Shown here: positions 1 through 64,000 of the stretch, piece by piece
Layout: the number at the start of each line of letters is the position of its first letter
Numbering within the stretch: position 1 is the stretch's first letter
Origin: Halodesulfovibrio sp. MK-HDV
GTDB taxonomy: Bacteria; Desulfobacterota; Desulfovibrionia; Desulfovibrionales; Desulfovibrionaceae
NCBI RefSeq assembly: GCF_009914765.1
Contig: NZ_WYDS01000008.1
Span: forward strand, 10,955-74,954
Direction: 5' to 3'
Length of the DNA stretch: 64,000 nucleotides
The notes under the pieces: model-generated
Database searches by the model: none
The model's input: the letters and a program-made list of their open reading frames with translations, nothing else
What the model was told of the DNA's origin: nothing
Program-made: the position numbers and the translations under genes

Positions 1-273
1 CTTGGCGGCATTTCAAACGGTATGCCTATTATTGCCCGTGCCGCAATTAAGCCGATTCCATCCATTGCAAAAGAACAGCATACAGTCACACGCAGTGGTG
101 ATCCTTGCACTATGCAGATAAAAGGGCGTCACGATATCTGCGCTATTCCGCGTGTTGTGCCTGTTTTAAAATCTATGGTCGCGCTTGTGCTTGCAGATTT
201 ACTGCTACAGCAAAGTAAGCAATTTTTTTCGCCTGTTTCGGGCGTTGTAGAACCTAGAGGGTTTGACGAATAA
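1..273 (+). CDS. aroC: Chorismate synthase, C-terminal end (partial)
   Basis: Only the last 90 codons are in the window; the frame is open from base 1. The segment GGISNGMPIIARAAIKPIPS, followed by KGRHDICAIPRVVPV and VALVLADLLL, is the conserved C-terminal block of chorismate synthase, the enzyme that turns 5-enolpyruvylshikimate 3-phosphate into chorismate using reduced FMN. The stop lies 15 bases before the recD2 start, so the two genes are probably cotranscribed. The start of the gene lies upstream of the window. Confidence 0.93.
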   Translation, partial: LGGISNGMPIIARAAIKPIPSIAKEQHTVTRSGDPCTMQIKGRHDICAIPRVVPVLKSMVALVLADLLLQQSKQFFSPVSGVVEPRGFDE

Positions 274-288
274 TATAACTGCCAGTAC

Positions 289-2499
289 ATGAGCTACATG
301 CAACCTACCTTACCAATCGATAATAATCCCCAGAGTGCCGCAAACCTTGATGGCATTCTGGAACGTATAGTCTTTCATAATGAAGAGAATGGCTATTCTG
401 TGCTCAGGTTTAAAACCGCAGCAGGGGATAACTACACTGTTGTGGGAAATATTGCAGATCCACAAGTCGGGAGTTCATTAAAACTTACCGGCGAATGGGT
501 GGATAACGCAAAATTTGGACGGCAGTTTAAAATGCTTACGTATGAAACCAGTCTTCCGGCTGGTCTTGTAGGCATCCGCCATTATCTTGCATCAGGTCTT
601 ATCAAGGGCGTTGGCCCTAAGACTGCTGAACGCATTGTTGAAGCCTTCGGCGATGAAACCTTCGCAATTTTGGATAATGAACCCGAAAGGCTTTCAGCGG
701 TAAAAGGTATTGGTAAGCGTACAGCGATAGGTATTCAAGAAGCATGGTCAGAGCACCGTGGCATCCGCGATCTCATTATGTTTCTGCAACCGCACGGGGT
801 TTCCACAGCGTATGCAGTACGTATCTATAAGTTCTACGGAAAACACGCGCTGAGTGTTGTTCAAGAAAACCCATACCGTCTTGCTATGGATATTAGCGGG
901 ATCGGGTTTGTAACAGCCGACATCATTGCTCAGAAAATCGGGTTTGAGGTGGATTCTCCTTTGCGTGCAGAGGCGGGCACCTTGTACATGCTCACTAAAA
1001 CATCAGACGAAGGGCATGTATATTTTCCGTTTGATGCACTGGTGACTAAGACATCCGATAATTTGAATATTCGAGCTGATCTTGTTGAAAATGCCATCGA
1101 AATTCTTGAACGTGAAGATCGGGTTGTAATCGAAGAACTTTCCAACGGACAGGTTGCTGTCTACCGTTCGCGATTTCATGCATATGAATCCGGTATTTCA
1201 ACATACATAAAAAAGATTCTTGGTTCGCCGAAGACTGTGCTTATCAAAAATCCGAATGAAATTGTTGAAGAGGTTGTAGCAAACCTTGGAATCAATTTGG
1301 CTGAAGAACAACTCGAAGCGGTGCATACTGCTGTCCGTAGTAAAATGATGGTGCTCACAGGTGGGCCGGGTACTGGTAAAACAACAATTACCAAGGCCAT
1401 TGTACAATCGTACAAGAAGCTCAAAGCAAAAATTTTGCTGTGTGCTCCAACGGGACGTGCGGCTAAGCGCATGTTTGAGACCATCGGGGTGGAAGCAAAA
1501 ACTATTCACCGCCTGCTGGAATATTCTCCACGCGAAGATGGCTTTCAACGTAACGAAAACAACCCGCTTGCGTGCAGTCTTATTGTTATCGATGAATCTT
1601 CCATGATGGACACCATGTTGATGTTCCATCTGCTCAAGGCTATTCCGCTTGGCGCAACCGTAATATTTGTCGGTGATGTACATCAGCTGCCATCTGTTGG
1701 CCCTGGTAACGTTCTTAAGGACGTTATCTTATCCGGCGTTGTGGATGTGGTTGAACTGCATGAAGTTTTCCGTCAGGCGCAGGAATCAGATATTATTACC
1801 AACGCACATAAAATTAACGCTGGTGAAGTACCATTTCTGGAATCTTCCAAAGAGCGGTTGTCTGACTTCTATTTCATTCGACAGGATGATCCGGAACGTT
1901 GCGCAGCAATGATTGTGGATTTAGTAAAGAATCATATTCCGCGTCGTTTCGGTTTTGATGCAATTGATCAAATTCAGGTACTGACACCAATGCACAAAGG
2001 TTCAGCTGGCTCCGGCAACCTGAACCATCTGTTGCAGGAAGCATTGAACCCGCAGCCATTGTGTCTGAAACGCGGCGATCGTGAATACCGTCTTGATGAC
2101 AAAGTTATGCAACTGCGTAACAACTACGATAAAGACGTGTTCAACGGCGACATCGGGCGTATCTGCGTGGTGAATACAGAGGACAAAAAGCTTACAGTTC
2201 GATTTGATGATGAAAAGAACGTCATCTACGATTTTAACGAATTGGATGAACTGGTTCCGGCATACGCAATCTCAATTCATAAATCGCAGGGCTCTGAATA
2301 TCAGGCTGTGGTTATTCCTGTGCTTACCCAGCACTATGTATTGCTACAGCGTAACCTGATTTATACTGGCGTAACTCGCGGTAAAAAACTTGTTATTCTT
2401 GTAGGTGCTTCAAAGGCGCTTACTATAGCAATTAAGAATAACAAAATGCAAAAGCGTTTTACGTATCTTGCCATGCGGTTGAGTGAGTTTTTGCAGTAG
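289..2499 (+). CDS. recD2: RecD2-type ATP-dependent 5'-3' DNA helicase
   Basis: A 736-residue superfamily 1B helicase of the RecD2/TraA type, which works without RecBC and is linked to DNA repair. The N-terminal OB-like region is followed by helix-hairpin-helix repeats (GLIKGVGPKTAERI near residue 105, AVKGIGKRTAIGI near 140). The Walker A motif GGPGTGKTT is near residue 360, Walker B VIDESSMMD near 433, GDVHQLPSVGPG near 464, and the C-terminal helicase motif AISIHKSQGSEY near 660. Length is normal for the family. There is no strong ribosome site at the ATG; the next in-frame ATG is three codons further in. Its stop is followed about 80 bases later by a terminator. Confidence 0.95.
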   Translation: MSYMQPTLPIDNNPQSAANLDGILERIVFHNEENGYSVLRFKTAAGDNYTVVGNIADPQVGSSLKLTGEWVDNAKFGRQFKMLTYETSLPAGLVGIRHYLASGLIKGVGPKTAERIVEAFGDETFAILDNEPERLSAVKGIGKRTAIGIQEAWSEHRGIRDLIMFLQPHGVSTAYAVRIYKFYGKHALSVVQENPYRLAMDISGIGFVTADIIAQKIGFEVDSPLRAEAGTLYMLTKTSDEGHVYFPFDALVTKTSDNLNIRADLVENAIEILEREDRVVIEELSNGQVAVYRSRFHAYESGISTYIKKILGSPKTVLIKNPNEIVEEVVANLGINLAEEQLEAVHTAVRSKMMVLTGGPGTGKTTITKAIVQSYKKLKAKILLCAPTGRAAKRMFETIGVEAKTIHRLLEYSPREDGFQRNENNPLACSLIVIDESSMMDTMLMFHLLKAIPLGATVIFVGDVHQLPSVGPGNVLKDVILSGVVDVVELHEVFRQAQESDIITNAHKINAGEVPFLESSKERLSDFYFIRQDDPERCAAMIVDLVKNHIPRRFGFDAIDQIQVLTPMHKGSAGSGNLNHLLQEALNPQPLCLKRGDREYRLDDKVMQLRNNYDKDVFNGDIGRICVVNTEDKKLTVRFDDEKNVIYDFNELDELVPAYAISIHKSQGSEYQAVVIPVLTQHYVLLQRNLIYTGVTRGKKLVILVGASKALTIAIKNNKMQKRFTYLAMRLSEFLQ

Positions 2500-2576
2500 C
2501 TTCTTATTGGGACTGTGTTGACTTTGTTTCACTAGTCCAAATCGCTGCCACCGGTGGGCGCAACCTAGAGAATATC

Positions 2577-2616
2577 AATCTCTCTGATTATCAAAATAGT
2601 CAGAGAGATTTTTTTA
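2577..2616 (+). terminator. Rho-independent terminator after recD2
   Basis: The arms AATCTCTCTGA (2577-2587) and TCAGAGAGATT (2600-2610) pair perfectly around a 12-base loop, and a run of T follows. It separates aroC-recD2 from the kinase gene. Confidence 0.85.
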
Positions 2617-2745
2617 TAATGAAATTTGAGATCTTTACAGCGCGCTAAACTGACGGCTATGGTACGAAAAATTAGCATAGAAAAGATGAACAGTGCGGGG
2701 ATGTCTGTCGTCTGGTGGGGCACCGAAAAACAGCGGGAGTATAGC

Positions 2746-4278
2746 GTGACTGTTTCAACCAATGTGCTGACAATGGAAGATGATCCTGTAGTGCGTGAAA
2801 CCATTGCGGCATATCTTGCGGATGAAGGATATACGGTAACACAGGCTGAAAGCGGACTACAGGGACTTTCTCTGGTTCGAGAAAAAAAGATTGATGCAGT
2901 TTTACTTGATTGGCGTCTTCCGGACATCTCAGGTGGAGAAGTGCTTTCAAAACTTGGTAGTGTAAACCCTACACTACCGATTATTGTTGTATCCGGAACT
3001 GATGAAGTCGGTGAAGTTATTGAAGCGTTAAAGCGTGGTGCATGGGATTACCTGCGTAAGCCGCTTAAAAATATGGATATACTTATAGATGCGATTGAAC
3101 GTAATCTCACCAGAGCACAGCTTTTACGGGAAGCTGCTTTGGAAGGAGAGCATCTAAAAGAGCTTGTACACAGCCGCACAGAAGAGCTGGAGCGAGCAAA
3201 CGCTTTGTTGAGGCGCGAAGCAAAAGAGCGGCAGGAATATGCCGCTGCTTTAACAGAGAGTGAAGCTCGTTTCAGGCAGCTTGTGGAGACAGTACGTGAG
3301 GCATTCTTTGTACGTAATGCGAAGACCAAAGAACTTACATACGTTAGTCCGGCGGCAACAGAAATGTTTGGCTTTACCCCTGATCAGTTTGCTTTGAATG
3401 CCCGTTTGGTGCTGGAGTTGCTTCATCCTGATGATCGTGAAGAAGCGACAGAGAACATTTTACAAGTATTCGAAGGGCAGTCGCCTGGAAATTTTGAATA
3501 TCGTTTTTTGGTGGGTGAAGAGCAAAAATTAAAGTGGATTGGTTTTCGTATCTTCCCCGTAAGGGATTTTAAAGGTGAAATTTACAGACATGTAGGTGTA
3601 GCCGAAGATATTACGGAACGAAGGCGTGCACATGACGCGTTATGTGCCTCACTAAGAGAGAAGGAAATTTTATTCAAAGAAGTGCATCATCGGGTTAAGA
3701 ATAATCTACAACTTGTTTCCAGCCTGCTGAGTCTTCAGGCGCAGCGTATTTCTACTATAGAAGACCGTGAGCGTTTTCTTGATTCACAACGGCGTATTCA
3801 ATCCATGACCTTGGTGCATGAGGAGCTTTATCGTACAGATGATCTTTCCTGTATTGATTTTAGCTATTATGTAGAACAGTTGGCACGACGTATTGAACAG
3901 GCTTTTTCTGCAGTTGTTCCGGTGGAATTGGTTGTGGATTTAGAACGAATTCATTTGTCAGTTGATACCGCAGTGCCGTGTGGTCTGATTCTCAATGAAC
4001 TTATTTCCAACGTGTACAAACATGCGTTCATCGGTAGATCACACGGAAGGCTGTATTTATCAGCTGGGCTGCGTGACAGCTCAATTGTTCTTAAGGTTGT
4101 TGATGATGGCGTTGGGTTTCCTTCTCAATTTGATATAGAGGAATCCAACTCATTAGGGATGCAGGTTGTTCATGCTCTTGTTGAGCAATTATCTGCTGAC
4201 CTTGTTATTACAACCGACAGAGGGACAGAGTTTGAACTTACATTTTCAGATTCAAGTCTATGTATGTTGCCATCATAG
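2746..4278 (+). CDS. Response regulator-PAS-histidine kinase (HisKA_2 type)
   Basis: A 510-residue cytoplasmic signalling protein. It begins with a receiver domain (acidic pair near residue 12, phosphoacceptor in AVLLDWRLPD near 57, lysine in the RKPL motif near 105), continues through a coiled coil (about 130-190) and a PAS domain (about 190-310), and ends in a HisKA_2 kinase core with the phospho-histidine in EVHHRVKNNLQLVSS, then a HATPase with N box ILNELISNVYKHA. I place the start at GTG 2746, which has GGGAG six bases upstream; a longer reading from TTG 2626 is open but adds nothing conserved. No transmembrane segment is visible, and the input and output partners are unknown. Confidence 0.88.
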   Translation: MTVSTNVLTMEDDPVVRETIAAYLADEGYTVTQAESGLQGLSLVREKKIDAVLLDWRLPDISGGEVLSKLGSVNPTLPIIVVSGTDEVGEVIEALKRGAWDYLRKPLKNMDILIDAIERNLTRAQLLREAALEGEHLKELVHSRTEELERANALLRREAKERQEYAAALTESEARFRQLVETVREAFFVRNAKTKELTYVSPAATEMFGFTPDQFALNARLVLELLHPDDREEATENILQVFEGQSPGNFEYRFLVGEEQKLKWIGFRIFPVRDFKGEIYRHVGVAEDITERRRAHDALCASLREKEILFKEVHHRVKNNLQLVSSLLSLQAQRISTIEDRERFLDSQRRIQSMTLVHEELYRTDDLSCIDFSYYVEQLARRIEQAFSAVVPVELVVDLERIHLSVDTAVPCGLILNELISNVYKHAFIGRSHGRLYLSAGLRDSSIVLKVVDDGVGFPSQFDIEESNSLGMQVVHALVEQLSADLVITTDRGTEFELTFSDSSLCMLPS

Positions 4279-4290
4279 CAATAGAAATTT

Positions 4291-5487
4291 CTAGATAGTA
4301 AGGTCTTGAAGTGTGTCGAGAAGGAGTGTGTCTTTAGCTAGATGCACTCCTTTGTTGCATTCTGCCTCTGTGAATCTATGTACGGATGTCTGTAGCGGGA
4401 GCTCAGGGTGGTAGGTAATGAATGGAACAGCTCCATGAGCATGGGCTTTTGTGGCGGCAGGTGTGAGATGATCAGTTGTGACCGTAATGCACGCATCCGG
4501 CATTTCCTGCAGGAGAATCGGCAACAGCTCTCGATCAATTCGCTCTATGGCATTTTTCTTACCGGTGGCATCGCCAAGGTGCCCGCAATGATCTGGTGCT
4601 TCAACATGGATAAACGCGATGTTGTTGTCTGGCTCTTGAAGGAAGGTAAGTGCAGCCTGTGCTTTTGCTTTAAGGTCTGTGTCTGGAAGTCCGGTGAAAG
4701 AAGGGTGCGATATAACTTCCATTTCAGCCATATATCCAAGACCGTGGAGGAGGGGAATGCCGGAAACGACGCAACCGTTTGTTTGGTACAGGGTAGCAAA
4801 GTCGGGCAAAGAGTATGGGCTACCTTGTCCCCAAAGCCATAAGGCATTCGTTTTAGTGGAGTGTTCTGCAAGAAGTGCTGAAGCTTTTTTGATAATAATC
4901 TGCAACGGAACCGGATAGCAACAGAGCTTTGTTTCCAGCGGGATACCTTGCAACATATGAGGGCCGGAGGTTGCAAATGCAGGAAGTCCTTGTTCACCAT
5001 TGTTATGGTTGTGCTCTTCAAGAAGTAGACGACCGTTTTTTTGAATCAACAAATGACGGTACGTTTTGTTTGAGACAAAGGTAAAGGATGTGTCGCTGCA
5101 TTCCGCATTCAATGCCTGTATCAGAGCTTCTCCTTCCTCTTGTGTGATGGAAGAAGCACAAGGTGCAGTAATGGTTTCGTGCTCTGTACGGCAGAAGGTA
5201 ACGCGCCAGATGAGGTCATCTGTAGAAACAGAGAGGCCAAGGGCTGCGGCTTCAATGGGGGCACGTCCGTTATGGTACAGGGTAGGAGAATATCCGAACA
5301 GGGACATATTGCCCACGTCGGAATCTGGGCTGTATCCCTCAGGAATAGTATAGCAAAGACCCGCCACACTGTGGCGGGTCATAGAATCTAAAACAGGAGT
5401 CTCTGCTAGTTCCAAAGGCGTACCTTCGGGACACAAAGACGGGTCGTCTGCTGCGCCGTCAGCTATGCAGACTATGAATTTTTGCAT
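4291..5487 (-). CDS. ApgM-family protein, proposed homoserine kinase
   Basis: A 398-residue member of the alkaline-phosphatase superfamily, closest to archaeal-type cofactor-independent phosphoglycerate mutase: CIADGAADDP at the N-terminus, the catalytic serine region SDVGNMSLFGY near residue 57, and metal-ligand blocks EAPDHCGH and TTDHLTP in the C-terminal half. Its ATG overlaps the hom stop (TAATG), so the two are translationally coupled. A subgroup of this family that sits beside threonine-pathway genes in genomes lacking ThrB is described as a proposed homoserine kinase; the placement here fits that role. Mutase activity in glycolysis remains possible. It converges with the kinase gene, 12 bases apart. 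Confidence 0.85.
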   Translation of the reverse strand: MQKFIVCIADGAADDPSLCPEGTPLELAETPVLDSMTRHSVAGLCYTIPEGYSPDSDVGNMSLFGYSPTLYHNGRAPIEAAALGLSVSTDDLIWRVTFCRTEHETITAPCASSITQEEGEALIQALNAECSDTSFTFVSNKTYRHLLIQKNGRLLLEEHNHNNGEQGLPAFATSGPHMLQGIPLETKLCCYPVPLQIIIKKASALLAEHSTKTNALWLWGQGSPYSLPDFATLYQTNGCVVSGIPLLHGLGYMAEMEVISHPSFTGLPDTDLKAKAQAALTFLQEPDNNIAFIHVEAPDHCGHLGDATGKKNAIERIDRELLPILLQEMPDACITVTTDHLTPAATKAHAHGAVPFITYHPELPLQTSVHRFTEAECNKGVHLAKDTLLLDTLQDLTI

Positions 5488-6776
5488 TACAGAATCCGGT
5501 AGAATACAGGCTCTTCGAGAACAAGCCCTTTTTCTTTCATTCCTTCCACTGCCTTGTGAACAGCTTCTGCGCGTGCTTCGTGTGTAAGGAATACAACAGA
5601 AGCAGTGGTTTCAGTACCGTCTTTCTGAATAGCCTGAGCTATAGAAATTTCCTGTTCAGCAAGGGTACCTGCCAGATCACGCAATACGCCCGGTACATCC
5701 TGTACCATTACGCGGAAGTAGTACTGTGAAGTAGCGTCTTCCGGAGCAAGGATATCTGCAAGTGGCGGAACCTGTTTCACGTAGCCGGTGTTGTTAGGAT
5801 TTGCATCACGGGCAATGGTGAGGATGTCACCAATAACTGCACTCGCGGTTGCAAGATCCCCAGCACCCTGACCATGCATGAATATAGGACCACACGCGTT
5901 GCCTTCAAGACGGACTGCGTTGTACGCGCCGCCAACACGGGCAATAAGCAGGGTGTGATGCACCAGCATAGGGAACACACCAGCTTCGATTTTGCCATCT
6001 ACGTTGCGAACTTGACCCAGCAGTTTCACACGGTAGCCGAATTCACGGGCAAATTCGATATCCTGAGGGTGAATATTGGAAACACCCACAACAGGCAGCT
6101 TGGTAAACGGATATTCAACACCGAAGGCAAGACGGGTGAGCAGACACAATTTGTGTGCAGCATCAAACCCTTCAATGTCCAGAGTCGGGTCTGCTTCTGC
6201 AAAACCAAGTTCCTGAGCCGCTTTAAGGGCGGTGTCGAAATCGAGCTTTTTAGTGGTCATCTCGGACAGGATATAGTTCGCTGTACCGTTAAGAATGCCC
6301 ACAAGGCTCTGTACCTGATTACCGGCAAGGTTTTGCTTCAAGCTATCCAGAATAGGGATAGCACCGCATACACTTGCTTCGTATGTAAGATGTACGTTGT
6401 GTTCTTCTGCAAGTGCAAAGAGGTCATGACCGTCTTCTGCAAGCAGTGCTTTGTTAGCAGTAACAATATGCTTACCTGCTTTAATAGCAGCGGTGATAAG
6501 CATTTTTGCAGCGGTAAGGCCGCCGATCAGCTCAACAAGAACATCAACTTCCGGATCGTTAACAAGGATGTCCGGATTGTCCGTAAGAACTGTCCCTTCT
6601 GGAAGGTCAGCAGCACGTGGCTTGGATAAGTCGCGTACGAGAACAGATTTTACAACAATCTCTCTACCGGTACGTGCAACAATAGAATCACGGTTTTCTT
6701 TAATAACTTTTAGAAGACCACTGCCAACAGTACCGAAACCGGCAATGGCTAAAACGAGGGGTTTATTCCTTGGCAC
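5487..6776 (-). CDS. hom: Homoserine dehydrogenase
   Basis: A 429-residue NAD(P)-dependent enzyme that reduces aspartate semialdehyde to homoserine, on the path to threonine and methionine. The nucleotide-binding loop GFGTVGSG is at residues 13-20, the catalytic domain follows ([11 protein letters not shown] near 165, [14 protein letters not shown] near 198), and a C-terminal ACT domain (about 352-429) suggests feedback control by threonine. It starts at GTG with AAGGA upstream, 14 bases inside the aminotransferase gene, and its stop overlaps the start of the ApgM-like gene. All three form one operon. Confidence 0.95.
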
Positions 6777-7959
6777 AAATACATCCTTCTTTCTGGAAAA
6801 ACTTTTTTATTCCACGACACGCCTGATTAATGCGGTGCTCATTTTCAATAAGTGAGAAGCGAACATAATCGTCTCCGAAGTGACCAAAACCAAGCCCCGG
6901 TGAAACTGCAACTTTAGCTTCAAGCAGCAGGGTTTTTGCAAATTCTACTGAACCCAATTTCTTGAATGGTTCAGGAATCTCTGCCCATACAAACATGGTA
7001 GCCTTTGGTGAAGGAACATCCCATCCTGCACGCCCAAGGCCATCGATTAATGCATCGCGGCGTTTTTGGTATACTTCGACTATTTCATGCACGCAATCAT
7101 CAGGACCGTTTAATGCAACCGTCGCAGCAATTTGAATTGGTTGGAAGATACCGTAATCAAGATAAGACTTGATTCTGGTAAGTGCGTGAACCAGTTTTTT
7201 GTTGCCAGCACAAAAGCCGACTCTCCAACCAGCCATAGAATAGCTTTTTGACATTGAGTAGAATTCTACTCCTACGTCCTTAGCACCTTCTGCCTGAAGG
7301 AAGCTTGGAGGAACGTAACCGTCAAAAGTAAGATCTGCGTACGCCATGTCATGAATGACATACACATTATACTTTTTAGCCCAGTCTACGACTTTTTGAA
7401 AAAATTCAGGGGTAGCCAGCTCAGTTGTCGGATTGTGCGGATAACTGAGCATAAGCACTTTAGGCTGCGGCCACGTTTGTTGTGTGGCGGTTGTCAAATC
7501 CTCAAAAAAATCTCGTCCCTTACCTATTGGAATCCTACGGACATCTGCTCCCGCAATAATAGCGGCGTATGTATGGATAGGATAGGTCGGGTCCGGGGCA
7601 AAGACTACATCACCCGGTGAGAGCATAGCAAGAGCGAGATGCGCAAGGCCTTCCTTGGCTCCCATCGTTGCAATAGCTTCAGTATCCGGATCAAGATAGA
7701 CATCATATTTTCTTTGATACCAGTCACAAATAGCTTTACGCAAGTTCGGAATGCCCTTGGAAGCTGAGTAACGATGGTTAACGCCTTTGTGTGCCGCTTC
7801 TGTAAGCTTCTCCACGATGTGATCGGGTGTGGGAAGATCAGGGTTTCCCATGCCCATATCGATGACGTCGATATTCTGATGTCGCAGTTCCATTTTTAAA
7901 TCGTTAACAACTGCAAATACATAGGGTGGTAATCTGTCGATTCTTGGGAATTCATTCAT
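6763..7959 (-). CDS. alaC: PLP-dependent aminotransferase, AlaC-like
   Basis: A 398-residue class I/II fold type I aminotransferase. The PLP lysine is residue 238 in [31 protein letters not shown] and [12 protein letters not shown] are other family blocks. The sequence resembles AlaC-type glutamate-pyruvate aminotransferases. It is the first gene of the operon with hom and the apgM-like gene, overlapping hom by 14 bases, so an amino donor role near the aspartate family is plausible but unproven. The ribosome site AGAGGA precedes the ATG. The true substrate cannot be read from the sequence. Confidence 0.88.
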
Positions 7960-7971
7960 AGCGCGTATATC

Positions 7972-8028
7972 CTCTAGGCGTTTTATTTTTTCCTAGAGTA
8001 CATATTGAGGCTGCGCCTGTAAAGTCAA
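7972..8028 (-). promoter_or_regulatory. Probable promoter and dyad before the alaC-hom operon
   Basis: On the minus strand TTGACT (8028-8023) and TATGTA (8004-7999) are 18 bases apart, a plausible sigma-70 promoter. Just downstream lies an inverted repeat, CTCTAGG at 7972-7978 and CCTAGAG at 7992-7998. It overlaps the likely start of transcription and its inner arm runs into the AGAGGA ribosome site, so it could be an operator or a hairpin that limits translation. Confidence 0.45.
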
Positions 8029-8129
8029 TGAGAGCGGTGCGTTTGGGAGGAATGGGTGAGACTTGTGATTTTATCATCAGAATAATGAGTATAAAATGAA
8101 TAAAGTCTCAAAAAATTTTTGAATAAAAA

Positions 8130-8179
8130 AAGAGAAAATAAAAAAGGACCGGTAGCAGCCCCGATGATGCTACCGGTCC
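8130..8179 (-). terminator. Terminator of the small conserved gene
   Basis: A 12-bp perfect stem, GGACCGGTAGCA (8146-8157) with TGCTACCGGTCC (8168-8179). The A-rich run at 8130-8145 gives the U tract on the minus strand. Confidence 0.9.
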
Positions 8180-8232
8180 AGGGAATTACCGCCAATATTC
8201 ACATCTAATGAATGAGGGGTAAGGAGGTCGAT

Positions 8233-8580
8233 TTATTCTTGATAGAGCTCTTTTTTGAGCCACTTTTTAATATCGGGTGTAGGTTCAAATAATCCTTTCA
8301 AGTCACCGAATTCGGCGAGGAAGGTATTTGCGACACGTGGTGGTAAAGGTACTTCAATAAGATCTATTGCTGCTTCGGAGTTACGACGGACTAGTCGAAC
8401 AACAGGTTGATCTCCCCAAGTGTCCACTACAAAATATGTTGAGTAATCTGATTTCGAACGTACTGGAGGGTATTCAGCGTGGTAGTCGTTATTCCCCCAC
8501 TCAAGGTACATTGTTACAGCATGTTCGGGACTCATGTTCCAATCAATTTGTAAATCACTGAATTGTGAAAGGTTGCTCAT
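8233..8580 (-). CDS. Small conserved protein of Desulfovibrio type
   Basis: A 115-residue soluble protein of unknown function beginning MSNLSQFSDLQIDWNMSPE. I chose ATG 8580 because GGAGGA lies just before it; a longer reading to 8661 is open but has no ribosome site. It is acidic, aromatic-rich, and has no signal peptide, membrane segment or cysteine pair. It resembles a small protein conserved across Desulfovibrio (I believe the DVU0772-like group, which I could not check). It stands alone with a strong terminator, which suggests a single, well-expressed transcript. Confidence 0.75.
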   Translation of the reverse strand: MSNLSQFSDLQIDWNMSPEHAVTMYLEWGNNDYHAEYPPVRSKSDYSTYFVVDTWGDQPVVRLVRRNSEAAIDLIEVPLPPRVANTFLAEFGDLKGLFEPTPDIKKWLKKELYQE

Positions 8581-8589
8581 TTTTCCTCC

Positions 8590-9444
8590 AATATTATCAA
8601 ACGCTATGTGATCCTGTCCTGAATAAAGTGGCGGGAAGAACTGCCACACTCCTCCCGCCATATTTTTGCCTGTGTAGGTAAGGAATGCTTTTTCGTTGTG
8701 TTGAGTAAATAGTAACTATTACTATCTAAGAGTCAAGCGAAAAAATGGAGTAAAATTGCTCGAATCTCACATTTTTTAATTTTAGTATGTGTTGTTAGTA
8801 GGATAGGTTTATATGTAAAATAAAAGATAAGGATTCTGAGCAGGTGGGAAGGCAAAAAATTGGATGTAAGCGCATGCATCAACCAAAGTGTAAAAAGCAG
8901 AATTGTGACGAGATGCAGCACATAAGTATAAAATAATGCACTTTTCGATTTTGCTGCGCTAAGTAGGAAATACGAATAATCCGTATAGCTGGGGCGTTTT
9001 GTATGAAATGCTTTATGCTGATTGCACCTTACGTAATAGATGTATGGTGAAATACAGATTGAGTTGCAGCATTGCTCATTTTCGCTTGCAGACCCGTTCG
9101 CCTCCGTCTCTAAATGACTGCATAGGATGTAATAAAAGTTATTTTGGAACTAACTATAATAGAGAGAAATTTCCGGTACCTAGATATCGGTTCTGGTGTG
9201 GTAGTTTTTACATGATGGAGATGCACGGATCAGTACAATCAGCATAGAGCAAACTGAATAGTCAAACAGTTTTAAATGCTTGACCTGATATTGGTTTTAT
9301 GTGCTTATAGCGTCGCTGGAGAAGTCCTCTTTCTCTATAGATGTTGCTTTGTGGGTCGAAGCGCATCGTTAGGTTGAGGCAATGAGTACGCTCCCACCGT
9401 GAGAGGTGGCCATCATGCTGATTGCTGAATCCTTTAGAGTCAAA
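8590..9444. other. Long AT-rich intergenic stretch
   Basis: About 850 bases without a gene I can support. Open frames of 60-80 codons occur on both strands but have no ribosome site or recognisable composition. A small hairpin (CCACC/GGTGG) lies near 9394-9409. No tRNA or known structured RNA was recognised. Confidence 0.6.
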
Positions 9445-9455
9445 CGGAGGTTGTC

Positions 9456-9711
9456 ATGAGACCAGTGAAATTCGCAAAGCCTGAACAGTACGCAGATCAC
9501 TTTTTTGATACTGCCGAGATTTTTAGGCGTTAAGTTCACCCAATCTGGTAATATACATACCAATGGGGGAAAGAACATTTCCAAGGGTAAAGTTGCCGCC
9601 ATTTATCGCCGTTATGGGGATGAATGTCATGTTTGCCCGAGCTGTGAATTTAAGAGTGACTCTATAGGACTTAAGCACTTTCGGATGATCGCAGAGAAGG
9701 CTTTGGGCTAG
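9456..9711 (+). pseudogene. Small Cys-containing protein gene, frameshifted
   Basis: A perfect ribosome site, GGAGG with five-base spacing, precedes ATG 9456. That frame reads MRPVKFAKPEQYADHFFDTA and stops at 9533. From about 9505 the next frame continues with protein-like sequence (GGKNISKGKVAAIYRRYGDE, then CHVCPSC) to a stop at 9711, after which a strong terminator follows. One extra base in one of two T runs (9501-9506 or 9520-9524) would explain this; the repaired product would be about 84 residues with a CxxCxxC-like cluster. I do not recognise the family. Confidence 0.5.
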
Positions 9712-9752
9712 AAATCTTTTCTACGACTATGTGACTTTGTAGCATGTTTGGT

Positions 9753-9785
9753 GCCCGTCGCTGCCCCCGCAGTGGCGGGCTTTTT
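9753..9785 (+). terminator. Terminator after the small frameshifted gene
   Basis: The arms GCCCGTCGCTGC (9753-9764) and GCAGTGGCGGGC (9769-9780) form a 12-bp stem with two G-U pairs and a CCCC loop, followed by TTTTT. Confidence 0.85.
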
Positions 9786-10350
9786 ATCGCCTTTTTTTCA
9801 GCTCTTTCTTTTGAATTTGTTGAAGATGTCGATTTATTGGTACAACCAATTTTGCTTGATCAGCGCAAACAGTGTTAACTAGTCTGCTATCCGGAAATAA
9901 AAAATGGTAATGTTATTACTCTGATAATATTGAATAATATTATAAATTAGATACTGCTGAGACAACGAAGATAAAAAAAAGACTGCACTTAATATTCTGA
10001 TTTATGGACGTAAAAAAACTGGCTGTGTAGGTTGGCGTTACTTGTTGTGGCAACTAATACGGCAAGTCTCTTCCTTTGTGGAAGGAAATCGTGTTGTCTT
10101 TGATGTCTTTGTTCTGCTTGCAGTTCAAATGTCATCGGCTCTTAAAAAAGACCGGCATTTTTTTTAAGAGATTGATCTGTTGGTAGTGCTTCAGGTCTTG
10201 GGAGAAATTTCTGGCGAATATTTCTCTCGCTTTGCGCAGAGCAATCTGCACACCGATATGGCATCGGTTGAAAAAAATCGGCGATTCACAATGGTATGTG
10301 AAACGCCGTTTTTTTTTGCCTTTTTCCAACCCGTGAAGAGTGGTGACAAG
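9786..10350. other. Non-coding region with several hairpins
   Basis: No gene is supported. Inverted repeats lie at 10139-10170 (CTCTTAAAAAA with TTTTTTTTAAGAG) and 10253-10268 (ACCGAT/ATCGGT), and an intrinsic terminator lies at 10280-10316. A plus-strand small RNA ending at that terminator is possible; I see no clear promoter for it. Confidence 0.45.
10280..10316 (+). terminator. Terminator-like hairpin with no gene in front
   Basis: GGCGATTCACA (10280-10290) pairs with TGTGAAACGCC (10297-10307) with one mismatch, and a run of nine T follows. A run of A precedes the hairpin, so it could act on both strands. Confidence 0.7.
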
Positions 10351-10353
10351 ACG

Positions 10354-10386
10354 AAAAAATAGGCGGCAAGCAAAGCCTGCCGCCTA
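10354..10386 (-). terminator. htpG terminator
   Basis: The stem TAGGCGGCA/TGCCGCCTA (10360-10386) has a run of A at 10354-10359 that becomes the U tract on the minus strand. It begins 13 bases after the htpG stop. Confidence 0.85.
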
Positions 10387-10398
10387 CGAATGGTAGTA

Positions 10399-12285
10399 CT
10401 AGATCTTTTTAATTTCAGAGTACCAGTTGCCAGCTTTTTCTAAGATGTCATTGATACGGGAAACCATAGCATGAGGATCTTTCAGGTAGCCTTCCAGCAA
10501 CAGGGAAGATTCGAACAACTGCTCAACAGTTTCTTTAACAAGAGCATCGTCTTTATCTGATTTGTAGATACGCAGCAGGTTGCGGACGATCGGGTGGTCA
10601 GAGTTCAGTTCGAATACTTTCTGCGGAATAGATTCGTCCTGATTCATCATACGCATGATCTTTTCCATGGAAGAGGTCGCGCCATCAGGGCTGCTAAGAA
10701 CCGCAGGGGAACCGGAAAGACGTTCAGACAAGCGTACGTCGGTTACTTTGTCACCAAGCAGTGTTTTGATGTGTGCTAAAAGATCGCTCAGAGTAGCGGT
10801 TTCTTCTTCAGAAAGCTCTTCTGTTTTCTCTTTTTTCACTACGTCATCAAAGTCTTTCAGGCTATCCGGGCTAACGGTCTCAACAGATACGAGATCAAAT
10901 TCGCCGTACTTACCAAGGTTATCCATTACAAATTCATCTACAGGCTCGTAAAGGAAGAGAACTTCAAGACCTTTACGGGTGAAGATTTCAAGATGCGGGT
11001 TAAGCTTAGCTGCTTCGCGGCTAGTTGCAGAAATGTAGTAAACAGATTTCTGGCCTTCTTTTGCGCGCTCAATGTACTCATCAAAAGAAGTAAGCTCTTC
11101 GACAGCCTCATGTGTTGAGGTGTTGAAGCGAAGAAGTTTTGCATAGCGATCACGGTTAGCATAGTCGCTGTAGCCGAGACGGAAGATCTTACCGTGAACA
11201 TTCCAGAATTCTTTGTACGCATCAGCATCGTTTTTAGCCATGCGGTCAAGGTGAGAAAGAATCTGTTTTGTTACAGTCTGATTGATTTTACGGATAAGAA
11301 CGTTTTCCTGCAAAGTTTCGCGGGAAATGTTCAGTGGAAGATCTTCTGTATCTACAACGCCTTTGATGAAAGAAAGGTAGTCCGGAAGCAAATCTTTGCA
11401 TTCGTGCTGGATAAGAACACGACGCACATACAGGTCAAGACCGTAATCTTCACGGCCCATGCTGTTTAAATCGCGACCGAAAGTTGGGATAAAGGAAAGG
11501 CTTGTAAACTGTACAGGTGCATCAACTGCGCTGTGTATGGTTGCAAGCGGCTCTTTATCGTCAAAGGTAAGGTAGTTGTAGAATTCCTTGTACTGCTCTT
11601 TAGAGATGGAACTCTTAGGCTCACGCCATAATGCAGGGGTGGTGTTCTGGTGGTCACCATCAAGGTAGATCGGGAAAGGAATAAAGCTGGAGTGCTGCTT
11701 CAGAGCCTGTTCTAGACGGAATTTTTCGAGAAATTCTACAGCATCGTCTTTTACGTTGATAGTAATGACGGTACCGCGTTCCGGTGCATCTTCAGCAGGG
11801 GTGATATCAAAAGAGCCTAGTCCATCAGATTTCCAAGTGAAACCTTCGGAATCTGGTTTGTAGCTGCGGGTAGTCACAGTCACATCTTCAGAGATCATAA
11901 ATACAGAATAGAAACCAACACCGAAGCGACCAATAATGTTGCTTGCGGAGTCTTTGCTTTCTGACAATTCAGCAAGAAAACGCTCAGAGCCGGAACGGGC
12001 AATGGTGCCGAGGTTGTCCACGAGCTCTTCTTTGTTCATACCAATGCCGGTGTCGGTAATGGTAATGATCTTAGCGTCTTTATCAAGTGTGATAGAGATG
12101 GAAGGCTCTAGCTCAGCAGCAGCAATTTCTTCGCCTTTTGCTTCAGCAAAACGAAGCTTGTCGAGAGCATCAGATGCGTTTGAAACAAGCTCACGAAGGA
12201 AGATTTCGCGGTTGGTGTAGAGGGAATGTGTGATGATATGAAGAAGTTTTCGAACTTCAGTCTTAAATTCATATGATTGTGACAT
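10399..12285 (-). CDS. htpG: Chaperone HtpG (Hsp90)
   Basis: A 628-residue bacterial Hsp90, full length. The N-terminal GHKL ATPase carries [20 protein letters not shown] near residue 25, [13 protein letters not shown] near 80 and [12 protein letters not shown] near 115; the middle domain has the catalytic-arginine loop [10 protein letters not shown]; the C-terminal dimerisation region is present. It is a cytosolic ATP-dependent folding chaperone. GGAG lies nine bases before the ATG. The gene is monocistronic, with its own promoter and terminator. The promoter looks like sigma-70 rather than a heat-shock type. Confidence 0.97.
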
Positions 12286-12337
12286 ACGAAGAGGCTCCTA
12301 TGAGATGTCATAAAAGTTGAAATAAAATACTACGGCA

Positions 12338-12365
12338 ATAATAAATCGGAATTCGCCAAGGTCAA
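12338..12365 (-). promoter_or_regulatory. Probable htpG promoter
   Basis: On the minus strand TTGACC (12365-12360) and TATTAT (12343-12338) are 16 bases apart, about 50 bases before the htpG ATG. No sigma-32 pattern or CIRCE element is seen. Confidence 0.5.
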
Positions 12366-12541
12366 GGCTGAATACGAAAAACAGTGAAAAGTATTGAAAG
12401 CCAGCAGCTTTTAGCCGTTATAATTTGAGTTCGACGCAATGGGTATTCCCATATATAATACTGGCTGTTTATACTAAAAATTTTGCTTCATCGATTTTTA
12501 TATCAATGGTTAGTGAGATAATACCAGCGTAGAAAAAATAC

Positions 12542-12585
12542 GTAACTCACTGTAAGAACAGTTTCTTACGGATCCCCGTAGTTAC
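12542..12585 (+). promoter_or_regulatory. Structured leader before panB
   Basis: GTAACT (12542-12547) pairs with AGTTAC (12580-12585), enclosing the hairpin GTAAGAA/TTCTTAC (12552-12569) and a short ACGG/CCGT helix (12568-12579). CTGT/ACAG (12550-12561) could form instead. The closed helix sits 20-25 bases ahead of the panB ribosome site. It matches no riboswitch class I know; a role in control is inference. Confidence 0.35.
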
Positions 12586-12609
12586 AGAGTGCATAAAAAA
12601 GGAGCGACA

Positions 12610-13470
12610 ATGAGCAAGCAGACAGCTGCAACAGGTGTAACGCCTGTTACTTCTTTAGATATTCGTCAGAGCAAAGGTGACCGTAAACTTACCATGCTGA
12701 CCGCATACGACTATTCATCTGCAACGCTTGTTGATGAATGCGACATCGATATGACCCTTGTAGGTGATTCTCTCGGAATGGTCATGCTGGGTAGAGACGA
12801 TACCATCAGCGTAACAATGGACGAAATGGTGCACCACACTAAAGCGGTAGTGCGTGGAACAACGCGATCTCTCGTCATAGCAGATATGCCTTTTATGTCC
12901 TACGAAGTCAGCACAGAAGATGCCATGCGCAACGCAGCACGACTATTTCAGGAAGGCGGAGCGCGTGCCGTTAAACTTGAAGGCGGTCATACAGTTGTGC
13001 CTCAAGTAAAAGCTCTCGTTAATGCAGGAATCCCTGTAGTCGGGCACATAGGTTTGACGCCTCAGCGAGTGGCGAGCCTTGGTGGGTTTAAAGTACAAGG
13101 CAAAACCGCAGAAGCTGCCAACACATTGCTCGAAGAAGCAAAAGCTCTCGAAGCGGCAGGTGTATTCTGCATAGTTCTCGAAGCGATCCCCGCTCCAATA
13201 GCCGCACGCATTACTCAAGAGTTATCTATCCCGACAATTGGCATTGGTGCCGGAGCAGAATGTGACGGGCAAGTCCTTGTGTTTCACGATCTTCTTGGCT
13301 TGTTTGATCGATTCGTACCAAAATTTGTGAAGCAGTATGCAAATCTGCGTGAAACCGCAGCGTCAGCAATAAGTGATTACAAGCGTGAAGTGGAAGACGG
13401 AAGTTTTCCTGCGCCAGAGCACTCCTTTGCCATGCCGCAGCATGAAAAGGACAAGTTCGAAAAGTCATAA
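12610..13470 (+). CDS. panB: 3-methyl-2-oxobutanoate hydroxymethyltransferase
   Basis: A 286-residue enzyme that transfers a hydroxymethyl group from methylene-tetrahydrofolate to ketoisovalerate, the first committed step to pantothenate. Family blocks are LTAYDYSSATLVDECDIDM, VGDSLGMVMLGRDDT, DMPFMSYEVSTEDAMRNA, VKLEGG, GHIGLTPQ, and PTIGIGAGAECDGQVLVFHD; the metal ligands are the aspartates in VGDSLG and IADMPF. The ATG at 12610 has GGAG five bases upstream; an upstream in-frame GTG includes that ribosome site and is not used. No other pantothenate gene is next to it. Confidence 0.96.
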   Translation: MSKQTAATGVTPVTSLDIRQSKGDRKLTMLTAYDYSSATLVDECDIDMTLVGDSLGMVMLGRDDTISVTMDEMVHHTKAVVRGTTRSLVIADMPFMSYEVSTEDAMRNAARLFQEGGARAVKLEGGHTVVPQVKALVNAGIPVVGHIGLTPQRVASLGGFKVQGKTAEAANTLLEEAKALEAAGVFCIVLEAIPAPIAARITQELSIPTIGIGAGAECDGQVLVFHDLLGLFDRFVPKFVKQYANLRETAASAISDYKREVEDGSFPAPEHSFAMPQHEKDKFEKS

Positions 13471-13570
13471 TAGTTTTTTTTGCCTCTGCTGGTTTTGCGA
13501 CGAGCCTTTGGCGGCGCTTGTCAGCGGGACGTCTGCGGGATGTCTGCGACGCTTTTTTTGTCTCCGACGG

Positions 13571-13606
13571 CTGGGGAACACCTTTCTGTAGAAAGGTATT
13601 CCCCAG
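13571..13606. repeat. Long inverted repeat after panB
   Basis: CTGGGGAA (13571-13578) pairs with TTCCCCAG (13599-13606) and CCTTTCT (13581-13587) with AGAAAGG (13590-13596), separated by two-base bulges. The block is GC-rich and looks like a dispersed intergenic repeat, but only one full copy is present here. Confidence 0.6.
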
Positions 13607-13692
13607 ACCCCTTTCCAAAGACTTTTATTTTGCGAAGAACGCTCGTAGATATATTTTTCACGCGGCTTAATTTCACTGACTTGAATAATGAG

Positions 13693-13730
13693 AAAAGGGC
13701 TGTCCTATTTATGTAGGACAGCCCTTTTTT
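13693..13730. terminator. Strong bidirectional terminator
   Basis: A 15-bp perfect stem, AAAAGGGCTGTCCTA (13693-13707) with TAGGACAGCCCTTTT (13714-13728), with A and T runs on the two flanks. It lies about 220 bases after panB and about 280 bases after the minus-strand lipoprotein gene. Confidence 0.85.
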
Positions 13731-13893
13731 AGTTCTAAAAGGTAGTGGTGCATAAGCCGCGAGGAGTAGTAAACAAAAAGCTTACCTCGCAGTTAAAAGT
13801 CTTTGGAGAGTCCAGAGAAGCCTTTCTACAGAGCCTTAGCCGTTCTCGAAGAATGAGAGATTACGGATGCGGACAGTGCAACAAGGTTCTTTG

Positions 13894-13977
13894 GCCGCCG
13901 GAGGCAAGCCCCGCAGGGTAGCCAAAAACATTCGCTGATAAGTGCCGCCGGAGGCTCGTCGAAGACCTGCCGGAGGC
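13894..13977. repeat. GC-rich short repeats GCCGCCGGAGGC
   Basis: GCCGCCGGAGGC occurs at 13894-13905 and 13944-13955, and GCCGGAGGC again at 13969-13977. The same 500-base gap holds the inverted repeat at 13571. These look like members of a dispersed intergenic repeat family; no gene is seen in 13471-14005. Confidence 0.5.
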
Positions 13978-14005
13978 AATAAAAGAAAAATGAAAAGGAA
14001 AAAAT

Positions 14006-14668
14006 CTAATATTTAGGCTGATACTCAAGGAATTCAGAGAGCGAGCTACCAGTAAAGTCCTTACAGTTGTTGCCGTAGCATTCGGAGGCGGAGAGTACTG
14101 TTGCCGTTAATATTGCGTTCGGTCGTACATTTCGAATAAGCAAGAGTCTTGAGGACGTTTCTTCCTGCACGAGAGATTTGTACGAATAGGAGACTAACCA
14201 GTCTGTGCTGCCTGTTTCATCCCAATCGAGGACTGCGAGGAGCGAGAGATTTTCCTGACTGAATTCACTTGTAATTATGAGTTCTGTACCGTTGTGCGTG
14301 GCCGTTTGCCCTGCTGACGGCATATTGGAATATGTCGTTCCTACTACGGACAGGTCGTGCTGAGCACCGGTCCAGAGGAAATTCAGTGATAGCTTGTTGT
14401 ATGCTATGTTGCTGAACTGCTGTGGAGATATGCTTGCATCTGTTGCCTGTTGTGAGGTGTAGAATACAACTTCTGTTGGTAATTTTTGTTGCAGCTCTTG
14501 CGGTAGTTTCTTGATTGCAGAGTAGTAGCTGGAGGAGACTATGATGGCTGGCTCGTTAAAGAAGCCTGTGCTCTGAAGGAAGTCTGGAGTTCGAAAGCAG
14601 CCTGTGGTCATTGTGAGGAGCAATGCAAAGAAAAGAAGAGTGTGTTTTTTTAAATTTTTTTGAGTCAT
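14006..14668 (-). CDS. Putative lipoprotein of unknown function
   Basis: A 220-residue protein with a basic N-terminus, a hydrophobic segment and a lipobox ending TMTTGC at residues 19-24, so it is predicted to be exported and lipid-anchored. The mature part is rich in Ser, Thr and Leu and has one further cysteine pair near the end (ASECYGNNCKDF). I do not recognise a domain. It starts 11 bases after the AlaX-like gene and is probably cotranscribed with it. Confidence 0.75.
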   Translation of the reverse strand: MTQKNLKKHTLLFFALLLTMTTGCFRTPDFLQSTGFFNEPAIIVSSSYYSAIKKLPQELQQKLPTEVVFYTSQQATDASISPQQFSNIAYNKLSLNFLWTGAQHDLSVVGTTYSNMPSAGQTATHNGTELIITSEFSQENLSLLAVLDWDETGSTDWLVSYSYKSLVQEETSSRLLLIRNVRPNAILTATVLSASECYGNNCKDFTGSSLSEFLEYQPKY

Positions 14669-14679
14669 GACGTCTTCGT

Positions 14680-15123
14680 TTAATCCTCAGATTTGCATTT
14701 GAAGCGAATACGTAAGCGTCCGTCTTCAAAGTCGAAAGAGTTAATGATGAATTCGCCGATTTCTGAGGTGTTCTGTACGTGTTCACCGATACATGGACAG
14801 CTGTCGTAGTCTCCAACGTGGACGATACGGATAGTTGTAATATCGTCAGACGGGAGTCTGGAAAGATTGTAGCGTTCTTGAGCCTGTGCCAGAGGCATAA
14901 TTTCTTCGGTCACTTCAAGGTTACGCTGAAGCTGTTCGTTGACAGTGGACTGTAACGCGATGGCTTCGTGTTCATTTATCGGACGTTCGAATTTGTAATC
15001 GCATTTAGATTTTTTTGTATTGATGTGAGCAGAGTAGCAGCGATCGCAGCCGAACATACTGACCATGGTTCCGTTAAGAATATGTTCAGCAGTATGCATA
15101 TGAGGGACGTAGTTTTTTGCCAT
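14680..15123 (-). CDS. AlaX-like tRNA-editing protein
   Basis: A 147-residue free-standing relative of the second additional (editing) domain of alanyl- and threonyl-tRNA synthetases. The zinc ligands are visible as HTAEH (residues 10-14) and CPCIGEH in the C-terminal third, the HxxxH plus CxxxH signature. AlaX proteins hydrolyse Ser- or Gly-tRNA(Ala). Two additional cysteines (FGCDRC) and a Lys-rich loop follow the first motif. It is followed closely by the lipoprotein gene. The exact tRNA substrate cannot be told from sequence. Confidence 0.82.
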   Translation of the reverse strand: MAKNYVPHMHTAEHILNGTMVSMFGCDRCYSAHINTKKSKCDYKFERPINEHEAIALQSTVNEQLQRNLEVTEEIMPLAQAQERYNLSRLPSDDITTIRIVHVGDYDSCPCIGEHVQNTSEIGEFIINSFDFEDGRLRIRFKCKSED

Positions 15124-15195
15124 GATTGCTATTTTCCTGTTGAATAAAAAAATATGTTGTGCCTGAAGAGGCGCGCGATATCAAATTTTGTGTGT

Positions 15196-15219
15196 AAAAA
15201 AAGCCGCACTCGGTGCGGC
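15196..15219 (-). terminator. Terminator of the membrane-anchored protein gene
   Basis: GCCGCAC (15203-15209) and GTGCGGC (15213-15219) form the stem; seven A at 15196-15202 give the U tract on the minus strand. Confidence 0.85.
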
Positions 15220-15233
15220 TTTTTATTTGTAAG

Positions 15234-16364
15234 CTATAAGCTGTCCTGAGCGTCCATCGTGTTTGCAAGGTCGAGCAGTCTGTCCTGAATAGTCATCATA
15301 ACTTCTTTAGGATTCGACAAGTCTTTGCTGCGACGGAAAACCCACGATGCAATGTACAGGTTTGTTTCGTCGTCCTGATCCTTGGTCCACTTGTATTTGC
15401 GGATCATTTTGGTCAGAGCCACTTTGTATGCCTCACGGTCGCGGATTGCTTTTTCGTAATCAGCGCCTTTGGCTTTCATTTTATTTTCTGCTGCATCTGT
15501 CACGGACTGTGTGGCGTCCATATCTGTAGAAACCTGATAGTCGTGCAGTGCAGACTGGAATCGTTGGTTTGCTGCCAGTACATCGCGTTCAGACTGCAGC
15601 CATGTAGAAATGTCAGACAAGGAAGAGTTAACCTTTGCACAGCTTTTAATTACGCCGGCAGTGGATCGTAACTGCTTGGCAGTAAGAGCATAGAAGGTCT
15701 TGCGTTCTTCCGGTGTCAGAGTTCTCTCTATTCCATTAAAGGAACGTTCTACTGTGCTGATTTCTGTATTAATAGCATCAACTAAACGCTGTTTGTAGAG
15801 CGCGTAAAGAGCGTTGATCATGGTTGGACGCAATGCGTAGCGCATAACTGAACGTCTGCCGATGGCAAGATCGTCTCCACTCCATGAGAGGCCGGTCATT
15901 TCAATACCGTAATGAACATTAATTACTTTTGCATCGAGCAAAAGTTTTGATTCTTTTTTTGCAGCCGGATGGCTACCTTTCGGATGATACGAATTAACTA
16001 GTAAATGTGATAAATCTGTAATGAAACTAGGCAGTATGACTGTATCTTCAGTAACTTTTTTGTGCTCAGGAATTACTGGTTCAACGTTTGTTGTACTGGA
16101 TGTAGTTGTGGATAAAACTCCAGATAAAGCTTCGGATAACGTTCCAGAAGTGCCTTCTGAAGGCTGGGAGCCAGCGGCGGTGCGTAATGGAATACGTACT
16201 TGTGTTGTGACTTCACCGGTAGGAACGACTTGCTCTTCTGTCTCAACAATTTCGGGTTCAAATGTCCAAAGACCTGTAAGAACTATTGCGAGTATGACAA
16301 GCGCGACCCAGAGTGCCCGTTTGAGATTAGTAGTATTTTTTTTTGGCGCTTCTTTATCGGACAT
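15234..16364 (-). CDS. Membrane-anchored protein of unknown function
   Basis: A 376-residue protein with a short charged cytoplasmic tail, one transmembrane helix (about residues 19-38, ALWVALVILAIVLTGLW), a Ser/Thr-rich linker (about 65-100), and a mostly helical, charged C-terminal part. ATG 16364 is preceded by AAGGGGG. The orientation suggests a periplasmic main domain. I do not recognise a family. It is a single gene with its own terminator. Confidence 0.75.
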   Translation of the reverse strand: MSDKEAPKKNTTNLKRALWVALVILAIVLTGLWTFEPEIVETEEQVVPTGEVTTQVRIPLRTAAGSQPSEGTSGTLSEALSGVLSTTTSSTTNVEPVIPEHKKVTEDTVILPSFITDLSHLLVNSYHPKGSHPAAKKESKLLLDAKVINVHYGIEMTGLSWSGDDLAIGRRSVMRYALRPTMINALYALYKQRLVDAINTEISTVERSFNGIERTLTPEERKTFYALTAKQLRSTAGVIKSCAKVNSSLSDISTWLQSERDVLAANQRFQSALHDYQVSTDMDATQSVTDAAENKMKAKGADYEKAIRDREAYKVALTKMIRKYKWTKDQDDETNLYIASWVFRRSKDLSNPKEVMMTIQDRLLDLANTMDAQDSL

Positions 16365-16662
16365 GATGCCCCCCTTGGGAATCATTATATTGGTTATCCC
16401 CGAAAAAACCGTTCACCCTATTATGATGCTACGAGAGTACAATGATCGTATGACAGGTGTCCAAACACCATATCGAGAATGGTATATTTAGCCTTGGTAG
16501 CATTAAGGATAGGCGTTGTGAAGTGTTATTCTTTCCATAAAACAAACAGTTGGCTCTGTAACATGCTGAAATAATGACAAAGCGAATTGGAGACTGAGGT
16601 CGATGGTGTTGGTCTCGGCGTCAGAGAATTCTAGGATTTCTGCACGTTGGAGGCGAAAAAAA

Positions 16663-17553
16663 TTAATTGTCGATAATTGGCTGTGCGGCATTCTTCGGCT
16701 TTGCAGGTATGCGCGCGATAATTATAACAGCACTGATAACGAGGGTGCCGCCAATGTAGGCAGAAGCTGAAAGCTGCTCATTCCACCAGAGTACAGCAAT
16801 GGCTGCGGCAACAACCGGTTCAATATTAGCCACAATGGCAGCCTGAGTAGCTTCCAGGCGCTTAAGTCCAGCGCAATAGAAGTAATAGGCGAGATACGTG
16901 CAAAGAAAGGCGATAGATACTACTACTGCGAGTTTTACCGGTGAATAGGCGGTGAATGTTACCCACGGCAGCAGAGCTATAGCACCGGCCGGTAGGCACC
17001 ATGCATAGAGTGTCGCAGCCTGATAGTTTTTGAGAAATGTTTTACCGAAGATGTAGTGCAGCGAATAGGTGAAGCCGGAAAGCAGCCCGAAGAATATACC
17101 GGTCAGCGGCAGTGAAAAATCACCACTTTGCCCACTGAAGCAGACAAGTCCTGTGCCTGTAAGAGCTACACCGAGCGCAAGAATTTTGGCAGGGGAGAGT
17201 TCTTCCTTAAAAAGAATACGAGAAAAAATGGCTACCCAGATTGGAGCAGTGTAAAGAAGAATTGCAGAAACAGCCGCACCTGCATGTTTGATAGCAATCT
17301 GGTATGAGCCAAAGAATACAGCAATGCCAAGAACGCCGAATATAATAAATATTGGAATATCTTTACGTTGCACGGTAAGAGAGTTGTGCTTGGCTGAATG
17401 TAGAATAAAGAAGACAGCTCCGAGTGATGCACGCCAGAACGCAAGTTCGTGAGGTGTGATGCCATCCTGTAAACCGTATTTTGAAATAGGCCCGAGTAAA
17501 CCCCACAGGGTGGCAGCTGCTATTATTTGTAAGTATCCAATATATTTATCCAT
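16663..17553 (-). CDS. EamA/DMT-family transporter
   Basis: A 296-residue inner-membrane protein with about ten hydrophobic helices in two EamA repeats; ATLWGLLGPISKYGL near residue 15 and TYLAYYFYCAGLKRLEATQA near 235 are typical. Family members export amino acids and other small metabolites. I chose ATG 17553 (GGAG five bases upstream) rather than the adjacent ATG at 17556 or longer readings to 17688, which would run into the divergent gene. The substrate is unknown. Confidence 0.88.
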   Translation of the reverse strand: MDKYIGYLQIIAAATLWGLLGPISKYGLQDGITPHELAFWRASLGAVFFILHSAKHNSLTVQRKDIPIFIIFGVLGIAVFFGSYQIAIKHAGAAVSAILLYTAPIWVAIFSRILFKEELSPAKILALGVALTGTGLVCFSGQSGDFSLPLTGIFFGLLSGFTYSLHYIFGKTFLKNYQAATLYAWCLPAGAIALLPWVTFTAYSPVKLAVVVSIAFLCTYLAYYFYCAGLKRLEATQAAIVANIEPVVAAAIAVLWWNEQLSASAYIGGTLVISAVIIIARIPAKPKNAAQPIIDN

Positions 17554-17761
17554 CATTTCTCCTGCAGGCCATATGTAGCACGGAAAAAGCCTTACGATAA
17601 GCGGTTTCTGGAGAAAACATCTAAGCGGTTTAATTGATTTATTTAATCTGTTGTGTGAAGAGTATGTAGCTATACGTCGCTCTCGCATTGTGTGTAGCTG
17701 TATCTGTATGGTATTTGGAATTGTGTCACCTCTGTTGAATTTTGAACGGGAACATCGAGGT

Positions 17762-18619
17762 ATGAAAAACAGTACGGTGAGTATATGGATAAGCGTTTGT
17801 TTGATGCTTATGCCCGTGGCAGCGTTGTCTGCTACAAAATGTTACTGGGATAGCGGGACAATGCAGTTTAGTGGTGATTCCATTCAACAGGCGTTGTGCT
17901 TAACTCCGGCAGTCCGCGCTAATGGTGTTGTGGAAAAGTTTGAAGAAGGTTTGCCGTCAACGCTGGACGAGCTTGTGGGGCGGGAATTTGATTTTACCCG
18001 CGAAGCTGTTGAGGCGTATGTTGCAGAGCATGGATTGAATGAAGGAGAGTTGGGCGGCGCGTTGAGTCTTAGGGTTTCACGTGCTCATGGCGAGTCAGCT
18101 CTCTTTTTTGTATTGCATGATTCTGCCGGTCCAGATTTTGGAACTCGAACCTTTTCTCCAGATATTAATGTTTCTACCCATATTAATGACCTGCATCAGT
18201 TTGGCAGGCGTTGGCATGTTCTGATTGGTCGTGGCGGAGCTTCAACAACTCTGATTGATTTCTTTCAGCCGCTGCGCTCTACGTATTTTGAAACTCGTGA
18301 TGCGGGTGCAAAAGCAAAAGGGCGTTTTTTGCATGTCGGTCTTATTCAGCCAGTTCGAACGAATGTAGACGATGCCAAGACGACTTCCTCCTCGCTAATT
18401 CCGGAGCCTGCATACACTAAAGAGCAGTATAGAAAGTTGGCACAAGTGTATGTTGTTGCATCCAGCAGAGCAGGGCGCTGGTTGATTCCGGCGTATGCGG
18501 CGCAATTAAACAAATATGGTCAAGCACCTGTTTTTATGGGTGGCCCGAAAGGGTTTGATTTAGCTTTGTGGGCAAAAGCACTGCGGAATGTATATCGTGA
18601 GATATATTCAAGCCGCTGA
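17762..18619 (+). CDS. Secreted protein of unknown function
   Basis: A 285-residue protein with a signal peptide (about 1-22, cleavage near AALSA) beginning MKNSTVSIW, and GAGG close before the ATG. The mature protein starts with TKCYWDSGT and ends with a segment (IPAYAAQLNKYGQAPVFMGG) that looks structured, but I recognise no domain. It is divergent from the EamA transporter and ends in a strong terminator, so it is a single gene. Confidence 0.78.
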   Translation: MKNSTVSIWISVCLMLMPVAALSATKCYWDSGTMQFSGDSIQQALCLTPAVRANGVVEKFEEGLPSTLDELVGREFDFTREAVEAYVAEHGLNEGELGGALSLRVSRAHGESALFFVLHDSAGPDFGTRTFSPDINVSTHINDLHQFGRRWHVLIGRGGASTTLIDFFQPLRSTYFETRDAGAKAKGRFLHVGLIQPVRTNVDDAKTTSSSLIPEPAYTKEQYRKLAQVYVVASSRAGRWLIPAYAAQLNKYGQAPVFMGGPKGFDLALWAKALRNVYREIYSSR

Positions 18620-18653
18620 AGCAGTTACTAGCACAGACTATTGTTTAGCATTT

Positions 18654-18708
18654 AAAGCGCTTTTATGAATCATGTGGTTACACATATGATTCATAAAAGC
18701 GCTTTTTT
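18654..18708 (+). terminator. Terminator of the secreted-protein gene
   Basis: A long stem, AAAGCGCTTTTATGAATCAT (from 18654) with the complementary arm ending AAAAGCGCTTT near 18705, then a T run. There is one small internal bulge. Confidence 0.88.
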
Positions 18709-19302
18709 GTGTGATATCAATTAATCTGACTGCAATAGATTGCTTTTACATGTTGTATAAGCAGGATTTAATGTATGTAGAGTTGTTTTCTTGGTTATTC
18801 TAAAAGGTGAAAACAGCATATATGTCTTATTTACTATTTTAGTTATGCGATAATAAGAAAAACACACTATCTTTTTTCCTTTTTGCAGTTGAATATAGAA
18901 AAACGTTGAAAAAGAAAAAGGGCATTACTGAAAGTGTGACAGAAAAATTTCGTGTTGGAATATTCGTATCAAATAACAAAACACGAGCGAAAGAGTTTTC
19001 CTGCAATGTTTCATCAAGCAATGTTCATAAAAATGTAGCACTCAATCTAGTTGTGATTTTTCCGAGGGGGAAAAAGCCTCCGTACTCTCCGTACTTTGGT
19101 ATCGTAGCGAGACGAATGCCAGCTTATCAGGGGGCTGAAAGCCGGAATTTTATCCGGCGCAGTTGAGGGCAACGTGTGCGGTATGACCACATACATGGGG
19201 CGGTTCTGTTTAGGCAGAGCCGCTCTTGCTGTGTGTGGCGTCCTGCTGCAAAGAGGTCATAATGTAATTGCTGTATGTATTGCGACAGGTTACTAGTGTG
19301 GT
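18709..19302. other. Non-coding region with hairpins
   Basis: No gene is supported; an open frame at 18906-19166 lacks a ribosome site and family features. Short perfect hairpins lie at 19141-19158 (GCCGGA/TCCGGC) and 19180-19193 (GTATG/CATAC), and a longer one near 19200-19224 (GCGGTTCTG/CAGAGCCGC). These could be the leader of the next gene. The 12-base string GGGGCTGAAAGC near 19131-19142 recurs in the candidate RNA at about 32 kb. Confidence 0.4.
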
Positions 19303-20418
19303 ATGAGTCTAACAACTGTAGAAAGAAAATCCTCGTCCACCCTGCGTTTAGTACCATCGGCAGAACAGCAAACAGCTGTCGGTGCACTCGTCGGGTGTGC
19401 AATTTGTCTTGGCTTTATTGGAGCATTGATGAATGGCATTACGCTGGTACGTTTTGCAGTGCTATATCTTTGCTTAATATTTATGACCGTTGGAATGATC
19501 TTGCGGAGACAGCAGCGGGTTATTGAAATAAGTTTGCCTGATAGTTGTATATACTTTCTGGGCAGACGAAAAACAGATGTGTATGCCATTCCTTTCGGAA
19601 TGATTACCGCGCTCAGGCTTACACGTCGTAATGCTCAAGGGGAACTTGTCTCGTCAGACTTTGTGCCTGAGGAAGGCAGTCACGGACGTTACCCCATTCA
19701 TTTGGATGTGGTATTACGTACGTCCGGTTATGAAACTTTGGATAGGTCCGTCATGGGGCCGGACCTTGCCGCAACAGCATTAAAAATTGCGGAAGTGACG
19801 GGCTTTGGAATTGAAGATCACGCAGGAGTGGGTTTTTCCCGCACAGCCCGCTCAGAGTATCCACCTGTTTCTGCAGACGTTACGGAAAAGGTTCCACCGT
19901 ATTCTGCCCTTAAGCCGATTTCTATAGATAGCAAAAAGGGGTTCTCATGGTCGCTTTCTCCCGGGCGCCTGTACATTGCTTTGATGATGTTTGCCACAGC
20001 CGGACTGCTGTATGGCGGCGGATATGGTGTGTGGAAAGCTTCTAAGGGTGAAGGAAGCCTGATAGCGGGAGGCATAATACTTTTTGTATGCGGTTTTTTT
20101 GCTTATTTGATCCTCTGGCGGCTTATTCGCTCGGTGGCAGGAAAAGGGTTTGTAGTCTGGGATGATGAAACCGTGCGCTTTGGTGCTTCAATTTTTGGAA
20201 AAGAATACGCCTCTGTCATGCTCGAATTGCGAGACGTTAAAACAGTCCGCATTGCAGTCCCACGAGCAGGAAAAGGGCGTGTGGAGATTGTTCAGGCTTC
20301 AGGCGCTGTTTTTAAAACGCTGGATGTTTCTTCTCCTCTTGCTCCGTTAACTACTGGCGATTTGCATTGGTTAAGTCGCTATATGCGGCAGCAGATGGCA
20401 GTGCCTGCGGCGGTGTGA
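19303..20418 (+). CDS. Four-helix membrane protein of unknown function
   Basis: A 371-residue protein with two pairs of transmembrane helices (about 27-66 and 226-271). Each pair is followed by a beta-rich segment of the kind seen in PH-like membrane proteins: first ISLPDSCIYFLGRRKTDVYA, then VVWDDETVRFGASIFGKEYA. The repeat-like layout suggests an internal duplication, but similarity between halves is weak. The ribosome site is poor. No functional call can be made. Confidence 0.72.
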   Translation: MSLTTVERKSSSTLRLVPSAEQQTAVGALVGCAICLGFIGALMNGITLVRFAVLYLCLIFMTVGMILRRQQRVIEISLPDSCIYFLGRRKTDVYAIPFGMITALRLTRRNAQGELVSSDFVPEEGSHGRYPIHLDVVLRTSGYETLDRSVMGPDLAATALKIAEVTGFGIEDHAGVGFSRTARSEYPPVSADVTEKVPPYSALKPISIDSKKGFSWSLSPGRLYIALMMFATAGLLYGGGYGVWKASKGEGSLIAGGIILFVCGFFAYLILWRLIRSVAGKGFVVWDDETVRFGASIFGKEYASVMLELRDVKTVRIAVPRAGKGRVEIVQASGAVFKTLDVSSPLAPLTTGDLHWLSRYMRQQMAVPAAV

Positions 20419-20580
20419 TTGTATTCATCCTGCGTGCTTCAATATTCGAAATTGCTTGTAAAAAAGAACGCTCTTAGATAGGTATCTAAGTACGAAGCAC
20501 CTGTTTTTGCATAGCGTATCTCACTGTTCTTTCAGCGTGAGGTGCGCAGTTTATTTAATCCAACACTGAGAGGTCTCATA

Positions 20581-21132
20581 ATGGCGAATCCTTCAGAACA
20601 TATTCTGTATAGCGGTGGTGCACGAGGCACGGAAACATACTTCGGTGAACTTGCAGAAAAGTACGGGCTTCAGGAAGTTAACTACAGCTTTGATGGTCAC
20701 AAGCTTGAGCGTTCCCGAGGCTTACGCGTGCTGACTGCTGATGAACTGGCACTTAAAGACGTGAGTCTTACCTATGTGTCCCGTTTGATGAGTCGTTCTT
20801 ATTCTGTTGCACCATTGTTCCGCAGAGTTCTTCAGTCCATTTGCTGGCAGGTTTCCAGCGGACATGAAGTGTATGTGGTAGGTGTTATTCAGGATGACAA
20901 CACTGTCAAAGGTGGCACTGGTTGGGGTGCAGAGTTTGCTAAGATTTGTAATAAGCCTCTGTTCGTGTTCGGACAGGCTAAGAATGCTTGGTTCCGCTGG
21001 GAAAAAAATGAATGGCTTGAAGTAGAAACACCAACTATTTCTCATCGTCATTTTACAGCAACCGGTACCCGCTTCCTTGAAGAAAACGGTAAAAAGGCAA
21101 TCGCTGAACTTTTTGAAAAATCCTTTGGTTAG
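20581..21132 (+). CDS. SLOG-like Rossmann-fold protein
   Basis: A 183-residue soluble protein. SGGARGTETYFGELAEKYG near residue 10 and GGTGWGAEFAKICNKPLFVF near 117 look like the glycine-rich nucleotide-binding and core-strand motifs of the SLOG/LOG-like superfamily, which binds nucleotide-derived ligands. The start at ATG 20581 is chosen for AGAGG eight bases upstream. The gene stands alone between two terminator-bounded units. The ligand and role are unknown; the superfamily call is moderate. Confidence 0.62.
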   Translation: MANPSEHILYSGGARGTETYFGELAEKYGLQEVNYSFDGHKLERSRGLRVLTADELALKDVSLTYVSRLMSRSYSVAPLFRRVLQSICWQVSSGHEVYVVGVIQDDNTVKGGTGWGAEFAKICNKPLFVFGQAKNAWFRWEKNEWLEVETPTISHRHFTATGTRFLEENGKKAIAELFEKSFG

Positions 21133-21150
21133 GATTTAACACAAAATTTT

Positions 21151-21177
21151 GCGGGAGCTGTTGCTCCCGCTTTTTTT
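21151..21177 (+). terminator. Terminator of the SLOG-like gene
   Basis: The perfect stem GCGGGAGC (21151-21158) with GCTCCCGC (21163-21170), then seven T. Confidence 0.93.
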
Positions 21178-21211
21178 ATGGCTGCTGGCGTGCAGCATAA
21201 AGGAAAACACT

Positions 21212-22120
21212 GTGTACGAAGATGACCAGGCCAGAGCAGGGGCAATTGCTGCAATCTGCGCATTTGTTTTTTGGGGAATGGCACCCGTTTATTGGAAGCA
21301 GCTAGCACACGTTCCTGCATTTGAAGTGTTGTGTCATAGGATTTTATGGTCATTATTTTTTGTAGGACTTCTGCTTTCCTTGCGTTCCGGATGGGGCACG
21401 TTCAAAGCGATTTTTTCTTCGAAAAAAACAATGCTGCTTCTTACATTAAGCGGGCTTATTGTTGGCGGTAACTGGGGATTGTATATATGGGCTGTGAACC
21501 ATAATATGGTTTTGCAGACAAGCCTTGGGTACTACGTTACTCCTTTAGTAAGCATGATGCTCGGCGTGGCTGTTTTTAAGGACAAAATTCGTCCTATTCA
21601 GCTTTGTGCGGTATTTCTTGCTGTGGGTGGGGTAGTTGTTCAGTTGATAATTGTCGGTGAACTGCCGTGGGTTTCTATGGTGCTGGCTTTTTCTTTCGGT
21701 CTCTACGGATTGCTTAGAAAGCTTGCGCATGTTGAGTCTATGGCAGGACTGATGTTTGAAACTGTACTACTTATACCTTTTGTCCTCATCTATCTAGGCA
21801 GTCTTGAGTTGCAGGGTACAGCCTCGTTTTTGCATGTTGACCGTATGACAGATATGTATCTTATCGGTGCAGGTATCATTACATCTTTGCCACTTATGTG
21901 GTTTGCATTTGCAGCGTGCAGGTTGCGTCTGACCACTCTTGGCTTAATTCAATATATTGCTCCAAGTCTTGCATTTATGCAGGGCGTTTTTCTTTTTAAT
22001 GAACCATTTACGATGGGGCACATGCTTTCATTTATGTTTATCTGGAGCGCTATTGCGTTATATTCCGGTGAAAGCTGGTTACAGCGTTCTCGAAAACTTC
22101 TGCATGCAGAAGAAATGTAG
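21212..22120 (+). CDS. rarD: RarD, EamA-family transporter
   Basis: A 302-residue inner-membrane protein with ten predicted helices. The RarD signature is clear: FVFWGMAPVYWKQLAHV near the start, EVLCHRILWSLFFV, GGNWGLYIWAVNHN, QTSLGYYVTPL, and LGLIQYIAPSLAFMQGV near the end. I chose GTG 21212 with AAAGGA seven bases upstream, because an ATG at 21149 falls inside the preceding terminator. RarD proteins are drug/metabolite-type exporters of uncertain substrate. Confidence 0.92.
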   Translation: MYEDDQARAGAIAAICAFVFWGMAPVYWKQLAHVPAFEVLCHRILWSLFFVGLLLSLRSGWGTFKAIFSSKKTMLLLTLSGLIVGGNWGLYIWAVNHNMVLQTSLGYYVTPLVSMMLGVAVFKDKIRPIQLCAVFLAVGGVVVQLIIVGELPWVSMVLAFSFGLYGLLRKLAHVESMAGLMFETVLLIPFVLIYLGSLELQGTASFLHVDRMTDMYLIGAGIITSLPLMWFAFAACRLRLTTLGLIQYIAPSLAFMQGVFLFNEPFTMGHMLSFMFIWSAIALYSGESWLQRSRKLLHAEEM

Positions 22121-22154
22121 TATATCATTTCCGACATAACGTTGATGTATAGAG

Positions 22155-22191
22155 GCCGCAGACACTATAATTTAGTGCCTGCGGCTTTTTT
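22155..22191 (+). terminator. rarD terminator
   Basis: GCCGCAG/CTGCGGC and CACTA/TAGTG form an interrupted 12-bp stem between 22155 and 22185, followed by six T. Confidence 0.9.
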
Positions 22192-22287
22192 ATAATCAAT
22201 GATCCGAACTGTTGCTTCTATAGGCTGTCTTCGGCTATAGAGTGAGGTACTCGGCTGCACGTACACTAATGAATATTGGGGAATGAC

Positions 22288-23421
22288 ATGATGCTTTACG
22301 ATAAAATGACAATTAATGGAATGACCGTGCCGAACCGGTTGGTTCGTTCTGCCACGTGGGAAGGACTTGCCTCTGCTGAAGGTTTTGTGACTCCTGCACT
22401 TGAAGACGCAATGCTTGAACTTGCTGACGGCGGTGTGGGCATGATTATTACCGGTCATATGTTTGTAGCAGAACAGGGTCGCGCCGGAGAGCGTCAGCTT
22501 GCTGTTTATGCAGACGAGTATATTAGCGGTCTGCGTTCTATGGTGAAAAAAGTTCACGAACGTGGAAGTGTTATCGTCGCACAGCTTGCCCATGCTGGTG
22601 GTCAGGCTGCTCAGGCAATTACCGGAATGCCTGCATTGGGACCAAGCCCCTTTGCTCGAAAAGATGGTGAATTCTGTCAGGAAATGACAGAAAACGATAT
22701 TGATAACATGGTGAATGCCTTTCAGCAGGCTGCTTCGCGGGCTGTAGCAGCAGGGTTTGATGGCGTACAGATTCATGCAGCGCACGGCTATGGTTTGAGC
22801 CAGTTTCTTTCTCCACACATAAATAAGCGGAAAGATATGTATGGCGGTTCTTTCGAAAACCGCATGCGTCCTCTAGTGCGTGTGTACGAAGCTATCCGGC
22901 GCGAAGTGGGAGATAAGTACCCTGTTACGTTAAAAATAAACTGTGAAGATTATGCGGAAGGCGGTCTTGAACTGGAAGACAGTGCGAGTGTTATTCAAGG
23001 TCTTGAAATGATTGGTTTGGACGCCGTTGAAATTAGCGGTGGATTGCTTACTAACAGTCCGTCTAAATCGTCTGTGCGTGTAGGTCGTTTTGATACTCCG
23101 GCAAAAGAAGCATGGTATCGAGAGGCTGCGCGTGTAGTTAGAGAGCGCACCAAGCTGCCGATAATCCTTGTGGGTGGTATCCGTAGCTTTAGTGTTGTTG
23201 AGGGACTGCTTGCCGAAGGGCTGATCGATTTTGTTTCTATGAGCAGACCGCTTTTGAGAGAGCCTGACCTGCTGAAACGTTGGGCAGCAGGTGATTTGAG
23301 AAGAGCAGAGTGCATTAGCTGTAATAAATGCTTTGGTGTTCTGTATAATAATGAAGGATATTTTTGTCCGGTTGCACAATCCGAATTAGCCGAATCAGCC
23401 GCAGCAGGTACATCCTCATAA
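22288..23421 (+). CDS. NADH:flavin oxidoreductase (Old Yellow Enzyme family)
   Basis: A 377-residue single-domain TIM-barrel flavoenzyme. Blocks include VPNRLVRSATWEGLASAEG, QLAHAGGQA, FDGVQIHAAHGYGLSQFLSP, NKRKDMYGGSFENRMR and a phosphate-binding end near ILVGGIRS. The C-terminus has ECISCNKC followed 11 residues later by another Cys, the spacing of the 4Fe-4S cluster site in 2,4-dienoyl-CoA reductase relatives, but the second FAD/NADH domain of those enzymes is absent. The start is ATG 22288 with GGGGA upstream. It probably reduces activated double bonds; the electron donor is not obvious. Confidence 0.88.
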   Translation: MMLYDKMTINGMTVPNRLVRSATWEGLASAEGFVTPALEDAMLELADGGVGMIITGHMFVAEQGRAGERQLAVYADEYISGLRSMVKKVHERGSVIVAQLAHAGGQAAQAITGMPALGPSPFARKDGEFCQEMTENDIDNMVNAFQQAASRAVAAGFDGVQIHAAHGYGLSQFLSPHINKRKDMYGGSFENRMRPLVRVYEAIRREVGDKYPVTLKINCEDYAEGGLELEDSASVIQGLEMIGLDAVEISGGLLTNSPSKSSVRVGRFDTPAKEAWYREAARVVRERTKLPIILVGGIRSFSVVEGLLAEGLIDFVSMSRPLLREPDLLKRWAAGDLRRAECISCNKCFGVLYNNEGYFCPVAQSELAESAAAGTSS

Positions 23422-23491
23422 ATATATTGAGGTACGGTAGAAAATTTCGTACTCCTTGTGTGCTGATTTTTTTGCGATGTAGCGCAATTGT

Positions 23492-23513
23492 TGACAGATA
23501 GTGTATCTTGTCA
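23492..23513. promoter_or_regulatory. Dyad upstream of the 101-residue gene
   Basis: TGACAGATA (23492-23500) and TATCTTGTCA (23504-23513) are near-perfect inverted repeats. They overlap a TTGACA that could be a -35 box, so an operator is possible. No regulator gene is adjacent. Confidence 0.25.
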
Positions 23514-23625
23514 GGCTTCGCAAAAAACAGTCCTGTTGCAGGATGAGCACTTTGGCAGAATGCTTACAAAACTGTGACCGTTAGTGAACGGGGCTGTCCT
23601 ACAGCGTGTTAGAAAGGAGAAGTAA

Positions 23626-23931
23626 ATGAAGATTCTTGCAATTGATAAAGTACTGCCGGAAGCAACTCCGGATAAAGTTAAAGACACGTTTATGAAAGAA
23701 GTGAACCATACAGTTAAGATGTATCTTGCTGATGTGGTTCGTGAAATGTACTTCCGTCAGGATCGTTCCGGTACCATTTTAGTACTTGAAGCGCCTTCTA
23801 TGGAAGATGCACGCAGCCTTATTGATAGAATGCCTATGGTGCAGGCAGGGTTGATCGATTTTGAATTAATCCCTCTTGGACCATTTGTACCTCTGGCGTT
23901 GCTTCTTGATGAAGAAACACCGACGCAATAA
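23626..23931 (+). CDS. Muconolactone isomerase-like ferredoxin-fold protein
   Basis: A 101-residue protein with the layout of dimeric alpha/beta-barrel proteins of the muconolactone isomerase/YciI group: MKILAIDKVL at the start, then VVREMYFRQDRSGTILVLE and the closing strand AGLIDFELIPLGPF. AGGAG lies six bases before the ATG and a strong terminator follows. No aromatic-degradation genes are nearby, so the catalytic role is open. Confidence 0.72.
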   Translation: MKILAIDKVLPEATPDKVKDTFMKEVNHTVKMYLADVVREMYFRQDRSGTILVLEAPSMEDARSLIDRMPMVQAGLIDFELIPLGPFVPLALLLDEETPTQ

Positions 23932-23957
23932 GAGCTTTTACATTGATCATAAAAAAA

Positions 23958-23986
23958 CGCCCCGAAGTAATTCGGGGCGTTTTTTT
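23958..23986. terminator. Terminator between converging genes
   Basis: CGCCCCGAA (23958-23966) pairs perfectly with TTCGGGGCG (23971-23979), with A and T runs on either side. Confidence 0.93.
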
Positions 23987-23995
23987 ATGAATTAA

Positions 23996-24263
23996 TTATA
24001 TCGCTACGTCAGTTAGCTCGACCTTGTTTCGACCATGATCCTTTGCTCAGTAAAAAGCTGTGTCGGCGCGTTCAGTAACAGATAACTAAACAGGAGTCGT
24101 TTAGGCAGGAAAAAAGCAGCCAATGCTTACAGTATGGTGGATTGCGTTCGGAAATGTGGCGGGTGGAGTCAGTTCTATATGCTTTCGAATACGTTCTCTA
24201 AGCGATTGAACGCTTGTAAGTGAAGAAGACATTCTTCACCACGGATATGAGAAATAAAACTTT
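23996..24263 (-). pseudogene. Remnant of a GGDEF (diguanylate cyclase) domain
   Basis: Read on the minus strand directly after the stop of the membrane protein, this stretch still shows the end of a GGDEF domain: RGEECLL (a decayed active-site loop), then in another frame SLRERIRKHIE, HTVSIGC, ERADTAFY-stop-AKDHGRNKVEL and a final stop at 23996. There are three internal stops, at least one frameshift, and the first half of the domain is missing. It must once have been the output domain of the upstream membrane protein. Confidence 0.8.
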
Positions 24264-24944
24264 TTAGAGAATAAGAGCACCCGCATGGGAGTGGTGACTA
24301 CGTTTTTTTTCAATAGCAAGCATAGTAATGCTTGCCGCCATAAGTATGACATAGAGCATAAGCCATATTATATATACAGCAGTTCCCAAGCCGGATGCAA
24401 AAAAGCTTTTGTAGAGAGGAGCAGACAGCGAAGTAACAATGCGCAAAAAACAGACGATGGAGCCTAGTATGTTAAGGATACCCAAAGCTCGCGCACCACG
24501 GTAAGAGCTTTGGCTGGTGAGGGCGTTATGTGCAATGAAAATTGTATATGGTAACACTAACGCGTTAAAGGCACCGATTCGGATAGCGACATTGAATTCA
24601 ATTACCGAGAACCAGTAAAGAAGCAAAGAGGCGGTAAGCAGGTTTAATAGCCCAAATAAATATATCCGCCAGCCAACAGAAAGATTGAAAAAATTTCTAA
24701 TACCAATCCAGAGCAAGAGTAAGCCCAAAAGTCCCAATCCATTCCCTCCAATAACCGAGACATAGAACGGGACATACCCCCTCAATATGATGAGTAATTC
24801 ACCGATGCTGCATGCAGACATTCCTAGGGCGCAGTGCAGGATACCGTGCGTGGAGTACGTACTGTTATGAAGCCGAAACAGTACTGCTGAAGATAGAAAA
24901 GTCGTAATGGCTAACACTACGTATAGTTCTCGTATTGCAAACAT
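24264..24944 (-). CDS. Seven-helix membrane sensor domain, orphaned
   Basis: A 226-residue protein made almost wholly of about seven hydrophobic helices, beginning MFAIRELYVVLAITTFLSSA and ending in a short basic tail (IEKKRSHHSHAG). It is the right shape for the N-terminal sensor of a membrane diguanylate cyclase, and the DNA just after its stop holds the remains of such a cyclase domain. What is left can have no cyclase activity. It may be translated but is probably the front of a decaying gene. The ribosome site is weak. Confidence 0.65.
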   Translation of the reverse strand: MFAIRELYVVLAITTFLSSAVLFRLHNSTYSTHGILHCALGMSACSIGELLIILRGYVPFYVSVIGGNGLGLLGLLLLWIGIRNFFNLSVGWRIYLFGLLNLLTASLLLYWFSVIEFNVAIRIGAFNALVLPYTIFIAHNALTSQSSYRGARALGILNILGSIVCFLRIVTSLSAPLYKSFFASGLGTAVYIIWLMLYVILMAASITMLAIEKKRSHHSHAGALIL

Positions 24945-25170
24945 AAATTTGATTTATTGGGGTTACAGGTAGGTATGATGCGTAGGGTTGTGCTGCATAA
25001 CGAGGTAGTTGGGCTGATGAATTGAGCGGTTACATTGAGCACGTCAAAAATGAAACATATTTTCCTTTTGCACTAAGTAAAAGCAATTGGAAAAATAGTC
25101 GAGTTATAGAGTGTGAAGAATAAGTTTTTGAGAAATTTTATAAGTAATTACTTATTATTATGCATATGAG

Positions 25171-25202
25171 AAAAGCCAGCATGTATAAACATGCTGGCTT
25201 TT
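25171..25202. terminator. Terminator of the ribosomal protein/dnaB operon
   Basis: AAAAGCCAGCATGT (25171-25184) and ACATGCTGGCTTTT (25189-25202) form a 14-bp stem about 50 bases after the dnaB stop. A and T runs on both sides allow use in either direction. Confidence 0.85.
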
Positions 25203-25253
25203 TATTCTTTTTTTTGAGTGTGTGAAGGGAGGTACCTTCAACATCTTAGAACG

Positions 25254-26738
25254 CTACATACCTGCGTCTTCAGGAATTTCTTCAGAAGGGTAGAGATCTG
25301 TAGGGTTTTCGAATCGTGTAAACTGACCATTGTACTGGAGCTGTGCAGTACCTACAGAACCGTTACGCTGTTTACCAATAATGATTTCAGCGGAGTGGAT
25401 GTCTGCTCGGTCTTCTTTTTTGTTGTACACAGCGTCACGGTAGATGAACATAATAACGTCAGCATCCTGTTCAATCGCTCCGGATTCACGGAGGTCAGAA
25501 AGCATAGGGCGTTTATCCGCACGTTCTTCAACCTTACGGTTAAGCTGTGAAAGTGCCACCACAGGAATATGCAATTCTTTAGCAAGAGCTTTGAGGTTAC
25601 GGGAAATATCTGAAATTTCCAGTTCTCGAGAATCTGTCTTACGGCTTGAGCGCATGAGCTGAAGGTAGTCGACAACAACCATTCCAATATTCTTGTCTGC
25701 TTTCAAACGACGTGTACGAGCACGAAGGTCAAGCGTAGAAAGGGACGGGCTGTCATCAATGTAAATTGGTGCCTTTCCAAGTACGTCTGCTGCGTAGTGC
25801 AAACGTCCCCAGTCGTCATTATCAATCCCGCGGCCTGTTCTCAGTTTGTTCATATCAACGCCGGCAACGGTTGCCAGCATACGAACCATGAGTTGATCCA
25901 TACCCATTTCCAAGGAATAGAACACAACAGGAGTATCGCTTTCAAGTGCAGCGTTAACGGCAAGGTTAAGCGTAAACGCGGTTTTACCCATGGATGGGCG
26001 GGCTGCGATAATAATGAGGTCAGTAGGCTGTAAACCTGCGGTCATTTTGTCGAGGTTATAGAAACCAGTCGTAACACCAGTTACGAGATCTTTACTATCG
26101 ATACGGATAGAAAGCTGGTCGAACACTCTGTTGATGAGTGTTTTTGAATCAATAAATGTTTGACCGGAGGTTCTTTCAGAAATTGCGAAAATAGACTGTT
26201 CGGATTCATCCAGAAGTTTATCTACTTCTGTTCCCTGATCGTAACACTTGCCGATGATATCAGAGCAAGATTCGATAAGGCTGCGTTGCAGGGATTTGTC
26301 ACGAACAATTTTAGCGTAGTGTTCAGCGTTTGCTGCACTGATGATGGAGTTGACGAGCTCGCCAATGTAAACTGCGCCACCAACTTGTTCGAGTAAGCTT
26401 TTGTCACGCAGATACTGACCCACGGTTACGGGGTCGACAGCAACACTCTGTCTGTGTAGCTCCATCATGGCGCCAAAGAGTATTTTGTGGGCAGGGGCAT
26501 AGAAGTCGTCTTCGGTGACGATATCTACGAGGGTGTTAAGAGCGTCCGCACGTAAGAAAATACCCCCGAGCACAGCCTGTTCGGCTTCGATGCTGTGGGG
26601 AGGGACGTTGCGCAGCAATTCATCCGATACATTTTCAAACGCATCGGAAACCGAACCTTCGCCCTGTTGGGCGAAGGTATCGGTATGAAAGCTGTTCTGC
26701 GAACTATTCTGCGGATTCCAGGGAGGATTCTGCATCAT
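25254..26738 (-). CDS. dnaB: Replicative DNA helicase DnaB
   Basis: A 494-residue hexameric replication-fork helicase. After a Gln/Asn-rich extension of about 40 residues comes the N-terminal domain (PPHSIEAEQAVLGGIF), then the RecA-like core with Walker A AARPSMGKTAF near residue 248, VVDYLQLM as Walker B, and LSQLNRKVEERADKRPMLSD. It starts 35 bases inside rplI, an unusually long overlap, and is the last gene of rpsF-rpsR-rplI-dnaB, a common arrangement. A second ATG is the next codon. Confidence 0.97.
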   Translation of the reverse strand: MMQNPPWNPQNSSQNSFHTDTFAQQGEGSVSDAFENVSDELLRNVPPHSIEAEQAVLGGIFLRADALNTLVDIVTEDDFYAPAHKILFGAMMELHRQSVAVDPVTVGQYLRDKSLLEQVGGAVYIGELVNSIISAANAEHYAKIVRDKSLQRSLIESCSDIIGKCYDQGTEVDKLLDESEQSIFAISERTSGQTFIDSKTLINRVFDQLSIRIDSKDLVTGVTTGFYNLDKMTAGLQPTDLIIIAARPSMGKTAFTLNLAVNAALESDTPVVFYSLEMGMDQLMVRMLATVAGVDMNKLRTGRGIDNDDWGRLHYAADVLGKAPIYIDDSPSLSTLDLRARTRRLKADKNIGMVVVDYLQLMRSSRKTDSRELEISDISRNLKALAKELHIPVVALSQLNRKVEERADKRPMLSDLRESGAIEQDADVIMFIYRDAVYNKKEDRADIHSAEIIIGKQRNGSVGTAQLQYNGQFTRFENPTDLYPSEEIPEDAGM

Positions 26739-27228
26739 TTTCTTCTACAGGAGCTTCAACTGGAGCTTCTTCTTCGATGAAACGGCCTTCAGCTTTAACT
26801 GTAACCTTAACATCAGCAACAACACCAGCGTGGAGACGTACACGGATAGTGTAATCGCCGAGAACGCGGATTGGAGCATCAAGAAGGATACGGCGACGAT
26901 CTACTTCGAGATCGAGTACTGCAAGAGCATCAGCGATGTTGCTTGCGGTAACAGAACCGTAAAGCTTGTCGTTTTCACCGACACGAACTTCGATGACAAC
27001 TTCAGCTGCTTCCAGTTTTTCTGCCAGAGACTGAGCTGCGCCACGTACTTTTTCCATCTGGTCTGTAAGTTTTTTGCGATCGAGCTCAAAAACTTTCATG
27101 TTAGATGCAGTCGCAACCATAGCAAGACCCTGAGGTACGAGGTAGTTACGACCGTAGCCAGCTTTAACTTCTACAACATCGCCGAGAACGCCAAGGTTCT
27201 CTACGTCAGCGCGGAGAATAAGTTTCAT
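26704..27228 (-). CDS. rplI: 50S ribosomal protein L9
   Basis: A 174-residue large-subunit protein. MKLILRADVENLGVLGDVVEVKAGYGRNYLVPQGLA is the rRNA-binding N-terminal domain, followed by the long connecting helix and the C-terminal domain. The last 25 residues are an acidic Glu/Ala/Val tail that goes beyond the usual 148-150 residues. The tail coding region overlaps the start of dnaB. Confidence 0.97.
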   Translation of the reverse strand: MKLILRADVENLGVLGDVVEVKAGYGRNYLVPQGLAMVATASNMKVFELDRKKLTDQMEKVRGAAQSLAEKLEAAEVVIEVRVGENDKLYGSVTASNIADALAVLDLEVDRRRILLDAPIRVLGDYTIRVRLHAGVVADVKVTVKAEGRFIEEEAPVEAPVEENDAESSLESAE

Positions 27229-27238
27229 TACAAATCTC

Positions 27239-27502
27239 CTATAAAGTACTTTTCTTTTTCACGTCACTAGCGTGAGTGGACGTAAACACGAGAAGTGCCA
27301 TCTGACGGGAGCGTTTGATCTCACGGGTGAGAGCACGCTGGTGGAAAGCACATGTGCCAGTGATACGACGAGCGATGATTTTACCACGTTCGGTGATAAA
27401 GTCGCGGAGGATGTCCGCGCGCTTGTAGTTCAACGGAAGATCTTTGTCTGCACAGAAGCGGCAGAATTTACGGCGTGGAGTAAAACGTCTTTTAAAAGCC
27501 AT
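27239..27502 (-). CDS. rpsR: 30S ribosomal protein S18
   Basis: An 87-residue protein beginning [37 protein letters not shown] and [20 protein letters not shown] are standard S18 sequence. Three cysteines (CRFC and GTC) suggest a zinc-binding (C+) form. ATG 27502 is chosen because AGGAGG lies just upstream, inside the end of rpsF. The stop of rpsF is one base before this ATG, so the two are coupled. Confidence 0.96.
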
Positions 27503-27503
27503 C

Positions 27504-27797
27504 TTATTTTGCCTCCTCAAGCTTAACAGTTACGTACTTGAAGATACCATCTGTAATACGGATGATACGCTCAAGTTCGGCAACAGCGGTGCCAGGAGCT
27601 TCAAACTCAAGACGAACGTAGTAGCCGCGCATAAATTTCTGTACTGGATATGCGAGATCACGCATGCCCCAGTGGTCAGCTTCGAGTACGTTGCCTTCAA
27701 CGCGCTCGATAACACCAGTAAGAGTGCTCAGCAAAGTTTCGCGAGCATCACTTGCTAACTCAGGGGAGAGCAGCAAAAGTGTTTCGAATTTTCTCAT
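27504..27797 (-). CDS. rpsF: 30S ribosomal protein S6
   Basis: A 97-residue protein: [19 protein letters not shown], then [20 protein letters not shown] and the closing [14 protein letters not shown]. It pairs with S18 on the central domain of 16S rRNA. It is the first gene of the operon, with GGAG five bases before the ATG and a good promoter about 65 bases upstream. The leader may carry the S6:S18 autoregulatory element, but I could not identify it. Confidence 0.96.
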
Positions 27798-27859
27798 TCC
27801 AATCTCCTTATGGACTGTTGGCCCGCCCTCTACAATAGGGGAGCAAGGCAGAACGAGGG

Positions 27860-27888
27860 TTAATAAAGCAGAGGGTGAATTCTGTCAA
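27860..27888 (-). promoter_or_regulatory. Promoter of the rpsF-rpsR-rplI-dnaB operon
   Basis: On the minus strand TTGACA (27888-27883) and TATTAA (27865-27860) are separated by 17 bases, close to the sigma-70 consensus. The inferred leader is about 55 bases. The rest of the gap up to lptD (27889-28190) holds nothing I recognise. Confidence 0.75.
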
Positions 27889-28190
27889 CCCAATTCTGTG
27901 AGCGAAAAGATAGCAGATGGCTATAAATTTGTCACCTTATGAGCATGAGAAAATGCATCAAAACAGCAAAAAAATTCTAAGTAGAAAACACCGTGTAGCT
28001 CTAGAAACTGACCAAGTATGTATGAAGGCGTGATGAGCCTTGCTGTGCAAGTTTTTTCTGGTTATAGCGCATGCTTTATATGCTTTCCCTGCTTGTTAAG
28101 CTGTGGTATAGCTTTGACGCTGTTGTACGTGGTTACCTTGATAGTGGGTAATAGATTGGGTTTTCTATCTGAAATCGCTGGGAAAAATGT

Positions 28191-30529
28191 ATGTTAGTAT
28201 CGCTTCGCAGAGCAGTTGTTGTCCTTTTTTTGTGTGCCTTTACTATATTGACTGTTACAGTCGGGGAGAGTGCAACGCTAACCGCGACCAATGAAGATCA
28301 GGAAGCTGTCGAATGGCAGTTGTCCGCACAGAAGGTATCAACGCTGAATGACGCGGAAGTCGTCGAAGCCGAAGGGGATGTCGTTCTTAAGCAAGGTAAT
28401 GATTACCTTAAGGCCGACTTTGCTAGATACTATGCCGCTACAAACTGGGTATATTTATCCGGTAATGTTAAGATTTTTATGAATAATGATAATTTGACTG
28501 CTGAAACAGCCGAATTTGATTTAGGTAAGAAGGTTGGCTGGATGAAAAACGGCAAGGTCTTCATGCAAGGACCTCACGTTTATTTCACCGGTGAAAAAAT
28601 TCAGAAAAACCTGGGTGACTCGTACACCTTTAATAATGCAACAATTACAGTCTGTGATGGCGACAAGCAGCATGGTCCTTAGATACATCAGAAGCTACTC
28701 TTGAATTAGAAGGGTACGCTGTCATTAAAGGCGCGGATGTTCAGATTCGTGACTATCCCGTCTTTGGTATTCCGTATTTTGTTCTTCCTGTAAAAACCCG
28801 TCGTGAATCCGGATTTCTTCGTCCAGACTTCGGCAGCACAAGCCGATTAGGATTCTGGGCAACTCTTCCATATTTCTTAGCTATTGATCAAGAACGCGAC
28901 TTGACTGTCTATTCGCAGTACATGAGTAAACGTGGTTTTATGCCGGGTGTTGAATATCGCTCGCGTACTTCTAAAGAGAATCAAGTTTGGATGCGTGCTG
29001 ATTGGCTGAATGATGCCATCACAGTTGATGATGCTGCTGACGCAAGCGACTTCGGGTATGATGGACTGTTGCGTACCAATGAGAACCGATACTGGGTTCG
29101 TGGTATGTTTGGCGGTGAATTTGCTGATCCACGATGGAAATTCAAAGCAGATCTAGATATTGTTTCTGATCAGGATATGCTTAGAGAGTTTAACTCAACA
29201 ACCGCTGGGTTTGATGACTCACAAAGTGCATTGGAAGAGCGTTTTGGTCGTTCGTTGAACGATATTAGTGACCCAATTCGTACAAGTAGATTGTTGTTTA
29301 CTCGTGACTGGAACCGTTTTGGTGCTGCGTTGCTTGGTGAATATAACCAGAACTCCGCATTGGGGCATGGGAATGATAAGCATTCTACTGATACCACTCT
29401 TCAGCGTTTACCAGAATTTGATACATATCTTTTCAAGAACAGAGTGCCTGGCTTAGAAGCGGTGCCGCTTACATTAACTGCAGATTTTCAGTCCGTACAG
29501 TTTGCCCGCGAAGAGGGTACTGACGGTAACCGTATTGATGTTATGCCGATGATTGGTCTGCCAATTGTTACTTCCTACGGTACAATTACTCCTGAAGTCG
29601 GAATGCAACAGCTTTGGTATAACACTGGAGAGCGTGATCCTCTACCAAGTGCCAACGGTGATGATAGTAGGACTAACCGTACTCTTATGAAATATGGCGT
29701 CACTGGTTACACAGAGCTTGCTCGAGTTTATAGCTATGATCGAACTTTGGCTATTACTCAGGAAAATGCAGGCAAATCAGAAATTATTGGCCTTAAGCAC
29801 GCTATTCAGCCTCGCTTTGAGTACCGACATGTTTCTGGTAGCAACTTGAGTGATACCCCTATGTATGATTTCGTAGATAGACTTGGTAATGAAGAAGAAC
29901 TTATCGTTTCGCTCGTAAACCTTATCACGAGAAAACAAGCCGCTATTGTATCCGGAAACGAAGAGAAGGGTCTTGATCCTTCTGTCTCAACTTCTTTTGA
30001 TGAACTGTTATGGTTCCGCCTGCTTCAATCTTATGACTTTGAAGAAGCAAAGCGTGATGAAGAAGTCCTTATTTATGATTCAAAATATGAACGCCGCCCT
30101 TGGAATGACTTAGAAGCTGAACTTCGCTTTTACCCTTGGCGTTATGTTACATTTTCTTCCCGAACATTCTATTCATACTACGATAACCAGTTGAATCGTC
30201 ATGATCATACACTGACTTTGACTGCGCCTGACTATGGCGAAGTTTCAACCGGCGTTGATTTTAGAAATAATCTTGAGACAAACAAAGATTTTGCCGGAAC
30301 AGATTTAGAAGATCTTAATGTTTGGAAAAATACTTTGGCTGTAAGCTATTTTAATCCTTTCAATTTTGTAGCGTACTATGAATATGATTTTGAAAATAAT
30401 GAGACATATGAGCAAAGTTATTCTTTGATTTATAATCATCAATGCTTTAGGTTGATCTTCAAGGCAAAATTCACGCCGTTTGATGACAGCTACAAAATGT
30501 ACCTTGAATTACCGGGACTCACTTTCTAA
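28191..30529 (+). pseudogene. lptD: LPS-assembly protein LptD, split by a one-base frameshift
   Basis: The first part (28191-28682) has a signal peptide and the OstA/LptA-like domain (EAEGDVVLKQGNDYLKAD). It runs off frame at about 28668: CDGDK should continue into AWSLDTSEATLELEGYAVIK, which is open in the next frame from GCA 28670. From there the LptD beta-barrel region reads through without interruption to 30529 (RRESGFLRPDFGSTSRLGFW to YLELPGLTF). Restoring one base (CA to CCA at 28668) gives about 780 residues. LptD inserts LPS into the outer membrane and is normally essential in LPS-bearing cells, so a sequencing error is as likely as a real mutation. Confidence 0.88.
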
Positions 30530-30545
30530 GATTTGAACTTAGCAG

Positions 30546-30575
30546 AGCGTCCTTCAAATGAAGGACGCTTTTTTT
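30546..30575 (+). terminator. lptD terminator
   Basis: AGCGTCCTTC (30546-30555) pairs perfectly with GAAGGACGCT (30560-30569), then a T run, 16 bases after the stop. Confidence 0.93.
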
Positions 30576-30751
30576 GTGTCTGAAGGCATACAACAAATTA
30601 GCCAGATTAGTATTTGGTGGTTGTCTACTGTTAATCATAAGGGTATCACAACGAACTTTTGCATACTGAAACTTGCGTTGAGTAGAGATTTTGTTCCCCA
30701 ATGAGGGTTGGGAAACTTTTTAATATCCTGCCGCAATAACAAGAGGATCGT

Positions 30752-31510
30752 ATGCAAAAAGTACTGTGCTATACATTGGCAATTTGTTGTATGATGTGTT
30801 TCACAATAAATGAAGCGAGGGCGAATATGCGCGATAGAACTCCAGAAAGCGCGCTCAAGGCCTTGCAAGAGGGGAATAAGCGATTCGTTTCAAACGAATC
30901 GGCACACCCGCGCTCGAGCTATGAGCATACAATTATGGCTAAGGAGCTTGATCAGAACTTCCACGCGATTGCGACTGTGGTAGCTTGTTCTGATTCCCGT
31001 GTGCCTGTCGAACGTATATTCGATGTCGGTATAATGGACACTTTTGTTGTCCGTGCTGCCGGTAACGTTATCGGTATCGATCAAACAGGATCAGTAGAAT
31101 ACGGTGTCGGGGTTGTAGAAACTCCACTACTCGTCATTCTCGGGCATACGAAATGTGGTGCTGTACAGGCGACTATTGATAAGTTGGCTGGCGATAAAGC
31201 CGAGCTTACTCCGAGCATCCATGCGATTCTCGCAAGAATTAAACCTGCTGTTGTTAATGTTCTTAATAGAGAAACTGAACTGAAAGGACAGAGCGTCCTT
31301 GATGCTTCTGTTGAGCAGAATATTTGGCAGGGATTGCATGACTTATTCATGCAGAGTCAGCTTATTCGCGATAAGTATACTAATGGTGATGTGAAGATTG
31401 CTGGTGGTGTGTATGACTTGCATACTGGCGATGTTCGCTGGCTTGATGAAAAGAATATATCGGACGTTTTCGCCGGTGTTCTGTTTGAACTAAAGAATAA
31501 TGTGAAGTAG
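30752..31510 (+). CDS. Beta-class carbonic anhydrase, periplasmic
   Basis: A 252-residue zinc enzyme that interconverts CO2 and bicarbonate. Zinc ligands are visible in VACSDSRVP (Cys, with the Asp-Arg pair) and ILGHTKCGA (His and Cys); FDVGIMDTFVVRAAGN is another family block. The first 24 residues (MQKVLCYTLAICC to NEARA) look like a signal peptide, so the enzyme is probably exported. AGAGGA precedes the ATG by four bases. If translation began at a later ATG (the MRDRTPESAL segment), the product would be cytoplasmic. Confidence 0.9.
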   Translation: MQKVLCYTLAICCMMCFTINEARANMRDRTPESALKALQEGNKRFVSNESAHPRSSYEHTIMAKELDQNFHAIATVVACSDSRVPVERIFDVGIMDTFVVRAAGNVIGIDQTGSVEYGVGVVETPLLVILGHTKCGAVQATIDKLAGDKAELTPSIHAILARIKPAVVNVLNRETELKGQSVLDASVEQNIWQGLHDLFMQSQLIRDKYTNGDVKIAGGVYDLHTGDVRWLDEKNISDVFAGVLFELKNNVK

Positions 31511-31569
31511 CTAAGATCACCGCTTGTTTTAACGAGTGGTTATGCCGTTTAGTTGCCATGAAAAAAATG

Positions 31570-31600
31570 AAAAGCCCACTGGTTACAGTGGGCTTTTCTT
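31570..31600 (+). terminator. Carbonic anhydrase terminator
   Basis: AAAAGCCCACTG (31570-31581) with CAGTGGGCTTTT (31586-31597). A run of seven A precedes it, so it could act on both strands. Confidence 0.88.
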
Positions 31601-31969
31601 GTTTGTTATAAAATAAATTACAAAAAAGTTAAAAGCGTACGAGGAAGGTTTTTGGGTAAAAAGTGTAGAATAGTCAGAGGGTTGTATTTCGGGTAATGGT
31701 TTGCAGGTTAATAAGTACTCATTATCGGTGTCAAATGTGCTTTTGCAGGTGTTGACTATTTTGAAAAGATAGGGCTAAACAGGATTTACAGCAGAAATGA
31801 CATTTTTGAATAAAATTCATGTTTTGTTTTATTCCTGCGCTAATTTTTTAGACAAATTTGTTGCCTTTAGTTGTTTGCCCTTTCTATGTGGTGGAATCTG
31901 AATACGACGTGGCTGATTAGTTCTCAGCAATAACGGACGGTAGAAGCAAACATCTACAGGCTGCACGAA

Positions 31970-32109
31970 TAATAGTTAGTACAAGTTCAGCAGACTTGTA
32001 TTAATGCCAAATCATGCCCATGCAAGGGGCTGAAAGCTAACTCTTCTCGCAACGTTGAGTGAGCCAATGGGGGAGACCGGTGAACCATCACCGGTCTCAT
32101 TCGTGTTTT
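31970..32109 (+). ncRNA. Candidate small structured RNA
   Basis: In an 800-base gap without genes, a long interrupted hairpin can be drawn: GTTAG (31975-31979) with CTAAC (32037-32041), TTCAG (31986-31990) with CTGAA (32030-32034), and CTTGTAT (31995-32001) with ATGCAAG (32020-32026). It is followed by the 11-bp stem GAGACCGGTGA/TCACCGGTCTC (32073-32098) and TTTT, which looks like a terminator. ACAAG/CTTGT (31981-31999) could form an alternative. No known RNA family was recognised and no clear promoter is seen. Confidence 0.35.
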
Positions 32110-32234
32110 ATGGACTTTCATGAAAGCTTTTAGAAGTTCATTTCTGAGTACTTTTCAAGTTTGTCATTCCTGTCATATTCCTCGCAGTCTTTTATCAGAC
32201 GTCGCAATCTCTCTTGGTCATATCCAATTCACGT

Positions 32235-32276
32235 GCAAAAGCGCCAACGGGCGGATGATCCCGATGGCGCCTTTGC
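32235..32276 (-). terminator. Strong hairpin after the serine dehydratase gene
   Basis: GCAAAAGCGCCAACGGG (32235-32251) pairs with CCCGATGGCGCCTTTGC (32260-32276) with one mismatch and one wobble, 43 bases after the stop. The U tract after it on the minus strand is poor, so it may protect the 3' end rather than terminate. Confidence 0.6.
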
Positions 32277-32318
32277 GTGCTCTATATGTCTTAGGTAACC
32301 TAAGAAGTGTATCTTTTA

Positions 32319-33551
32319 TTAGTCGCAGCCTTTGCAGCCACGACAGGACTTTCTGTCAGCATAGGCAACAGCAAGCCCGCCGGTAGAGGTTTCACGGTAG
32401 AGACTCGGGAGGTCATGACCGGTTTTGGTCATAACAGCCACTACTTCATCAAACGGAATATGATGGGAGCCGTCTGAGAAAAGGGTCATCTCCGCGAGAG
32501 AAAGTGCACGGGTTGCCGCACAGGCATTACGTTCAATGCAGGGAATCTGTACTAGCCCGTCAACTGGGTCGCAGGTGAGTCCTAAGTGATGCTCAAGACC
32601 CATTTCTGCGGCATATTCAATTTGCTTGATGGTGCCACCTAAAAGCTGGGTGGCAGCCGCAGCAGCCATGGAACATGCAGAACCGACTTCACCCTGACAG
32701 CCGACTTCGGCGCCGGAAATAGAACCGTTGTGCTTGATGACATTACCGAAGAGTCCGGCAGTGGCAAGAGCGCGCAGTATATCTTTTTCCGTGGAGTCAT
32801 GATGTTCTTTAAGATACCGCAAAACGGCAGGGACGATACCGCATGATCCGCACGTCGGTGCTGTAACAATGGTTCCGCCACCAGCATTTTCTTCTGAAAC
32901 TGCTAAGGCATACGCTGTCACAAGCCCTGTCTGCTGTAATACGCTTCCGGCAAGTTTACTTTTCTTGAGGTAGTTCCATGCTTGACGGCGTAAACCGATG
33001 GAACCCGGAAGTACTCCCTGATTGGAGAGTCCATTCTCAATAGAGGTGGACATAACTTCCCAAATCTCTTTGAGGAAGTCCCAAATTTCCTTTCCTTCAC
33101 AGTTCTCGACGTATTCCCAGTAGGTAAGGCCAGCATCAGAGCAATGCTCCATGATGGAAGCCATATCCGTGAGATCGTAGACTGCCGGAGTGGTTTCTCC
33201 TTCAGAGCCCGGTTCGCATAACGCGCCACCCCCTACTGAGTAAACGGTGTAGTCGGCGGTTATGTTCCCATCAGCATCCAAAGCCTCAAAAATCATTCCG
33301 TTCGGATGGTCAGGAAGTTTGTCCTCTGGACGCCATACTATCTCGGTACGTTCTTCACCGAGAACTTGTAGGATGGCCCAGTCTGTAAGGTGGCCTTTGC
33401 CTGTGGCACCCATGCTTTCAAACAAATGTACTCTGTAACTTGCAGCCTGTGGATGAGCGGCTAAAAAGCGTTCTGCAGCAAACTTTGGTCCCATTGTGTG
33501 TGAAGAGGAAGGACCAAGGCCGATACGATATAATTCTTTGATGCTCTGCAT
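32319..33551 (-). CDS. sdaA: L-serine ammonia-lyase (4Fe-4S, single chain)
   Basis: A 410-residue iron-sulfur serine dehydratase that converts L-serine to pyruvate and ammonia. The beta domain starts with YRIGLGPSSSHTMGPKFAAE; the alpha domain has GGGTIVTAPTCGSCGIVPAV, GNVIKHNGSISGAEVGCQGEVGSACSMAAA and TCDPVDGLVQIPCIERNA, with the conserved cysteines that ligate the cluster. The C-terminus ends with a Cys-rich CRGCKGC. It is the last gene of the TRAP operon, 12 bases after dctM, which implies that the imported solute is serine or a compound converted to it. Threonine activity is possible. Confidence 0.94.
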   Translation of the reverse strand: MQSIKELYRIGLGPSSSHTMGPKFAAERFLAAHPQAASYRVHLFESMGATGKGHLTDWAILQVLGEERTEIVWRPEDKLPDHPNGMIFEALDADGNITADYTVYSVGGGALCEPGSEGETTPAVYDLTDMASIMEHCSDAGLTYWEYVENCEGKEIWDFLKEIWEVMSTSIENGLSNQGVLPGSIGLRRQAWNYLKKSKLAGSVLQQTGLVTAYALAVSEENAGGGTIVTAPTCGSCGIVPAVLRYLKEHHDSTEKDILRALATAGLFGNVIKHNGSISGAEVGCQGEVGSACSMAAAAATQLLGGTIKQIEYAAEMGLEHHLGLTCDPVDGLVQIPCIERNACAATRALSLAEMTLFSDGSHHIPFDEVVAVMTKTGHDLPSLYRETSTGGLAVAYADRKSCRGCKGCD

Positions 33552-33563
33552 AAGGACTACTCC

Positions 33564-34865
33564 TTAACCCATGGCCAGTTTAACAAGCCAGAGTGATACT
33601 TCTGGAATGTAAGTGGTAATAATCAGTGTAGGCAGCCATGCAAATAGAATCAGAATAATGGTCGGTTTAAGCATTGTGTTTACACGGGCACCGGATATTC
33701 GACCGGAAAGGTAAAGCAATGGTGCCGTTGGTGGTGTAACGTTCCCCATACCGAGGTTAACACCCATGATGGCAGCAAAGTGAACTGGGTCAACACCAAG
33801 TTGAGTTACGAGTGGCAACAGCAGTGGAGTACCGAGCAGAATACCGGAAACGTCGTCCATGAGCATACCCATGATGAGCATGAACACGTTGATCATCATA
33901 AGGATGACATATTTGTTTTCGGATACAGAAGTAAGGACAGACATTACCTGAGAAGGTAGATCTTCCATAATGTACAGGCGGGAAAGGATCATAACCGCAA
34001 AGGTCATAGCCATAATAACGCCTGTGGTTGTTGCTGATTCAATAAGAGTCTTCATGAGGTCGCGTGCTTTAAGCCCGCGGTATACAAACATAGCAACAGG
34101 GATAGCATACAGTACAGCAACCGCAGCAGCTTCTGTAGGAGTCATGATACCGCCGTAGATACCACCGAGGATGATGACAGGCATCATGAGTGCTGGAGAA
34201 GCCTTAACACTCTTTTTTACAAAGAGTTTACTTGTGGTTGCAAGGTCACCGTGATCTGCAACTTGAATATTTTTGTTGTTACGCAGCATGTACAAGTTAA
34301 CAAGGCTGAGCAGAGTAGTAAGGATAAGACCCGGAACAAATGCTGCGAGGAAGCAGGCCAGAACGGACTGGTTACCCATCCACGCGTATAAAATCATAAG
34401 CATGGAAGGTGGAATAAGGATACCAAGTACGCCGGAGCTTGCGAGGAGCGCCGCAGCATGTCCGGTAGGGTAGCCTGCACGCTTGAGCTTAGGCATCATG
34501 ATGGAGCCGATACAGGATACGGTTGCGGAAGAAGAACCGGATACTGCACCAAAGATAGCACAAGTGATAACGCATACTACGCCAAGCCCACCGCGAATAC
34601 GACCGGCAATAACATCGACAACATCAATAAGCTTGTCCCCGATGCCCCCCTTGTCCATAACACCACCTGCCATAATAAAGAGCGGGATGGTTAGTAGAAC
34701 AACAGAGTTCATTTTTGCAAAGCCGTATGGCAGCAGGAAGCTAGGATCGTAGCCACCCTGAAAAATTAAGTATGCAGCAGAGCTAAAGAACGCAAACGGA
34801 ATTGGCACGCCGATGAACAGTGTAAATACCAAAATAGCGATTGCTATTGCGATAGGAATAGACAT
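33564..34865 (-). CDS. dctM: TRAP transporter large permease DctM
   Basis: A 433-residue inner-membrane protein with about 12 helices and the DctM blocks FIMAGGVMDKGGIGDKLIDV, AIFGAVSGSSSATVSCIGSI and GIYGGIMTPTEAAAVAVLYA. It forms the ion-coupled transport channel with DctQ. Its ATG directly abuts the dctQ stop (TAAATG), so the two are coupled. Confidence 0.95.
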   Translation of the reverse strand: MSIPIAIAIAILVFTLFIGVPIPFAFFSSAAYLIFQGGYDPSFLLPYGFAKMNSVVLLTIPLFIMAGGVMDKGGIGDKLIDVVDVIAGRIRGGLGVVCVITCAIFGAVSGSSSATVSCIGSIMMPKLKRAGYPTGHAAALLASSGVLGILIPPSMLMILYAWMGNQSVLACFLAAFVPGLILTTLLSLVNLYMLRNNKNIQVADHGDLATTSKLFVKKSVKASPALMMPVIILGGIYGGIMTPTEAAAVAVLYAIPVAMFVYRGLKARDLMKTLIESATTTGVIMAMTFAVMILSRLYIMEDLPSQVMSVLTSVSENKYVILMMINVFMLIMGMLMDDVSGILLGTPLLLPLVTQLGVDPVHFAAIMGVNLGMGNVTPPTAPLLYLSGRISGARVNTMLKPTIILILFAWLPTLIITTYIPEVSLWLVKLAMG

Positions 34866-35399
34866 TTAAAAATCCCCCGAGCAGCCGAATCTGTCGCCTT
34901 TAATAAATGCGATAAGATCCTGTACGAAATATGTGACATGGTACAGAGACATGAGAACAAAACCCAGACCAACTGCAGCTTGTGGAATAAGCATTGGCAG
35001 GCGGAATACAGGGGATCTTGGGTTCATTACCAGTGCCCAGGATACAAATTGTAGTGCCCAGACGGTAAAGAGTATGCACACAGCACAGGTGATGGCATCT
35101 TTTAGGAGAAGAACTGCACCTCTAAGGTGCGGGTTTCGGATATAGCAGGAGAGCAGGTCTGCTGAAATTTGGCTTTTTTCGCGACTCCCCTGTGCGGCAC
35201 CCATAAAGTAGAGCCAGAAGGCCAGCATAGAGATAAGTTCTTCAGAACCGTAAAAGTCAGAGCCGAAAATATAGCGAATCATAATGGTGTAACAGATCAT
35301 GCAAACAATAATGATGCTGGTGCTTGCCATTACAAATTTTTGGAAAAGGCCAAGTCCTTTCCACGGAATGCTTAGAGCATTTAGAAGAGTTTTATTCAT
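34866..35399 (-). CDS. dctQ: TRAP transporter small permease DctQ
   Basis: A 177-residue protein with four hydrophobic helices; GSDFYGSEELISMLAFWLYFMGAAQGSRE is typical of the DctQ family. It lies between dctP and dctM in the operon, and a large hairpin separates it from dctP. Confidence 0.9.
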   Translation of the reverse strand: MNKTLLNALSIPWKGLGLFQKFVMASTSIIIVCMICYTIMIRYIFGSDFYGSEELISMLAFWLYFMGAAQGSREKSQISADLLSCYIRNPHLRGAVLLLKDAITCAVCILFTVWALQFVSWALVMNPRSPVFRLPMLIPQAAVGLGFVLMSLYHVTYFVQDLIAFIKGDRFGCSGDF

Positions 35400-35424
35400 C
35401 TTGTGTGTCCCTTGAACTACTCAG

Positions 35425-35457
35425 AAAAATTCGGCGGTGCGGTATACCGCACCGCCG
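35425..35457 (-). terminator. Intercistronic hairpin between dctP and dctQ
   Basis: A perfect 26-base palindrome (35432-35457, core GGCGGTGCGGTATACCGCAC) followed on the minus strand by U-rich sequence from the A run 35425-35429. Such hairpins between a binding-protein gene and its permeases usually allow partial termination or protect the upstream message, giving an excess of the binding protein. Confidence 0.8.
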
Positions 35458-35492
35458 TGTAAGGTTAGAGCTTAGTTAGTAGTGCTGTCTTA

Positions 35493-36518
35493 CTAGTAAG
35501 AAGCTTTAATACCGTTGAGGAGTTCAGGAGTGAGGTTCTTTTCAAGACGCGGCCATGCTTTTGCACGAACGTAGTCTGCCATCTGCTCAAGCTCCTGGGT
35601 GGTGAACATAATAACTTCGATGCCTGCTTCAGAAAGCTTTTTACGGTACATTTCGTCTTCGCTTTCAGCCATAAGGAATGAATTCTGTGATTCATCACCA
35701 AATGCAGTTGCAACGATTTTCTGATCTTCTGGGCTCATGCCTTCGAAGAGTTTTTTGTTCATTACGTACTGAGTAGACTCAAAGTTAACGTTGTACTGGT
35801 AGTACTCCTTAATTACATCGCGGAAGCCGAGGTAGTTAAGGTTTGGAGGGCCACCGAGCCAGCCGTCAACAACGCCGGTCTGCAATGCAGAGTAGGTGTC
35901 GGTGTAAGGCAGGGAAGAAGTACGGAAGCCGAGTTCTTCTGCGCCGAATTTAAATACGTCGAGACCAGGTACACGGATCATGAAGCCTTTTTCTACGCCA
36001 GGTTTGCTAGCATTTTCAAGCGGCTTAACAGTACCTACGCCGATGAAACCTTCACCGTAGTAACCAAGGAATTTTACGCCGAGAGCGTCATGCATTTTTG
36101 CCATTTCTTTCGGGAGAAACGCATCCTTATCGTATACCTTACGAGCCTGTTCATAGTCTCGAGCAATATAAGGAAGGAAGCCTACACCGAGACGAGCGTC
36201 AAACTGGTCAGGTACGGTGATGTGGGCGATGTCAATGGAGCCACGGATAATTTCTTCATAAAGCTGGCTTGCATCACCAAGCTGGTTAGCTGGGTAAATT
36301 TTAACTTCGATGCGGCCATCAGTTTCTTTTTCGATACGAGCTTTAATGCGCTCAGCTGATTTCTGAGCCATGTGTTCTGTTGGATGCTGGGTAGCAAACT
36401 TAAGAACAACTTTTTCGGTTTTCTTACCTGTAGGTGCTGCCTGATCATCGCCGCCGGTACATGCGGTAAGACCAAGTGCAGCTGCAAAACAAAGCATAAG
36501 TGCAGCAATACGTTTCAT
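35493..36518 (-). CDS. dctP: TRAP transporter solute-binding lipoprotein DctP
   Basis: A 341-residue DctP-family receptor. The signal sequence ends in the lipobox LTAC (Cys20), so it is probably membrane-tethered in the periplasm. VLKFATQHPTEH starts the mature fold, GRIEVKIYPANQLGDASQLYEEI is the family signature, and FMIRVPGLDVFKFGAEELGF contains the arginine that usually binds the carboxylate of the solute. AGGAG lies eight bases before the ATG. It is first in the operon with dctQ, dctM and sdaA, behind a sigma-54 promoter. Confidence 0.94.
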   Translation of the reverse strand: MKRIAALMLCFAAALGLTACTGGDDQAAPTGKKTEKVVLKFATQHPTEHMAQKSAERIKARIEKETDGRIEVKIYPANQLGDASQLYEEIIRGSIDIAHITVPDQFDARLGVGFLPYIARDYEQARKVYDKDAFLPKEMAKMHDALGVKFLGYYGEGFIGVGTVKPLENASKPGVEKGFMIRVPGLDVFKFGAEELGFRTSSLPYTDTYSALQTGVVDGWLGGPPNLNYLGFRDVIKEYYQYNVNFESTQYVMNKKLFEGMSPEDQKIVATAFGDESQNSFLMAESEDEMYRKKLSEAGIEVIMFTTQELEQMADYVRAKAWPRLEKNLTPELLNGIKASY

Positions 36519-36608
36519 TACAGTAACTCCTGAAAAATTTTGATAAGACTCTGAGCTCTCTCAGAGCACTCCTCTCAAGTGAGTGTGTCTCCTCACGGAC
36601 TCTTTCTT

Positions 36609-36624
36609 TGCTTGGAGTGTGCCA
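36609..36624 (-). promoter_or_regulatory. Sigma-54 promoter of the dctPQM-sdaA operon
   Basis: On the minus strand the sequence is TGGCACACTCCAAGCA, which keeps the -24 GG and -12 GC at the right spacing. It lies about 90 bases upstream of the dctP ATG. The intervening leader holds the dyad CTCTGAG/CTCAGAG (36549-36566). Confidence 0.75.
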
Positions 36625-36709
36625 TGTTTACAAATCCTCATGTTTCTAGCCAGTTGGTTTAAATGTGAGGTATTACCTTTGGAAAAGTAACATGAAATAT
36701 AGAATTAAA

Positions 36710-36759
36710 TGTTCACAAAAGCGGGACAGTCTGTCCTTTGTGTTCACAAAAACGGAACA
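36710..36759. promoter_or_regulatory. Two tandem activator sites upstream of dctP
   Basis: TGTTCACAAAAGCGGGACA (36710-36728) and TGTTCACAAAAACGGAACA (36741-36759) share a TGTTC-N9-GAACA dyad, the first with one change. They are 31 bp apart, three helical turns, and about 120-150 bp upstream of the inferred start of transcription, as expected for NtrC-type activator sites. The likely binder is the adjacent sigma-54 regulator. Confidence 0.75.
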
Positions 36760-36943
36760 CTGAGTTCGATCTTAGGAGATTTAGAATTTGTTATATGTGA
36801 TAATTTGCTGTCTATGGTCTGTAATGAGGCTGTATGTAGGGTGATGCAGTGTGTTGTTAGTGGGTTGAAAGTAGGTATTTCTGCTTTCAAAATGGTGGGA
36901 GAGTAAGTTTTTGAGAGAATTCTGTTTGATTAAACAAACAAAA

Positions 36944-36962
36944 TGTTCCGTAAAAGTGAACA
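36944..36962. promoter_or_regulatory. Third activator site, inverted copy
   Basis: TGTTCCGTAAAAGTGAACA is the same 19-base dyad in reverse orientation (its complement reads TGTTCACTTTTACGGAACA). It lies just after the stop of the regulator gene, about 350 bp upstream of the dctP start of transcription, and could support DNA looping. Confidence 0.7.
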
Positions 36963-37012
36963 GTTAGCTGTTTCTCGCTCACTCTTTGGTAGGGACAGGT
37001 CGTAATGTAGGA

Positions 37013-38455
37013 CTATTTGGAGATATCGTGTTCTTTCATCAGAACATAAAGGCGGGTGCGTGACAGGCCGGAAAGTTTACACGCTTCTTTAATGGAACCA
37101 TTGGCCTGACGGATAAGATTTTCAAGGTATACCTTTTCAATCTGTGCGATGCAGGTAGTACGAAAAGCTTTGAATGCAGGGAACTCATCACTGAAGAGGG
37201 ATGAAATAACATCTGCAGGCACTGGTTCCAGCATGCTGGAATCGTTCTTCTCTTGGAAAGGTGTTTTTTGTTCCGCAGGGCGTAGCATTTTACCGGCAGC
37301 ACGTGCACGGATGTCTACAGGAAGATGCTCAGGATAGAGCGTTGGTTCGCCTTTTGCACGCATAATAGTACGTTCAAGTGTCTGCACTAGTTCACGAACA
37401 TTGCCCGGCCACTCGTAATGCATAAGTATGGCGATGAGCTCATTTGAGAGCGTTTTGGTGGAAGTGCTGTATTTAGCGCATAGCCGCGCCGTGTGGAATT
37501 CTGCAAGTGCCGGAACATCTTCAAGACGATTCCGTAGAGGCGGGATTTCCATGGAACAGGATTTTAGTCTGTAATACAGGTCTGTTCTGAATGTGCCATC
37601 TTCGCACATTTTTTCAAGATTACGGTTTGTTGCTGCAACAAGGCGGAAATTACTTGTTTTTTCAGAAGTAGACCCGATCGGACGGTAGCGTTTTTCTTGC
37701 AACACGCGCAGGAAAGCAGACTGAGTAGGAAGAGGCAGCTCGCCAACTTCATCTAAGAAGAGAGTTCCCCCGTCTGCTTGTTCGATAACACCCTTCTGGG
37801 ATGTGGTAGCTCCTGTAAATGACCCTTTGATGTGTCCGAAGAGTTCGCCTTCCACAAGATTTTCAGGAATAGATGCACAGTCGAGAACCACAAAGGGGCC
37901 TTCTACGCGATTGCTATTTTCGTGAACAGTGCGAGCAACAACTTCCTTACCGGTGCCAGTTTCACCAGTGATAAGGACGCTGGCGTCACCAGTGGCAGCT
38001 ACGGAAAGGTTTTCCAGAACAGAATGTAGGGCGGGGCTGTCACCAATGAGCGATTTTCGTTTGATAATGCGTTCAGACCATTCTTTGTTACGCTCGCGGA
38101 ATCTAAGCGCGCGTTCCATAGAAAAAGTAATCTGCTTTAAGCTGCTTCCCTTTTCTATATAGTCCCAAGCTCCGTTTTGAATCGCAAGTTCTGCGCCGTC
38201 AGGGTCGCCTGCACCAGTGATAATGATTACGTCCGGCTGTCCTTTAGAGGAACGAATACGCGGTAGGGCGTCCAGCCCGCTACCGTCTGGCAGACGTACA
38301 TCAAGAAACACAAGGTCGAATGACTCGCTTTGCAGTACCATAAGACCGTCAGTAAGATTACTGGCGGTGGATGGTGCATATCCGCTGTCTTCAGCCAGTT
38401 GTGATATTATGTCGGAAATGTTGGGGTCATCATCAATGATCAATATACGAAACAT
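37013..38455 (-). CDS. Sigma-54-dependent response regulator (NtrC/DctD type)
   Basis: A 480-residue activator: receiver domain (MFRILIIDDDPN; phosphoacceptor in LVFLDVRLPD), AAA+ domain (Walker A GETGTGKE; the sigma-54 contact loop reads GSFTGA rather than GAFTGA; Walker B GGTLFLDEVGELP), and a C-terminal Fis-type helix-turn-helix (SIKEACKLSGLSRTRLYVLM). ATG 38455 has GGAG five bases upstream. It lies between the divergent sensor kinase and the TRAP operon it probably controls through the dyads at 36710-36962. Confidence 0.93.
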   Translation of the reverse strand: MFRILIIDDDPNISDIISQLAEDSGYAPSTASNLTDGLMVLQSESFDLVFLDVRLPDGSGLDALPRIRSSKGQPDVIIITGAGDPDGAELAIQNGAWDYIEKGSSLKQITFSMERALRFRERNKEWSERIIKRKSLIGDSPALHSVLENLSVAATGDASVLITGETGTGKEVVARTVHENSNRVEGPFVVLDCASIPENLVEGELFGHIKGSFTGATTSQKGVIEQADGGTLFLDEVGELPLPTQSAFLRVLQEKRYRPIGSTSEKTSNFRLVAATNRNLEKMCEDGTFRTDLYYRLKSCSMEIPPLRNRLEDVPALAEFHTARLCAKYSTSTKTLSNELIAILMHYEWPGNVRELVQTLERTIMRAKGEPTLYPEHLPVDIRARAAGKMLRPAEQKTPFQEKNDSSMLEPVPADVISSLFSDEFPAFKAFRTTCIAQIEKVYLENLIRQANGSIKEACKLSGLSRTRLYVLMKEHDISK

Positions 38456-38722
38456 CACGGCTCCAGCGTTTCTCAAACTCTGTGCGATGCGAAAACATAT
38501 AGAAGTACTGTAGACTCTACATTAGCTTTTATATGGAATATGCAATCTGTAAGGCAAGCTTTAGTAAACGACAGTACTGTATTAATCAAGCTATCTGAAT
38601 ATAATACGTCATACGATGCAAATGTACAAAAATGAAAAATAGAACGGTAACGCAGACTGTTATAGAAGTAGTATAGATAGTTAGTATGCAATACCAGTAA
38701 CCTTTTTACAAAATATATTGTT

Positions 38723-41224
38723 ATGATTAGTAAACTCTTCTCTTCTTTGCGAAAAGCAAATCCGGTGTATTTGGTGCTCATGTTAGTGTTGGCACTATGT
38801 GCGACGTTTCCGGTGTATTTGTATTTATATGAAAATACACGTCTTACTGATCCGTTGTCCGACACAGAACGAAACTGGTTGGCAGAACTCGACCGTCCTA
38901 TCGTACTCGCGGTGACACCGGATACGCGCCCGCTGGAGTTTGTAAATGCCAGGGGCGAGTATCAGGGGATGGTTGCAGATTACATGCACCGAGTTGCTGA
39001 AGATCTAAACATAGAGTTTGAAGTGGTAGAGACTGCGAATATGCAGGAACTGCTGAAGCTTGCGAAAGAACGAAAAGTCGATGTGATTGCGGCGTTTGCG
39101 GGTAATCCTGCCAATACTGACTTTATGCTGTTTACGAACCCATATCTTGAACTGTCCACAGCTATTCTTGCGAACAGAAGCGAGAAAGATCCACTTACGC
39201 TTTCCCTCATAAGTGAAAAGAAAATGGATTTGGCACTTCCTAAAGGGTATGATGTTCTTTCTTATGTGGAAAAATTTTATCCTAATATCCATGTTCAAAC
39301 CACATACAACTATCTTGCCGCATTATTGCACGTTTCGTTTAATGAAATTGATGCAACCATCATCTCCCTTCCTCAGGCGAGTTACTTTATTGAAGATAAA
39401 GGAATCACAAACCTGCGTGTGGCGGGATATACCGACTATCGCTTGTATTATCGAATGGGTGTGCGTTCCGATCTGCCTATTCTTGCGGACATACTTCAGA
39501 AGGCTTTGGATAGCATCACGCCAGTTGAACGACAGCGTATTTTAAAACGCTGGGTTCACCTACAGCAGGATTATCTCTCCGCGTTCATGTCCAGTCGTTT
39601 TCTCTGGTACATTATCGTCAGTGTCGCATCTTTTACCATTCTTGCCTTTGTGGGAATTATCCTCTGGAACAGAACATTGCGCCTGCGCGTGAATGAACGA
39701 ACGAAAGAGCTGAAACGGGAATTGCAAGATAGAACTCGTTTTCTGGCGGCATTGGATCAGGCAGAAGACGGCATTTTTATTTTGGATACAGAAGGCATCT
39801 TAGAATATGTGAATGCGTCCTTACTGCACCTTACTGAGTATACAGAAGAAGAAATGCTTGGACGGCATATCTCTTTGTTACGAGGGAAAAAACACCCGCA
39901 GGAATTTTTTGAAGATTTGTGGACTGTCTTGCGTAGCGGTGCTGTATGGCGTGGTGAAACTGTCTATGTAAAGAAAACCGGTGAGGAAATTGCTGCGGAA
40001 GTTACAGCGACCCCTGTTTTTGATGAAGCAGGAAAGCTAATAAACATTATTGAGCTTATTCGTGATGTCACAGAAAAGCGGAAGATGGAAGAACATCTGA
40101 AGCAGAGTCAGAAGCTTGAGGAATTGGGCACTTTGGCTGGCGGTATTGCGCACGACTTTAACAATATTATTGCAGCAATCTCCGGTTATGCAGAGCTTGC
40201 GTTACCTTCAACAGATGAGGGAAGCCGTGCGCACATAAATCTTGAGCGGATTCAGCAGGTGGCTGAAAGGGCGCGGGCAATGGTGCATCAGATTCTTGTC
40301 TTTTCCCGTCGTCGAAAAGCGGAGCGTGTACTTGTAAATGTCTCTGCAATGGCAGAAGAGGTCTTACAGCTTCTTCGTTCCTCATTACCTTCTACCATTG
40401 AAATAAAGAGTACACTTTCCGATGACTGCACGGTCATGGCAGATGCCAGTCAGTTACATCAGGTTGTAATGAACCTTGGAACAAATGCCGGATATGCCAT
40501 GCGTAGAAACGGTGGCGCTCTCAATATTACAACATCCAATATGCAGCTATTCTCCGAAAAAGCTCGCCTGATGGGATTACCAACTGGGCAGTATGTTTCT
40601 CTGACTGTGGAAGACACAGGCGAGGGGATTTCAACGCAGAATGTACGGCGTATTTTTGATCCGTTCTTTACCACCAAGCCTAAGGGTGAGGGTACAGGAA
40701 TGGGGCTTTCTATGGTACACGGTATTATCACCAGTATGCGTGGTCATATTGCAGTGGAGAGTACTGAAGGCAAAGGAACAAGCTTTGTCATCCTTCTTCC
40801 GTACAGCAAAGGGGAGCAGGCAGAAAAAGGAACAACAGCTGCACTTATTACTGACGGTGACGGAAGCATAATGCTTGTTGATGATGAGGTTGATCTTGTT
40901 AATGTCTATTCCGAGGCACTGAACGATTTAGGATACGATGTCCGTTCGTTTAGCGATCCATCCGCAGCCCTCGAAGCATTTCAGACAGACCCGTATGCAT
41001 ATGACCTTCTTATTACTGATCAGACAATGCCAAACCTCACAGGTGATAAATTGGCAGCTGCAATCCATGCACTGCGACCTGAAGTGCCAATTGTTTTATG
41101 TTCCGGCTATTCTGATGCCATTGATTCCATCACCGAAGGAAAGAGTGGAATTTGGAAGGTACTATTAAAACCTTTTGAGTTAAGAGAATTAGCTAGAACG
41201 GTGCAGATCTTACTACGAAGATAG
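38723..41224 (+). CDS. Hybrid sensor histidine kinase with amino-acid-binding-like periplasmic domain
   Basis: An 833-residue membrane kinase. Helix 1 (about 15-34) and helix 2 (about 291-313) enclose a periplasmic domain of the family 3 solute-binding type (PIVLAVTPDTRPLEFVNARG, then DVIAAFAGNPANTDFMLFTN). After it come a PAS domain (about 335-450), the kinase core with phospho-His near residue 477 in GGIAHDFNNIIAAISGY, a HATPase (DTGEGIS, GTGMGLSMVHG), and a C-terminal receiver (MLVDDEVDL, LLITDQTMPN). It is divergent from the NtrC-type regulator; together they look like the serine-responsive switch for the TRAP operon, which is inference. Confidence 0.92.
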   Translation: MISKLFSSLRKANPVYLVLMLVLALCATFPVYLYLYENTRLTDPLSDTERNWLAELDRPIVLAVTPDTRPLEFVNARGEYQGMVADYMHRVAEDLNIEFEVVETANMQELLKLAKERKVDVIAAFAGNPANTDFMLFTNPYLELSTAILANRSEKDPLTLSLISEKKMDLALPKGYDVLSYVEKFYPNIHVQTTYNYLAALLHVSFNEIDATIISLPQASYFIEDKGITNLRVAGYTDYRLYYRMGVRSDLPILADILQKALDSITPVERQRILKRWVHLQQDYLSAFMSSRFLWYIIVSVASFTILAFVGIILWNRTLRLRVNERTKELKRELQDRTRFLAALDQAEDGIFILDTEGILEYVNASLLHLTEYTEEEMLGRHISLLRGKKHPQEFFEDLWTVLRSGAVWRGETVYVKKTGEEIAAEVTATPVFDEAGKLINIIELIRDVTEKRKMEEHLKQSQKLEELGTLAGGIAHDFNNIIAAISGYAELALPSTDEGSRAHINLERIQQVAERARAMVHQILVFSRRRKAERVLVNVSAMAEEVLQLLRSSLPSTIEIKSTLSDDCTVMADASQLHQVVMNLGTNAGYAMRRNGGALNITTSNMQLFSEKARLMGLPTGQYVSLTVEDTGEGISTQNVRRIFDPFFTTKPKGEGTGMGLSMVHGIITSMRGHIAVESTEGKGTSFVILLPYSKGEQAEKGTTAALITDGDGSIMLVDDEVDLVNVYSEALNDLGYDVRSFSDPSAALEAFQTDPYAYDLLITDQTMPNLTGDKLAAAIHALRPEVPIVLCSGYSDAIDSITEGKSGIWKVLLKPFELRELARTVQILLRR

Positions 41225-41324
41225 TATGAAATCGAGCCGCGCAATCAAAAAAACATCGCTGGCGATAGTTGGCTGTGGTATTGTGAGAGCTGATTTAGAA
41301 GATAGCGAGATGACAGGAGTAGCA

Positions 41325-42197
41325 ATGCACACCCTTGTTTTTGATGTATACGGAACCCTTGTCGATACAACGGATATCATTACGCTGCTTGAAGTAAAAT
41401 TGGGCGAGCGTGCTGCTTTTTTTGCCAAACAATGGCGGAATAAACAGCTGGAGTATTCGTATCGAATGGGATTGATGCGATGGTATAAGCCTTTTTCGCA
41501 GTGTATGCGGTATGCTTTTGAGTATACGTGTGAAGAATTCTGCGTTTCGTTTACAGCCGAAGAAAAGGAAGCTTTATTCCTTCGTAACCTGTCGCTTCCG
41601 GCATTTGATGATGTGTCGACCGCTATGCCTAAGTTTGCTCTGACCGATGCAGATTGTTTTGCTTTTAGTAATGGTACAGCAGCGGATGTGAATGCCGTGC
41701 TGACGTATGCCGATATTCACCCTTATTTGCAGGATGTAATAAGCGTAGACCCGATCAAAATGTTCAAGCCATCGCGTATTGCGTATATGTATCTGGTCGA
41801 AAGTATTGCACGCTATAAGGCCGGTCTTGAGAATCCAGACGTAGTTAAAAAGCAAGGAAATGAGGCGGCAGACTCTCCTTCGCAAATATCAGATTTGAAT
41901 GCTCCAGAACGTGGTTGTTTGCATTATGTAGAATCCGGTATGGACGACGAGGACGAATCAGATACCCATTCTCAGGGGAGCTCTTTGTCATTACCAGACT
42001 TGAATACGGTCTGGCTCATTTCTTCTAACCCGTTTGATGTTATCGGCGCAAAAGTTGCCGGATTACAGTCAGTGTGGATTCGTCGTTCAGCCTCAAGTGT
42101 TTTTGACCCATGGGGCGTTGAGCCGACCATTACTGTTGCTAATCTGACAGAGCTTTATGACGTGTTGCGATACCGGAATGTTATTATCCCAATGTAG
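41325..42197 (+). CDS. HAD hydrolase, haloacid dehalogenase type II, with acidic insert
   Basis: A 290-residue HAD-superfamily enzyme. The nucleophile is in VFDVYGTLVD, motif II in CFAFSNGTAADVN, the lysine in DPIKMFKPSRIAY, and motif III is WLISSNPFDVIGAKVAGLQS. This matches L-2-haloacid dehalogenase, but about 60 residues of acidic, Ser-rich sequence (from GLENPDVVKK to SSLSLPDLN) are inserted before motif III. ATG 41325 has AGGAG five bases upstream. Substrate unknown; haloacid dehalogenation should not be assumed. Confidence 0.85.
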   Translation: MHTLVFDVYGTLVDTTDIITLLEVKLGERAAFFAKQWRNKQLEYSYRMGLMRWYKPFSQCMRYAFEYTCEEFCVSFTAEEKEALFLRNLSLPAFDDVSTAMPKFALTDADCFAFSNGTAADVNAVLTYADIHPYLQDVISVDPIKMFKPSRIAYMYLVESIARYKAGLENPDVVKKQGNEAADSPSQISDLNAPERGCLHYVESGMDDEDESDTHSQGSSLSLPDLNTVWLISSNPFDVIGAKVAGLQSVWIRRSASSVFDPWGVEPTITVANLTELYDVLRYRNVIIPM

Positions 42198-42227
42198 TGA
42201 AACACACAGTGAAGAAGGGACATAGAC

Positions 42228-42878
42228 ATGGTTGAAAGATTATCAGAGAAACTTGACGCTCGAAGAGAAGAGTTCACAAAGATGGCTCCTCCTTCAGCTC
42301 AGGAAGTGATGAAAAAGTCTGCACAACACCTCAAGGATTCAGGTCTTCTTGATGGTGCTAAGCATGTTGGAGATCGGGCTCCTGATTTTGTATTAAAAAA
42401 TATTCAGGGTGACTCTGTGGACTTTGCAACACTGCGCAAAGACAGACGCGTGGTGATCTGCTTCTATAGAGGCGGTTGGTGACCATACTGCAACCTTCAG
42501 TTGAAGGCATTGCGTGATGTTCAAAAAGATATCGAAGCCCGCGGCGCAACCTTGATAGCCATCTCACCTGAGTTGCCTGACAACTCGCTTTCCGATGAAG
42601 ACAAGCTTGCGATCCCGTTTGAAGTATTGACTGACCCAGATAACGGCATTGCCCGTCAGTTCGGGATTGTTTTTTCTTTAGATGATGCGTTACGCGATAC
42701 ATACAAGAGCTTTAATCTTGATCTTGAAAAAGCGAACGGCAACGACAAATGGGAACTGCCGATTCCGGCTGTCTATATTATAGATACGGACGGAAGCATT
42801 TTGTACACATTCTTAGATACGGATTACACCGTCCGACTCGAACCATCTGAAATTTTGTCTCTGCTTGATACTCTCTAG
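42228..42878 (+). CDS. Selenocysteine-containing peroxiredoxin-like protein (in-frame TGA)
   Basis: The AhpC/TSA-like protein is 216 residues if TGA 42480-42482 is read as selenocysteine. The first 84 codons carry the family blocks DRAPDFVLKNIQGDSV and VVICFYRGGW; the TGA follows; then PYCNLQLKALRDVQKDIEARG continues in the same frame to TAA 42878. In relatives the motif is FYRGGWCPYCN, so the TGA replaces exactly the peroxidatic cysteine, giving UPYC in place of CPYC. A SECIS-like hairpin starts eight bases after the TGA. The product would reduce peroxides. Weak GGGA precedes the ATG. A standard gene caller would split or truncate this gene. Confidence 0.88.
42480..42514 (+). promoter_or_regulatory. 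Selenocysteine TGA and SECIS-like hairpin
   Basis: Right after TGA (42480-42482) the stem CCTTC (42494-42498) pairs with GAAGG (42503-42507) around the loop AGTT, which exposes GU as in bacterial SECIS loops. A lower helix GCAA (42490-42493) with TTGC (42510-42513) is separated by a two-base bulge. The loop is about 19-22 bases from the first base of the TGA, close to the spacing in Escherichia coli fdhF. Confidence 0.78.
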
Positions 42879-43065
42879 CAGAGCCGTTGTCTGAAAAGTC
42901 TCTCGATAGGCCAACAGCTATAACGAGCTTTAGTCATAAGGCACAACTTTGATTGAACCGTTCCTTAGGCTGGATTTGGTAGTGACATGCCTTTTTGTCA
43001 CTTAATCGGGAACGCAGAGATGGATATCCTGTCCATCAAGACAATAATACGAAAGTTTTTGTAAT

Positions 43066-43105
43066 AAAAAACATCCCCGCTTGTGCTGATGTATAAGCGG
43101 GGATG
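43066..43105 (-). terminator. Terminator of the second sigma-54 regulator gene
   Basis: CATCCCCGCTT (43072-43082) pairs with AAGCGGGGATG (43095-43105), and six A at 43066-43071 give the U tract on the minus strand. Confidence 0.9.
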
Positions 43106-43112
43106 CTTTGAG

Positions 43113-44693
43113 TTATCTTTTTTTACCGAACGAAATGTCAAGCTTACGCATCCTATGGCGCAGGGTGGAGGCGTTGATTCCCAAAATCTGGGCGGCTCCT
43201 TCAGTTCCTTCAATCTTACCCTTACAATGACGCAGTGCTTTTTCAATGTACATGCGCGTCACCTCATCCAACGTAGGAAATGTTCCCTGTGTCTCTAGAG
43301 TCACGGACGTTGCGGCGGGAAGTGCTGTGGGCGCGATGTTGTACGTGGTTTGAGGAAAGGACCCTATGGTGGTTTCTGGTGAGGTCAACGTTGAGAAGGT
43401 TAGGGGAGCGCCTTGTCCTAAAATTATCTGGCGCTCAACAACGTTATGCATCTCACGCACGTTCCCCGGCCAACGGTAATTGGTCAAATTTTCTATTCCT
43501 TCGGGAGTGACAGCTGGTTGCTGTACCCCAAGCTTTGCAGAACAGCTGTTCAGGAAGTGGGCAAGCAGTAATGGAATATCCACTTGGCGTTCACGTAACG
43601 GCGGAATAACAACTGGAAATGTGCTGAGTCGGAACCATAAATCTTCGCGGAATTTTCCTTCGTTCACCAGCTTTTTTAAATCTCTGTGTGTGGCTGCAAC
43701 GATTCGGGCATCAATGGGTATTTCAGTGTCACCGCCAACGCGTTCAATGGTTTTTTCTTGCAAAACCCGAAGGAGTCGAACCTGAGCATCCGGCGGTAGT
43801 TCGCCGATTTCATCAAGAAGTAATGTGCCACCGTTGGCTCGCTCAAAGCGACCTTTGCGCTGCTGTGCCGCACCAGTGAATGCACCTTTTTCATGTCCGA
43901 AAAGGACGCTGTCTACGAGAGAATCCGGAATAGCTCCACAGTTGACCGTGATGAACGGTTTGTCGCGTCGGGGAGACATGCGATGCAGGGCGTTTGCCAG
44001 TACTTCTTTACCAACACCGGTTTCTCCTAACAGCATAACCGGCACATCTGTGTTTGCGACTTGAGAGATCATATTCATGGTCGTTTTCAAGCCTGTGCGT
44101 GCGCCGATAATGGTCTCACCAGCTTTTTTGGCGAGCTCTCGTTGCAGGAATTTGTTGTCGTCCTGAAGTTGGTCCTTAACGGCTTTTAATTCATCGAATT
44201 TAAGCGCGTTGACCATGGCAATGGCGAGTGGGTCGCCAAGGGAAGATAGGGCTTCTATTTCTTTTTCAGAAAAAGCATACGGCTTGGAGCGTAGGAAAGT
44301 AGCTACACCAAGGAGTTCTCCATCAATACGTAGATAACAAATGACACCGGAAAAATGTTTATGCCCTATACGCTTGCTGACTTGTTGTGTGATCTCTTCG
44401 TCGGAAGAGTTTGCAGTATATCCAGAAAGAATAGTCTCATCTGCAGCCTCAACCATGATTCGATCATGGACTTCTTTACTGATAACAAGGTCTGCAATAG
44501 GGCGTGTTTTGCCTTCATGTAATGAAATAATGTTATGCAGGATACGATTTTCATCATCGTAGATGTCAAAACCGATCGTGTTTACAGGTAAATTTTCTTG
44601 AAGGTATTGGTAGAGGTTGGAAATTGCATTTTGCAGATCAAGCGTTGAACAAATGATATTCGTCACACTTCTAAAAAAGTCTGGTGGTGGCAT
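43113..44693 (-). CDS. GAF-domain sigma-54-dependent activator
   Basis: A 526-residue transcription activator. The N-terminal third is a GAF-type sensor (about 10-170) followed by a short coiled coil, then the AAA+ domain (GETGVGKEV, HEKGAFTGAAQQRKG, GGTLLLDEIGELPPDAQ, NYRWPGNVREMHNVVER) and a Fis-type helix-turn-helix (GAAQILGINASTLRHRMRKL). It has no receiver domain, so it probably senses a ligand or redox state directly. It is divergent from the RND efflux genes, whose promoter region carries a sigma-54 promoter and two dyads; it is their likely activator. Confidence 0.93.
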   Translation of the reverse strand: MPPPDFFRSVTNIICSTLDLQNAISNLYQYLQENLPVNTIGFDIYDDENRILHNIISLHEGKTRPIADLVISKEVHDRIMVEAADETILSGYTANSSDEEITQQVSKRIGHKHFSGVICYLRIDGELLGVATFLRSKPYAFSEKEIEALSSLGDPLAIAMVNALKFDELKAVKDQLQDDNKFLQRELAKKAGETIIGARTGLKTTMNMISQVANTDVPVMLLGETGVGKEVLANALHRMSPRRDKPFITVNCGAIPDSLVDSVLFGHEKGAFTGAAQQRKGRFERANGGTLLLDEIGELPPDAQVRLLRVLQEKTIERVGGDTEIPIDARIVAATHRDLKKLVNEGKFREDLWFRLSTFPVVIPPLRERQVDIPLLLAHFLNSCSAKLGVQQPAVTPEGIENLTNYRWPGNVREMHNVVERQIILGQGAPLTFSTLTSPETTIGSFPQTTYNIAPTALPAATSVTLETQGTFPTLDEVTRMYIEKALRHCKGKIEGTEGAAQILGINASTLRHRMRKLDISFGKKR

Positions 44694-44737
44694 AGGAGCC
44701 CCTTTTTATCTATCGTATGTGATAGTTTTCTTCTGTT

Positions 44738-44774
44738 CTGTTAAATATAACAGGCGTACTGTCAAATACAACAG
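44738..44774. promoter_or_regulatory. Two tandem activator dyads before the efflux operon
   Basis: CTGTTAAATATAACAG (44738-44753, perfect palindrome) and CTGTCAAATACAACAG (44759-44774) differ at two positions and are 21 bp apart, two helical turns. They end 60 bp ahead of the sigma-54 promoter, a suitable place for enhancer sites, and also sit near the start of the divergent activator gene, so autoregulation is possible. Confidence 0.75.
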
Positions 44775-44834
44775 TTATAGATGATATAAAATAACTTTAA
44801 GAAGTAACTTGCTGTTTTTTCAAAGTTATTTTCT

Positions 44835-44850
44835 TGGCACGCAGCTTGCT
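44835..44850 (+). promoter_or_regulatory. Sigma-54 promoter of the RND efflux operon
   Basis: TGGCACGCAGCTTGCT matches the sigma-54 consensus TGGCACG-N4-TTGCW at every fixed position. The inferred transcript would have a long leader of nearly 290 bases before the adaptor ATG at 45150. Confidence 0.88.
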
Positions 44851-45149
44851 AAATAAATATGCTGCCGAACCAAATAAATCTGCACATTATCACCAAACTT
44901 GTTTCACCGTAATGACTGCTTAATGTTGGTTTTTTATCTAATGCCTCTACGAAGCAATATTTTAAAAAGCTAATGGTCATTGAGGCAGAAACAACCAGTA
45001 AAAAGACCTTCGGCAGTGTTTAATTATTACGAACCAAGATGTTATGGAATGACCAATCTATATCATTCGTTGGTTTAGCCTTATAAATTCATGACTTCAG
45101 AGTAATTCTTTCGAGGAGCATTATTCTGCATTTGCTGGGGAGCATTTCA

Positions 45150-46278
45150 TGGAAAAGTTTAGAATTAGAAGTTTAATTTTTGTCCTTGTTGGACTCGCAT
45201 TGTTGGTTCTTCAGGCTGTAATGCCGAAGAAATGACAAAAGAAGCAGTCGTTATAAAACCAGTAAAAGCTGTAGTTGTAAGCGGGGGAGCTGAGTTTGTA
45301 GAACGAGCCTTCCCGGGAACCGTAGTTGCCGGTGAGAAAGCTGAAATAGGCTTTCGCGTTGCAGGTCAGCTCAGTGAAATTATAGTAAAAGCCGGTGAGC
45401 GCGTGAAACGTGGACAGGTGATCGCTACATTAGATACCAGCGATTTTCAGACTCAGTTGAGAGGGTTGGACTCACAGTTGCTCGGTGCCCGTGCATCGTT
45501 GCAGGAGGCTGTTCTCAACTTTAAACGTAACTCTGTGTTGCTGAAGGACGATATTGTTTCCAAGGCAACATATGACAGCGCCAGTAGTGTTTTTGAAAAT
45601 GCACGTGCACAAGTGAAAAACCTTGAGCAGCAGCGGGAACAGGCTCGTCTTAATTTAGAATATACAGTGCTGCGTGCGCCGTTTGATGGTGTGGTTGCAC
45701 AGACATATGTAAAGAACTTTGAAAACGTGCAGGCGCAGCAACGTATTGCGCGCTTGGACGATGTTAAAAGCCTTGACGTAGAAGTTGAGGTTCCCGAATT
45801 GGTTATCGCTATTATTCGGGCAAATTCTTCAATGCTCAAAAAGCCTTCTGTTCGTTTTGCAGCAATGCCTAACAAACTGTTCCAAGGTGAACTTAAAGAA
45901 TTTGAAACTACTGCTAACGAACAGACACGTACCTACACAGTGACAGTTTCCTTGCCACAGCCCGATGGTGTGAGCATCTATTCCGGCATGACCGCAGAAG
46001 TTATCGGGTACTTGCCGGGTAATACAAACAGCAAAATTGAAGGTGTCCGCGTACCGGTTAATGCCGTTGCTGTAGATAAAGACAATACGCCGTTTGTATG
46101 GGTTGTTCAGAAGGATAGCACCGTAAAACGTGTTTCTATTGAACTTGGAGACATGTTGCAGGAGCAGTATATTCTGAAGTCGGGTCTTGATTTCGGTATG
46201 CAGGTTGTGACCGCAGGTGTGCACTACCTTAAAGAAGGACAACCTGTGCGAGTGCTGCAGGGCGAGATTGGAGAATAG
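45150..46278 (+). CDS. RND efflux periplasmic adaptor, signal region frameshifted
   Basis: The adaptor domains are intact from 45232 (348 codons): lipoyl/hairpin region (GFRVAGQLSEIIVKAGERVK, a coiled coil about 80-145, TVLRAPFDGVVAQTYVKNFE) and beta-barrel/membrane-proximal parts. The true start is probably ATG 45150, behind GGGGAG, which encodes MEKFRIRSLIFVLVGLALLV; a missing T near 45208 shifts the frame, and the adaptor frame upstream reads SSGCNAEEMTKEA, a lipobox. Restoring one T gives a lipoprotein signal ending LSGC. As written, only a form started at ATG 45232, without a signal peptide, could be made. Confidence 0.85.
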
Positions 46279-46283
46279 CTGTC

Positions 46284-49200
46284 ATGAGTCTTGGAGAATG
46301 GGCGATTAGTAAGCGCGTAACTACGCTTACTATCACTGCAATACTGATTGTTGGGGGGCTTTTCGCATACCAGTCCATGGGGCGATTAGAAGATCCGGAA
46401 TTTACTATCAAACAGGCTCTGGTAATTACCACATACCCGGGCGCTACAGCAGAAGAAGTCACTGAAGAAGTCACAGATAGACTGGAAAGTTCTATTCAGC
46501 AGCTTGGACAGCTCGATAAAGTTACATCTGTATCTATTCCGGGAAAATCCATTATTACTGTCGAAATTAAAGACAGTTATGACAAAGAAACCCTGCCTCA
46601 GGTGTGGGATGAATTACGAAGAAAAGTTGGCGATGCTCAAGGTAACTTACCTCCGGGCGCCAATTCCTCAGTGGTCGTCGATGACTTCGGCGATGTGTAC
46701 GGGATTTTATATTCCATAACAGCAGACGGGTATTCATATAAAGAATTGCAGGACTACGTAACCTTTTTACGTAAGGAACTGCTCCTTATTCAGGATGTTG
46801 CAAAAGTAACTGTTTGGGGTGAACAGCAAGAGGCTGTGTTTATCGAGATGCCGCGCGCAAAATTGCGTCAACTCGGTGTGTCAGCTCAGTCCATTCTCGA
46901 TGCTCTTAAACAGCGGAACCTTGTTTCCGATGCCGGTAACGTTCATGTCGGTTCTGAATACATTCGCATATCTCCATCCGGCGGAATAACCTCTGTCGAG
47001 GCACTGGGTGATATTTATGTAACGGACGAAGGTTCTGGAAAATTAGTATATCTGCAGGATCTTGCGACCATTACGCGTGGATATATCGAGCCTTCTACAA
47101 ATATTATGCGACAGGGTAGCACTCGTTCGCTTGCTGTCGGAATCTCTCTGGCTTCAGGCGGTAACATTGTAGATCTTGGTGATCGCGTTACCAAATGCAT
47201 TACCGCATTAGACAATTCTACGCCTGTCGGGTTTGAAATTAAGCCTGTGTACTTTCAGCCGGACTACGTAACCAAAGCGGTTGATGGTTTTGCGGTCAGT
47301 CTGCTTGAAGCTGTAGGTATCGTAGTAATTATTTTGATGGTCTTTATGGGCTTGCGAAGTGGCTTGCTCATTGGTGCCGTACTGTTAATCACCGTTTGTG
47401 GTTCATTCATTTTTATGAAGATGATGGACATCCAGTTACAAAGAATTTCACTCGGGGCGTTGATTATTGCGCTGGGGATGCTGGTAGATAACGCCATTGT
47501 TGTCACGGAAGGCATGCTCATACGTATTCAGCAAGGTGAAGATAAGATAGCGGCAGCGCGTAGTGTTGTTGCGCAGAACATGTGGCCGCTTCTTGGTGCA
47601 ACTGTCGTAGCGGTTTTGGCTTTTGCTGCAATTGGTCTGTCTTCTGACTCTACCGGCGAATATTGTGGTTCTTTGTTCTGGGTATTACTCATTTCATTGA
47701 TGCTAAGTTGGGTAACAGCTCTGACCATTACGCCGCTCTTTTGTGAGATGTTTCTTCATAAGAGTAAAAACGGAGCGGGCGTTGATCCGTATGGCGGATT
47801 CTTATTCAGGGTGTACCGTAAATGCCTGAGAGCGTGTTTGAACCATCGCTGGCTAACTGTTGGTACGTTGCTCGTAATGCTGTTCGCCTCTGGCTATGCC
47901 ATGAAGTATGTTGATCAGATGTTCTTCCCAGCATCAACGCAGCCACAGTTCTTTATTGATGTGTGGAAACCGGAAGGGTCTGATATAAGCTCTGTTAGCA
48001 ATGATTTGAAAGTGCTTGAGAAAAAACTGGCGCAGGATGAGCGTGTAACGTTCACCACTACATTTGTAGGTGCTGGCGCTCCTCGTTTCATGCTGGTTTA
48101 CAACCCAGAGCAAAACTATCCGAACTATGGTCAGATTATTGTGACAATCGAAGATTATCACAATATTCCGAAAATGATCGACGAATACAGAGCATATACG
48201 AGTGAGACATTCCCTGAAGCGTTCTTTAAGTTTAAAAAAGTACGCCTTGGTCCGGGGCGAGATGACCCTATTGAGGTGCGTTTTTCCGGCCCAGATCCAG
48301 AGGTGCTTCGTGCTCTTTCTCGTGAAGCTCAGAATATATTTAGCGAAAACAGTAACTCTCGTGGGATTCGCGATAACTGGCGTCAGAAAGCAAAAGTTGT
48401 TGTTCCAGTGCTTAATGAGCAGGCTGTACGTCGTGCAGGGCTAGATCGTCCTGATATTGCGCAAGCGCTTAAGGGTGCCTACGTTGGTGTGCCAGTCGGA
48501 ATATATCGCGATGGCGACACATTGCTTCCGATTGTTGTACGTCCACCGGAAAACGAGCGTTCTGATGTAGGGTCTGTGAATTCTATTCAGGTTTTCAGTA
48601 AAGTTTCAAACAGCATGGTTCCTTTGGGACAGCTTGTTTCAGAATATAAAACTGAATTTAAAAATAATGCATTACATAGACGTAACAGAAAACTCACTAT
48701 TACCGTTTCGTGTGAAGCCAAGATTGGACTTCCGACGGTCTTGTTTGAAGAAATGCGTCCACAGATTGAATCAATCAAGCTTCCGGCCGGCTACGCTATG
48801 GAGTGGGGCGGTGAGTATGAGGATTCAACCGATGCACAGGCTGGTTTATTTGCAACCATCCCTACAACCATCGTACTGATGATTATAATCACTATTGCGC
48901 TCTTTAACTCCTTAAGAGAGCCGTTAATCATTTGGCTCACAGTTCCGCTGGCAATTATCGGTGTCGCCTGGGGACTGTTGGGTGCAGGCCAGCCATTCGG
49001 CTTTATGGCTCTGCTTGGTTTCCTGAGCCTCATGGGGATGCTCATTAAAAACGCAATTGTGTTACTGGATGAAATCAACCTGCAAATTCGTGAAGGTAAA
49101 GAGCCGTTTGCAGCTGTACTAGACGCCTCTGTAAGTCGTGTTCGTCCTGTAATGATGGCAGCCAGTACGACAGTACTTGGTATGCTTCCGTTGCTTGCCG

Positions 49201-49325
49201 ATGCATTCTTTGTATCAATGGCAGTAACTATTATGGCAGGTCTTACCTTTGCAACAGTGTTGACACTGATTGTAGTGCCGACGCTTTACGTAATTCTGTT
49301 CAAGATCCGTGAACAGGTAGCATAA
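46284..49325 (+). CDS. RND efflux permease (AcrB/HAE1 family)
   Basis: A 1013-residue inner-membrane pump with 12 helices and two large periplasmic loops. The N-terminal helix SKRVTTLTITAILIVGGLFAY, TYPGATAEEVTEEVTDRLE in the porter domain, the helix-4 region GALIIALGMLVDNAIVVTEG with its paired aspartate-type residues, and the C-terminal LLGFLSLMGMLIKNAIVLLD are typical. It is proton-driven and acts with the adaptor five bases upstream; no outer-membrane channel gene is adjacent. A GC-rich hairpin without a T run follows (49334-49357). Confidence 0.95.
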   Translation: MSLGEWAISKRVTTLTITAILIVGGLFAYQSMGRLEDPEFTIKQALVITTYPGATAEEVTEEVTDRLESSIQQLGQLDKVTSVSIPGKSIITVEIKDSYDKETLPQVWDELRRKVGDAQGNLPPGANSSVVVDDFGDVYGILYSITADGYSYKELQDYVTFLRKELLLIQDVAKVTVWGEQQEAVFIEMPRAKLRQLGVSAQSILDALKQRNLVSDAGNVHVGSEYIRISPSGGITSVEALGDIYVTDEGSGKLVYLQDLATITRGYIEPSTNIMRQGSTRSLAVGISLASGGNIVDLGDRVTKCITALDNSTPVGFEIKPVYFQPDYVTKAVDGFAVSLLEAVGIVVIILMVFMGLRSGLLIGAVLLITVCGSFIFMKMMDIQLQRISLGALIIALGMLVDNAIVVTEGMLIRIQQGEDKIAAARSVVAQNMWPLLGATVVAVLAFAAIGLSSDSTGEYCGSLFWVLLISLMLSWVTALTITPLFCEMFLHKSKNGAGVDPYGGFLFRVYRKCLRACLNHRWLTVGTLLVMLFASGYAMKYVDQMFFPASTQPQFFIDVWKPEGSDISSVSNDLKVLEKKLAQDERVTFTTTFVGAGAPRFMLVYNPEQNYPNYGQIIVTIEDYHNIPKMIDEYRAYTSETFPEAFFKFKKVRLGPGRDDPIEVRFSGPDPEVLRALSREAQNIFSENSNSRGIRDNWRQKAKVVVPVLNEQAVRRAGLDRPDIAQALKGAYVGVPVGIYRDGDTLLPIVVRPPENERSDVGSVNSIQVFSKVSNSMVPLGQLVSEYKTEFKNNALHRRNRKLTITVSCEAKIGLPTVLFEEMRPQIESIKLPAGYAMEWGGEYEDSTDAQAGLFATIPTTIVLMIIITIALFNSLREPLIIWLTVPLAIIGVAWGLLGAGQPFGFMALLGFLSLMGMLIKNAIVLLDEINLQIREGKEPFAAVLDASVSRVRPVMMAASTTVLGMLPLLADAFFVSMAVTIMAGLTFATVLTLIVVPTLYVILFKIREQVA

Positions 49326-49473
49326 TGTATGAAGGGCGTACCCCTTGGGGTACGCCCTGATAACGGTTTCCTAATCTTGGAGCCACAAAATTTTTTTCCC
49401 ACCATGCACCTTGCAGTACTAGGGATAGTAACGCTCCCCCTTAGTTGTTACGTTCTCCTCGAGCCCTATTCTG

Positions 49474-49505
49474 CAAAAAAAGCCCATGTGAATAATCACA
49501 TGGGC
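49474..49505 (-). terminator. Terminator of the amidohydrolase gene
   Basis: GCCCATGTG (49482-49490) pairs with CACATGGGC (49497-49505); the A run at 49475-49481 gives the U tract on the minus strand. It starts 11 bases after the stop. Confidence 0.9.
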
Positions 49506-49515
49506 TTTTCGTATG

Positions 49516-50886
49516 TTATCGAACGTGGACAACGGGGAAGCGCGGTTTAAGCGTAATGCCTGCCCGTTCCCTGATGGCGTCTGCGTGTTGTTGTGCATCT
49601 TTCAGCAGCGTTTCTTCATCAAAGGTAAGAATTTCTTTGTCCTTCATTAACCATTTACCGTCACACATGGTGTGGGTAACATTTGTTGAATGCATGGAGT
49701 AGACAAGGCTGGATACAGGGTCGTGTACAGGCACAGATCCGGGCATAAGTGATGGCTTGATAATCGCAAGATCTGCTTTTTTGCCTACGCTTAGTGAACC
49801 GATCTGATCTTCCCAAAGCAGTGCTTTTGCACCGTTGACTGTTGCCATTTCCAGAATGGTTTCTGCGGGAACAGTCGTTGGATCGAGGGTACGACCCTTA
49901 TGGATAAGTGCAGTAAGGTACAGTTCGTCCATCATGTCCATGCGGTTGTTGCACGGTGCGCCATCTGTTGCAATGGTTACGCAGATCCCTTGTTTAAGCA
50001 TTTCCGGCACTGGAGCAAATCCCAGTACGCGCATAGCTGCACCCGGATTGTGGGAAACTTTTACATTGTGCTTGGCGAAGAGGGCAATTTCATTTTCTGT
50101 AAGCCATACTGTGTGCACTGCAAGAAAGTTAGGGCCGAGTGCGCCGAGTTTGGCGAGATGCTCAACCGTTGTTGCTCCGCGTGTTTCACGGACAAATTCT
50201 ACTTCTTCCTTAATCTCTGCCACGTGCATGTGGACGCCGACATTCAACTCATCTGCAAGTTTTTTGGTGCGTACTATAAGTTCATCTGAGTTGTTGAAGA
50301 TCGTGCGTAACCCGAACCAGCAGCGGATACGGTCATTTTCGGCACCGTTCCAGCGTTTGATGAGGTCGAGCTGGATATCAAGAGTTTCGTCTGTTGTTTC
50401 CTGTCTGTCTTCAGGGATACCTTCACCACAGTCCATGGTGGAGCGGGCAAGGATGCCGCGGATGCCGGCTTTGGTGACGGCACGTCCCATTGCATCAACG
50501 TGCTGTCCTCCCGGTTCTGCAAAACAGGTGACACCGGAGCGGATAAGCTCTGCACAACAGGCAAGAGCGGAAATTTCTACGTCTTCTTCGGTCATAGCCA
50601 GCTCATACGGCCAAGTGCGTTCATGCAGCCATGTGAGAAGGTCAACGTCGTCACCGAGCCCGCGACCTAGCTGCTGACACAGATGCACGTGTGTGTTGAT
50701 TAGGCCGGGAATAACGATGGAGTCTGTGCAGTTAATGACTTCTGCATCAGGGGCAAGATCGTGCGGAGCAATTGCGCCGATAGCGGTAATGCGGTCATCA
50801 GTAATGAGAATGTCGCCGTTGACGAACATTTCTCGATTTTCGTTCATGGAAAGAATGAGCGCATTGCTCAAAAGTACTTGCGACAT
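49516..50886 (-). CDS. Amidohydrolase, MTA/SAH deaminase-like
   Basis: A 456-residue metal-dependent hydrolase of the TrzA/AtzA/MtaD group. Metal ligands are seen in LINTHVHLCQQL (HxH), GVHMHVAEIKEE, FLAVHTVWL and TIATDGAPCNNRMD (the catalytic Asp). Members deaminate 5'-methylthioadenosine, S-adenosylhomocysteine, guanine or related rings. The start at ATG 50886 is supported by GGAGG four bases upstream; a longer reading to 50991 is not needed. The substrate cannot be fixed from sequence; MTA/SAH deaminase is the most likely in an anaerobe. Confidence 0.88.
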   Translation of the reverse strand: MSQVLLSNALILSMNENREMFVNGDILITDDRITAIGAIAPHDLAPDAEVINCTDSIVIPGLINTHVHLCQQLGRGLGDDVDLLTWLHERTWPYELAMTEEDVEISALACCAELIRSGVTCFAEPGGQHVDAMGRAVTKAGIRGILARSTMDCGEGIPEDRQETTDETLDIQLDLIKRWNGAENDRIRCWFGLRTIFNNSDELIVRTKKLADELNVGVHMHVAEIKEEVEFVRETRGATTVEHLAKLGALGPNFLAVHTVWLTENEIALFAKHNVKVSHNPGAAMRVLGFAPVPEMLKQGICVTIATDGAPCNNRMDMMDELYLTALIHKGRTLDPTTVPAETILEMATVNGAKALLWEDQIGSLSVGKKADLAIIKPSLMPGSVPVHDPVSSLVYSMHSTNVTHTMCDGKWLMKDKEILTFDEETLLKDAQQHADAIRERAGITLKPRFPVVHVR

Positions 50887-51061
50887 GTGTCCTCCGCGAA
50901 GGGATCGTTCATAAAAAATATGCTGTTTGGAACAAACCTTTGCAGGGAACAGCATCGAAAAGTCACGAGGGCAATATGCCCGAGAGTGCATACTGTCAAT
51001 TCAACATATAGTGAGACATTGTACGAGACATATTGGGGTAGAATAAAACAAACCAAGCCTG

Positions 51062-51169
51062 CTCCAACGCAAGAATAATGCGGATCAGCGCGTTTTGGAG
51101 TGGACGTTAGGGAGTGAATATACTACACATATCAATCGGCAACCAAGCTGCGGGAAACAGCCGTTGCCG
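51062..51169 (+). other. Hairpins in the gap before the zinc-ribbon gene
   Basis: CTCCAA (51062-51067) with TTGGAG (51095-51100), extended by CGC/GCG, and CGGCAAC (51137-51143) with GTTGCCG (51163-51169), which encloses AGCTG/CAGC. The gap 50887-51398 has no supported gene of normal size. A structured leader for the transport operon is possible; no known class was recognised. Confidence 0.35.
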
Positions 51170-51236
51170 CCGGTGTCGGACCTATATGCTGTACATATCT
51201 TAATTGTATGATTGCAGTGTACTAGGAGGGAATCCG

Positions 51237-51257
51237 ATGTGGCTTTTATTTGGTTAA
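51237..51257 (+). other. Six-codon open frame with an ideal ribosome site
   Basis: AGGAGGG (51224-51230) stands six bases before ATG 51237, which opens a frame of only six codons (MWLLFG, then TAA). It could be a leader peptide for the downstream genes or the remains of a lost gene. A GTG two bases later opens a second frame (MAFIWLTIEE) that stops at TGA after ten codons. Confidence 0.3.
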
Positions 51258-51398
51258 CCATTGAAGAATGACTTGAAGCAGAAAGGCTGTTTGTGAAGCT
51301 TGATTTTATTCAAGTTTTACATATATGTTAAAAGCGTTGAAGGGAATGCCTTTAGCGTAATGCTTAAGTGTCATTTTTTTTGTAAGGAGTTAGTAGGT

Positions 51399-51566
51399 AT
51401 GGGACGAGTACTTAAAGATCGTTATAAGCGTGAGTTCGTTGAGGTTATATGTCCAATATGCCGTAAAACTCAAATTATCGCTGTTCCCGAAGAGCCAATG
51501 CCGAAATGCGACAAGTGCAAGCGGGAGATGGTCATTAAGGAAGTTTTGACCGAAGGGAAATACTAA
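51399..51566 (+). CDS. Zinc-ribbon mini-protein
   Basis: A 55-residue protein, MGRVLKDRYKREFVEVICP and onward, with two CxxC pairs (CPIC near residue 18, CDKC near 37) that should bind one zinc. AAGGAG lies nine bases before ATG 51399; the frame is open further upstream but without conserved features. It sits 44 bases ahead of the amino-acid binding-protein gene. The function is unknown; nucleic-acid or protein binding is typical of such ribbons. Confidence 0.75.
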   Translation: MGRVLKDRYKREFVEVICPICRKTQIIAVPEEPMPKCDKCKREMVIKEVLTEGKY

Positions 51567-51610
51567 CTCTTAGTGGTTATATCTTTTTTATTTATTATGG
51601 GAGAATAGGG

Positions 51611-52432
51611 ATGAAATTTGTAAAAGTACTTATGGTGCTCGCATTAACTTTAATGCTTGCTGCACCAGCTTCTGCGGCTGATATTGAAATTGCTAAGAAA
51701 TCCACAATCAACAAAATTCTTAAAAGTGGCGAACTTCGCGTTGGTTTTGACGCAAGTTATGCTCCTTTTGAAATCACTGATAAAAGTGGCCGTTACATCG
51801 GTTTTGATATCGATCTTGGCAAAGAGCTCGCAAAATCTATGGGCGTGAAATTTGTGCCGGTTAACACCGACTTTGACGGCATTATCCCTTCACTGCTCTC
51901 TAATAAATTTGATGTTATCATCTCCGGTATGACTCTTACCCAGCAGCGTAACCTGCAGATCGGTTTCTCCGATGCATATTTCCTCATGGGGCAGGGCGTT
52001 ATGGTTTCCAACAAACTTCAGGGTAAAATTGCTCGTTACAAAGAGCTGAACGATCCTAAGTACGTTGTTGTTTCCCGTCTTGGTACTACCGGTGAAGAAG
52101 CTGTTAGAAAATACCTGCCAAAAGCAACCTACAAATCTTTTGAGAAAGAAGTAGACTGCGGCATGGAAGTTATTTCCGGCCGTGCTGATGCTTTTGTTTT
52201 CGACATTCCTGCTCTCGAAAACATCGCTTCTGTTCAGGGTAAAGGCAAAGTGTTCGTACTTAACGATCCTTTCACCTTTGAGCCTATGGCAATTGGTTAC
52301 AAACAGGGCGACCCTGATTTTGCTAACTTCCTTAACAACTTCATCTTCCAGTTTAAAAACGACGGTCGTTACCAGCGTCTTTACGACAAATGGTTCCGTT
52401 CTGAAGCTTGGAAATCCCAGTTGAAGAAATAG
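51611..52432 (+). CDS. Polar amino-acid ABC transporter, binding protein
   Basis: A 273-residue periplasmic family 3 binding protein. The signal peptide (1-22) ends at APASA. LRVGFDASYAPFEITDKSGR and IGFDIDLGKELAKSMGVKF form the ligand-binding face of lobe 1, and VISGMTLTQQRN is the hinge region with the ligand arginine. It probably delivers a polar amino acid to the permease and ATPase encoded downstream. GGAG precedes the ATG. The hairpin after its stop suggests it is made in excess. Confidence 0.93.
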   Translation: MKFVKVLMVLALTLMLAAPASAADIEIAKKSTINKILKSGELRVGFDASYAPFEITDKSGRYIGFDIDLGKELAKSMGVKFVPVNTDFDGIIPSLLSNKFDVIISGMTLTQQRNLQIGFSDAYFLMGQGVMVSNKLQGKIARYKELNDPKYVVVSRLGTTGEEAVRKYLPKATYKSFEKEVDCGMEVISGRADAFVFDIPALENIASVQGKGKVFVLNDPFTFEPMAIGYKQGDPDFANFLNNFIFQFKNDGRYQRLYDKWFRSEAWKSQLKK

Positions 52433-52449
52433 TTTTTTTTGTCTACTAA

Positions 52450-52475
52450 GGGATCGGCTTTGGCCGATCCCTTTT
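52450..52475 (+). terminator. Intercistronic hairpin after the binding-protein gene
   Basis: GGGATCGGC (52450-52458) pairs with GCCGATCCC (52463-52471), then TTTT. Partial termination here would favour the binding protein over the permease and ATPase. Confidence 0.8.
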
Positions 52476-52641
52476 ATTCCGCTGTCACGCTCACCTGTAC
52501 TACAGGGACAGTGTATATACTTGAAGGCAAAGCTTCCTTCTGATTTCATGGCCCGCTGTGGTATACACAGCGTGATATGAAGCCGGAAGGTTTACTGTTT
52601 TATGGAACTTGTTTGTAACGTGTTGAGATAAGGATACGCAG

Positions 52642-53652
52642 ATGATGAATTATACAGGACTTGATCGTCCTAAAAAGCCGAGCTATTTCCTGTTTTGGAA
52701 AGCCATGTTTGTGGCAATTTGCCTGTTTGGTCTCGGCTTTATTTATGCTGCTGCAGATTTTGTAGATTACAACTGGCGCTGGGAACAGGTGCCTCAGTAT
52801 TTCTGGCTTGATAAAGATCTTGAAGTTCGATCTGAAGCTGAAGGCGAAGTCGTTAAGATTGATAAAACAGCTGCAGGTTATACACTTGTTGTTCAAGATG
52901 GCAATTATGACGAAGTCGTTCAGTTGCCACCTCATGCCAATATTTTCATGGTTGAAGGTGATTACGTATACATGGGTGATACTCTTGCTGAGTATCGCGT
53001 AAGTCAGCCGGGTATTTTGCTCGAGGCTACCTTCGTAACACTGAAAGTCTCCATGCTTGCTATTATCCTTGGCATTGTCGTGGGGATTCTTTCCGGCCTG
53101 ATGCGAATTTCGGAAAACCCTTGTTTGCGTTGGCTTTCCATCACGTATGTTGAATTTATTCGTGGCTCACCATTACTTGTTCAGATCTTCCTCTGGTATT
53201 TTGTCGTTGGATCTCTTGTCAATGCCATGCTTGATAAGATCGGCCTGAACGCAATCCCTGCATTATGGTACGGTGTATTTGCATTGGCTATTTTTACCGG
53301 TGCGTATGTGGCAGAAATCGTTCGTGCGGGTGTACAGTCAGTCCATCGCGGTCAGAGCGAAGCTGCGCGAGCACTGGGTTTGAGTGGGCCACAGGCTATG
53401 CGCAAGGTTATTCTTCCTCAGGCATTTCGTCGTATTCTTCCTCCGCTTGCGGGACAATTTATCAGCCTTGTCAAAGATTCTTCACTGCTCGGCGTAATTG
53501 CTGTGCGAGAACTCACCAAGGCGACCCGAGAAGTTATTAGTTCGTCCCTTATGTCATACGAGCTGTGGATTTCCTGTGCTATTATGTACCTTGTTCTTAC
53601 TTTTGCCCTTTCTGTGGCGATTCAGTACCTTGAAAGGAGAGCGGTTCGATGA
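52642..53652 (+). CDS. Amino-acid ABC permease with extra N-terminal domain
   Basis: A 336-residue permease; usual relatives have about 220 residues. The C-terminal 220 residues are the standard HisM/GlnP domain ([39 protein letters not shown], and the EAA loop [20 protein letters not shown]). In front are one helix (about 18-38) and about 70 beta-rich residues ([40 protein letters not shown]) that look like a small barrel or lipoyl-like fold facing the periplasm. AAGGA lies seven bases before the ATG. The stop overlaps the ATPase start (ATGA). Confidence 0.92.
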
Positions 53653-54380
53653 TCAGCGCGATGAATGTTAATAAGTATTTCTACATTCCAGAAGAACTGC
53701 ATGCTCTTAAAGATGTTTCTCTGGATGTTGCAGCGGGCGAAGTGCTTGTTGTTATCGGCCCTTCCGGTTCCGGTAAGTCAACCTTCCTGCGTTGTCTGAA
53801 CCGTTTGGAATTTGCTAACAGTGGCTCCATTACCATTGAAGGCACCGAAGTTCTTGATCCTGACTGCGACATTGACCAAATTCGTGCAGAAGTTGGTATG
53901 GTGTTCCAGTCCTTCAACCTTTTTCCTCATATGAGCGTGCTTGATAACATCACTATGGCGCAGATGACTGTGCGCAAGCGCTCTAAGAAAGATGCAGAGA
54001 AAAAGAGTATGGAGTTGCTTGAAAAAGTTGGTCTTGCACATAAATATAATGTGTATCCGGATCAGCTTTCCGGTGGTCAGCAGCAGCGTATTGCTATTGC
54101 TCGTGCATTAGCAATGGACCCTAAGGTGCTGCTGTTTGACGAACCTACCTCCGCCCTTGATCCGGAGATGGTCGGTGAGGTTCTTGATGTTATGAAGAAT
54201 CTTGCAAAAGAAGGCATGACTATGGTTGTTGTTACTCACGAAATGGGCTTTGCCCGTGAAGTAGCTGACCGTGTTGTGTTTATGGATGCCGGCATGCTTG
54301 TTGAGCAGGGTACACCGGAGCATTTCTTTACGAAGCCGGAACATGAACGCACCAAATTATTCCTGAGTCAGATTTTATAA
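53649..54380 (+). CDS. Amino-acid ABC transporter ATPase (GlnQ type)
   Basis: A 243-residue ATPase of the polar amino-acid uptake family: Walker [10 protein letters not shown] (37-45), Q-loop [16 protein letters not shown], signature [16 protein letters not shown], Walker [15 protein letters not shown] and the switch His in VVTHEMGFA. It overlaps the permease by four bases and is the last gene of the unit, followed by a terminator. Confidence 0.96.
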
Positions 54381-54412
54381 CATATCTGCAAGTTGGATGA
54401 TTTTTGATAAAG

Positions 54413-54450
54413 AAAAAGAACGAACTCAATTTGAGTCCGTTCTTTTTTTT
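54413..54450 (+). terminator. Terminator of the ABC transporter operon
   Basis: AGAACG-A-ACTCAA pairs with TTGAGT-C-CGTTCT around 54417-54442 with one mismatch, and eight or more T follow. Confidence 0.85.
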
Positions 54451-54895
54451 TGCAATTTGTATGTGCTCAAGCCGTAATGCTAAGCTAATAGTTTCCGCAC
54501 TAGTTTTGTATGTAATTGTGAGCGTGTTAGATTTTTACTGGTTGAAATAAAATATTCGTTAAGTTTATTAGGTTGCTACGAAAACTGTTCTTTCATTTTT
54601 TTTTTACTATTTTAGTAGGAAAGTAACAAAAACGTGTATTGTTTTTGTTGTAAATTTTCACTAGGATAGCAAACTGGATTAAGGTTGATATAGTTGTTCT
54701 GGGTTGCAAACGGTGAACGCTGTTATTGTCAGTTAAAAACAGTACAATAATAAACTGTTGAGCCTCAGTGCTTGATGGCAGTATGTTTTGTCGCAAGTGT
54801 TACTGACCTAACGTAATGTAATACTGCACAGCCTTATGCGATCATTAAAAAATGTAGAAGAAAACTGACCTGCAATATATTGCAGCCGAAAATAC
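54451..54895. other. AT-rich gap with a palindrome beside the mogA-like start
   Basis: About 445 bases without a supported gene. The only marked structure is the perfect 16-base palindrome CTGCAATATATTGCAG at 54870-54885, ending ten bases before ATG 54896. It could be an operator or a hairpin over the translation start, which lacks a good ribosome site. Confidence 0.45.
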
Positions 54896-55687
54896 ATGAA
54901 TATATATTCTATTACAGCATTACAGGTGTTAGCTCAGGGTGATATTGTTTTCATCGGTAGAACTGGTGAAGACGCTGATCTCGCAGCGAGCATTAATACT
55001 CCTTTGCCTCCTGCATTCTTTCCTGTGGGCACTACATTTGTCGCCGCAGACAGTGCTGAAAAGCCTTGCTGCATAGTCGTTCAGAATGGATATTTTCCTT
55101 CGCATAGCGGCATGCACTCTGTTGAAGGCATGTGGGTTAAGATGCTTTCCGGTTTTGATGAAGGAACTTCCTGTTCAGTTGCTCCCACAAAAGAGGCGTT
55201 GAGTCTTGCGTGGATTACGCTTTCTGATAAGGGTGCGCGTAAGCAGCGTGAGGATGCAAGTGGTCCTTTAATTGAAACAATTGTTCGGGAAAAGTACGAG
55301 CTTGCATATGTTCGCGGGTACATGATTCCGGATGAAGAATTACAGTTGCGTCAGCTCCTTGTTGATTTGGCGCTACACCAAAAATTCGATCTGATTTTAA
55401 CAACAGGCGGCACCGGGGTTTCTCCTCGTGATGTTACACCTGAAGCAACTGTTAAAGTTATTGATCGCCGCCTTCGCGGTGTTGAACAGGCAATGATGGC
55501 AACGAGTTTGAAGAAAACTCCGCATGCTGTTGTTTCACGCGCGATTGCAGGTACTTTAGGTACTTCTTTGATTGTGAATATGCCGGGAAGTACAAAGGCT
55601 GTTGCAGAAAATTTAGAGGTAGTTCTTCCTGCGTTTGGCCACACCATTGCCAAACTTCAGGGCGACCCAGCTGATTGCGGGAACTAG
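54896..55687 (+). CDS. MogA/MoaB-type molybdopterin protein with N-terminal extension
   Basis: A 263-residue protein. The last 165 residues are a MogA/MoaB domain: WITLSDKGARKQREDASGP, YMIPDEELQLRQLLVDLA, LTTGGTGVSPRDVTPEAT and VNMPGSTKAVAENLEVVLPA, as in enzymes that adenylylate molybdopterin before molybdenum insertion. The first 95 residues are an extra domain I do not recognise; in position it recalls MOSC-type partners of other cofactor proteins, but I see no clear motif. It heads an operon with the HD-GYP and UbiA genes. Confidence 0.87.
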   Translation: MNIYSITALQVLAQGDIVFIGRTGEDADLAASINTPLPPAFFPVGTTFVAADSAEKPCCIVVQNGYFPSHSGMHSVEGMWVKMLSGFDEGTSCSVAPTKEALSLAWITLSDKGARKQREDASGPLIETIVREKYELAYVRGYMIPDEELQLRQLLVDLALHQKFDLILTTGGTGVSPRDVTPEATVKVIDRRLRGVEQAMMATSLKKTPHAVVSRAIAGTLGTSLIVNMPGSTKAVAENLEVVLPAFGHTIAKLQGDPADCGN

Positions 55688-55699
55688 GTAGGAGAAGCT

Positions 55700-57028
55700 G
55701 TGGTATTTCAGCATGAGTGTCAGGGGCCGGGGCTAGCTTTTACAGAAGGTAGTAATTTTAAAGTTCGGTTGTTCGATCTTGTCAGCGCATTAGCTCGTTC
55801 ATTGGATATGGTTTCGCAAACTCTTGCGGGGCATCATACCAATGTCGGTTTTTATGCGTCGCGCATAGCTGACTGCTATGGGTTGAGCAGCTTTGAGAAA
55901 CGCAATGTTGTTCTTGCGGCTATGCTGCACGACATCGGCGCTGTTTCACTATATCCCGCTGTAGATTCTCTCTTATTTGAAGATGATACAATTAAACATT
56001 CTATAGCTGGCTCGGTGATAATAAGCTCATCGAAAAAGTTACAGGATGTTTCTAAGCTTGTGGAGTATCATCATACCCCATGGGAAGAATTGCGGGGTAT
56101 GAACAAACACTATGAAATCAGTAATATTATTAACTTAGCTGATTTTATTGATGTTCATACTCGTCGAGACCGTCCGGTGAGACACCAGATTCCAGTTCTA
56201 ATTGAGTTGTGCCGTAAGCATTCCGGCACAATGTTTAATCCTGACTATATTGAAGCGCTTCGCGAAGCTGAATCGAAGCGTAATTACTTCCATCGGTTAC
56301 ACTCCGAGCGCACAGAAAAATCCTTAAATCTTTCGACACAGTTCGACTCTGATATCCTTGATGCCGAAGGCGTCTTGGACTTTACTGGTTTGTTCGCTAA
56401 AGTTATTGATTTTCGTAGCCGTTTTACCGCTACGCATTCACAAGGTGTGGCTGTAACATCCAGTGTACTCGGACGTTGGCTTGGATTTAATGAAGTCGAG
56501 CAGGCTTTGTTCCAGATCGCTGGACGGTTGCACGACATCGGAAAACTTGCAGTTCCAGCAGCACTTCTGGAGAAGAACGGTCGGTTAACAACGGAAGAAT
56601 TTGCTATTATTCAGCGTCACGCAACGTACACAGAACATATTCTCTCCGGTATCCCGGGGCTGGAAGTGATTCGTGACTGGGCTTGTCAGCATCATGAGCG
56701 ATTAGATGGAACCGGCTACCCAAGAGGGATAGCAGGTAAAGATATTTCTTTGGGATCTCGTATTCTTCAGGTTGCAGACGTATTTACTGCGATCACAGAA
56801 GATCGTCCGTACCGTGGCGGTATGGACTTTAAGCAGACAACAAAAGTTTTACGCCAGCTTGGTGATTCAAATAAACTTGATCCTATTGTTGTTGAAGTGC
56901 TCATTGAGCGATATGATGAGATCAATGAACTGCGCTGTAAAGGGCAGACTCAAGCCCTCGAGCATTTTTCTAACTATTCAAAAGTATTGTACAACAAGTA
57001 CGGTATTGTCGCTAAGGATGTTTCATGA
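55700..57028 (+). CDS. Tandem HD / HD-GYP domain protein
   Basis: A 442-residue soluble protein with two HD folds. The first (about 40-170) has HHTNVGFYASRIADC and MLHDIGAVSLYPA. The second (about 230-420) is a full HD-GYP domain, with HDIGKLAVPAALLEK near residue 278, HATYTEHIL, HHERLDGTGYPRGIAG near 331, and QVADVFTAITEDRPYR, as in cyclic di-GMP phosphodiesterases. It starts at GTG with AGGAG five bases upstream, 12 bases after the mogA-like gene, and overlaps the UbiA gene by four bases. There is no sensor or receiver domain. Confidence 0.9.
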   Translation: MVFQHECQGPGLAFTEGSNFKVRLFDLVSALARSLDMVSQTLAGHHTNVGFYASRIADCYGLSSFEKRNVVLAAMLHDIGAVSLYPAVDSLLFEDDTIKHSIAGSVIISSSKKLQDVSKLVEYHHTPWEELRGMNKHYEISNIINLADFIDVHTRRDRPVRHQIPVLIELCRKHSGTMFNPDYIEALREAESKRNYFHRLHSERTEKSLNLSTQFDSDILDAEGVLDFTGLFAKVIDFRSRFTATHSQGVAVTSSVLGRWLGFNEVEQALFQIAGRLHDIGKLAVPAALLEKNGRLTTEEFAIIQRHATYTEHILSGIPGLEVIRDWACQHHERLDGTGYPRGIAGKDISLGSRILQVADVFTAITEDRPYRGGMDFKQTTKVLRQLGDSNKLDPIVVEVLIERYDEINELRCKGQTQALEHFSNYSKVLYNKYGIVAKDVS

Positions 57029-57894
57029 GTTCGGCTTCAACACCCCTTGAGAAGTTTGGCGCTGTGTGCCGAATGATCAAGATAGAGCACTCAGTTTTTG
57101 CGCTTCCATTTGCGTACCTCGGACAGTTTATTGCGTCTGGCGGATTTCCTTCGTTAAAGCCGTTTTTGTTGCTCACTGTGGCAATGGTGGCTGTGCGTTC
57201 AGTTGCAATGGCATTCAACAGAGTAATCGATTTACCGTTTGATGCAAAAAACCCGCGCACCCAGCAGCGTCCTCTTGTGACGGGTGAGATTTCACCAACG
57301 CAGACTTGGGTGTTCATCGCGATTATGGCTGCAATTTTCGTGATTGCCTGCTTCTTTATAAATGACCTTAGTTTTAAACTTTCGCCAATCGCGCTGTTTG
57401 TGGCGGCCTTCTACAGCCTGCTCAAACGCTTTACATGGCTTTGTCATTTCTGGCTTGGAGCTGTTCTTGCGCTTTCACCATTAGCAGGTTGGATCAGTGT
57501 TGACCCACAGTTTACAGTACCTGCTGTGTTGTTTGCGTGGGGGATTTTGTTCTGGGTTGCAGGGTTCGATATTATCTATTCCTGTCAGGATACAGAGTAT
57601 GACCGTTCTGTAGGATTGAATTCAGTTCCTGCACATTTCGGTCTTGAATCAGCTCTTGTTATCTCATCATTCTGTCATGTGGTAACATCAATGATGTTCC
57701 TGATGGGCGGCTGGGCAGCAGGGCTTGGATGGCCTTATTTTGCTGTGTGGGCTGTTGTTTCCGGTATCCTTTACTGGGAACACTCCATTATCAGTGCCGA
57801 CGATATGAGCCGTGTGAATATGGCATTTTTCACAATGAACGGATTTATTTCTGTGATGCTTTTTGTAGGCGCGCTTGCAGGCATTTACATGTAA
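57025..57894 (+). CDS. UbiA-family prenyltransferase (probably menaquinone pathway)
   Basis: A 289-residue membrane enzyme with eight to nine helices and the two aspartate-rich motifs that bind prenyl diphosphate through magnesium: NRVIDLPFDAKNPRT near residue 66 and DIIYSCQDTEYDRSVG near 181. YLGQF and SVPAHFG are also conserved. It resembles the 4-hydroxybenzoate-type prenyltransferases that act in the futalosine route to menaquinone (MqnP). The ATGA overlap with the HD-GYP gene implies coupled translation. The pathway assignment is inference. Confidence 0.88.
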   Translation: MSSASTPLEKFGAVCRMIKIEHSVFALPFAYLGQFIASGGFPSLKPFLLLTVAMVAVRSVAMAFNRVIDLPFDAKNPRTQQRPLVTGEISPTQTWVFIAIMAAIFVIACFFINDLSFKLSPIALFVAAFYSLLKRFTWLCHFWLGAVLALSPLAGWISVDPQFTVPAVLFAWGILFWVAGFDIIYSCQDTEYDRSVGLNSVPAHFGLESALVISSFCHVVTSMMFLMGGWAAGLGWPYFAVWAVVSGILYWEHSIISADDMSRVNMAFFTMNGFISVMLFVGALAGIYM

Positions 57895-57920
57895 TATATT
57901 TTCTCTATAGAAATGAAAAA

Positions 57921-57953
57921 GGGAGAAGCTGATAATCAGCTTCTCCCTTTTTT
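57921..57953. terminator. Bidirectional terminator between ubiA-like and eptA-like genes
   Basis: GGGAGAAGCTGA (57921-57932) pairs perfectly with TCAGCTTCTCCC (57936-57947); A and T runs flank both sides, serving the two converging genes. Confidence 0.92.
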
Positions 57954-59503
57954 TATTCTTGTAGTGCCTGCACGTTTCTGGCTGTAATCAGGACAGGTTG
58001 CGTACTATGTGGGAGAAGTATTCCCCCTAAGTTAATGACCCATGGAAAGAAAACGTCATGGGAAAGTTTAGCACCTCGTTGTTTCTTTAATGCTGTAACT
58101 ATGTCCGGATTAAGCAGATTATAAGTATCGGAGTACCATACAAAAAATGGAACTTCTCGTTGCTCAATGATGTCGGGGTTACCATGGCCGAAACGGCCTT
58201 CTTCACCGAGAGATTCACCGTGGTCTGAACTGTAAATAACGATTGCGTTTTTATTGCGGACAAGGTCGATAATCGATCCGATGAAAGCGTCAGTGGCAAG
58301 GATACTGTTGTCATATGCATTGTTAACTATATCTATCTGCATATCCTCACCATATGAGTCCGGAACAAATTTTCTAAATTCTTTTGTATATCGCGCAGCG
58401 TAATTTGCGTGGCTGCCACGAGTATGAATAGTGATAGCTTGGTTAACAGAAGCGTTTTTTAGTACGCCCTTTAGGGGGTCGAGGAGCATGGCGTCATGGA
58501 AGCTATTATATGAAGTTCGACCAAATTTGTTTCGGAATAATTTTTGGTCAATTTCGCCGATAGCATTCGTAGTAGGGGTGTCGTTACTTGTGAAACGGTC
58601 GTTTGCAGACAGCCATGTTGTTTTGAAACCATGTTTCTTAAAGACTCCGAGGTAGGAATTCATGGTGGTTTCAGGTTTTGCTAATGTTGCAGGGGTGATC
58701 ATAGCTGGAACAGAAAGACGTGTGTAGGCAGCGAAAGATGTGATGGCACCAAAGTTAACAAGGTTTTTTTCATTACTAAGGCGTGGAGTCGTTTCGCGCG
58801 AGTATCCGTTAAAGTGAAATCTATCTGCTCGTGCTGATTCGCCGATGATGACAATTATCTGCAACGGGGTTTCTTGCTTCAAGGCAAGTGAGTCAAGCTT
58901 TGCTGAACCGATAAGTTCTTTTTGGGTAATGTTTTTTGCATATTGCCCAGAAAATTCAGCAAGTCCGTTGAATACACAATATGGAAATACATACTTAATT
59001 GCCACAACTGGACGAACGGTTTGTACTTGGGGAGTTTTTTTGAATTTACCCAGAAGGACGGTTGCGGGTACAATGAATAACAACAATAAAGCAAGAGTCT
59101 TAAGTTGAAATTTGCCAGTGGAGCGCTTCAATAAATATCCGAAAATGAGTGAGAATAGTAACGCTATTGCTCCAAACATAAGAAGCTTGGATGTTACAAA
59201 TTCACCGGCTTCTCCGCTGTTTGTTTCCAGCAGAAGAAAGAGGAGCTCTTTATCGATTTTAATTCGGTAGATACCGTGGAAGTAGCTAGTAAGTGCGCTT
59301 ATGAAAAAGATGGGTGGAATAAGTATACTGGCAAGCCCACGCACCTGAGAGATTGCATACATTACACAAAAGTTGAAGGACAGGAGGTAGATTACAGACG
59401 GGATAGCATAAAGGGAAGGAAGCCTCATCAAGTCGGGAAGCATCATTGCTGAAAATGCAATAGCAAGAATCGCTGCAAGATACTTTTTGTCGAATGCAAA
59501 CAT
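57953..59503 (-). CDS. Phosphoethanolamine transferase (EptA family)
   Basis: A 516-residue inner-membrane enzyme: five hydrophobic helices in the first 160 residues, then a periplasmic sulfatase-fold domain. Metal and catalytic blocks are VIIGESARADRFHFNGYSRE near residue 218, TRLSVPAMITP with the probable nucleophile Thr, and YSSDHGESLGEEGRFGHG. Such enzymes add phosphoethanolamine to lipid A or core sugars and raise resistance to cationic peptides. Its stop lies within the shared terminator. Confidence 0.92.
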   Translation of the reverse strand: MFAFDKKYLAAILAIAFSAMMLPDLMRLPSLYAIPSVIYLLSFNFCVMYAISQVRGLASILIPPIFFISALTSYFHGIYRIKIDKELLFLLLETNSGEAGEFVTSKLLMFGAIALLFSLIFGYLLKRSTGKFQLKTLALLLLFIVPATVLLGKFKKTPQVQTVRPVVAIKYVFPYCVFNGLAEFSGQYAKNITQKELIGSAKLDSLALKQETPLQIIVIIGESARADRFHFNGYSRETTPRLSNEKNLVNFGAITSFAAYTRLSVPAMITPATLAKPETTMNSYLGVFKKHGFKTTWLSANDRFTSNDTPTTNAIGEIDQKLFRNKFGRTSYNSFHDAMLLDPLKGVLKNASVNQAITIHTRGSHANYAARYTKEFRKFVPDSYGEDMQIDIVNNAYDNSILATDAFIGSIIDLVRNKNAIVIYSSDHGESLGEEGRFGHGNPDIIEQREVPFFVWYSDTYNLLNPDIVTALKKQRGAKLSHDVFFPWVINLGGILLPHSTQPVLITARNVQALQE

Positions 59504-59586
59504 CTCTAAATTTCCTTGAACTGTCTGTAATTTAACATTTTATTGCAAAAATAGTTTTAAGAAACTTGCTCAGATTGCCTGTCATA

Positions 59587-59630
59587 AAAAATAAAAGCAA
59601 CTCCTTTTCAGCTAGGAAAAGGAGTTGCTT
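59587..59630 (-). terminator. Terminator of the mrp gene
   Basis: AAGCAACTCCTTTTC (59595-59609) and GAAAAGGAGTTGCTT (59616-59630) form a 15-bp perfect stem, followed on the minus strand by a U-rich stretch. Confidence 0.9.
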
Positions 59631-59658
59631 CTCAGCGTGATCATTAAAAAATAACTGG

Positions 59659-60894
59659 TTAACCAGCGGCTAACAATTTTCCTTCAATAAAGTCAGTCAC
59701 TACTGTCACAGGTGCATTAACAGTGATGCCTTTAACAAGGGAGATATGTTTTTCTTTCAATGCATCGCATGCGTCCTGCGGTACGTCTTTTGCCAGAACG
59801 TATCCAGCATCAAGACGTTCGAGGAAAGAAGCTGCTGCTTTTGGTTCGTATGCTGGAGCATCAACTGTTTCTGTAGATACAATCTTTTTAGTCTCTGCAT
59901 CTGCTACTGCGATAATGTACTGTTCCGCCAAATGCATGGATGGGGACAGTGTACCTTTGGTAACAGGCAGTGCAATTTTAATTGTACCTTTATGCGGTGG
60001 AAGAATCGGGTGCAGTTTGTTAGCTGGCTCTGCGCCGTCATCAAGCATAAGGATTGGTTTAAGAATTTTCTGGAAGCACTGAGCTGTCGGGCTATCCTGC
60101 TTTACAGTAAGGAGTGAGAAACCTTCGTCGCCGGAACGAACAACTTCCGGATCAAGTGGAATGTCACCGAGGAAGCGTACGCCAACTTCTTTAGCAAGGT
60201 CTTTACCGCCACCTTTGCCGAAGATGTTCTCAACATTGCCGCACTGTGAACACACAATACCGCTCATGTTTTCGATGATACCAAGAACCTGATTCCCAAC
60301 GTCACCTACAAAGGTAACGGAGCGGCGTACATCATCGATAGCAACACCCTGTGGAGTTGTTACGATAACAGCCAGTGCGTCGTTGCCAAGGAGCTGCATA
60401 ACGGAAAGAGGCTCGTCGCCGGTACCCGGCGGGCAGTCAACAACCATGTAGTCAAGGTCGCCCCAAACAACATCAGAAAGAAGCTGTTTGATGAAGCCCA
60501 TTTTTACAGGACCACGCCATACAACAGGCTGGTAGGAGTTAGGCAGTAAAAAGCCCAGAGACATAACAGAGAGGTTCTTGCTCCATGCGATAGGCTCGAT
60601 GAAGGACTCTTCGATATGCACTTTGGAATCACGCATGCTTAACAGACGAGGCACACTAGGGCCGTGTACGTCTACGTCAAGCAAGCCGACTTTTTTACCA
60701 GCAAGTGAAAGACCGATAGCGATGTTGGTCGCAACGGTACTTTTACCAACGCCACCTTTACCGGACATAACAACAATTTTATGTTTAATACGGCTGATGG
60801 TTCGTTTCATCCGTGCTTCACCAGCATCTAATTCAGTAGGTGCTCCGCCGCAGGAACCGGAAGAACAGTCACCACTGCTGCAGTCAGTACTCAT
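59659..60894 (-). CDS. Mrp/NBP35-type P-loop ATPase fused to a NifX-like domain
   Basis: A 411-residue protein. A Cys/Ser/Gly-rich N-terminus (four Cys in the first 15 residues) precedes the ParA-like P-loop (SGKGGVGKS at 44-52), with DVDVHGPSVPRL and DCPPGTGDEPLSVMQL, and a CxxC (CSQCGNVEN) that bridges an iron-sulfur cluster between subunits. The last 105 residues (KIALPVTKGTLSPSMHLAEQ onward) are a dinitrogenase iron-molybdenum cofactor/NifX-like domain. Mrp proteins carry Fe-S clusters to target enzymes; the fusion may hold a cofactor intermediate. ATG 60894 has GGAG six bases upstream. Confidence 0.92.
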   Translation of the reverse strand: MSTDCSSGDCSSGSCGGAPTELDAGEARMKRTISRIKHKIVVMSGKGGVGKSTVATNIAIGLSLAGKKVGLLDVDVHGPSVPRLLSMRDSKVHIEESFIEPIAWSKNLSVMSLGFLLPNSYQPVVWRGPVKMGFIKQLLSDVVWGDLDYMVVDCPPGTGDEPLSVMQLLGNDALAVIVTTPQGVAIDDVRRSVTFVGDVGNQVLGIIENMSGIVCSQCGNVENIFGKGGGKDLAKEVGVRFLGDIPLDPEVVRSGDEGFSLLTVKQDSPTAQCFQKILKPILMLDDGAEPANKLHPILPPHKGTIKIALPVTKGTLSPSMHLAEQYIIAVADAETKKIVSTETVDAPAYEPKAAASFLERLDAGYVLAKDVPQDACDALKEKHISLVKGITVNAPVTVVTDFIEGKLLAAG

Positions 60895-61093
60895 GTTGGT
60901 CTCCAAACAGTAGAATATGCCGCGTTGAAAAAAACAATCTGTCCAGTGCGGCGATTAATTAAGGCAGATTGTGTGAAATCTAAGTACAAAGTCAGTAGTC
61001 ACTAACATGTGAGTTGTCCAGAGGCCAACGTGCTTTTTTTATGCACTTTGGTTTATTTGATGACGCTAGTGCTACTAAGGTAAAACTTTGGTG

Positions 61094-61119
61094 AAAAAAA
61101 GCCCCCGTGATACGGGGGC
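61094..61119 (-). terminator. Terminator of hypA-hypB
   Basis: GCCCCCGT (61101-61108) pairs with ACGGGGGC (61112-61119); seven A at 61094-61100 give the U tract on the minus strand. Confidence 0.93.
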
Positions 61120-61164
61120 ATATATTCAAGAGTTACCTGTATACGAAATATCAGGTGTCAGATG

Positions 61165-61821
61165 CTACTTTTGTTTTCCGGCATGCGCTTTGCGCAGCCA
61201 TTCGTACCAAGTGTCGAGACCTTCACTGGTAGTACAGGAAGTCTGGAAAATTGGCATGTCTTTGTTCAACTGAGTAGCAAACTGCATTGCACGTTCAACA
61301 TCAAACTGAACGTACGGGAGCAGGTCACATTTGTTCAGAATCATTGCTGAAGATTTTTCAAATAAGGCCGGATATTTTTCTGGTTTATCGTCACCTTCAG
61401 GAACGCTGAGCAACGCGACTTTAAAGTCTTCGCCGCAATCAAATTCAACAGGACAAACAAGGTTGCCGACGTTTTCAATGAACAGAATATCGATCTCGTT
61501 CATATCAAGGTTAGCGAGCGCAGCAGTGATCATGTTGCTGTCAAGGTGGCAGCCGCCGTCAGTATTGATCTGGACAGCTTTAGCTCCAGTTTCTGCAACT
61601 CTGCGGGCATCATTGTCTGTCTGACAGTCACCTTCGATGACAGCCATCTTAAATTCACCTTTAAGGTCTGTAAGAGTGCGTTCAAGAATAGAAGTCTTGC
61701 CCGCGCCAGGTGAACTGATGAGGTTAAGAACAAGAATGCCGTGTTTGGCAAAGAGTTCTTTTAAATTTACTGCGATTTTGTCATTCGCTTCAAGTATGTT
61801 GCGTACTACTGGGATTTCCAT
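61165..61821 (-). CDS. hypB: Hydrogenase nickel incorporation GTPase HypB
   Basis: A 218-residue GTPase that, with HypA, inserts nickel into [NiFe] hydrogenases. Motifs: P-loop SSPGAGKTS (36-44), VIEGDCQTDNDARRV, NTDGGCHLDSNMI with the metal-site Cys and His, FIENVGNLVCPVEFD and the guanine motif NKCDLL. The His-rich or Cys-rich N-terminal nickel store of some HypB proteins is absent. It follows hypA by nine bases. The target hydrogenase genes are not in the window. Confidence 0.96.
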   Translation of the reverse strand: MEIPVVRNILEANDKIAVNLKELFAKHGILVLNLISSPGAGKTSILERTLTDLKGEFKMAVIEGDCQTDNDARRVAETGAKAVQINTDGGCHLDSNMITAALANLDMNEIDILFIENVGNLVCPVEFDCGEDFKVALLSVPEGDDKPEKYPALFEKSSAMILNKCDLLPYVQFDVERAMQFATQLNKDMPIFQTSCTTSEGLDTWYEWLRKAHAGKQK

Positions 61822-61830
61822 TGGGATTAT

Positions 61831-62184
61831 TTACTCCGCTTCAAGATGATCTACGTAAAGTTCTTTTCCTGTGAGCACTGCGTGGCCGAATAAATTTTCG
61901 CACGACGGACACGGCATATAAAATAGATCCGTTCCCTCCGGTGTGAACTCTTTCGAGCATTCACCACAAGTAACAGTGACAGGAATTTCTTTAAGTTCCA
62001 GCTCAGCATCTTCTAAAGGGCTTTGCTTGGTTTGTACTTCAAAGGCAAACGAAAGTGCGTCGGGCACAAGGTTAGTCAGCTTACCGTAACAAACTCGAAC
62101 CATAAGCAATTTAGAGGCATTATGCTTTGCCATCTCTTCCTTGACGATATCAATTAGACTTGCTGCTATTGCCATTTCATGCAT
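61831..62184 (-). CDS. hypA: Hydrogenase nickel incorporation protein HypA
   Basis: A 117-residue nickel chaperone. It begins MHEMAIAASLIDIV, with the nickel-binding His2, and carries the structural zinc site CGECSKEF then CPSCENLFGHAVL. It is the first gene of hypA-hypB, divergent from the TPR genes. Confidence 0.95.
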   Translation of the reverse strand: MHEMAIAASLIDIVKEEMAKHNASKLLMVRVCYGKLTNLVPDALSFAFEVQTKQSPLEDAELELKEIPVTVTCGECSKEFTPEGTDLFYMPCPSCENLFGHAVLTGKELYVDHLEAE

Positions 62185-62325
62185 GTCAGAAACGTAAAGG
62201 AAAACATATTAACCGTCCACAATGTTTTTAAAATACTAGTTTGATGTCCTAACATGCTGTTTTCAAGACAAAACGGGTGTGATAGGGGTTAGATACATTA
62301 TAAGTGCATATATTGGGGGCAATAG

Positions 62326-63054
62326 ATGACAGAAGGTGTTTATCGCACCTCGTCCAATCTTTGGATTGGGTCGGGTGCAACGAGACGTAAGAGCATTTCG
62401 AAGAGATATTGGTACGCGAGTATAGGGGCAGAAGGCAACGTAGAGGTTCAACTTCTTACAAGTAACTTAACTCCAATTGGTGACAAACGAGTTGTAGAAC
62501 TTGAAGAATTTGAACAGGAATATGTGTTTGAACCCGGTCTGTTAGCCGTTGCTGTACAGTCTACTAATTTGAGTACAACGCAGCAGGACCTTCAACTACA
62601 AAGCACAGCTTCCACTAATGAGACAAATGCGTTGCTGTCGAGGGTGCCCACCCATCGAGCCAAGAAGACGGGCTTAAAGTTAGAAGAAGAAGAGGCTACG
62701 GAAAAATTTGATAGAGGCATGACAATGCTTCGTAGCGGATATCTAAAGCAAGGTCGCCGGATGTTGCTGGCTGTTCCAGATAAAGATGTGCCGTGGAAAT
62801 CAAAGCATAAACATTTATTTAATGATTTTGGAAAACGTTTACGGAAAGAACAACAACCTGAAATAGCATTGAAACATTACTTGAAAGCTGCGGAGCTTTC
62901 TCCTAATGATGATCATTTATGCTATAACATTGCACGCGTTTATTATGATTTGCGAAAAACAGCCGATTGTAAAAGATGGCTGCATCGTGCTCTTGTGGCA
63001 AATCCACAGCTTGAGCCTGCTCAAAAATTTTTGCAGGCAATAAAAAACAGGTAG
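62326..63054 (+). CDS. TPR-containing protein, first of a tandem pair
   Basis: A 242-residue soluble protein. The N-terminal part (GVYRTSSNLWIG, KRYWYASIGAEGNVEVQLLT, EEFEQEYVFEPGLL) is a small unrecognised domain, and the C-terminal half holds TPR helices (FGKRLRKEQQPEIALKHYLK, AELSPNDDHLCYNIARVYYD). The next gene has the same plan and clear sequence similarity. PilZ-like or flagellar roles cannot be claimed. The ribosome site is GGGGG, about eight bases before the ATG. Confidence 0.78.
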   Translation: MTEGVYRTSSNLWIGSGATRRKSISKRYWYASIGAEGNVEVQLLTSNLTPIGDKRVVELEEFEQEYVFEPGLLAVAVQSTNLSTTQQDLQLQSTASTNETNALLSRVPTHRAKKTGLKLEEEEATEKFDRGMTMLRSGYLKQGRRMLLAVPDKDVPWKSKHKHLFNDFGKRLRKEQQPEIALKHYLKAAELSPNDDHLCYNIARVYYDLRKTADCKRWLHRALVANPQLEPAQKFLQAIKNR

Positions 63055-63091
63055 TATCCACAGTAATTCGAACGTCATTAGGAAGTACGTT

Positions 63092-63895
63092 GTGTTGCAA
63101 TTAGAATATAAAGGTGTGTACTCCACACTTGAATCTGAGCAGGGGACTGCGTTAACAGAACAGGAAAAACGCTACTGGCTTGTCTGGTTTACAGATAATG
63201 ACACTGTAATGATTCAAGCATTATCTGCGAAGCGTACTGTTGCTGGAAAGCAGTATCGTCTTAGGGTTGAAGACTTTATTCACAGATTTATCAAAGAACC
63301 GGATGTTCTGTTGCAGCCGCAAGTGCTTGCCCATGCGCATCTGGTGGAGCATGAAGCACGCTCTTTGCCGGATGAGCCGTATATGTTTGTTCTTAAAGAC
63401 AAGCATGGTGCGGATGTTACTCCGGAGCTTGTTTCTTCTTCAAAAGCTCTTGATATTGCCCGTGAAGAGGCTGAAGTTTTTGCCCGTGAACAAAAAACTC
63501 CGGAAAATGTAGCAAAAAATTTGAAGGTTAACTTTGAAAAAGCGCTTGATGCTCTTGAGAGCGGAGACAGGCGTAACGCATTAAAGTTGCTTACCAAGTT
63601 AGCAGAATCCAAAGAAGGTGTTTTGCCTGAACACAAGCACGTATTTGCTGGATTTGGTTCAGACTTGCGCAAACAGAAGTTACCTGCCGCAGCATTGCAG
63701 CACCAGCTTCGTGTTGTTGAACTTAGTCCAAAAGATGACCATGCATTATTTAACGTCGCCCGAGTGTATTATGATATGGGTGATTATGGTAATACCATTC
63801 GATACTTGAACCGTGCGATTGCAGTTAATGAAAATTTGAAATCGGCACAGCGCTTTCTTGAGTATGTACGCAGTGAGGGACGAGCAGCAAAATAG
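63092..63895 (+). CDS. TPR-containing protein, second of the pair
   Basis: A 267-residue paralogue of the preceding gene: GVYSTLES near the start, KRYWLVWFTDNDTVMIQALS, VEDFIHRFIKEPDVLL, then FGSDLRKQKLPAAALQHQLR and VELSPKDDHALFNVARVYYD. It begins at GTG 63092, 37 bases after the first gene. The two are adjacent copies, probably from a tandem duplication, and likely form one transcript with the gene that follows. Confidence 0.78.
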   Translation: MLQLEYKGVYSTLESEQGTALTEQEKRYWLVWFTDNDTVMIQALSAKRTVAGKQYRLRVEDFIHRFIKEPDVLLQPQVLAHAHLVEHEARSLPDEPYMFVLKDKHGADVTPELVSSSKALDIAREEAEVFAREQKTPENVAKNLKVNFEKALDALESGDRRNALKLLTKLAESKEGVLPEHKHVFAGFGSDLRKQKLPAAALQHQLRVVELSPKDDHALFNVARVYYDMGDYGNTIRYLNRAIAVNENLKSAQRFLEYVRSEGRAAK

Positions 63896-63922
63896 ATGAT
63901 GTAACCGCTGAGGGGAGGATGC

Positions 63923-64000
63923 ATGAACCGCAATATTTCGATGTTGATATTACTGGCACTTGTGGTCGGGACTATTCTTATTGGCTATAATAAATGGATA
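63923..64000 (+). CDS. Start of a membrane or exported protein (partial)
   Basis: ATG 63923 follows GGGGAGG at good spacing and is 28 bases after the second TPR gene. The 26 visible codons encode one hydrophobic helix (MNRNISMLILLALVVGTILI), either a signal anchor or a signal peptide. The rest lies outside the window. Confidence 0.6.
   Translation, partial: MNRNISMLILLALVVGTILIGYNKWI

Follow-up and report, generated by a model that had tools for sequence, protein, structure and literature searches.

Does the in-frame TGA that crosses a gene of Halodesulfovibrio sp. MK-HDV end its translation, or is it read as selenocysteine (Sec)? The gene lies in a stretch of 64,000 nucleotides, which we call the window, and a sequence-only reading of this stretch had proposed a true selenoprotein. 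That proposal is supported by the presence of the Sec machinery in the genome, by an aligned codon that is TGA or Cys in 133 of 133 close family matches, and by a SECIS-like hairpin past the codon, and because of these three lines of evidence we regard recoding as the best reading. Judged from comparative sequence data, the UGA is almost certainly read as selenocysteine and the gene encodes a selenoprotein. The locus is a well-supported addition to the selenoproteins, of a sort that standard gene callers would split.

The TGA-containing frame and its neighbours

The frame contains a single TGA, at codon 85, followed by 131 codons before the terminal TAG, and translates into 216 residues (Table 1); in this the sequence-only reading was accurate. 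We refer to the product as the Sec85 protein. Under the standard code the same stretch gives two open reading frames, 42228-42482 (84 aa) and 42501-42878 (125 aa, TTG start). Because of this, and because no NCBIfam model exceeds its cut-off for the Sec85 protein, it is plausible that automated annotation splits the gene. The PF00578 (AhpC-TSA) domain match (residues 47-193, 101.5 bits, cut-off 26) spans both sides of the TGA, as had been claimed when family sequence was recognized on either side of the codon.

Table 1. Features of the locus, in window coordinates
Feature	Position	Strand	Basis or remarks
HAD-family hydrolase gene	41325..42197	+	PF00702, 32.1 bits (cut-off 26.4)
Ribosome-binding-site-like AAGAAGGG ahead of the ATG at 42228	42212..42219	+	Read from the sequence
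Peroxiredoxin-like (UxxC) protein, predicted to contain Sec	42228..42878	+	216 residues, Sec85, TAG stop; PF00578; TGA orthologs in the genus
UGA very probably read as selenocysteine (residue 85)	42480..42482	+	Aligned codon TGA or Cys in 133 family matches
Putative bacterial SECIS-type hairpin	42484..42519	+	Fold; agreement with the SECIS model; double change at 42491/42512
Cys88 codon, predicted partner of Sec85 in UxxC; also within the 5' strand of the lower stem	42489..42491	+	

The genus orthologs have purine-rich stretches (GGGA/GGAG) in roughly the position of the ribosome-binding-site-like sequence. Upstream on the same strand, the HAD hydrolase gene (for which we chose the start at 41325; the open reading frame as listed begins at 41226) ends 30 nt before the Sec85 gene, with which it is probably co-transcribed. 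Downstream lies a convergent sigma-54 activator gene, and between the two is a terminator-like hairpin of 15 pairs (43072-43105). The HAD and sigma-54 neighbours flank the Sec85 gene in all six genus loci examined, which represent four distinct species (in the HAD gene, L020 equals L101 and L021 equals L102), and in none of five other family loci with about 1.5 kb of flank, a Cys relative from the same genus included. Histidine kinase and efflux homologues are also found near the gene in some genus loci, where the available stretch reaches far enough.

Selenocysteine machinery in the genome

The sequence-only reading staked its proposal on the presence of a Sec machinery, and all four components were found in the source genome (4.17 Mb, 54 contigs, 97% complete): selA (630.3 bits, cut-off 267.9), selB (385.6 bits, cut-off 242.25), selD (344.4 bits, cut-off 125) and tRNA-Sec (84.6 bits, gathering score 47), the last also called by ARAGORN as tRNA-SeC with anticodon TCA. 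The presence of selA alone is weak evidence, because it was matched in 355 of the 395 genomes of our phylum sample.

The selD frame carries an in-frame TGA of its own, in an AAGUAAK motif near the N-terminus, and selD (L169:255-1355, minus strand) is a candidate selenoprotein gene in its own right. When the window was crudely scanned for further frames interrupted by a single TGA, four candidates emerged; the scan misses the Sec85 gene itself and so proves nothing.

The codon and the selection around it

TGA orthologs are present in five of ten genus genomes, the query included, with one per species, and the other four are 74-78% identical to the query. Among the remaining genus genomes, one has a 41% identical, stop-free relative and four are without a match at E up to 1e-20. 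Contigs of Halodesulfovibrio sp. N3 and H. spirochaetisodalis JC271 carry coding sequences identical to two of the genus orthologs; L020 and L021 duplicate two genus orthologs exactly, and five distinct sequences were used.

Across the wider family, we aligned codon 85 in the 133 matches (duplicates included) that cover it at E up to 1e-18, drawn from 165 loci. The codon is TGA in 44, TGC in 52 and TGT in 37, the last two giving Cys in 89. At E up to 1e-20, the phylum sample of 395 genomes contains 29 with a family member, all but one of them (28) with a TGA form; 27 of the 28 are among the selA matches, the exception being G688, a genome that is 82% complete. The class sample has 21 matching genomes out of 348; their matches comprise 14 TGA and 8 stop-free forms, which shows that Cys forms are also frequent close to the window. 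One set of relatives, the best 80 of 403, leans towards Cys forms, as one of its six search patterns had Cys at the codon site.

Purifying selection acts on both sides of the TGA. Over the ten pairs of the five distinct genus orthologs, pN is 0.15-0.27 before the TGA and 0.10-0.18 after it, with pS at 0.58-0.89 and 0.60-0.85, respectively. Low pN and high pS past the TGA thus show that the downstream half is maintained as protein in this frame.

These data bear directly on the rival view that the TGA truly ends translation or stems from a sequencing error, which would make the locus a pseudogene or leave an 84-residue fragment, with the downstream half dead or a separate gene. The standard code does yield two open reading frames of 84 and 125 aa, but the TGA is common to five genus genomes, one per species, the family-bearing genomes of the phylum sample have it in 28 of 29 cases, and the codons past it are under purifying selection. 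Additionally, the 125-aa frame would start at an internal TTG inside a predicted helix (residues 86-104). We therefore consider a stop or an error highly improbable.

A SECIS-like hairpin past the codon

Just downstream of the TGA the RNA can fold into three outer base pairs (42484-86/42517-19), a 5-bp lower stem (42489-93/42510-14) and a 5-bp upper stem (42494-98/42503-07), with a CA bulge (42508-42509) and an AGUU loop (42499-42502). Numbered with the TGA as 1-3, the pairs are 5-7/38-40, 10-14/31-35 and 15-19/24-28, and the loop is 20-23. The GU-bearing loop and bulged stem that had been recognized by eye after the TGA are thus present in the computed folds. The fold energy is -10.6 kcal/mol for pieces of 43 and 48 nt; in a 71-nt piece that includes upstream sequence (42470-42540), the minimum keeps the upper stem and re-pairs the lower one.

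The hairpin does not stand out from dinucleotide shuffles (z -1.47 to -1.60, with 13-17 of 200 matching it in stability), and for this reason we judged it by synonymous recoding, synonymous variation and the contrast between Sec and Cys forms. It is stabler than most synonymous recodings of the same peptide (p 0.03). Synonymous variation in the genus is at its minimum over codons 89-96, which lie on the hairpin (pS 0.30 against a mean of 0.75, the lowest of 209 eight-codon windows, chosen as the lowest found and not preset). With 12-codon windows the hairpin region comes second of 205, and twelfth when the window is made to begin right after the TGA.

The bacterial SECIS model, as set out in the legend of Fig. 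2 of PMC13188914, has an apical loop of 3-9 nt, an upper stem of 4-16 bp, a G in the first two loop positions, a UGA-loop distance of 16-37 nt and an energy of at most -7.5 kcal/mol. The hairpin of the Sec85 gene agrees with this model in its AGUU loop, with G second and followed by U, in its 5-bp upper stem and in its energy, and its UGA-to-loop spacing of 16 nt falls at the short limit. After removal of 10 duplicates from the 133 matches, the best fold of 48 nt agrees with the model in 37 of 42 distinct Sec forms and fails it in five, whereas among 81 distinct Cys forms it agrees in 6 (Fisher p near 1e-19, uncorrected for kinship). Mean z against synonymous recoding is -1.73 in Sec forms and -0.24 in Cys forms.

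Within the genus, 11 of the 13 hairpin pairs are invariant among the five distinct sequences. In L102 the lower stem is only partly formed. Pair 12/33 (42491/42512) shows a double change from C-G to U-A in two of the five, and pair 6/39 (42485/42518) is formed by A-U in two sequences and by G-C in a third and is open in the other two. In all, three cells differ, two of them at 42491/42512 and one at 42485/42518. The covariation score was reached by 27 of 500 shuffles, with two other measures reached by 186 and 456 of 500, and sliding the 3' partners by +2 gave 0.138 versus 0.123 for the actual pairing. Because the shuffles reach the score and the slid pairing exceeds it, covariation within the genus, taken alone, is only suggestive support. 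An Rfam scan of 42200-42900 at E up to 10 returned two chance-level matches and no SECIS family, and a search of viral contigs for the hairpin pattern found none. On the reality of the hairpin, the comparative evidence is stronger than the fold statistics, and together the data support the view that it behaves as a SECIS element would.

Any readthrough would keep the frame, including one that places a residue other than Sec at the UGA (Trp, or Cys by a suppressor) and needs no selenium. The probability of such selenium-free decoding seems to us close to negligible, since the Sec machinery in the genome is complete, SECIS-type folds are common after the TGA and rare after a Cys codon, and the close family has Cys at position 85, with Trp in none of the 133 matches. 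Under selenocysteine insertion, SelB carrying Sec-tRNA(UCA) would be recruited by the hairpin just past the UGA, and the ribosome would insert Sec at residue 85 rather than stopping.

Protein identity and active site

An AlphaFold2 model, for which 29 sequences were used and Sec was replaced by Cys, reached pLDDT 93.3 and pTM 0.91. It places helices between residues 5 and 43 in the N-terminal part, and a helix over residues 86-104 that begins directly after residue 85. Among solved folds, AhpE and Bcp4, both peroxiredoxins, come nearest, with Z 19.6 and an rmsd of 1.6-2.1 across 148-153 residues; ResA proteins are also in the Foldseek list, lower than the peroxiredoxins. The motif is U85-P-Y-C88, UxxC occurs in all 44 TGA forms, and the residues invariant in the 29 aligned members include Y80, R81, G82, W84, position 85, P86 and C88.

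Profile alignments to 2cx3 (FSPVC), 2ywn and 5epf place Sec85 opposite Ser/Thr and Cys88 opposite the Cys of the PxxxT/SxxC motif, which we take to be the peroxidatic Cys, and the Pro of that motif corresponds to Arg81. In a profile alignment to a ResA variant, residues 85 and 88 fall on its CxxC. Sec85 thus aligns three residues before the peroxidatic position, and we read the protein as a UxxC peroxiredoxin-like protein and not a TxxU peroxiredoxin. This is a small correction to the identity first proposed. The name selenocysteine peroxiredoxin suggests Sec at the peroxidatic Cys, where the profile alignments do not put it. The TGA was said to fall exactly at the reactive Cys of relatives; these do have Cys or TGA at the site in 133 of 133 cases, but the site is three residues before the peroxidatic Cys.

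A classical Sec peroxiredoxin of the TxxU type (PrxU/Bcp), with Sec as the peroxidatic residue, would account for the PF00578 domain and for peroxiredoxins being the nearest folds. We consider it unlikely here in view of the alignment of Sec85 with Ser/Thr, of Cys88 with Cys and of Arg81 with the motif Pro. Looser family matches (E up to 1e-5) include 15 loci (L115-L129) with Thr at position 85, which is the Thr of ordinary TxxC peroxiredoxins, and the PrxU model NF040737 scores only 28.5 bits on the Sec85 protein, against a cut-off of 270. Two other models also stay below their cut-offs, namely the SelL-related NF040769 (40.1 bits, cut-off 120) and PF13911 (21.8 bits, cut-off 27), and the motif is UxxC, not UxxS.

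A separate protein in the same genome fits the TxxU role. This second PF00578 protein, at contig C1:218690-219163 (L166:691-1164, minus strand), has an in-frame TGA in TTGU, the TxxU (peroxidatic) position, and matches NF006960 (thioredoxin-dependent thiol peroxidase) with 243.3 bits over a cut-off of 140. It is a candidate for a second PF00578 selenoprotein, of the Bcp/PrxQ type. As the genome encodes it in addition to the UxxC protein, the organism appears to make both kinds of Sec protein. Four other genus genomes have weak matches of a length similar to this protein, with one TGA each.

For the UxxC protein, the motif points most likely to a thiol:disulfide oxidoreductase or a peroxidase, and the catalytic cycle that we propose is read from that motif. 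The product is taken to fold as a peroxiredoxin, and its active site, Sec85-x-x-Cys88, resembles that of thioredoxin and sits at the N-terminal end of a helix. The Sec85 selenolate would attack a peroxide or a disulfide, and a Sec85-Cys88 selenenylsulfide would then form and be re-reduced by thioredoxin-type partners.

Exchange of selenocysteine and cysteine in the family

How Sec and Cys forms came to replace one another is a more interesting question than the class of the Sec85 gene. The two forms are interspersed in the family tree (seven rows dropped, six of them duplicates and one at a contig edge), with 8-9 label changes on the best trees found, at least three of them on well-supported branches. 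Monophyly of the 39 Sec rows was rejected (p-AU 0.00035) on a 69-row tree with hairpin residues masked, in which 30 Cys rows (16 chosen and 14 random) were kept and three long or second-copy rows left out. Three placements of the genus Sec clade are equally acceptable: joined to a clade of its family in which Sec and Cys are mixed (p 0.67), to a Cys clade (0.46) or to a group of 18 Sec rows (0.45). Since the tree built with the first placement beat the unconstrained one by 8 log units, the fast search had not reached the best tree, and the p-AU value is to be read with that caution.

Recoding and protein sequence meet at residue 91 (42498-42500), where Glu predominates in Sec forms (34 of 42) and Gln in Cys forms (74 of 85). 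Counted by tree rows, after three more were dropped, the link between Sec and Glu91 is strong, with Glu91 found in 33 of 39 Sec rows versus 10 of 84 Cys rows; these comprise only two independent pairs on well-supported branches, too few for a sign test. Hairpins of the 44 TGA matches fall into a GAG-codon type (28), a CAGTT type (9), a GAGCTGCGGTC type (5) and others (2). The commonest (GAGCU-GG) contains the GAG codon of Glu91, and the CAGTT type comprises seven matches from the genus (duplicates included), L142 and L114. The GAGCTGCGGTC hairpin, over the same codons, was seen in L137, L141, L147, L150 and L165, all of family code f61.

Eight of the ten Cys rows with Glu91 come from the order of the window or closer (L105, L109, L110, L113, L130, L131, L133 and L136), and their Glu91 is possibly a protein fossil of a lost SECIS. 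Two of them, L113 and L136, are Cys rows within an otherwise Sec clade of eight (SH-aLRT 99) and are likely reversions from Sec to Cys; L136 no longer folds into the hairpin of its neighbours, and L113 keeps a stem.

The Halodesulfovibrio forms keep Gln91, which fits an independent gain of Sec. We tentatively raise the possibility, which we hold to be somewhat doubtful, that Halodesulfovibrio gained Sec on its own and turned its ancestral NLQLKAL codons into a SECIS hairpin (AGUU at +16). If so, the family would document in nature an exchange of Cys and Sec that happened again and again: the protein would be reshaped whenever a SECIS forms, and Cys forms that have reverted would keep Glu91 and eroded hairpins as fossils. 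With Sec and Cys forms at close range and at least three hairpin designs over the same codons, the family is a good system for studying the origin of SECIS elements and the protein cost of Cys-Sec exchange.

Relation to known systems

The Sec85 protein belongs to a class that other bacteria are already known to have. Among the matches listed in a literature search of titles and the starts of abstracts, none concerned the Sec85 gene, which is no proof of its being unreported; a search for the literal motif GGWU gave no relevant title among the matches listed, figures being outside its reach.

TxxU Sec peroxiredoxins (PrxU/Bcp) have their fold class and Pfam domain in common with the Sec85 protein, whose Sec is shifted by three residues. 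A passage of PMC1088965 sets the UxxC arrangement apart from TxxU Sec peroxiredoxins, and a figure legend in PMC1914089 gives different Sec positions for the TXXU and UXXC families. Of the ResA and thioredoxin-like CxxC proteins, a ResA variant has both its active-site Cys aligned with residues 85 and 88, whereas the best sequence and fold matches of the Sec85 protein are peroxiredoxins. A further relative by name is an AhpC/TSA family selenoprotein with UxxS (cd02970 / PF13911), for which the Olavius symbiont paper is given as the source and which Table 1 of the 2026 review PMC13188914 enters as 'Peroxiredoxin-like family protein'. That label also annotates several plasmid-borne homologues of the Sec85 protein; the motif is UxxS in the listed selenoprotein and UxxC here, and PF13911 stays under its cut-off here.

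The closest likeness is to the Prx-like thiol:disulfide oxidoreductases, which the relevant entries of PMC9312934 and PMC13188914 list as predicted and which also appear in lists in PMC1794560 and PMC2398784. By the domain-plus-motif rule of PMC9312934 we place the Sec85 protein among these selenoproteins, whose published representative is WP_010940744.1, on finding PF00578 above its cut-off, a predicted Sec in UxxC, and Cys homologues in 89 of 133 matches. With the known UxxC/UxxU selenoproteins of this group, from Geobacter, Desulfotalea and marine metagenomes, it has in common PF00578, the UxxC motif, Cys homologues and a hairpin after the UGA. Its points of difference are the signature FYRGGW-U-PYCNLQL and a helical N-terminal part.
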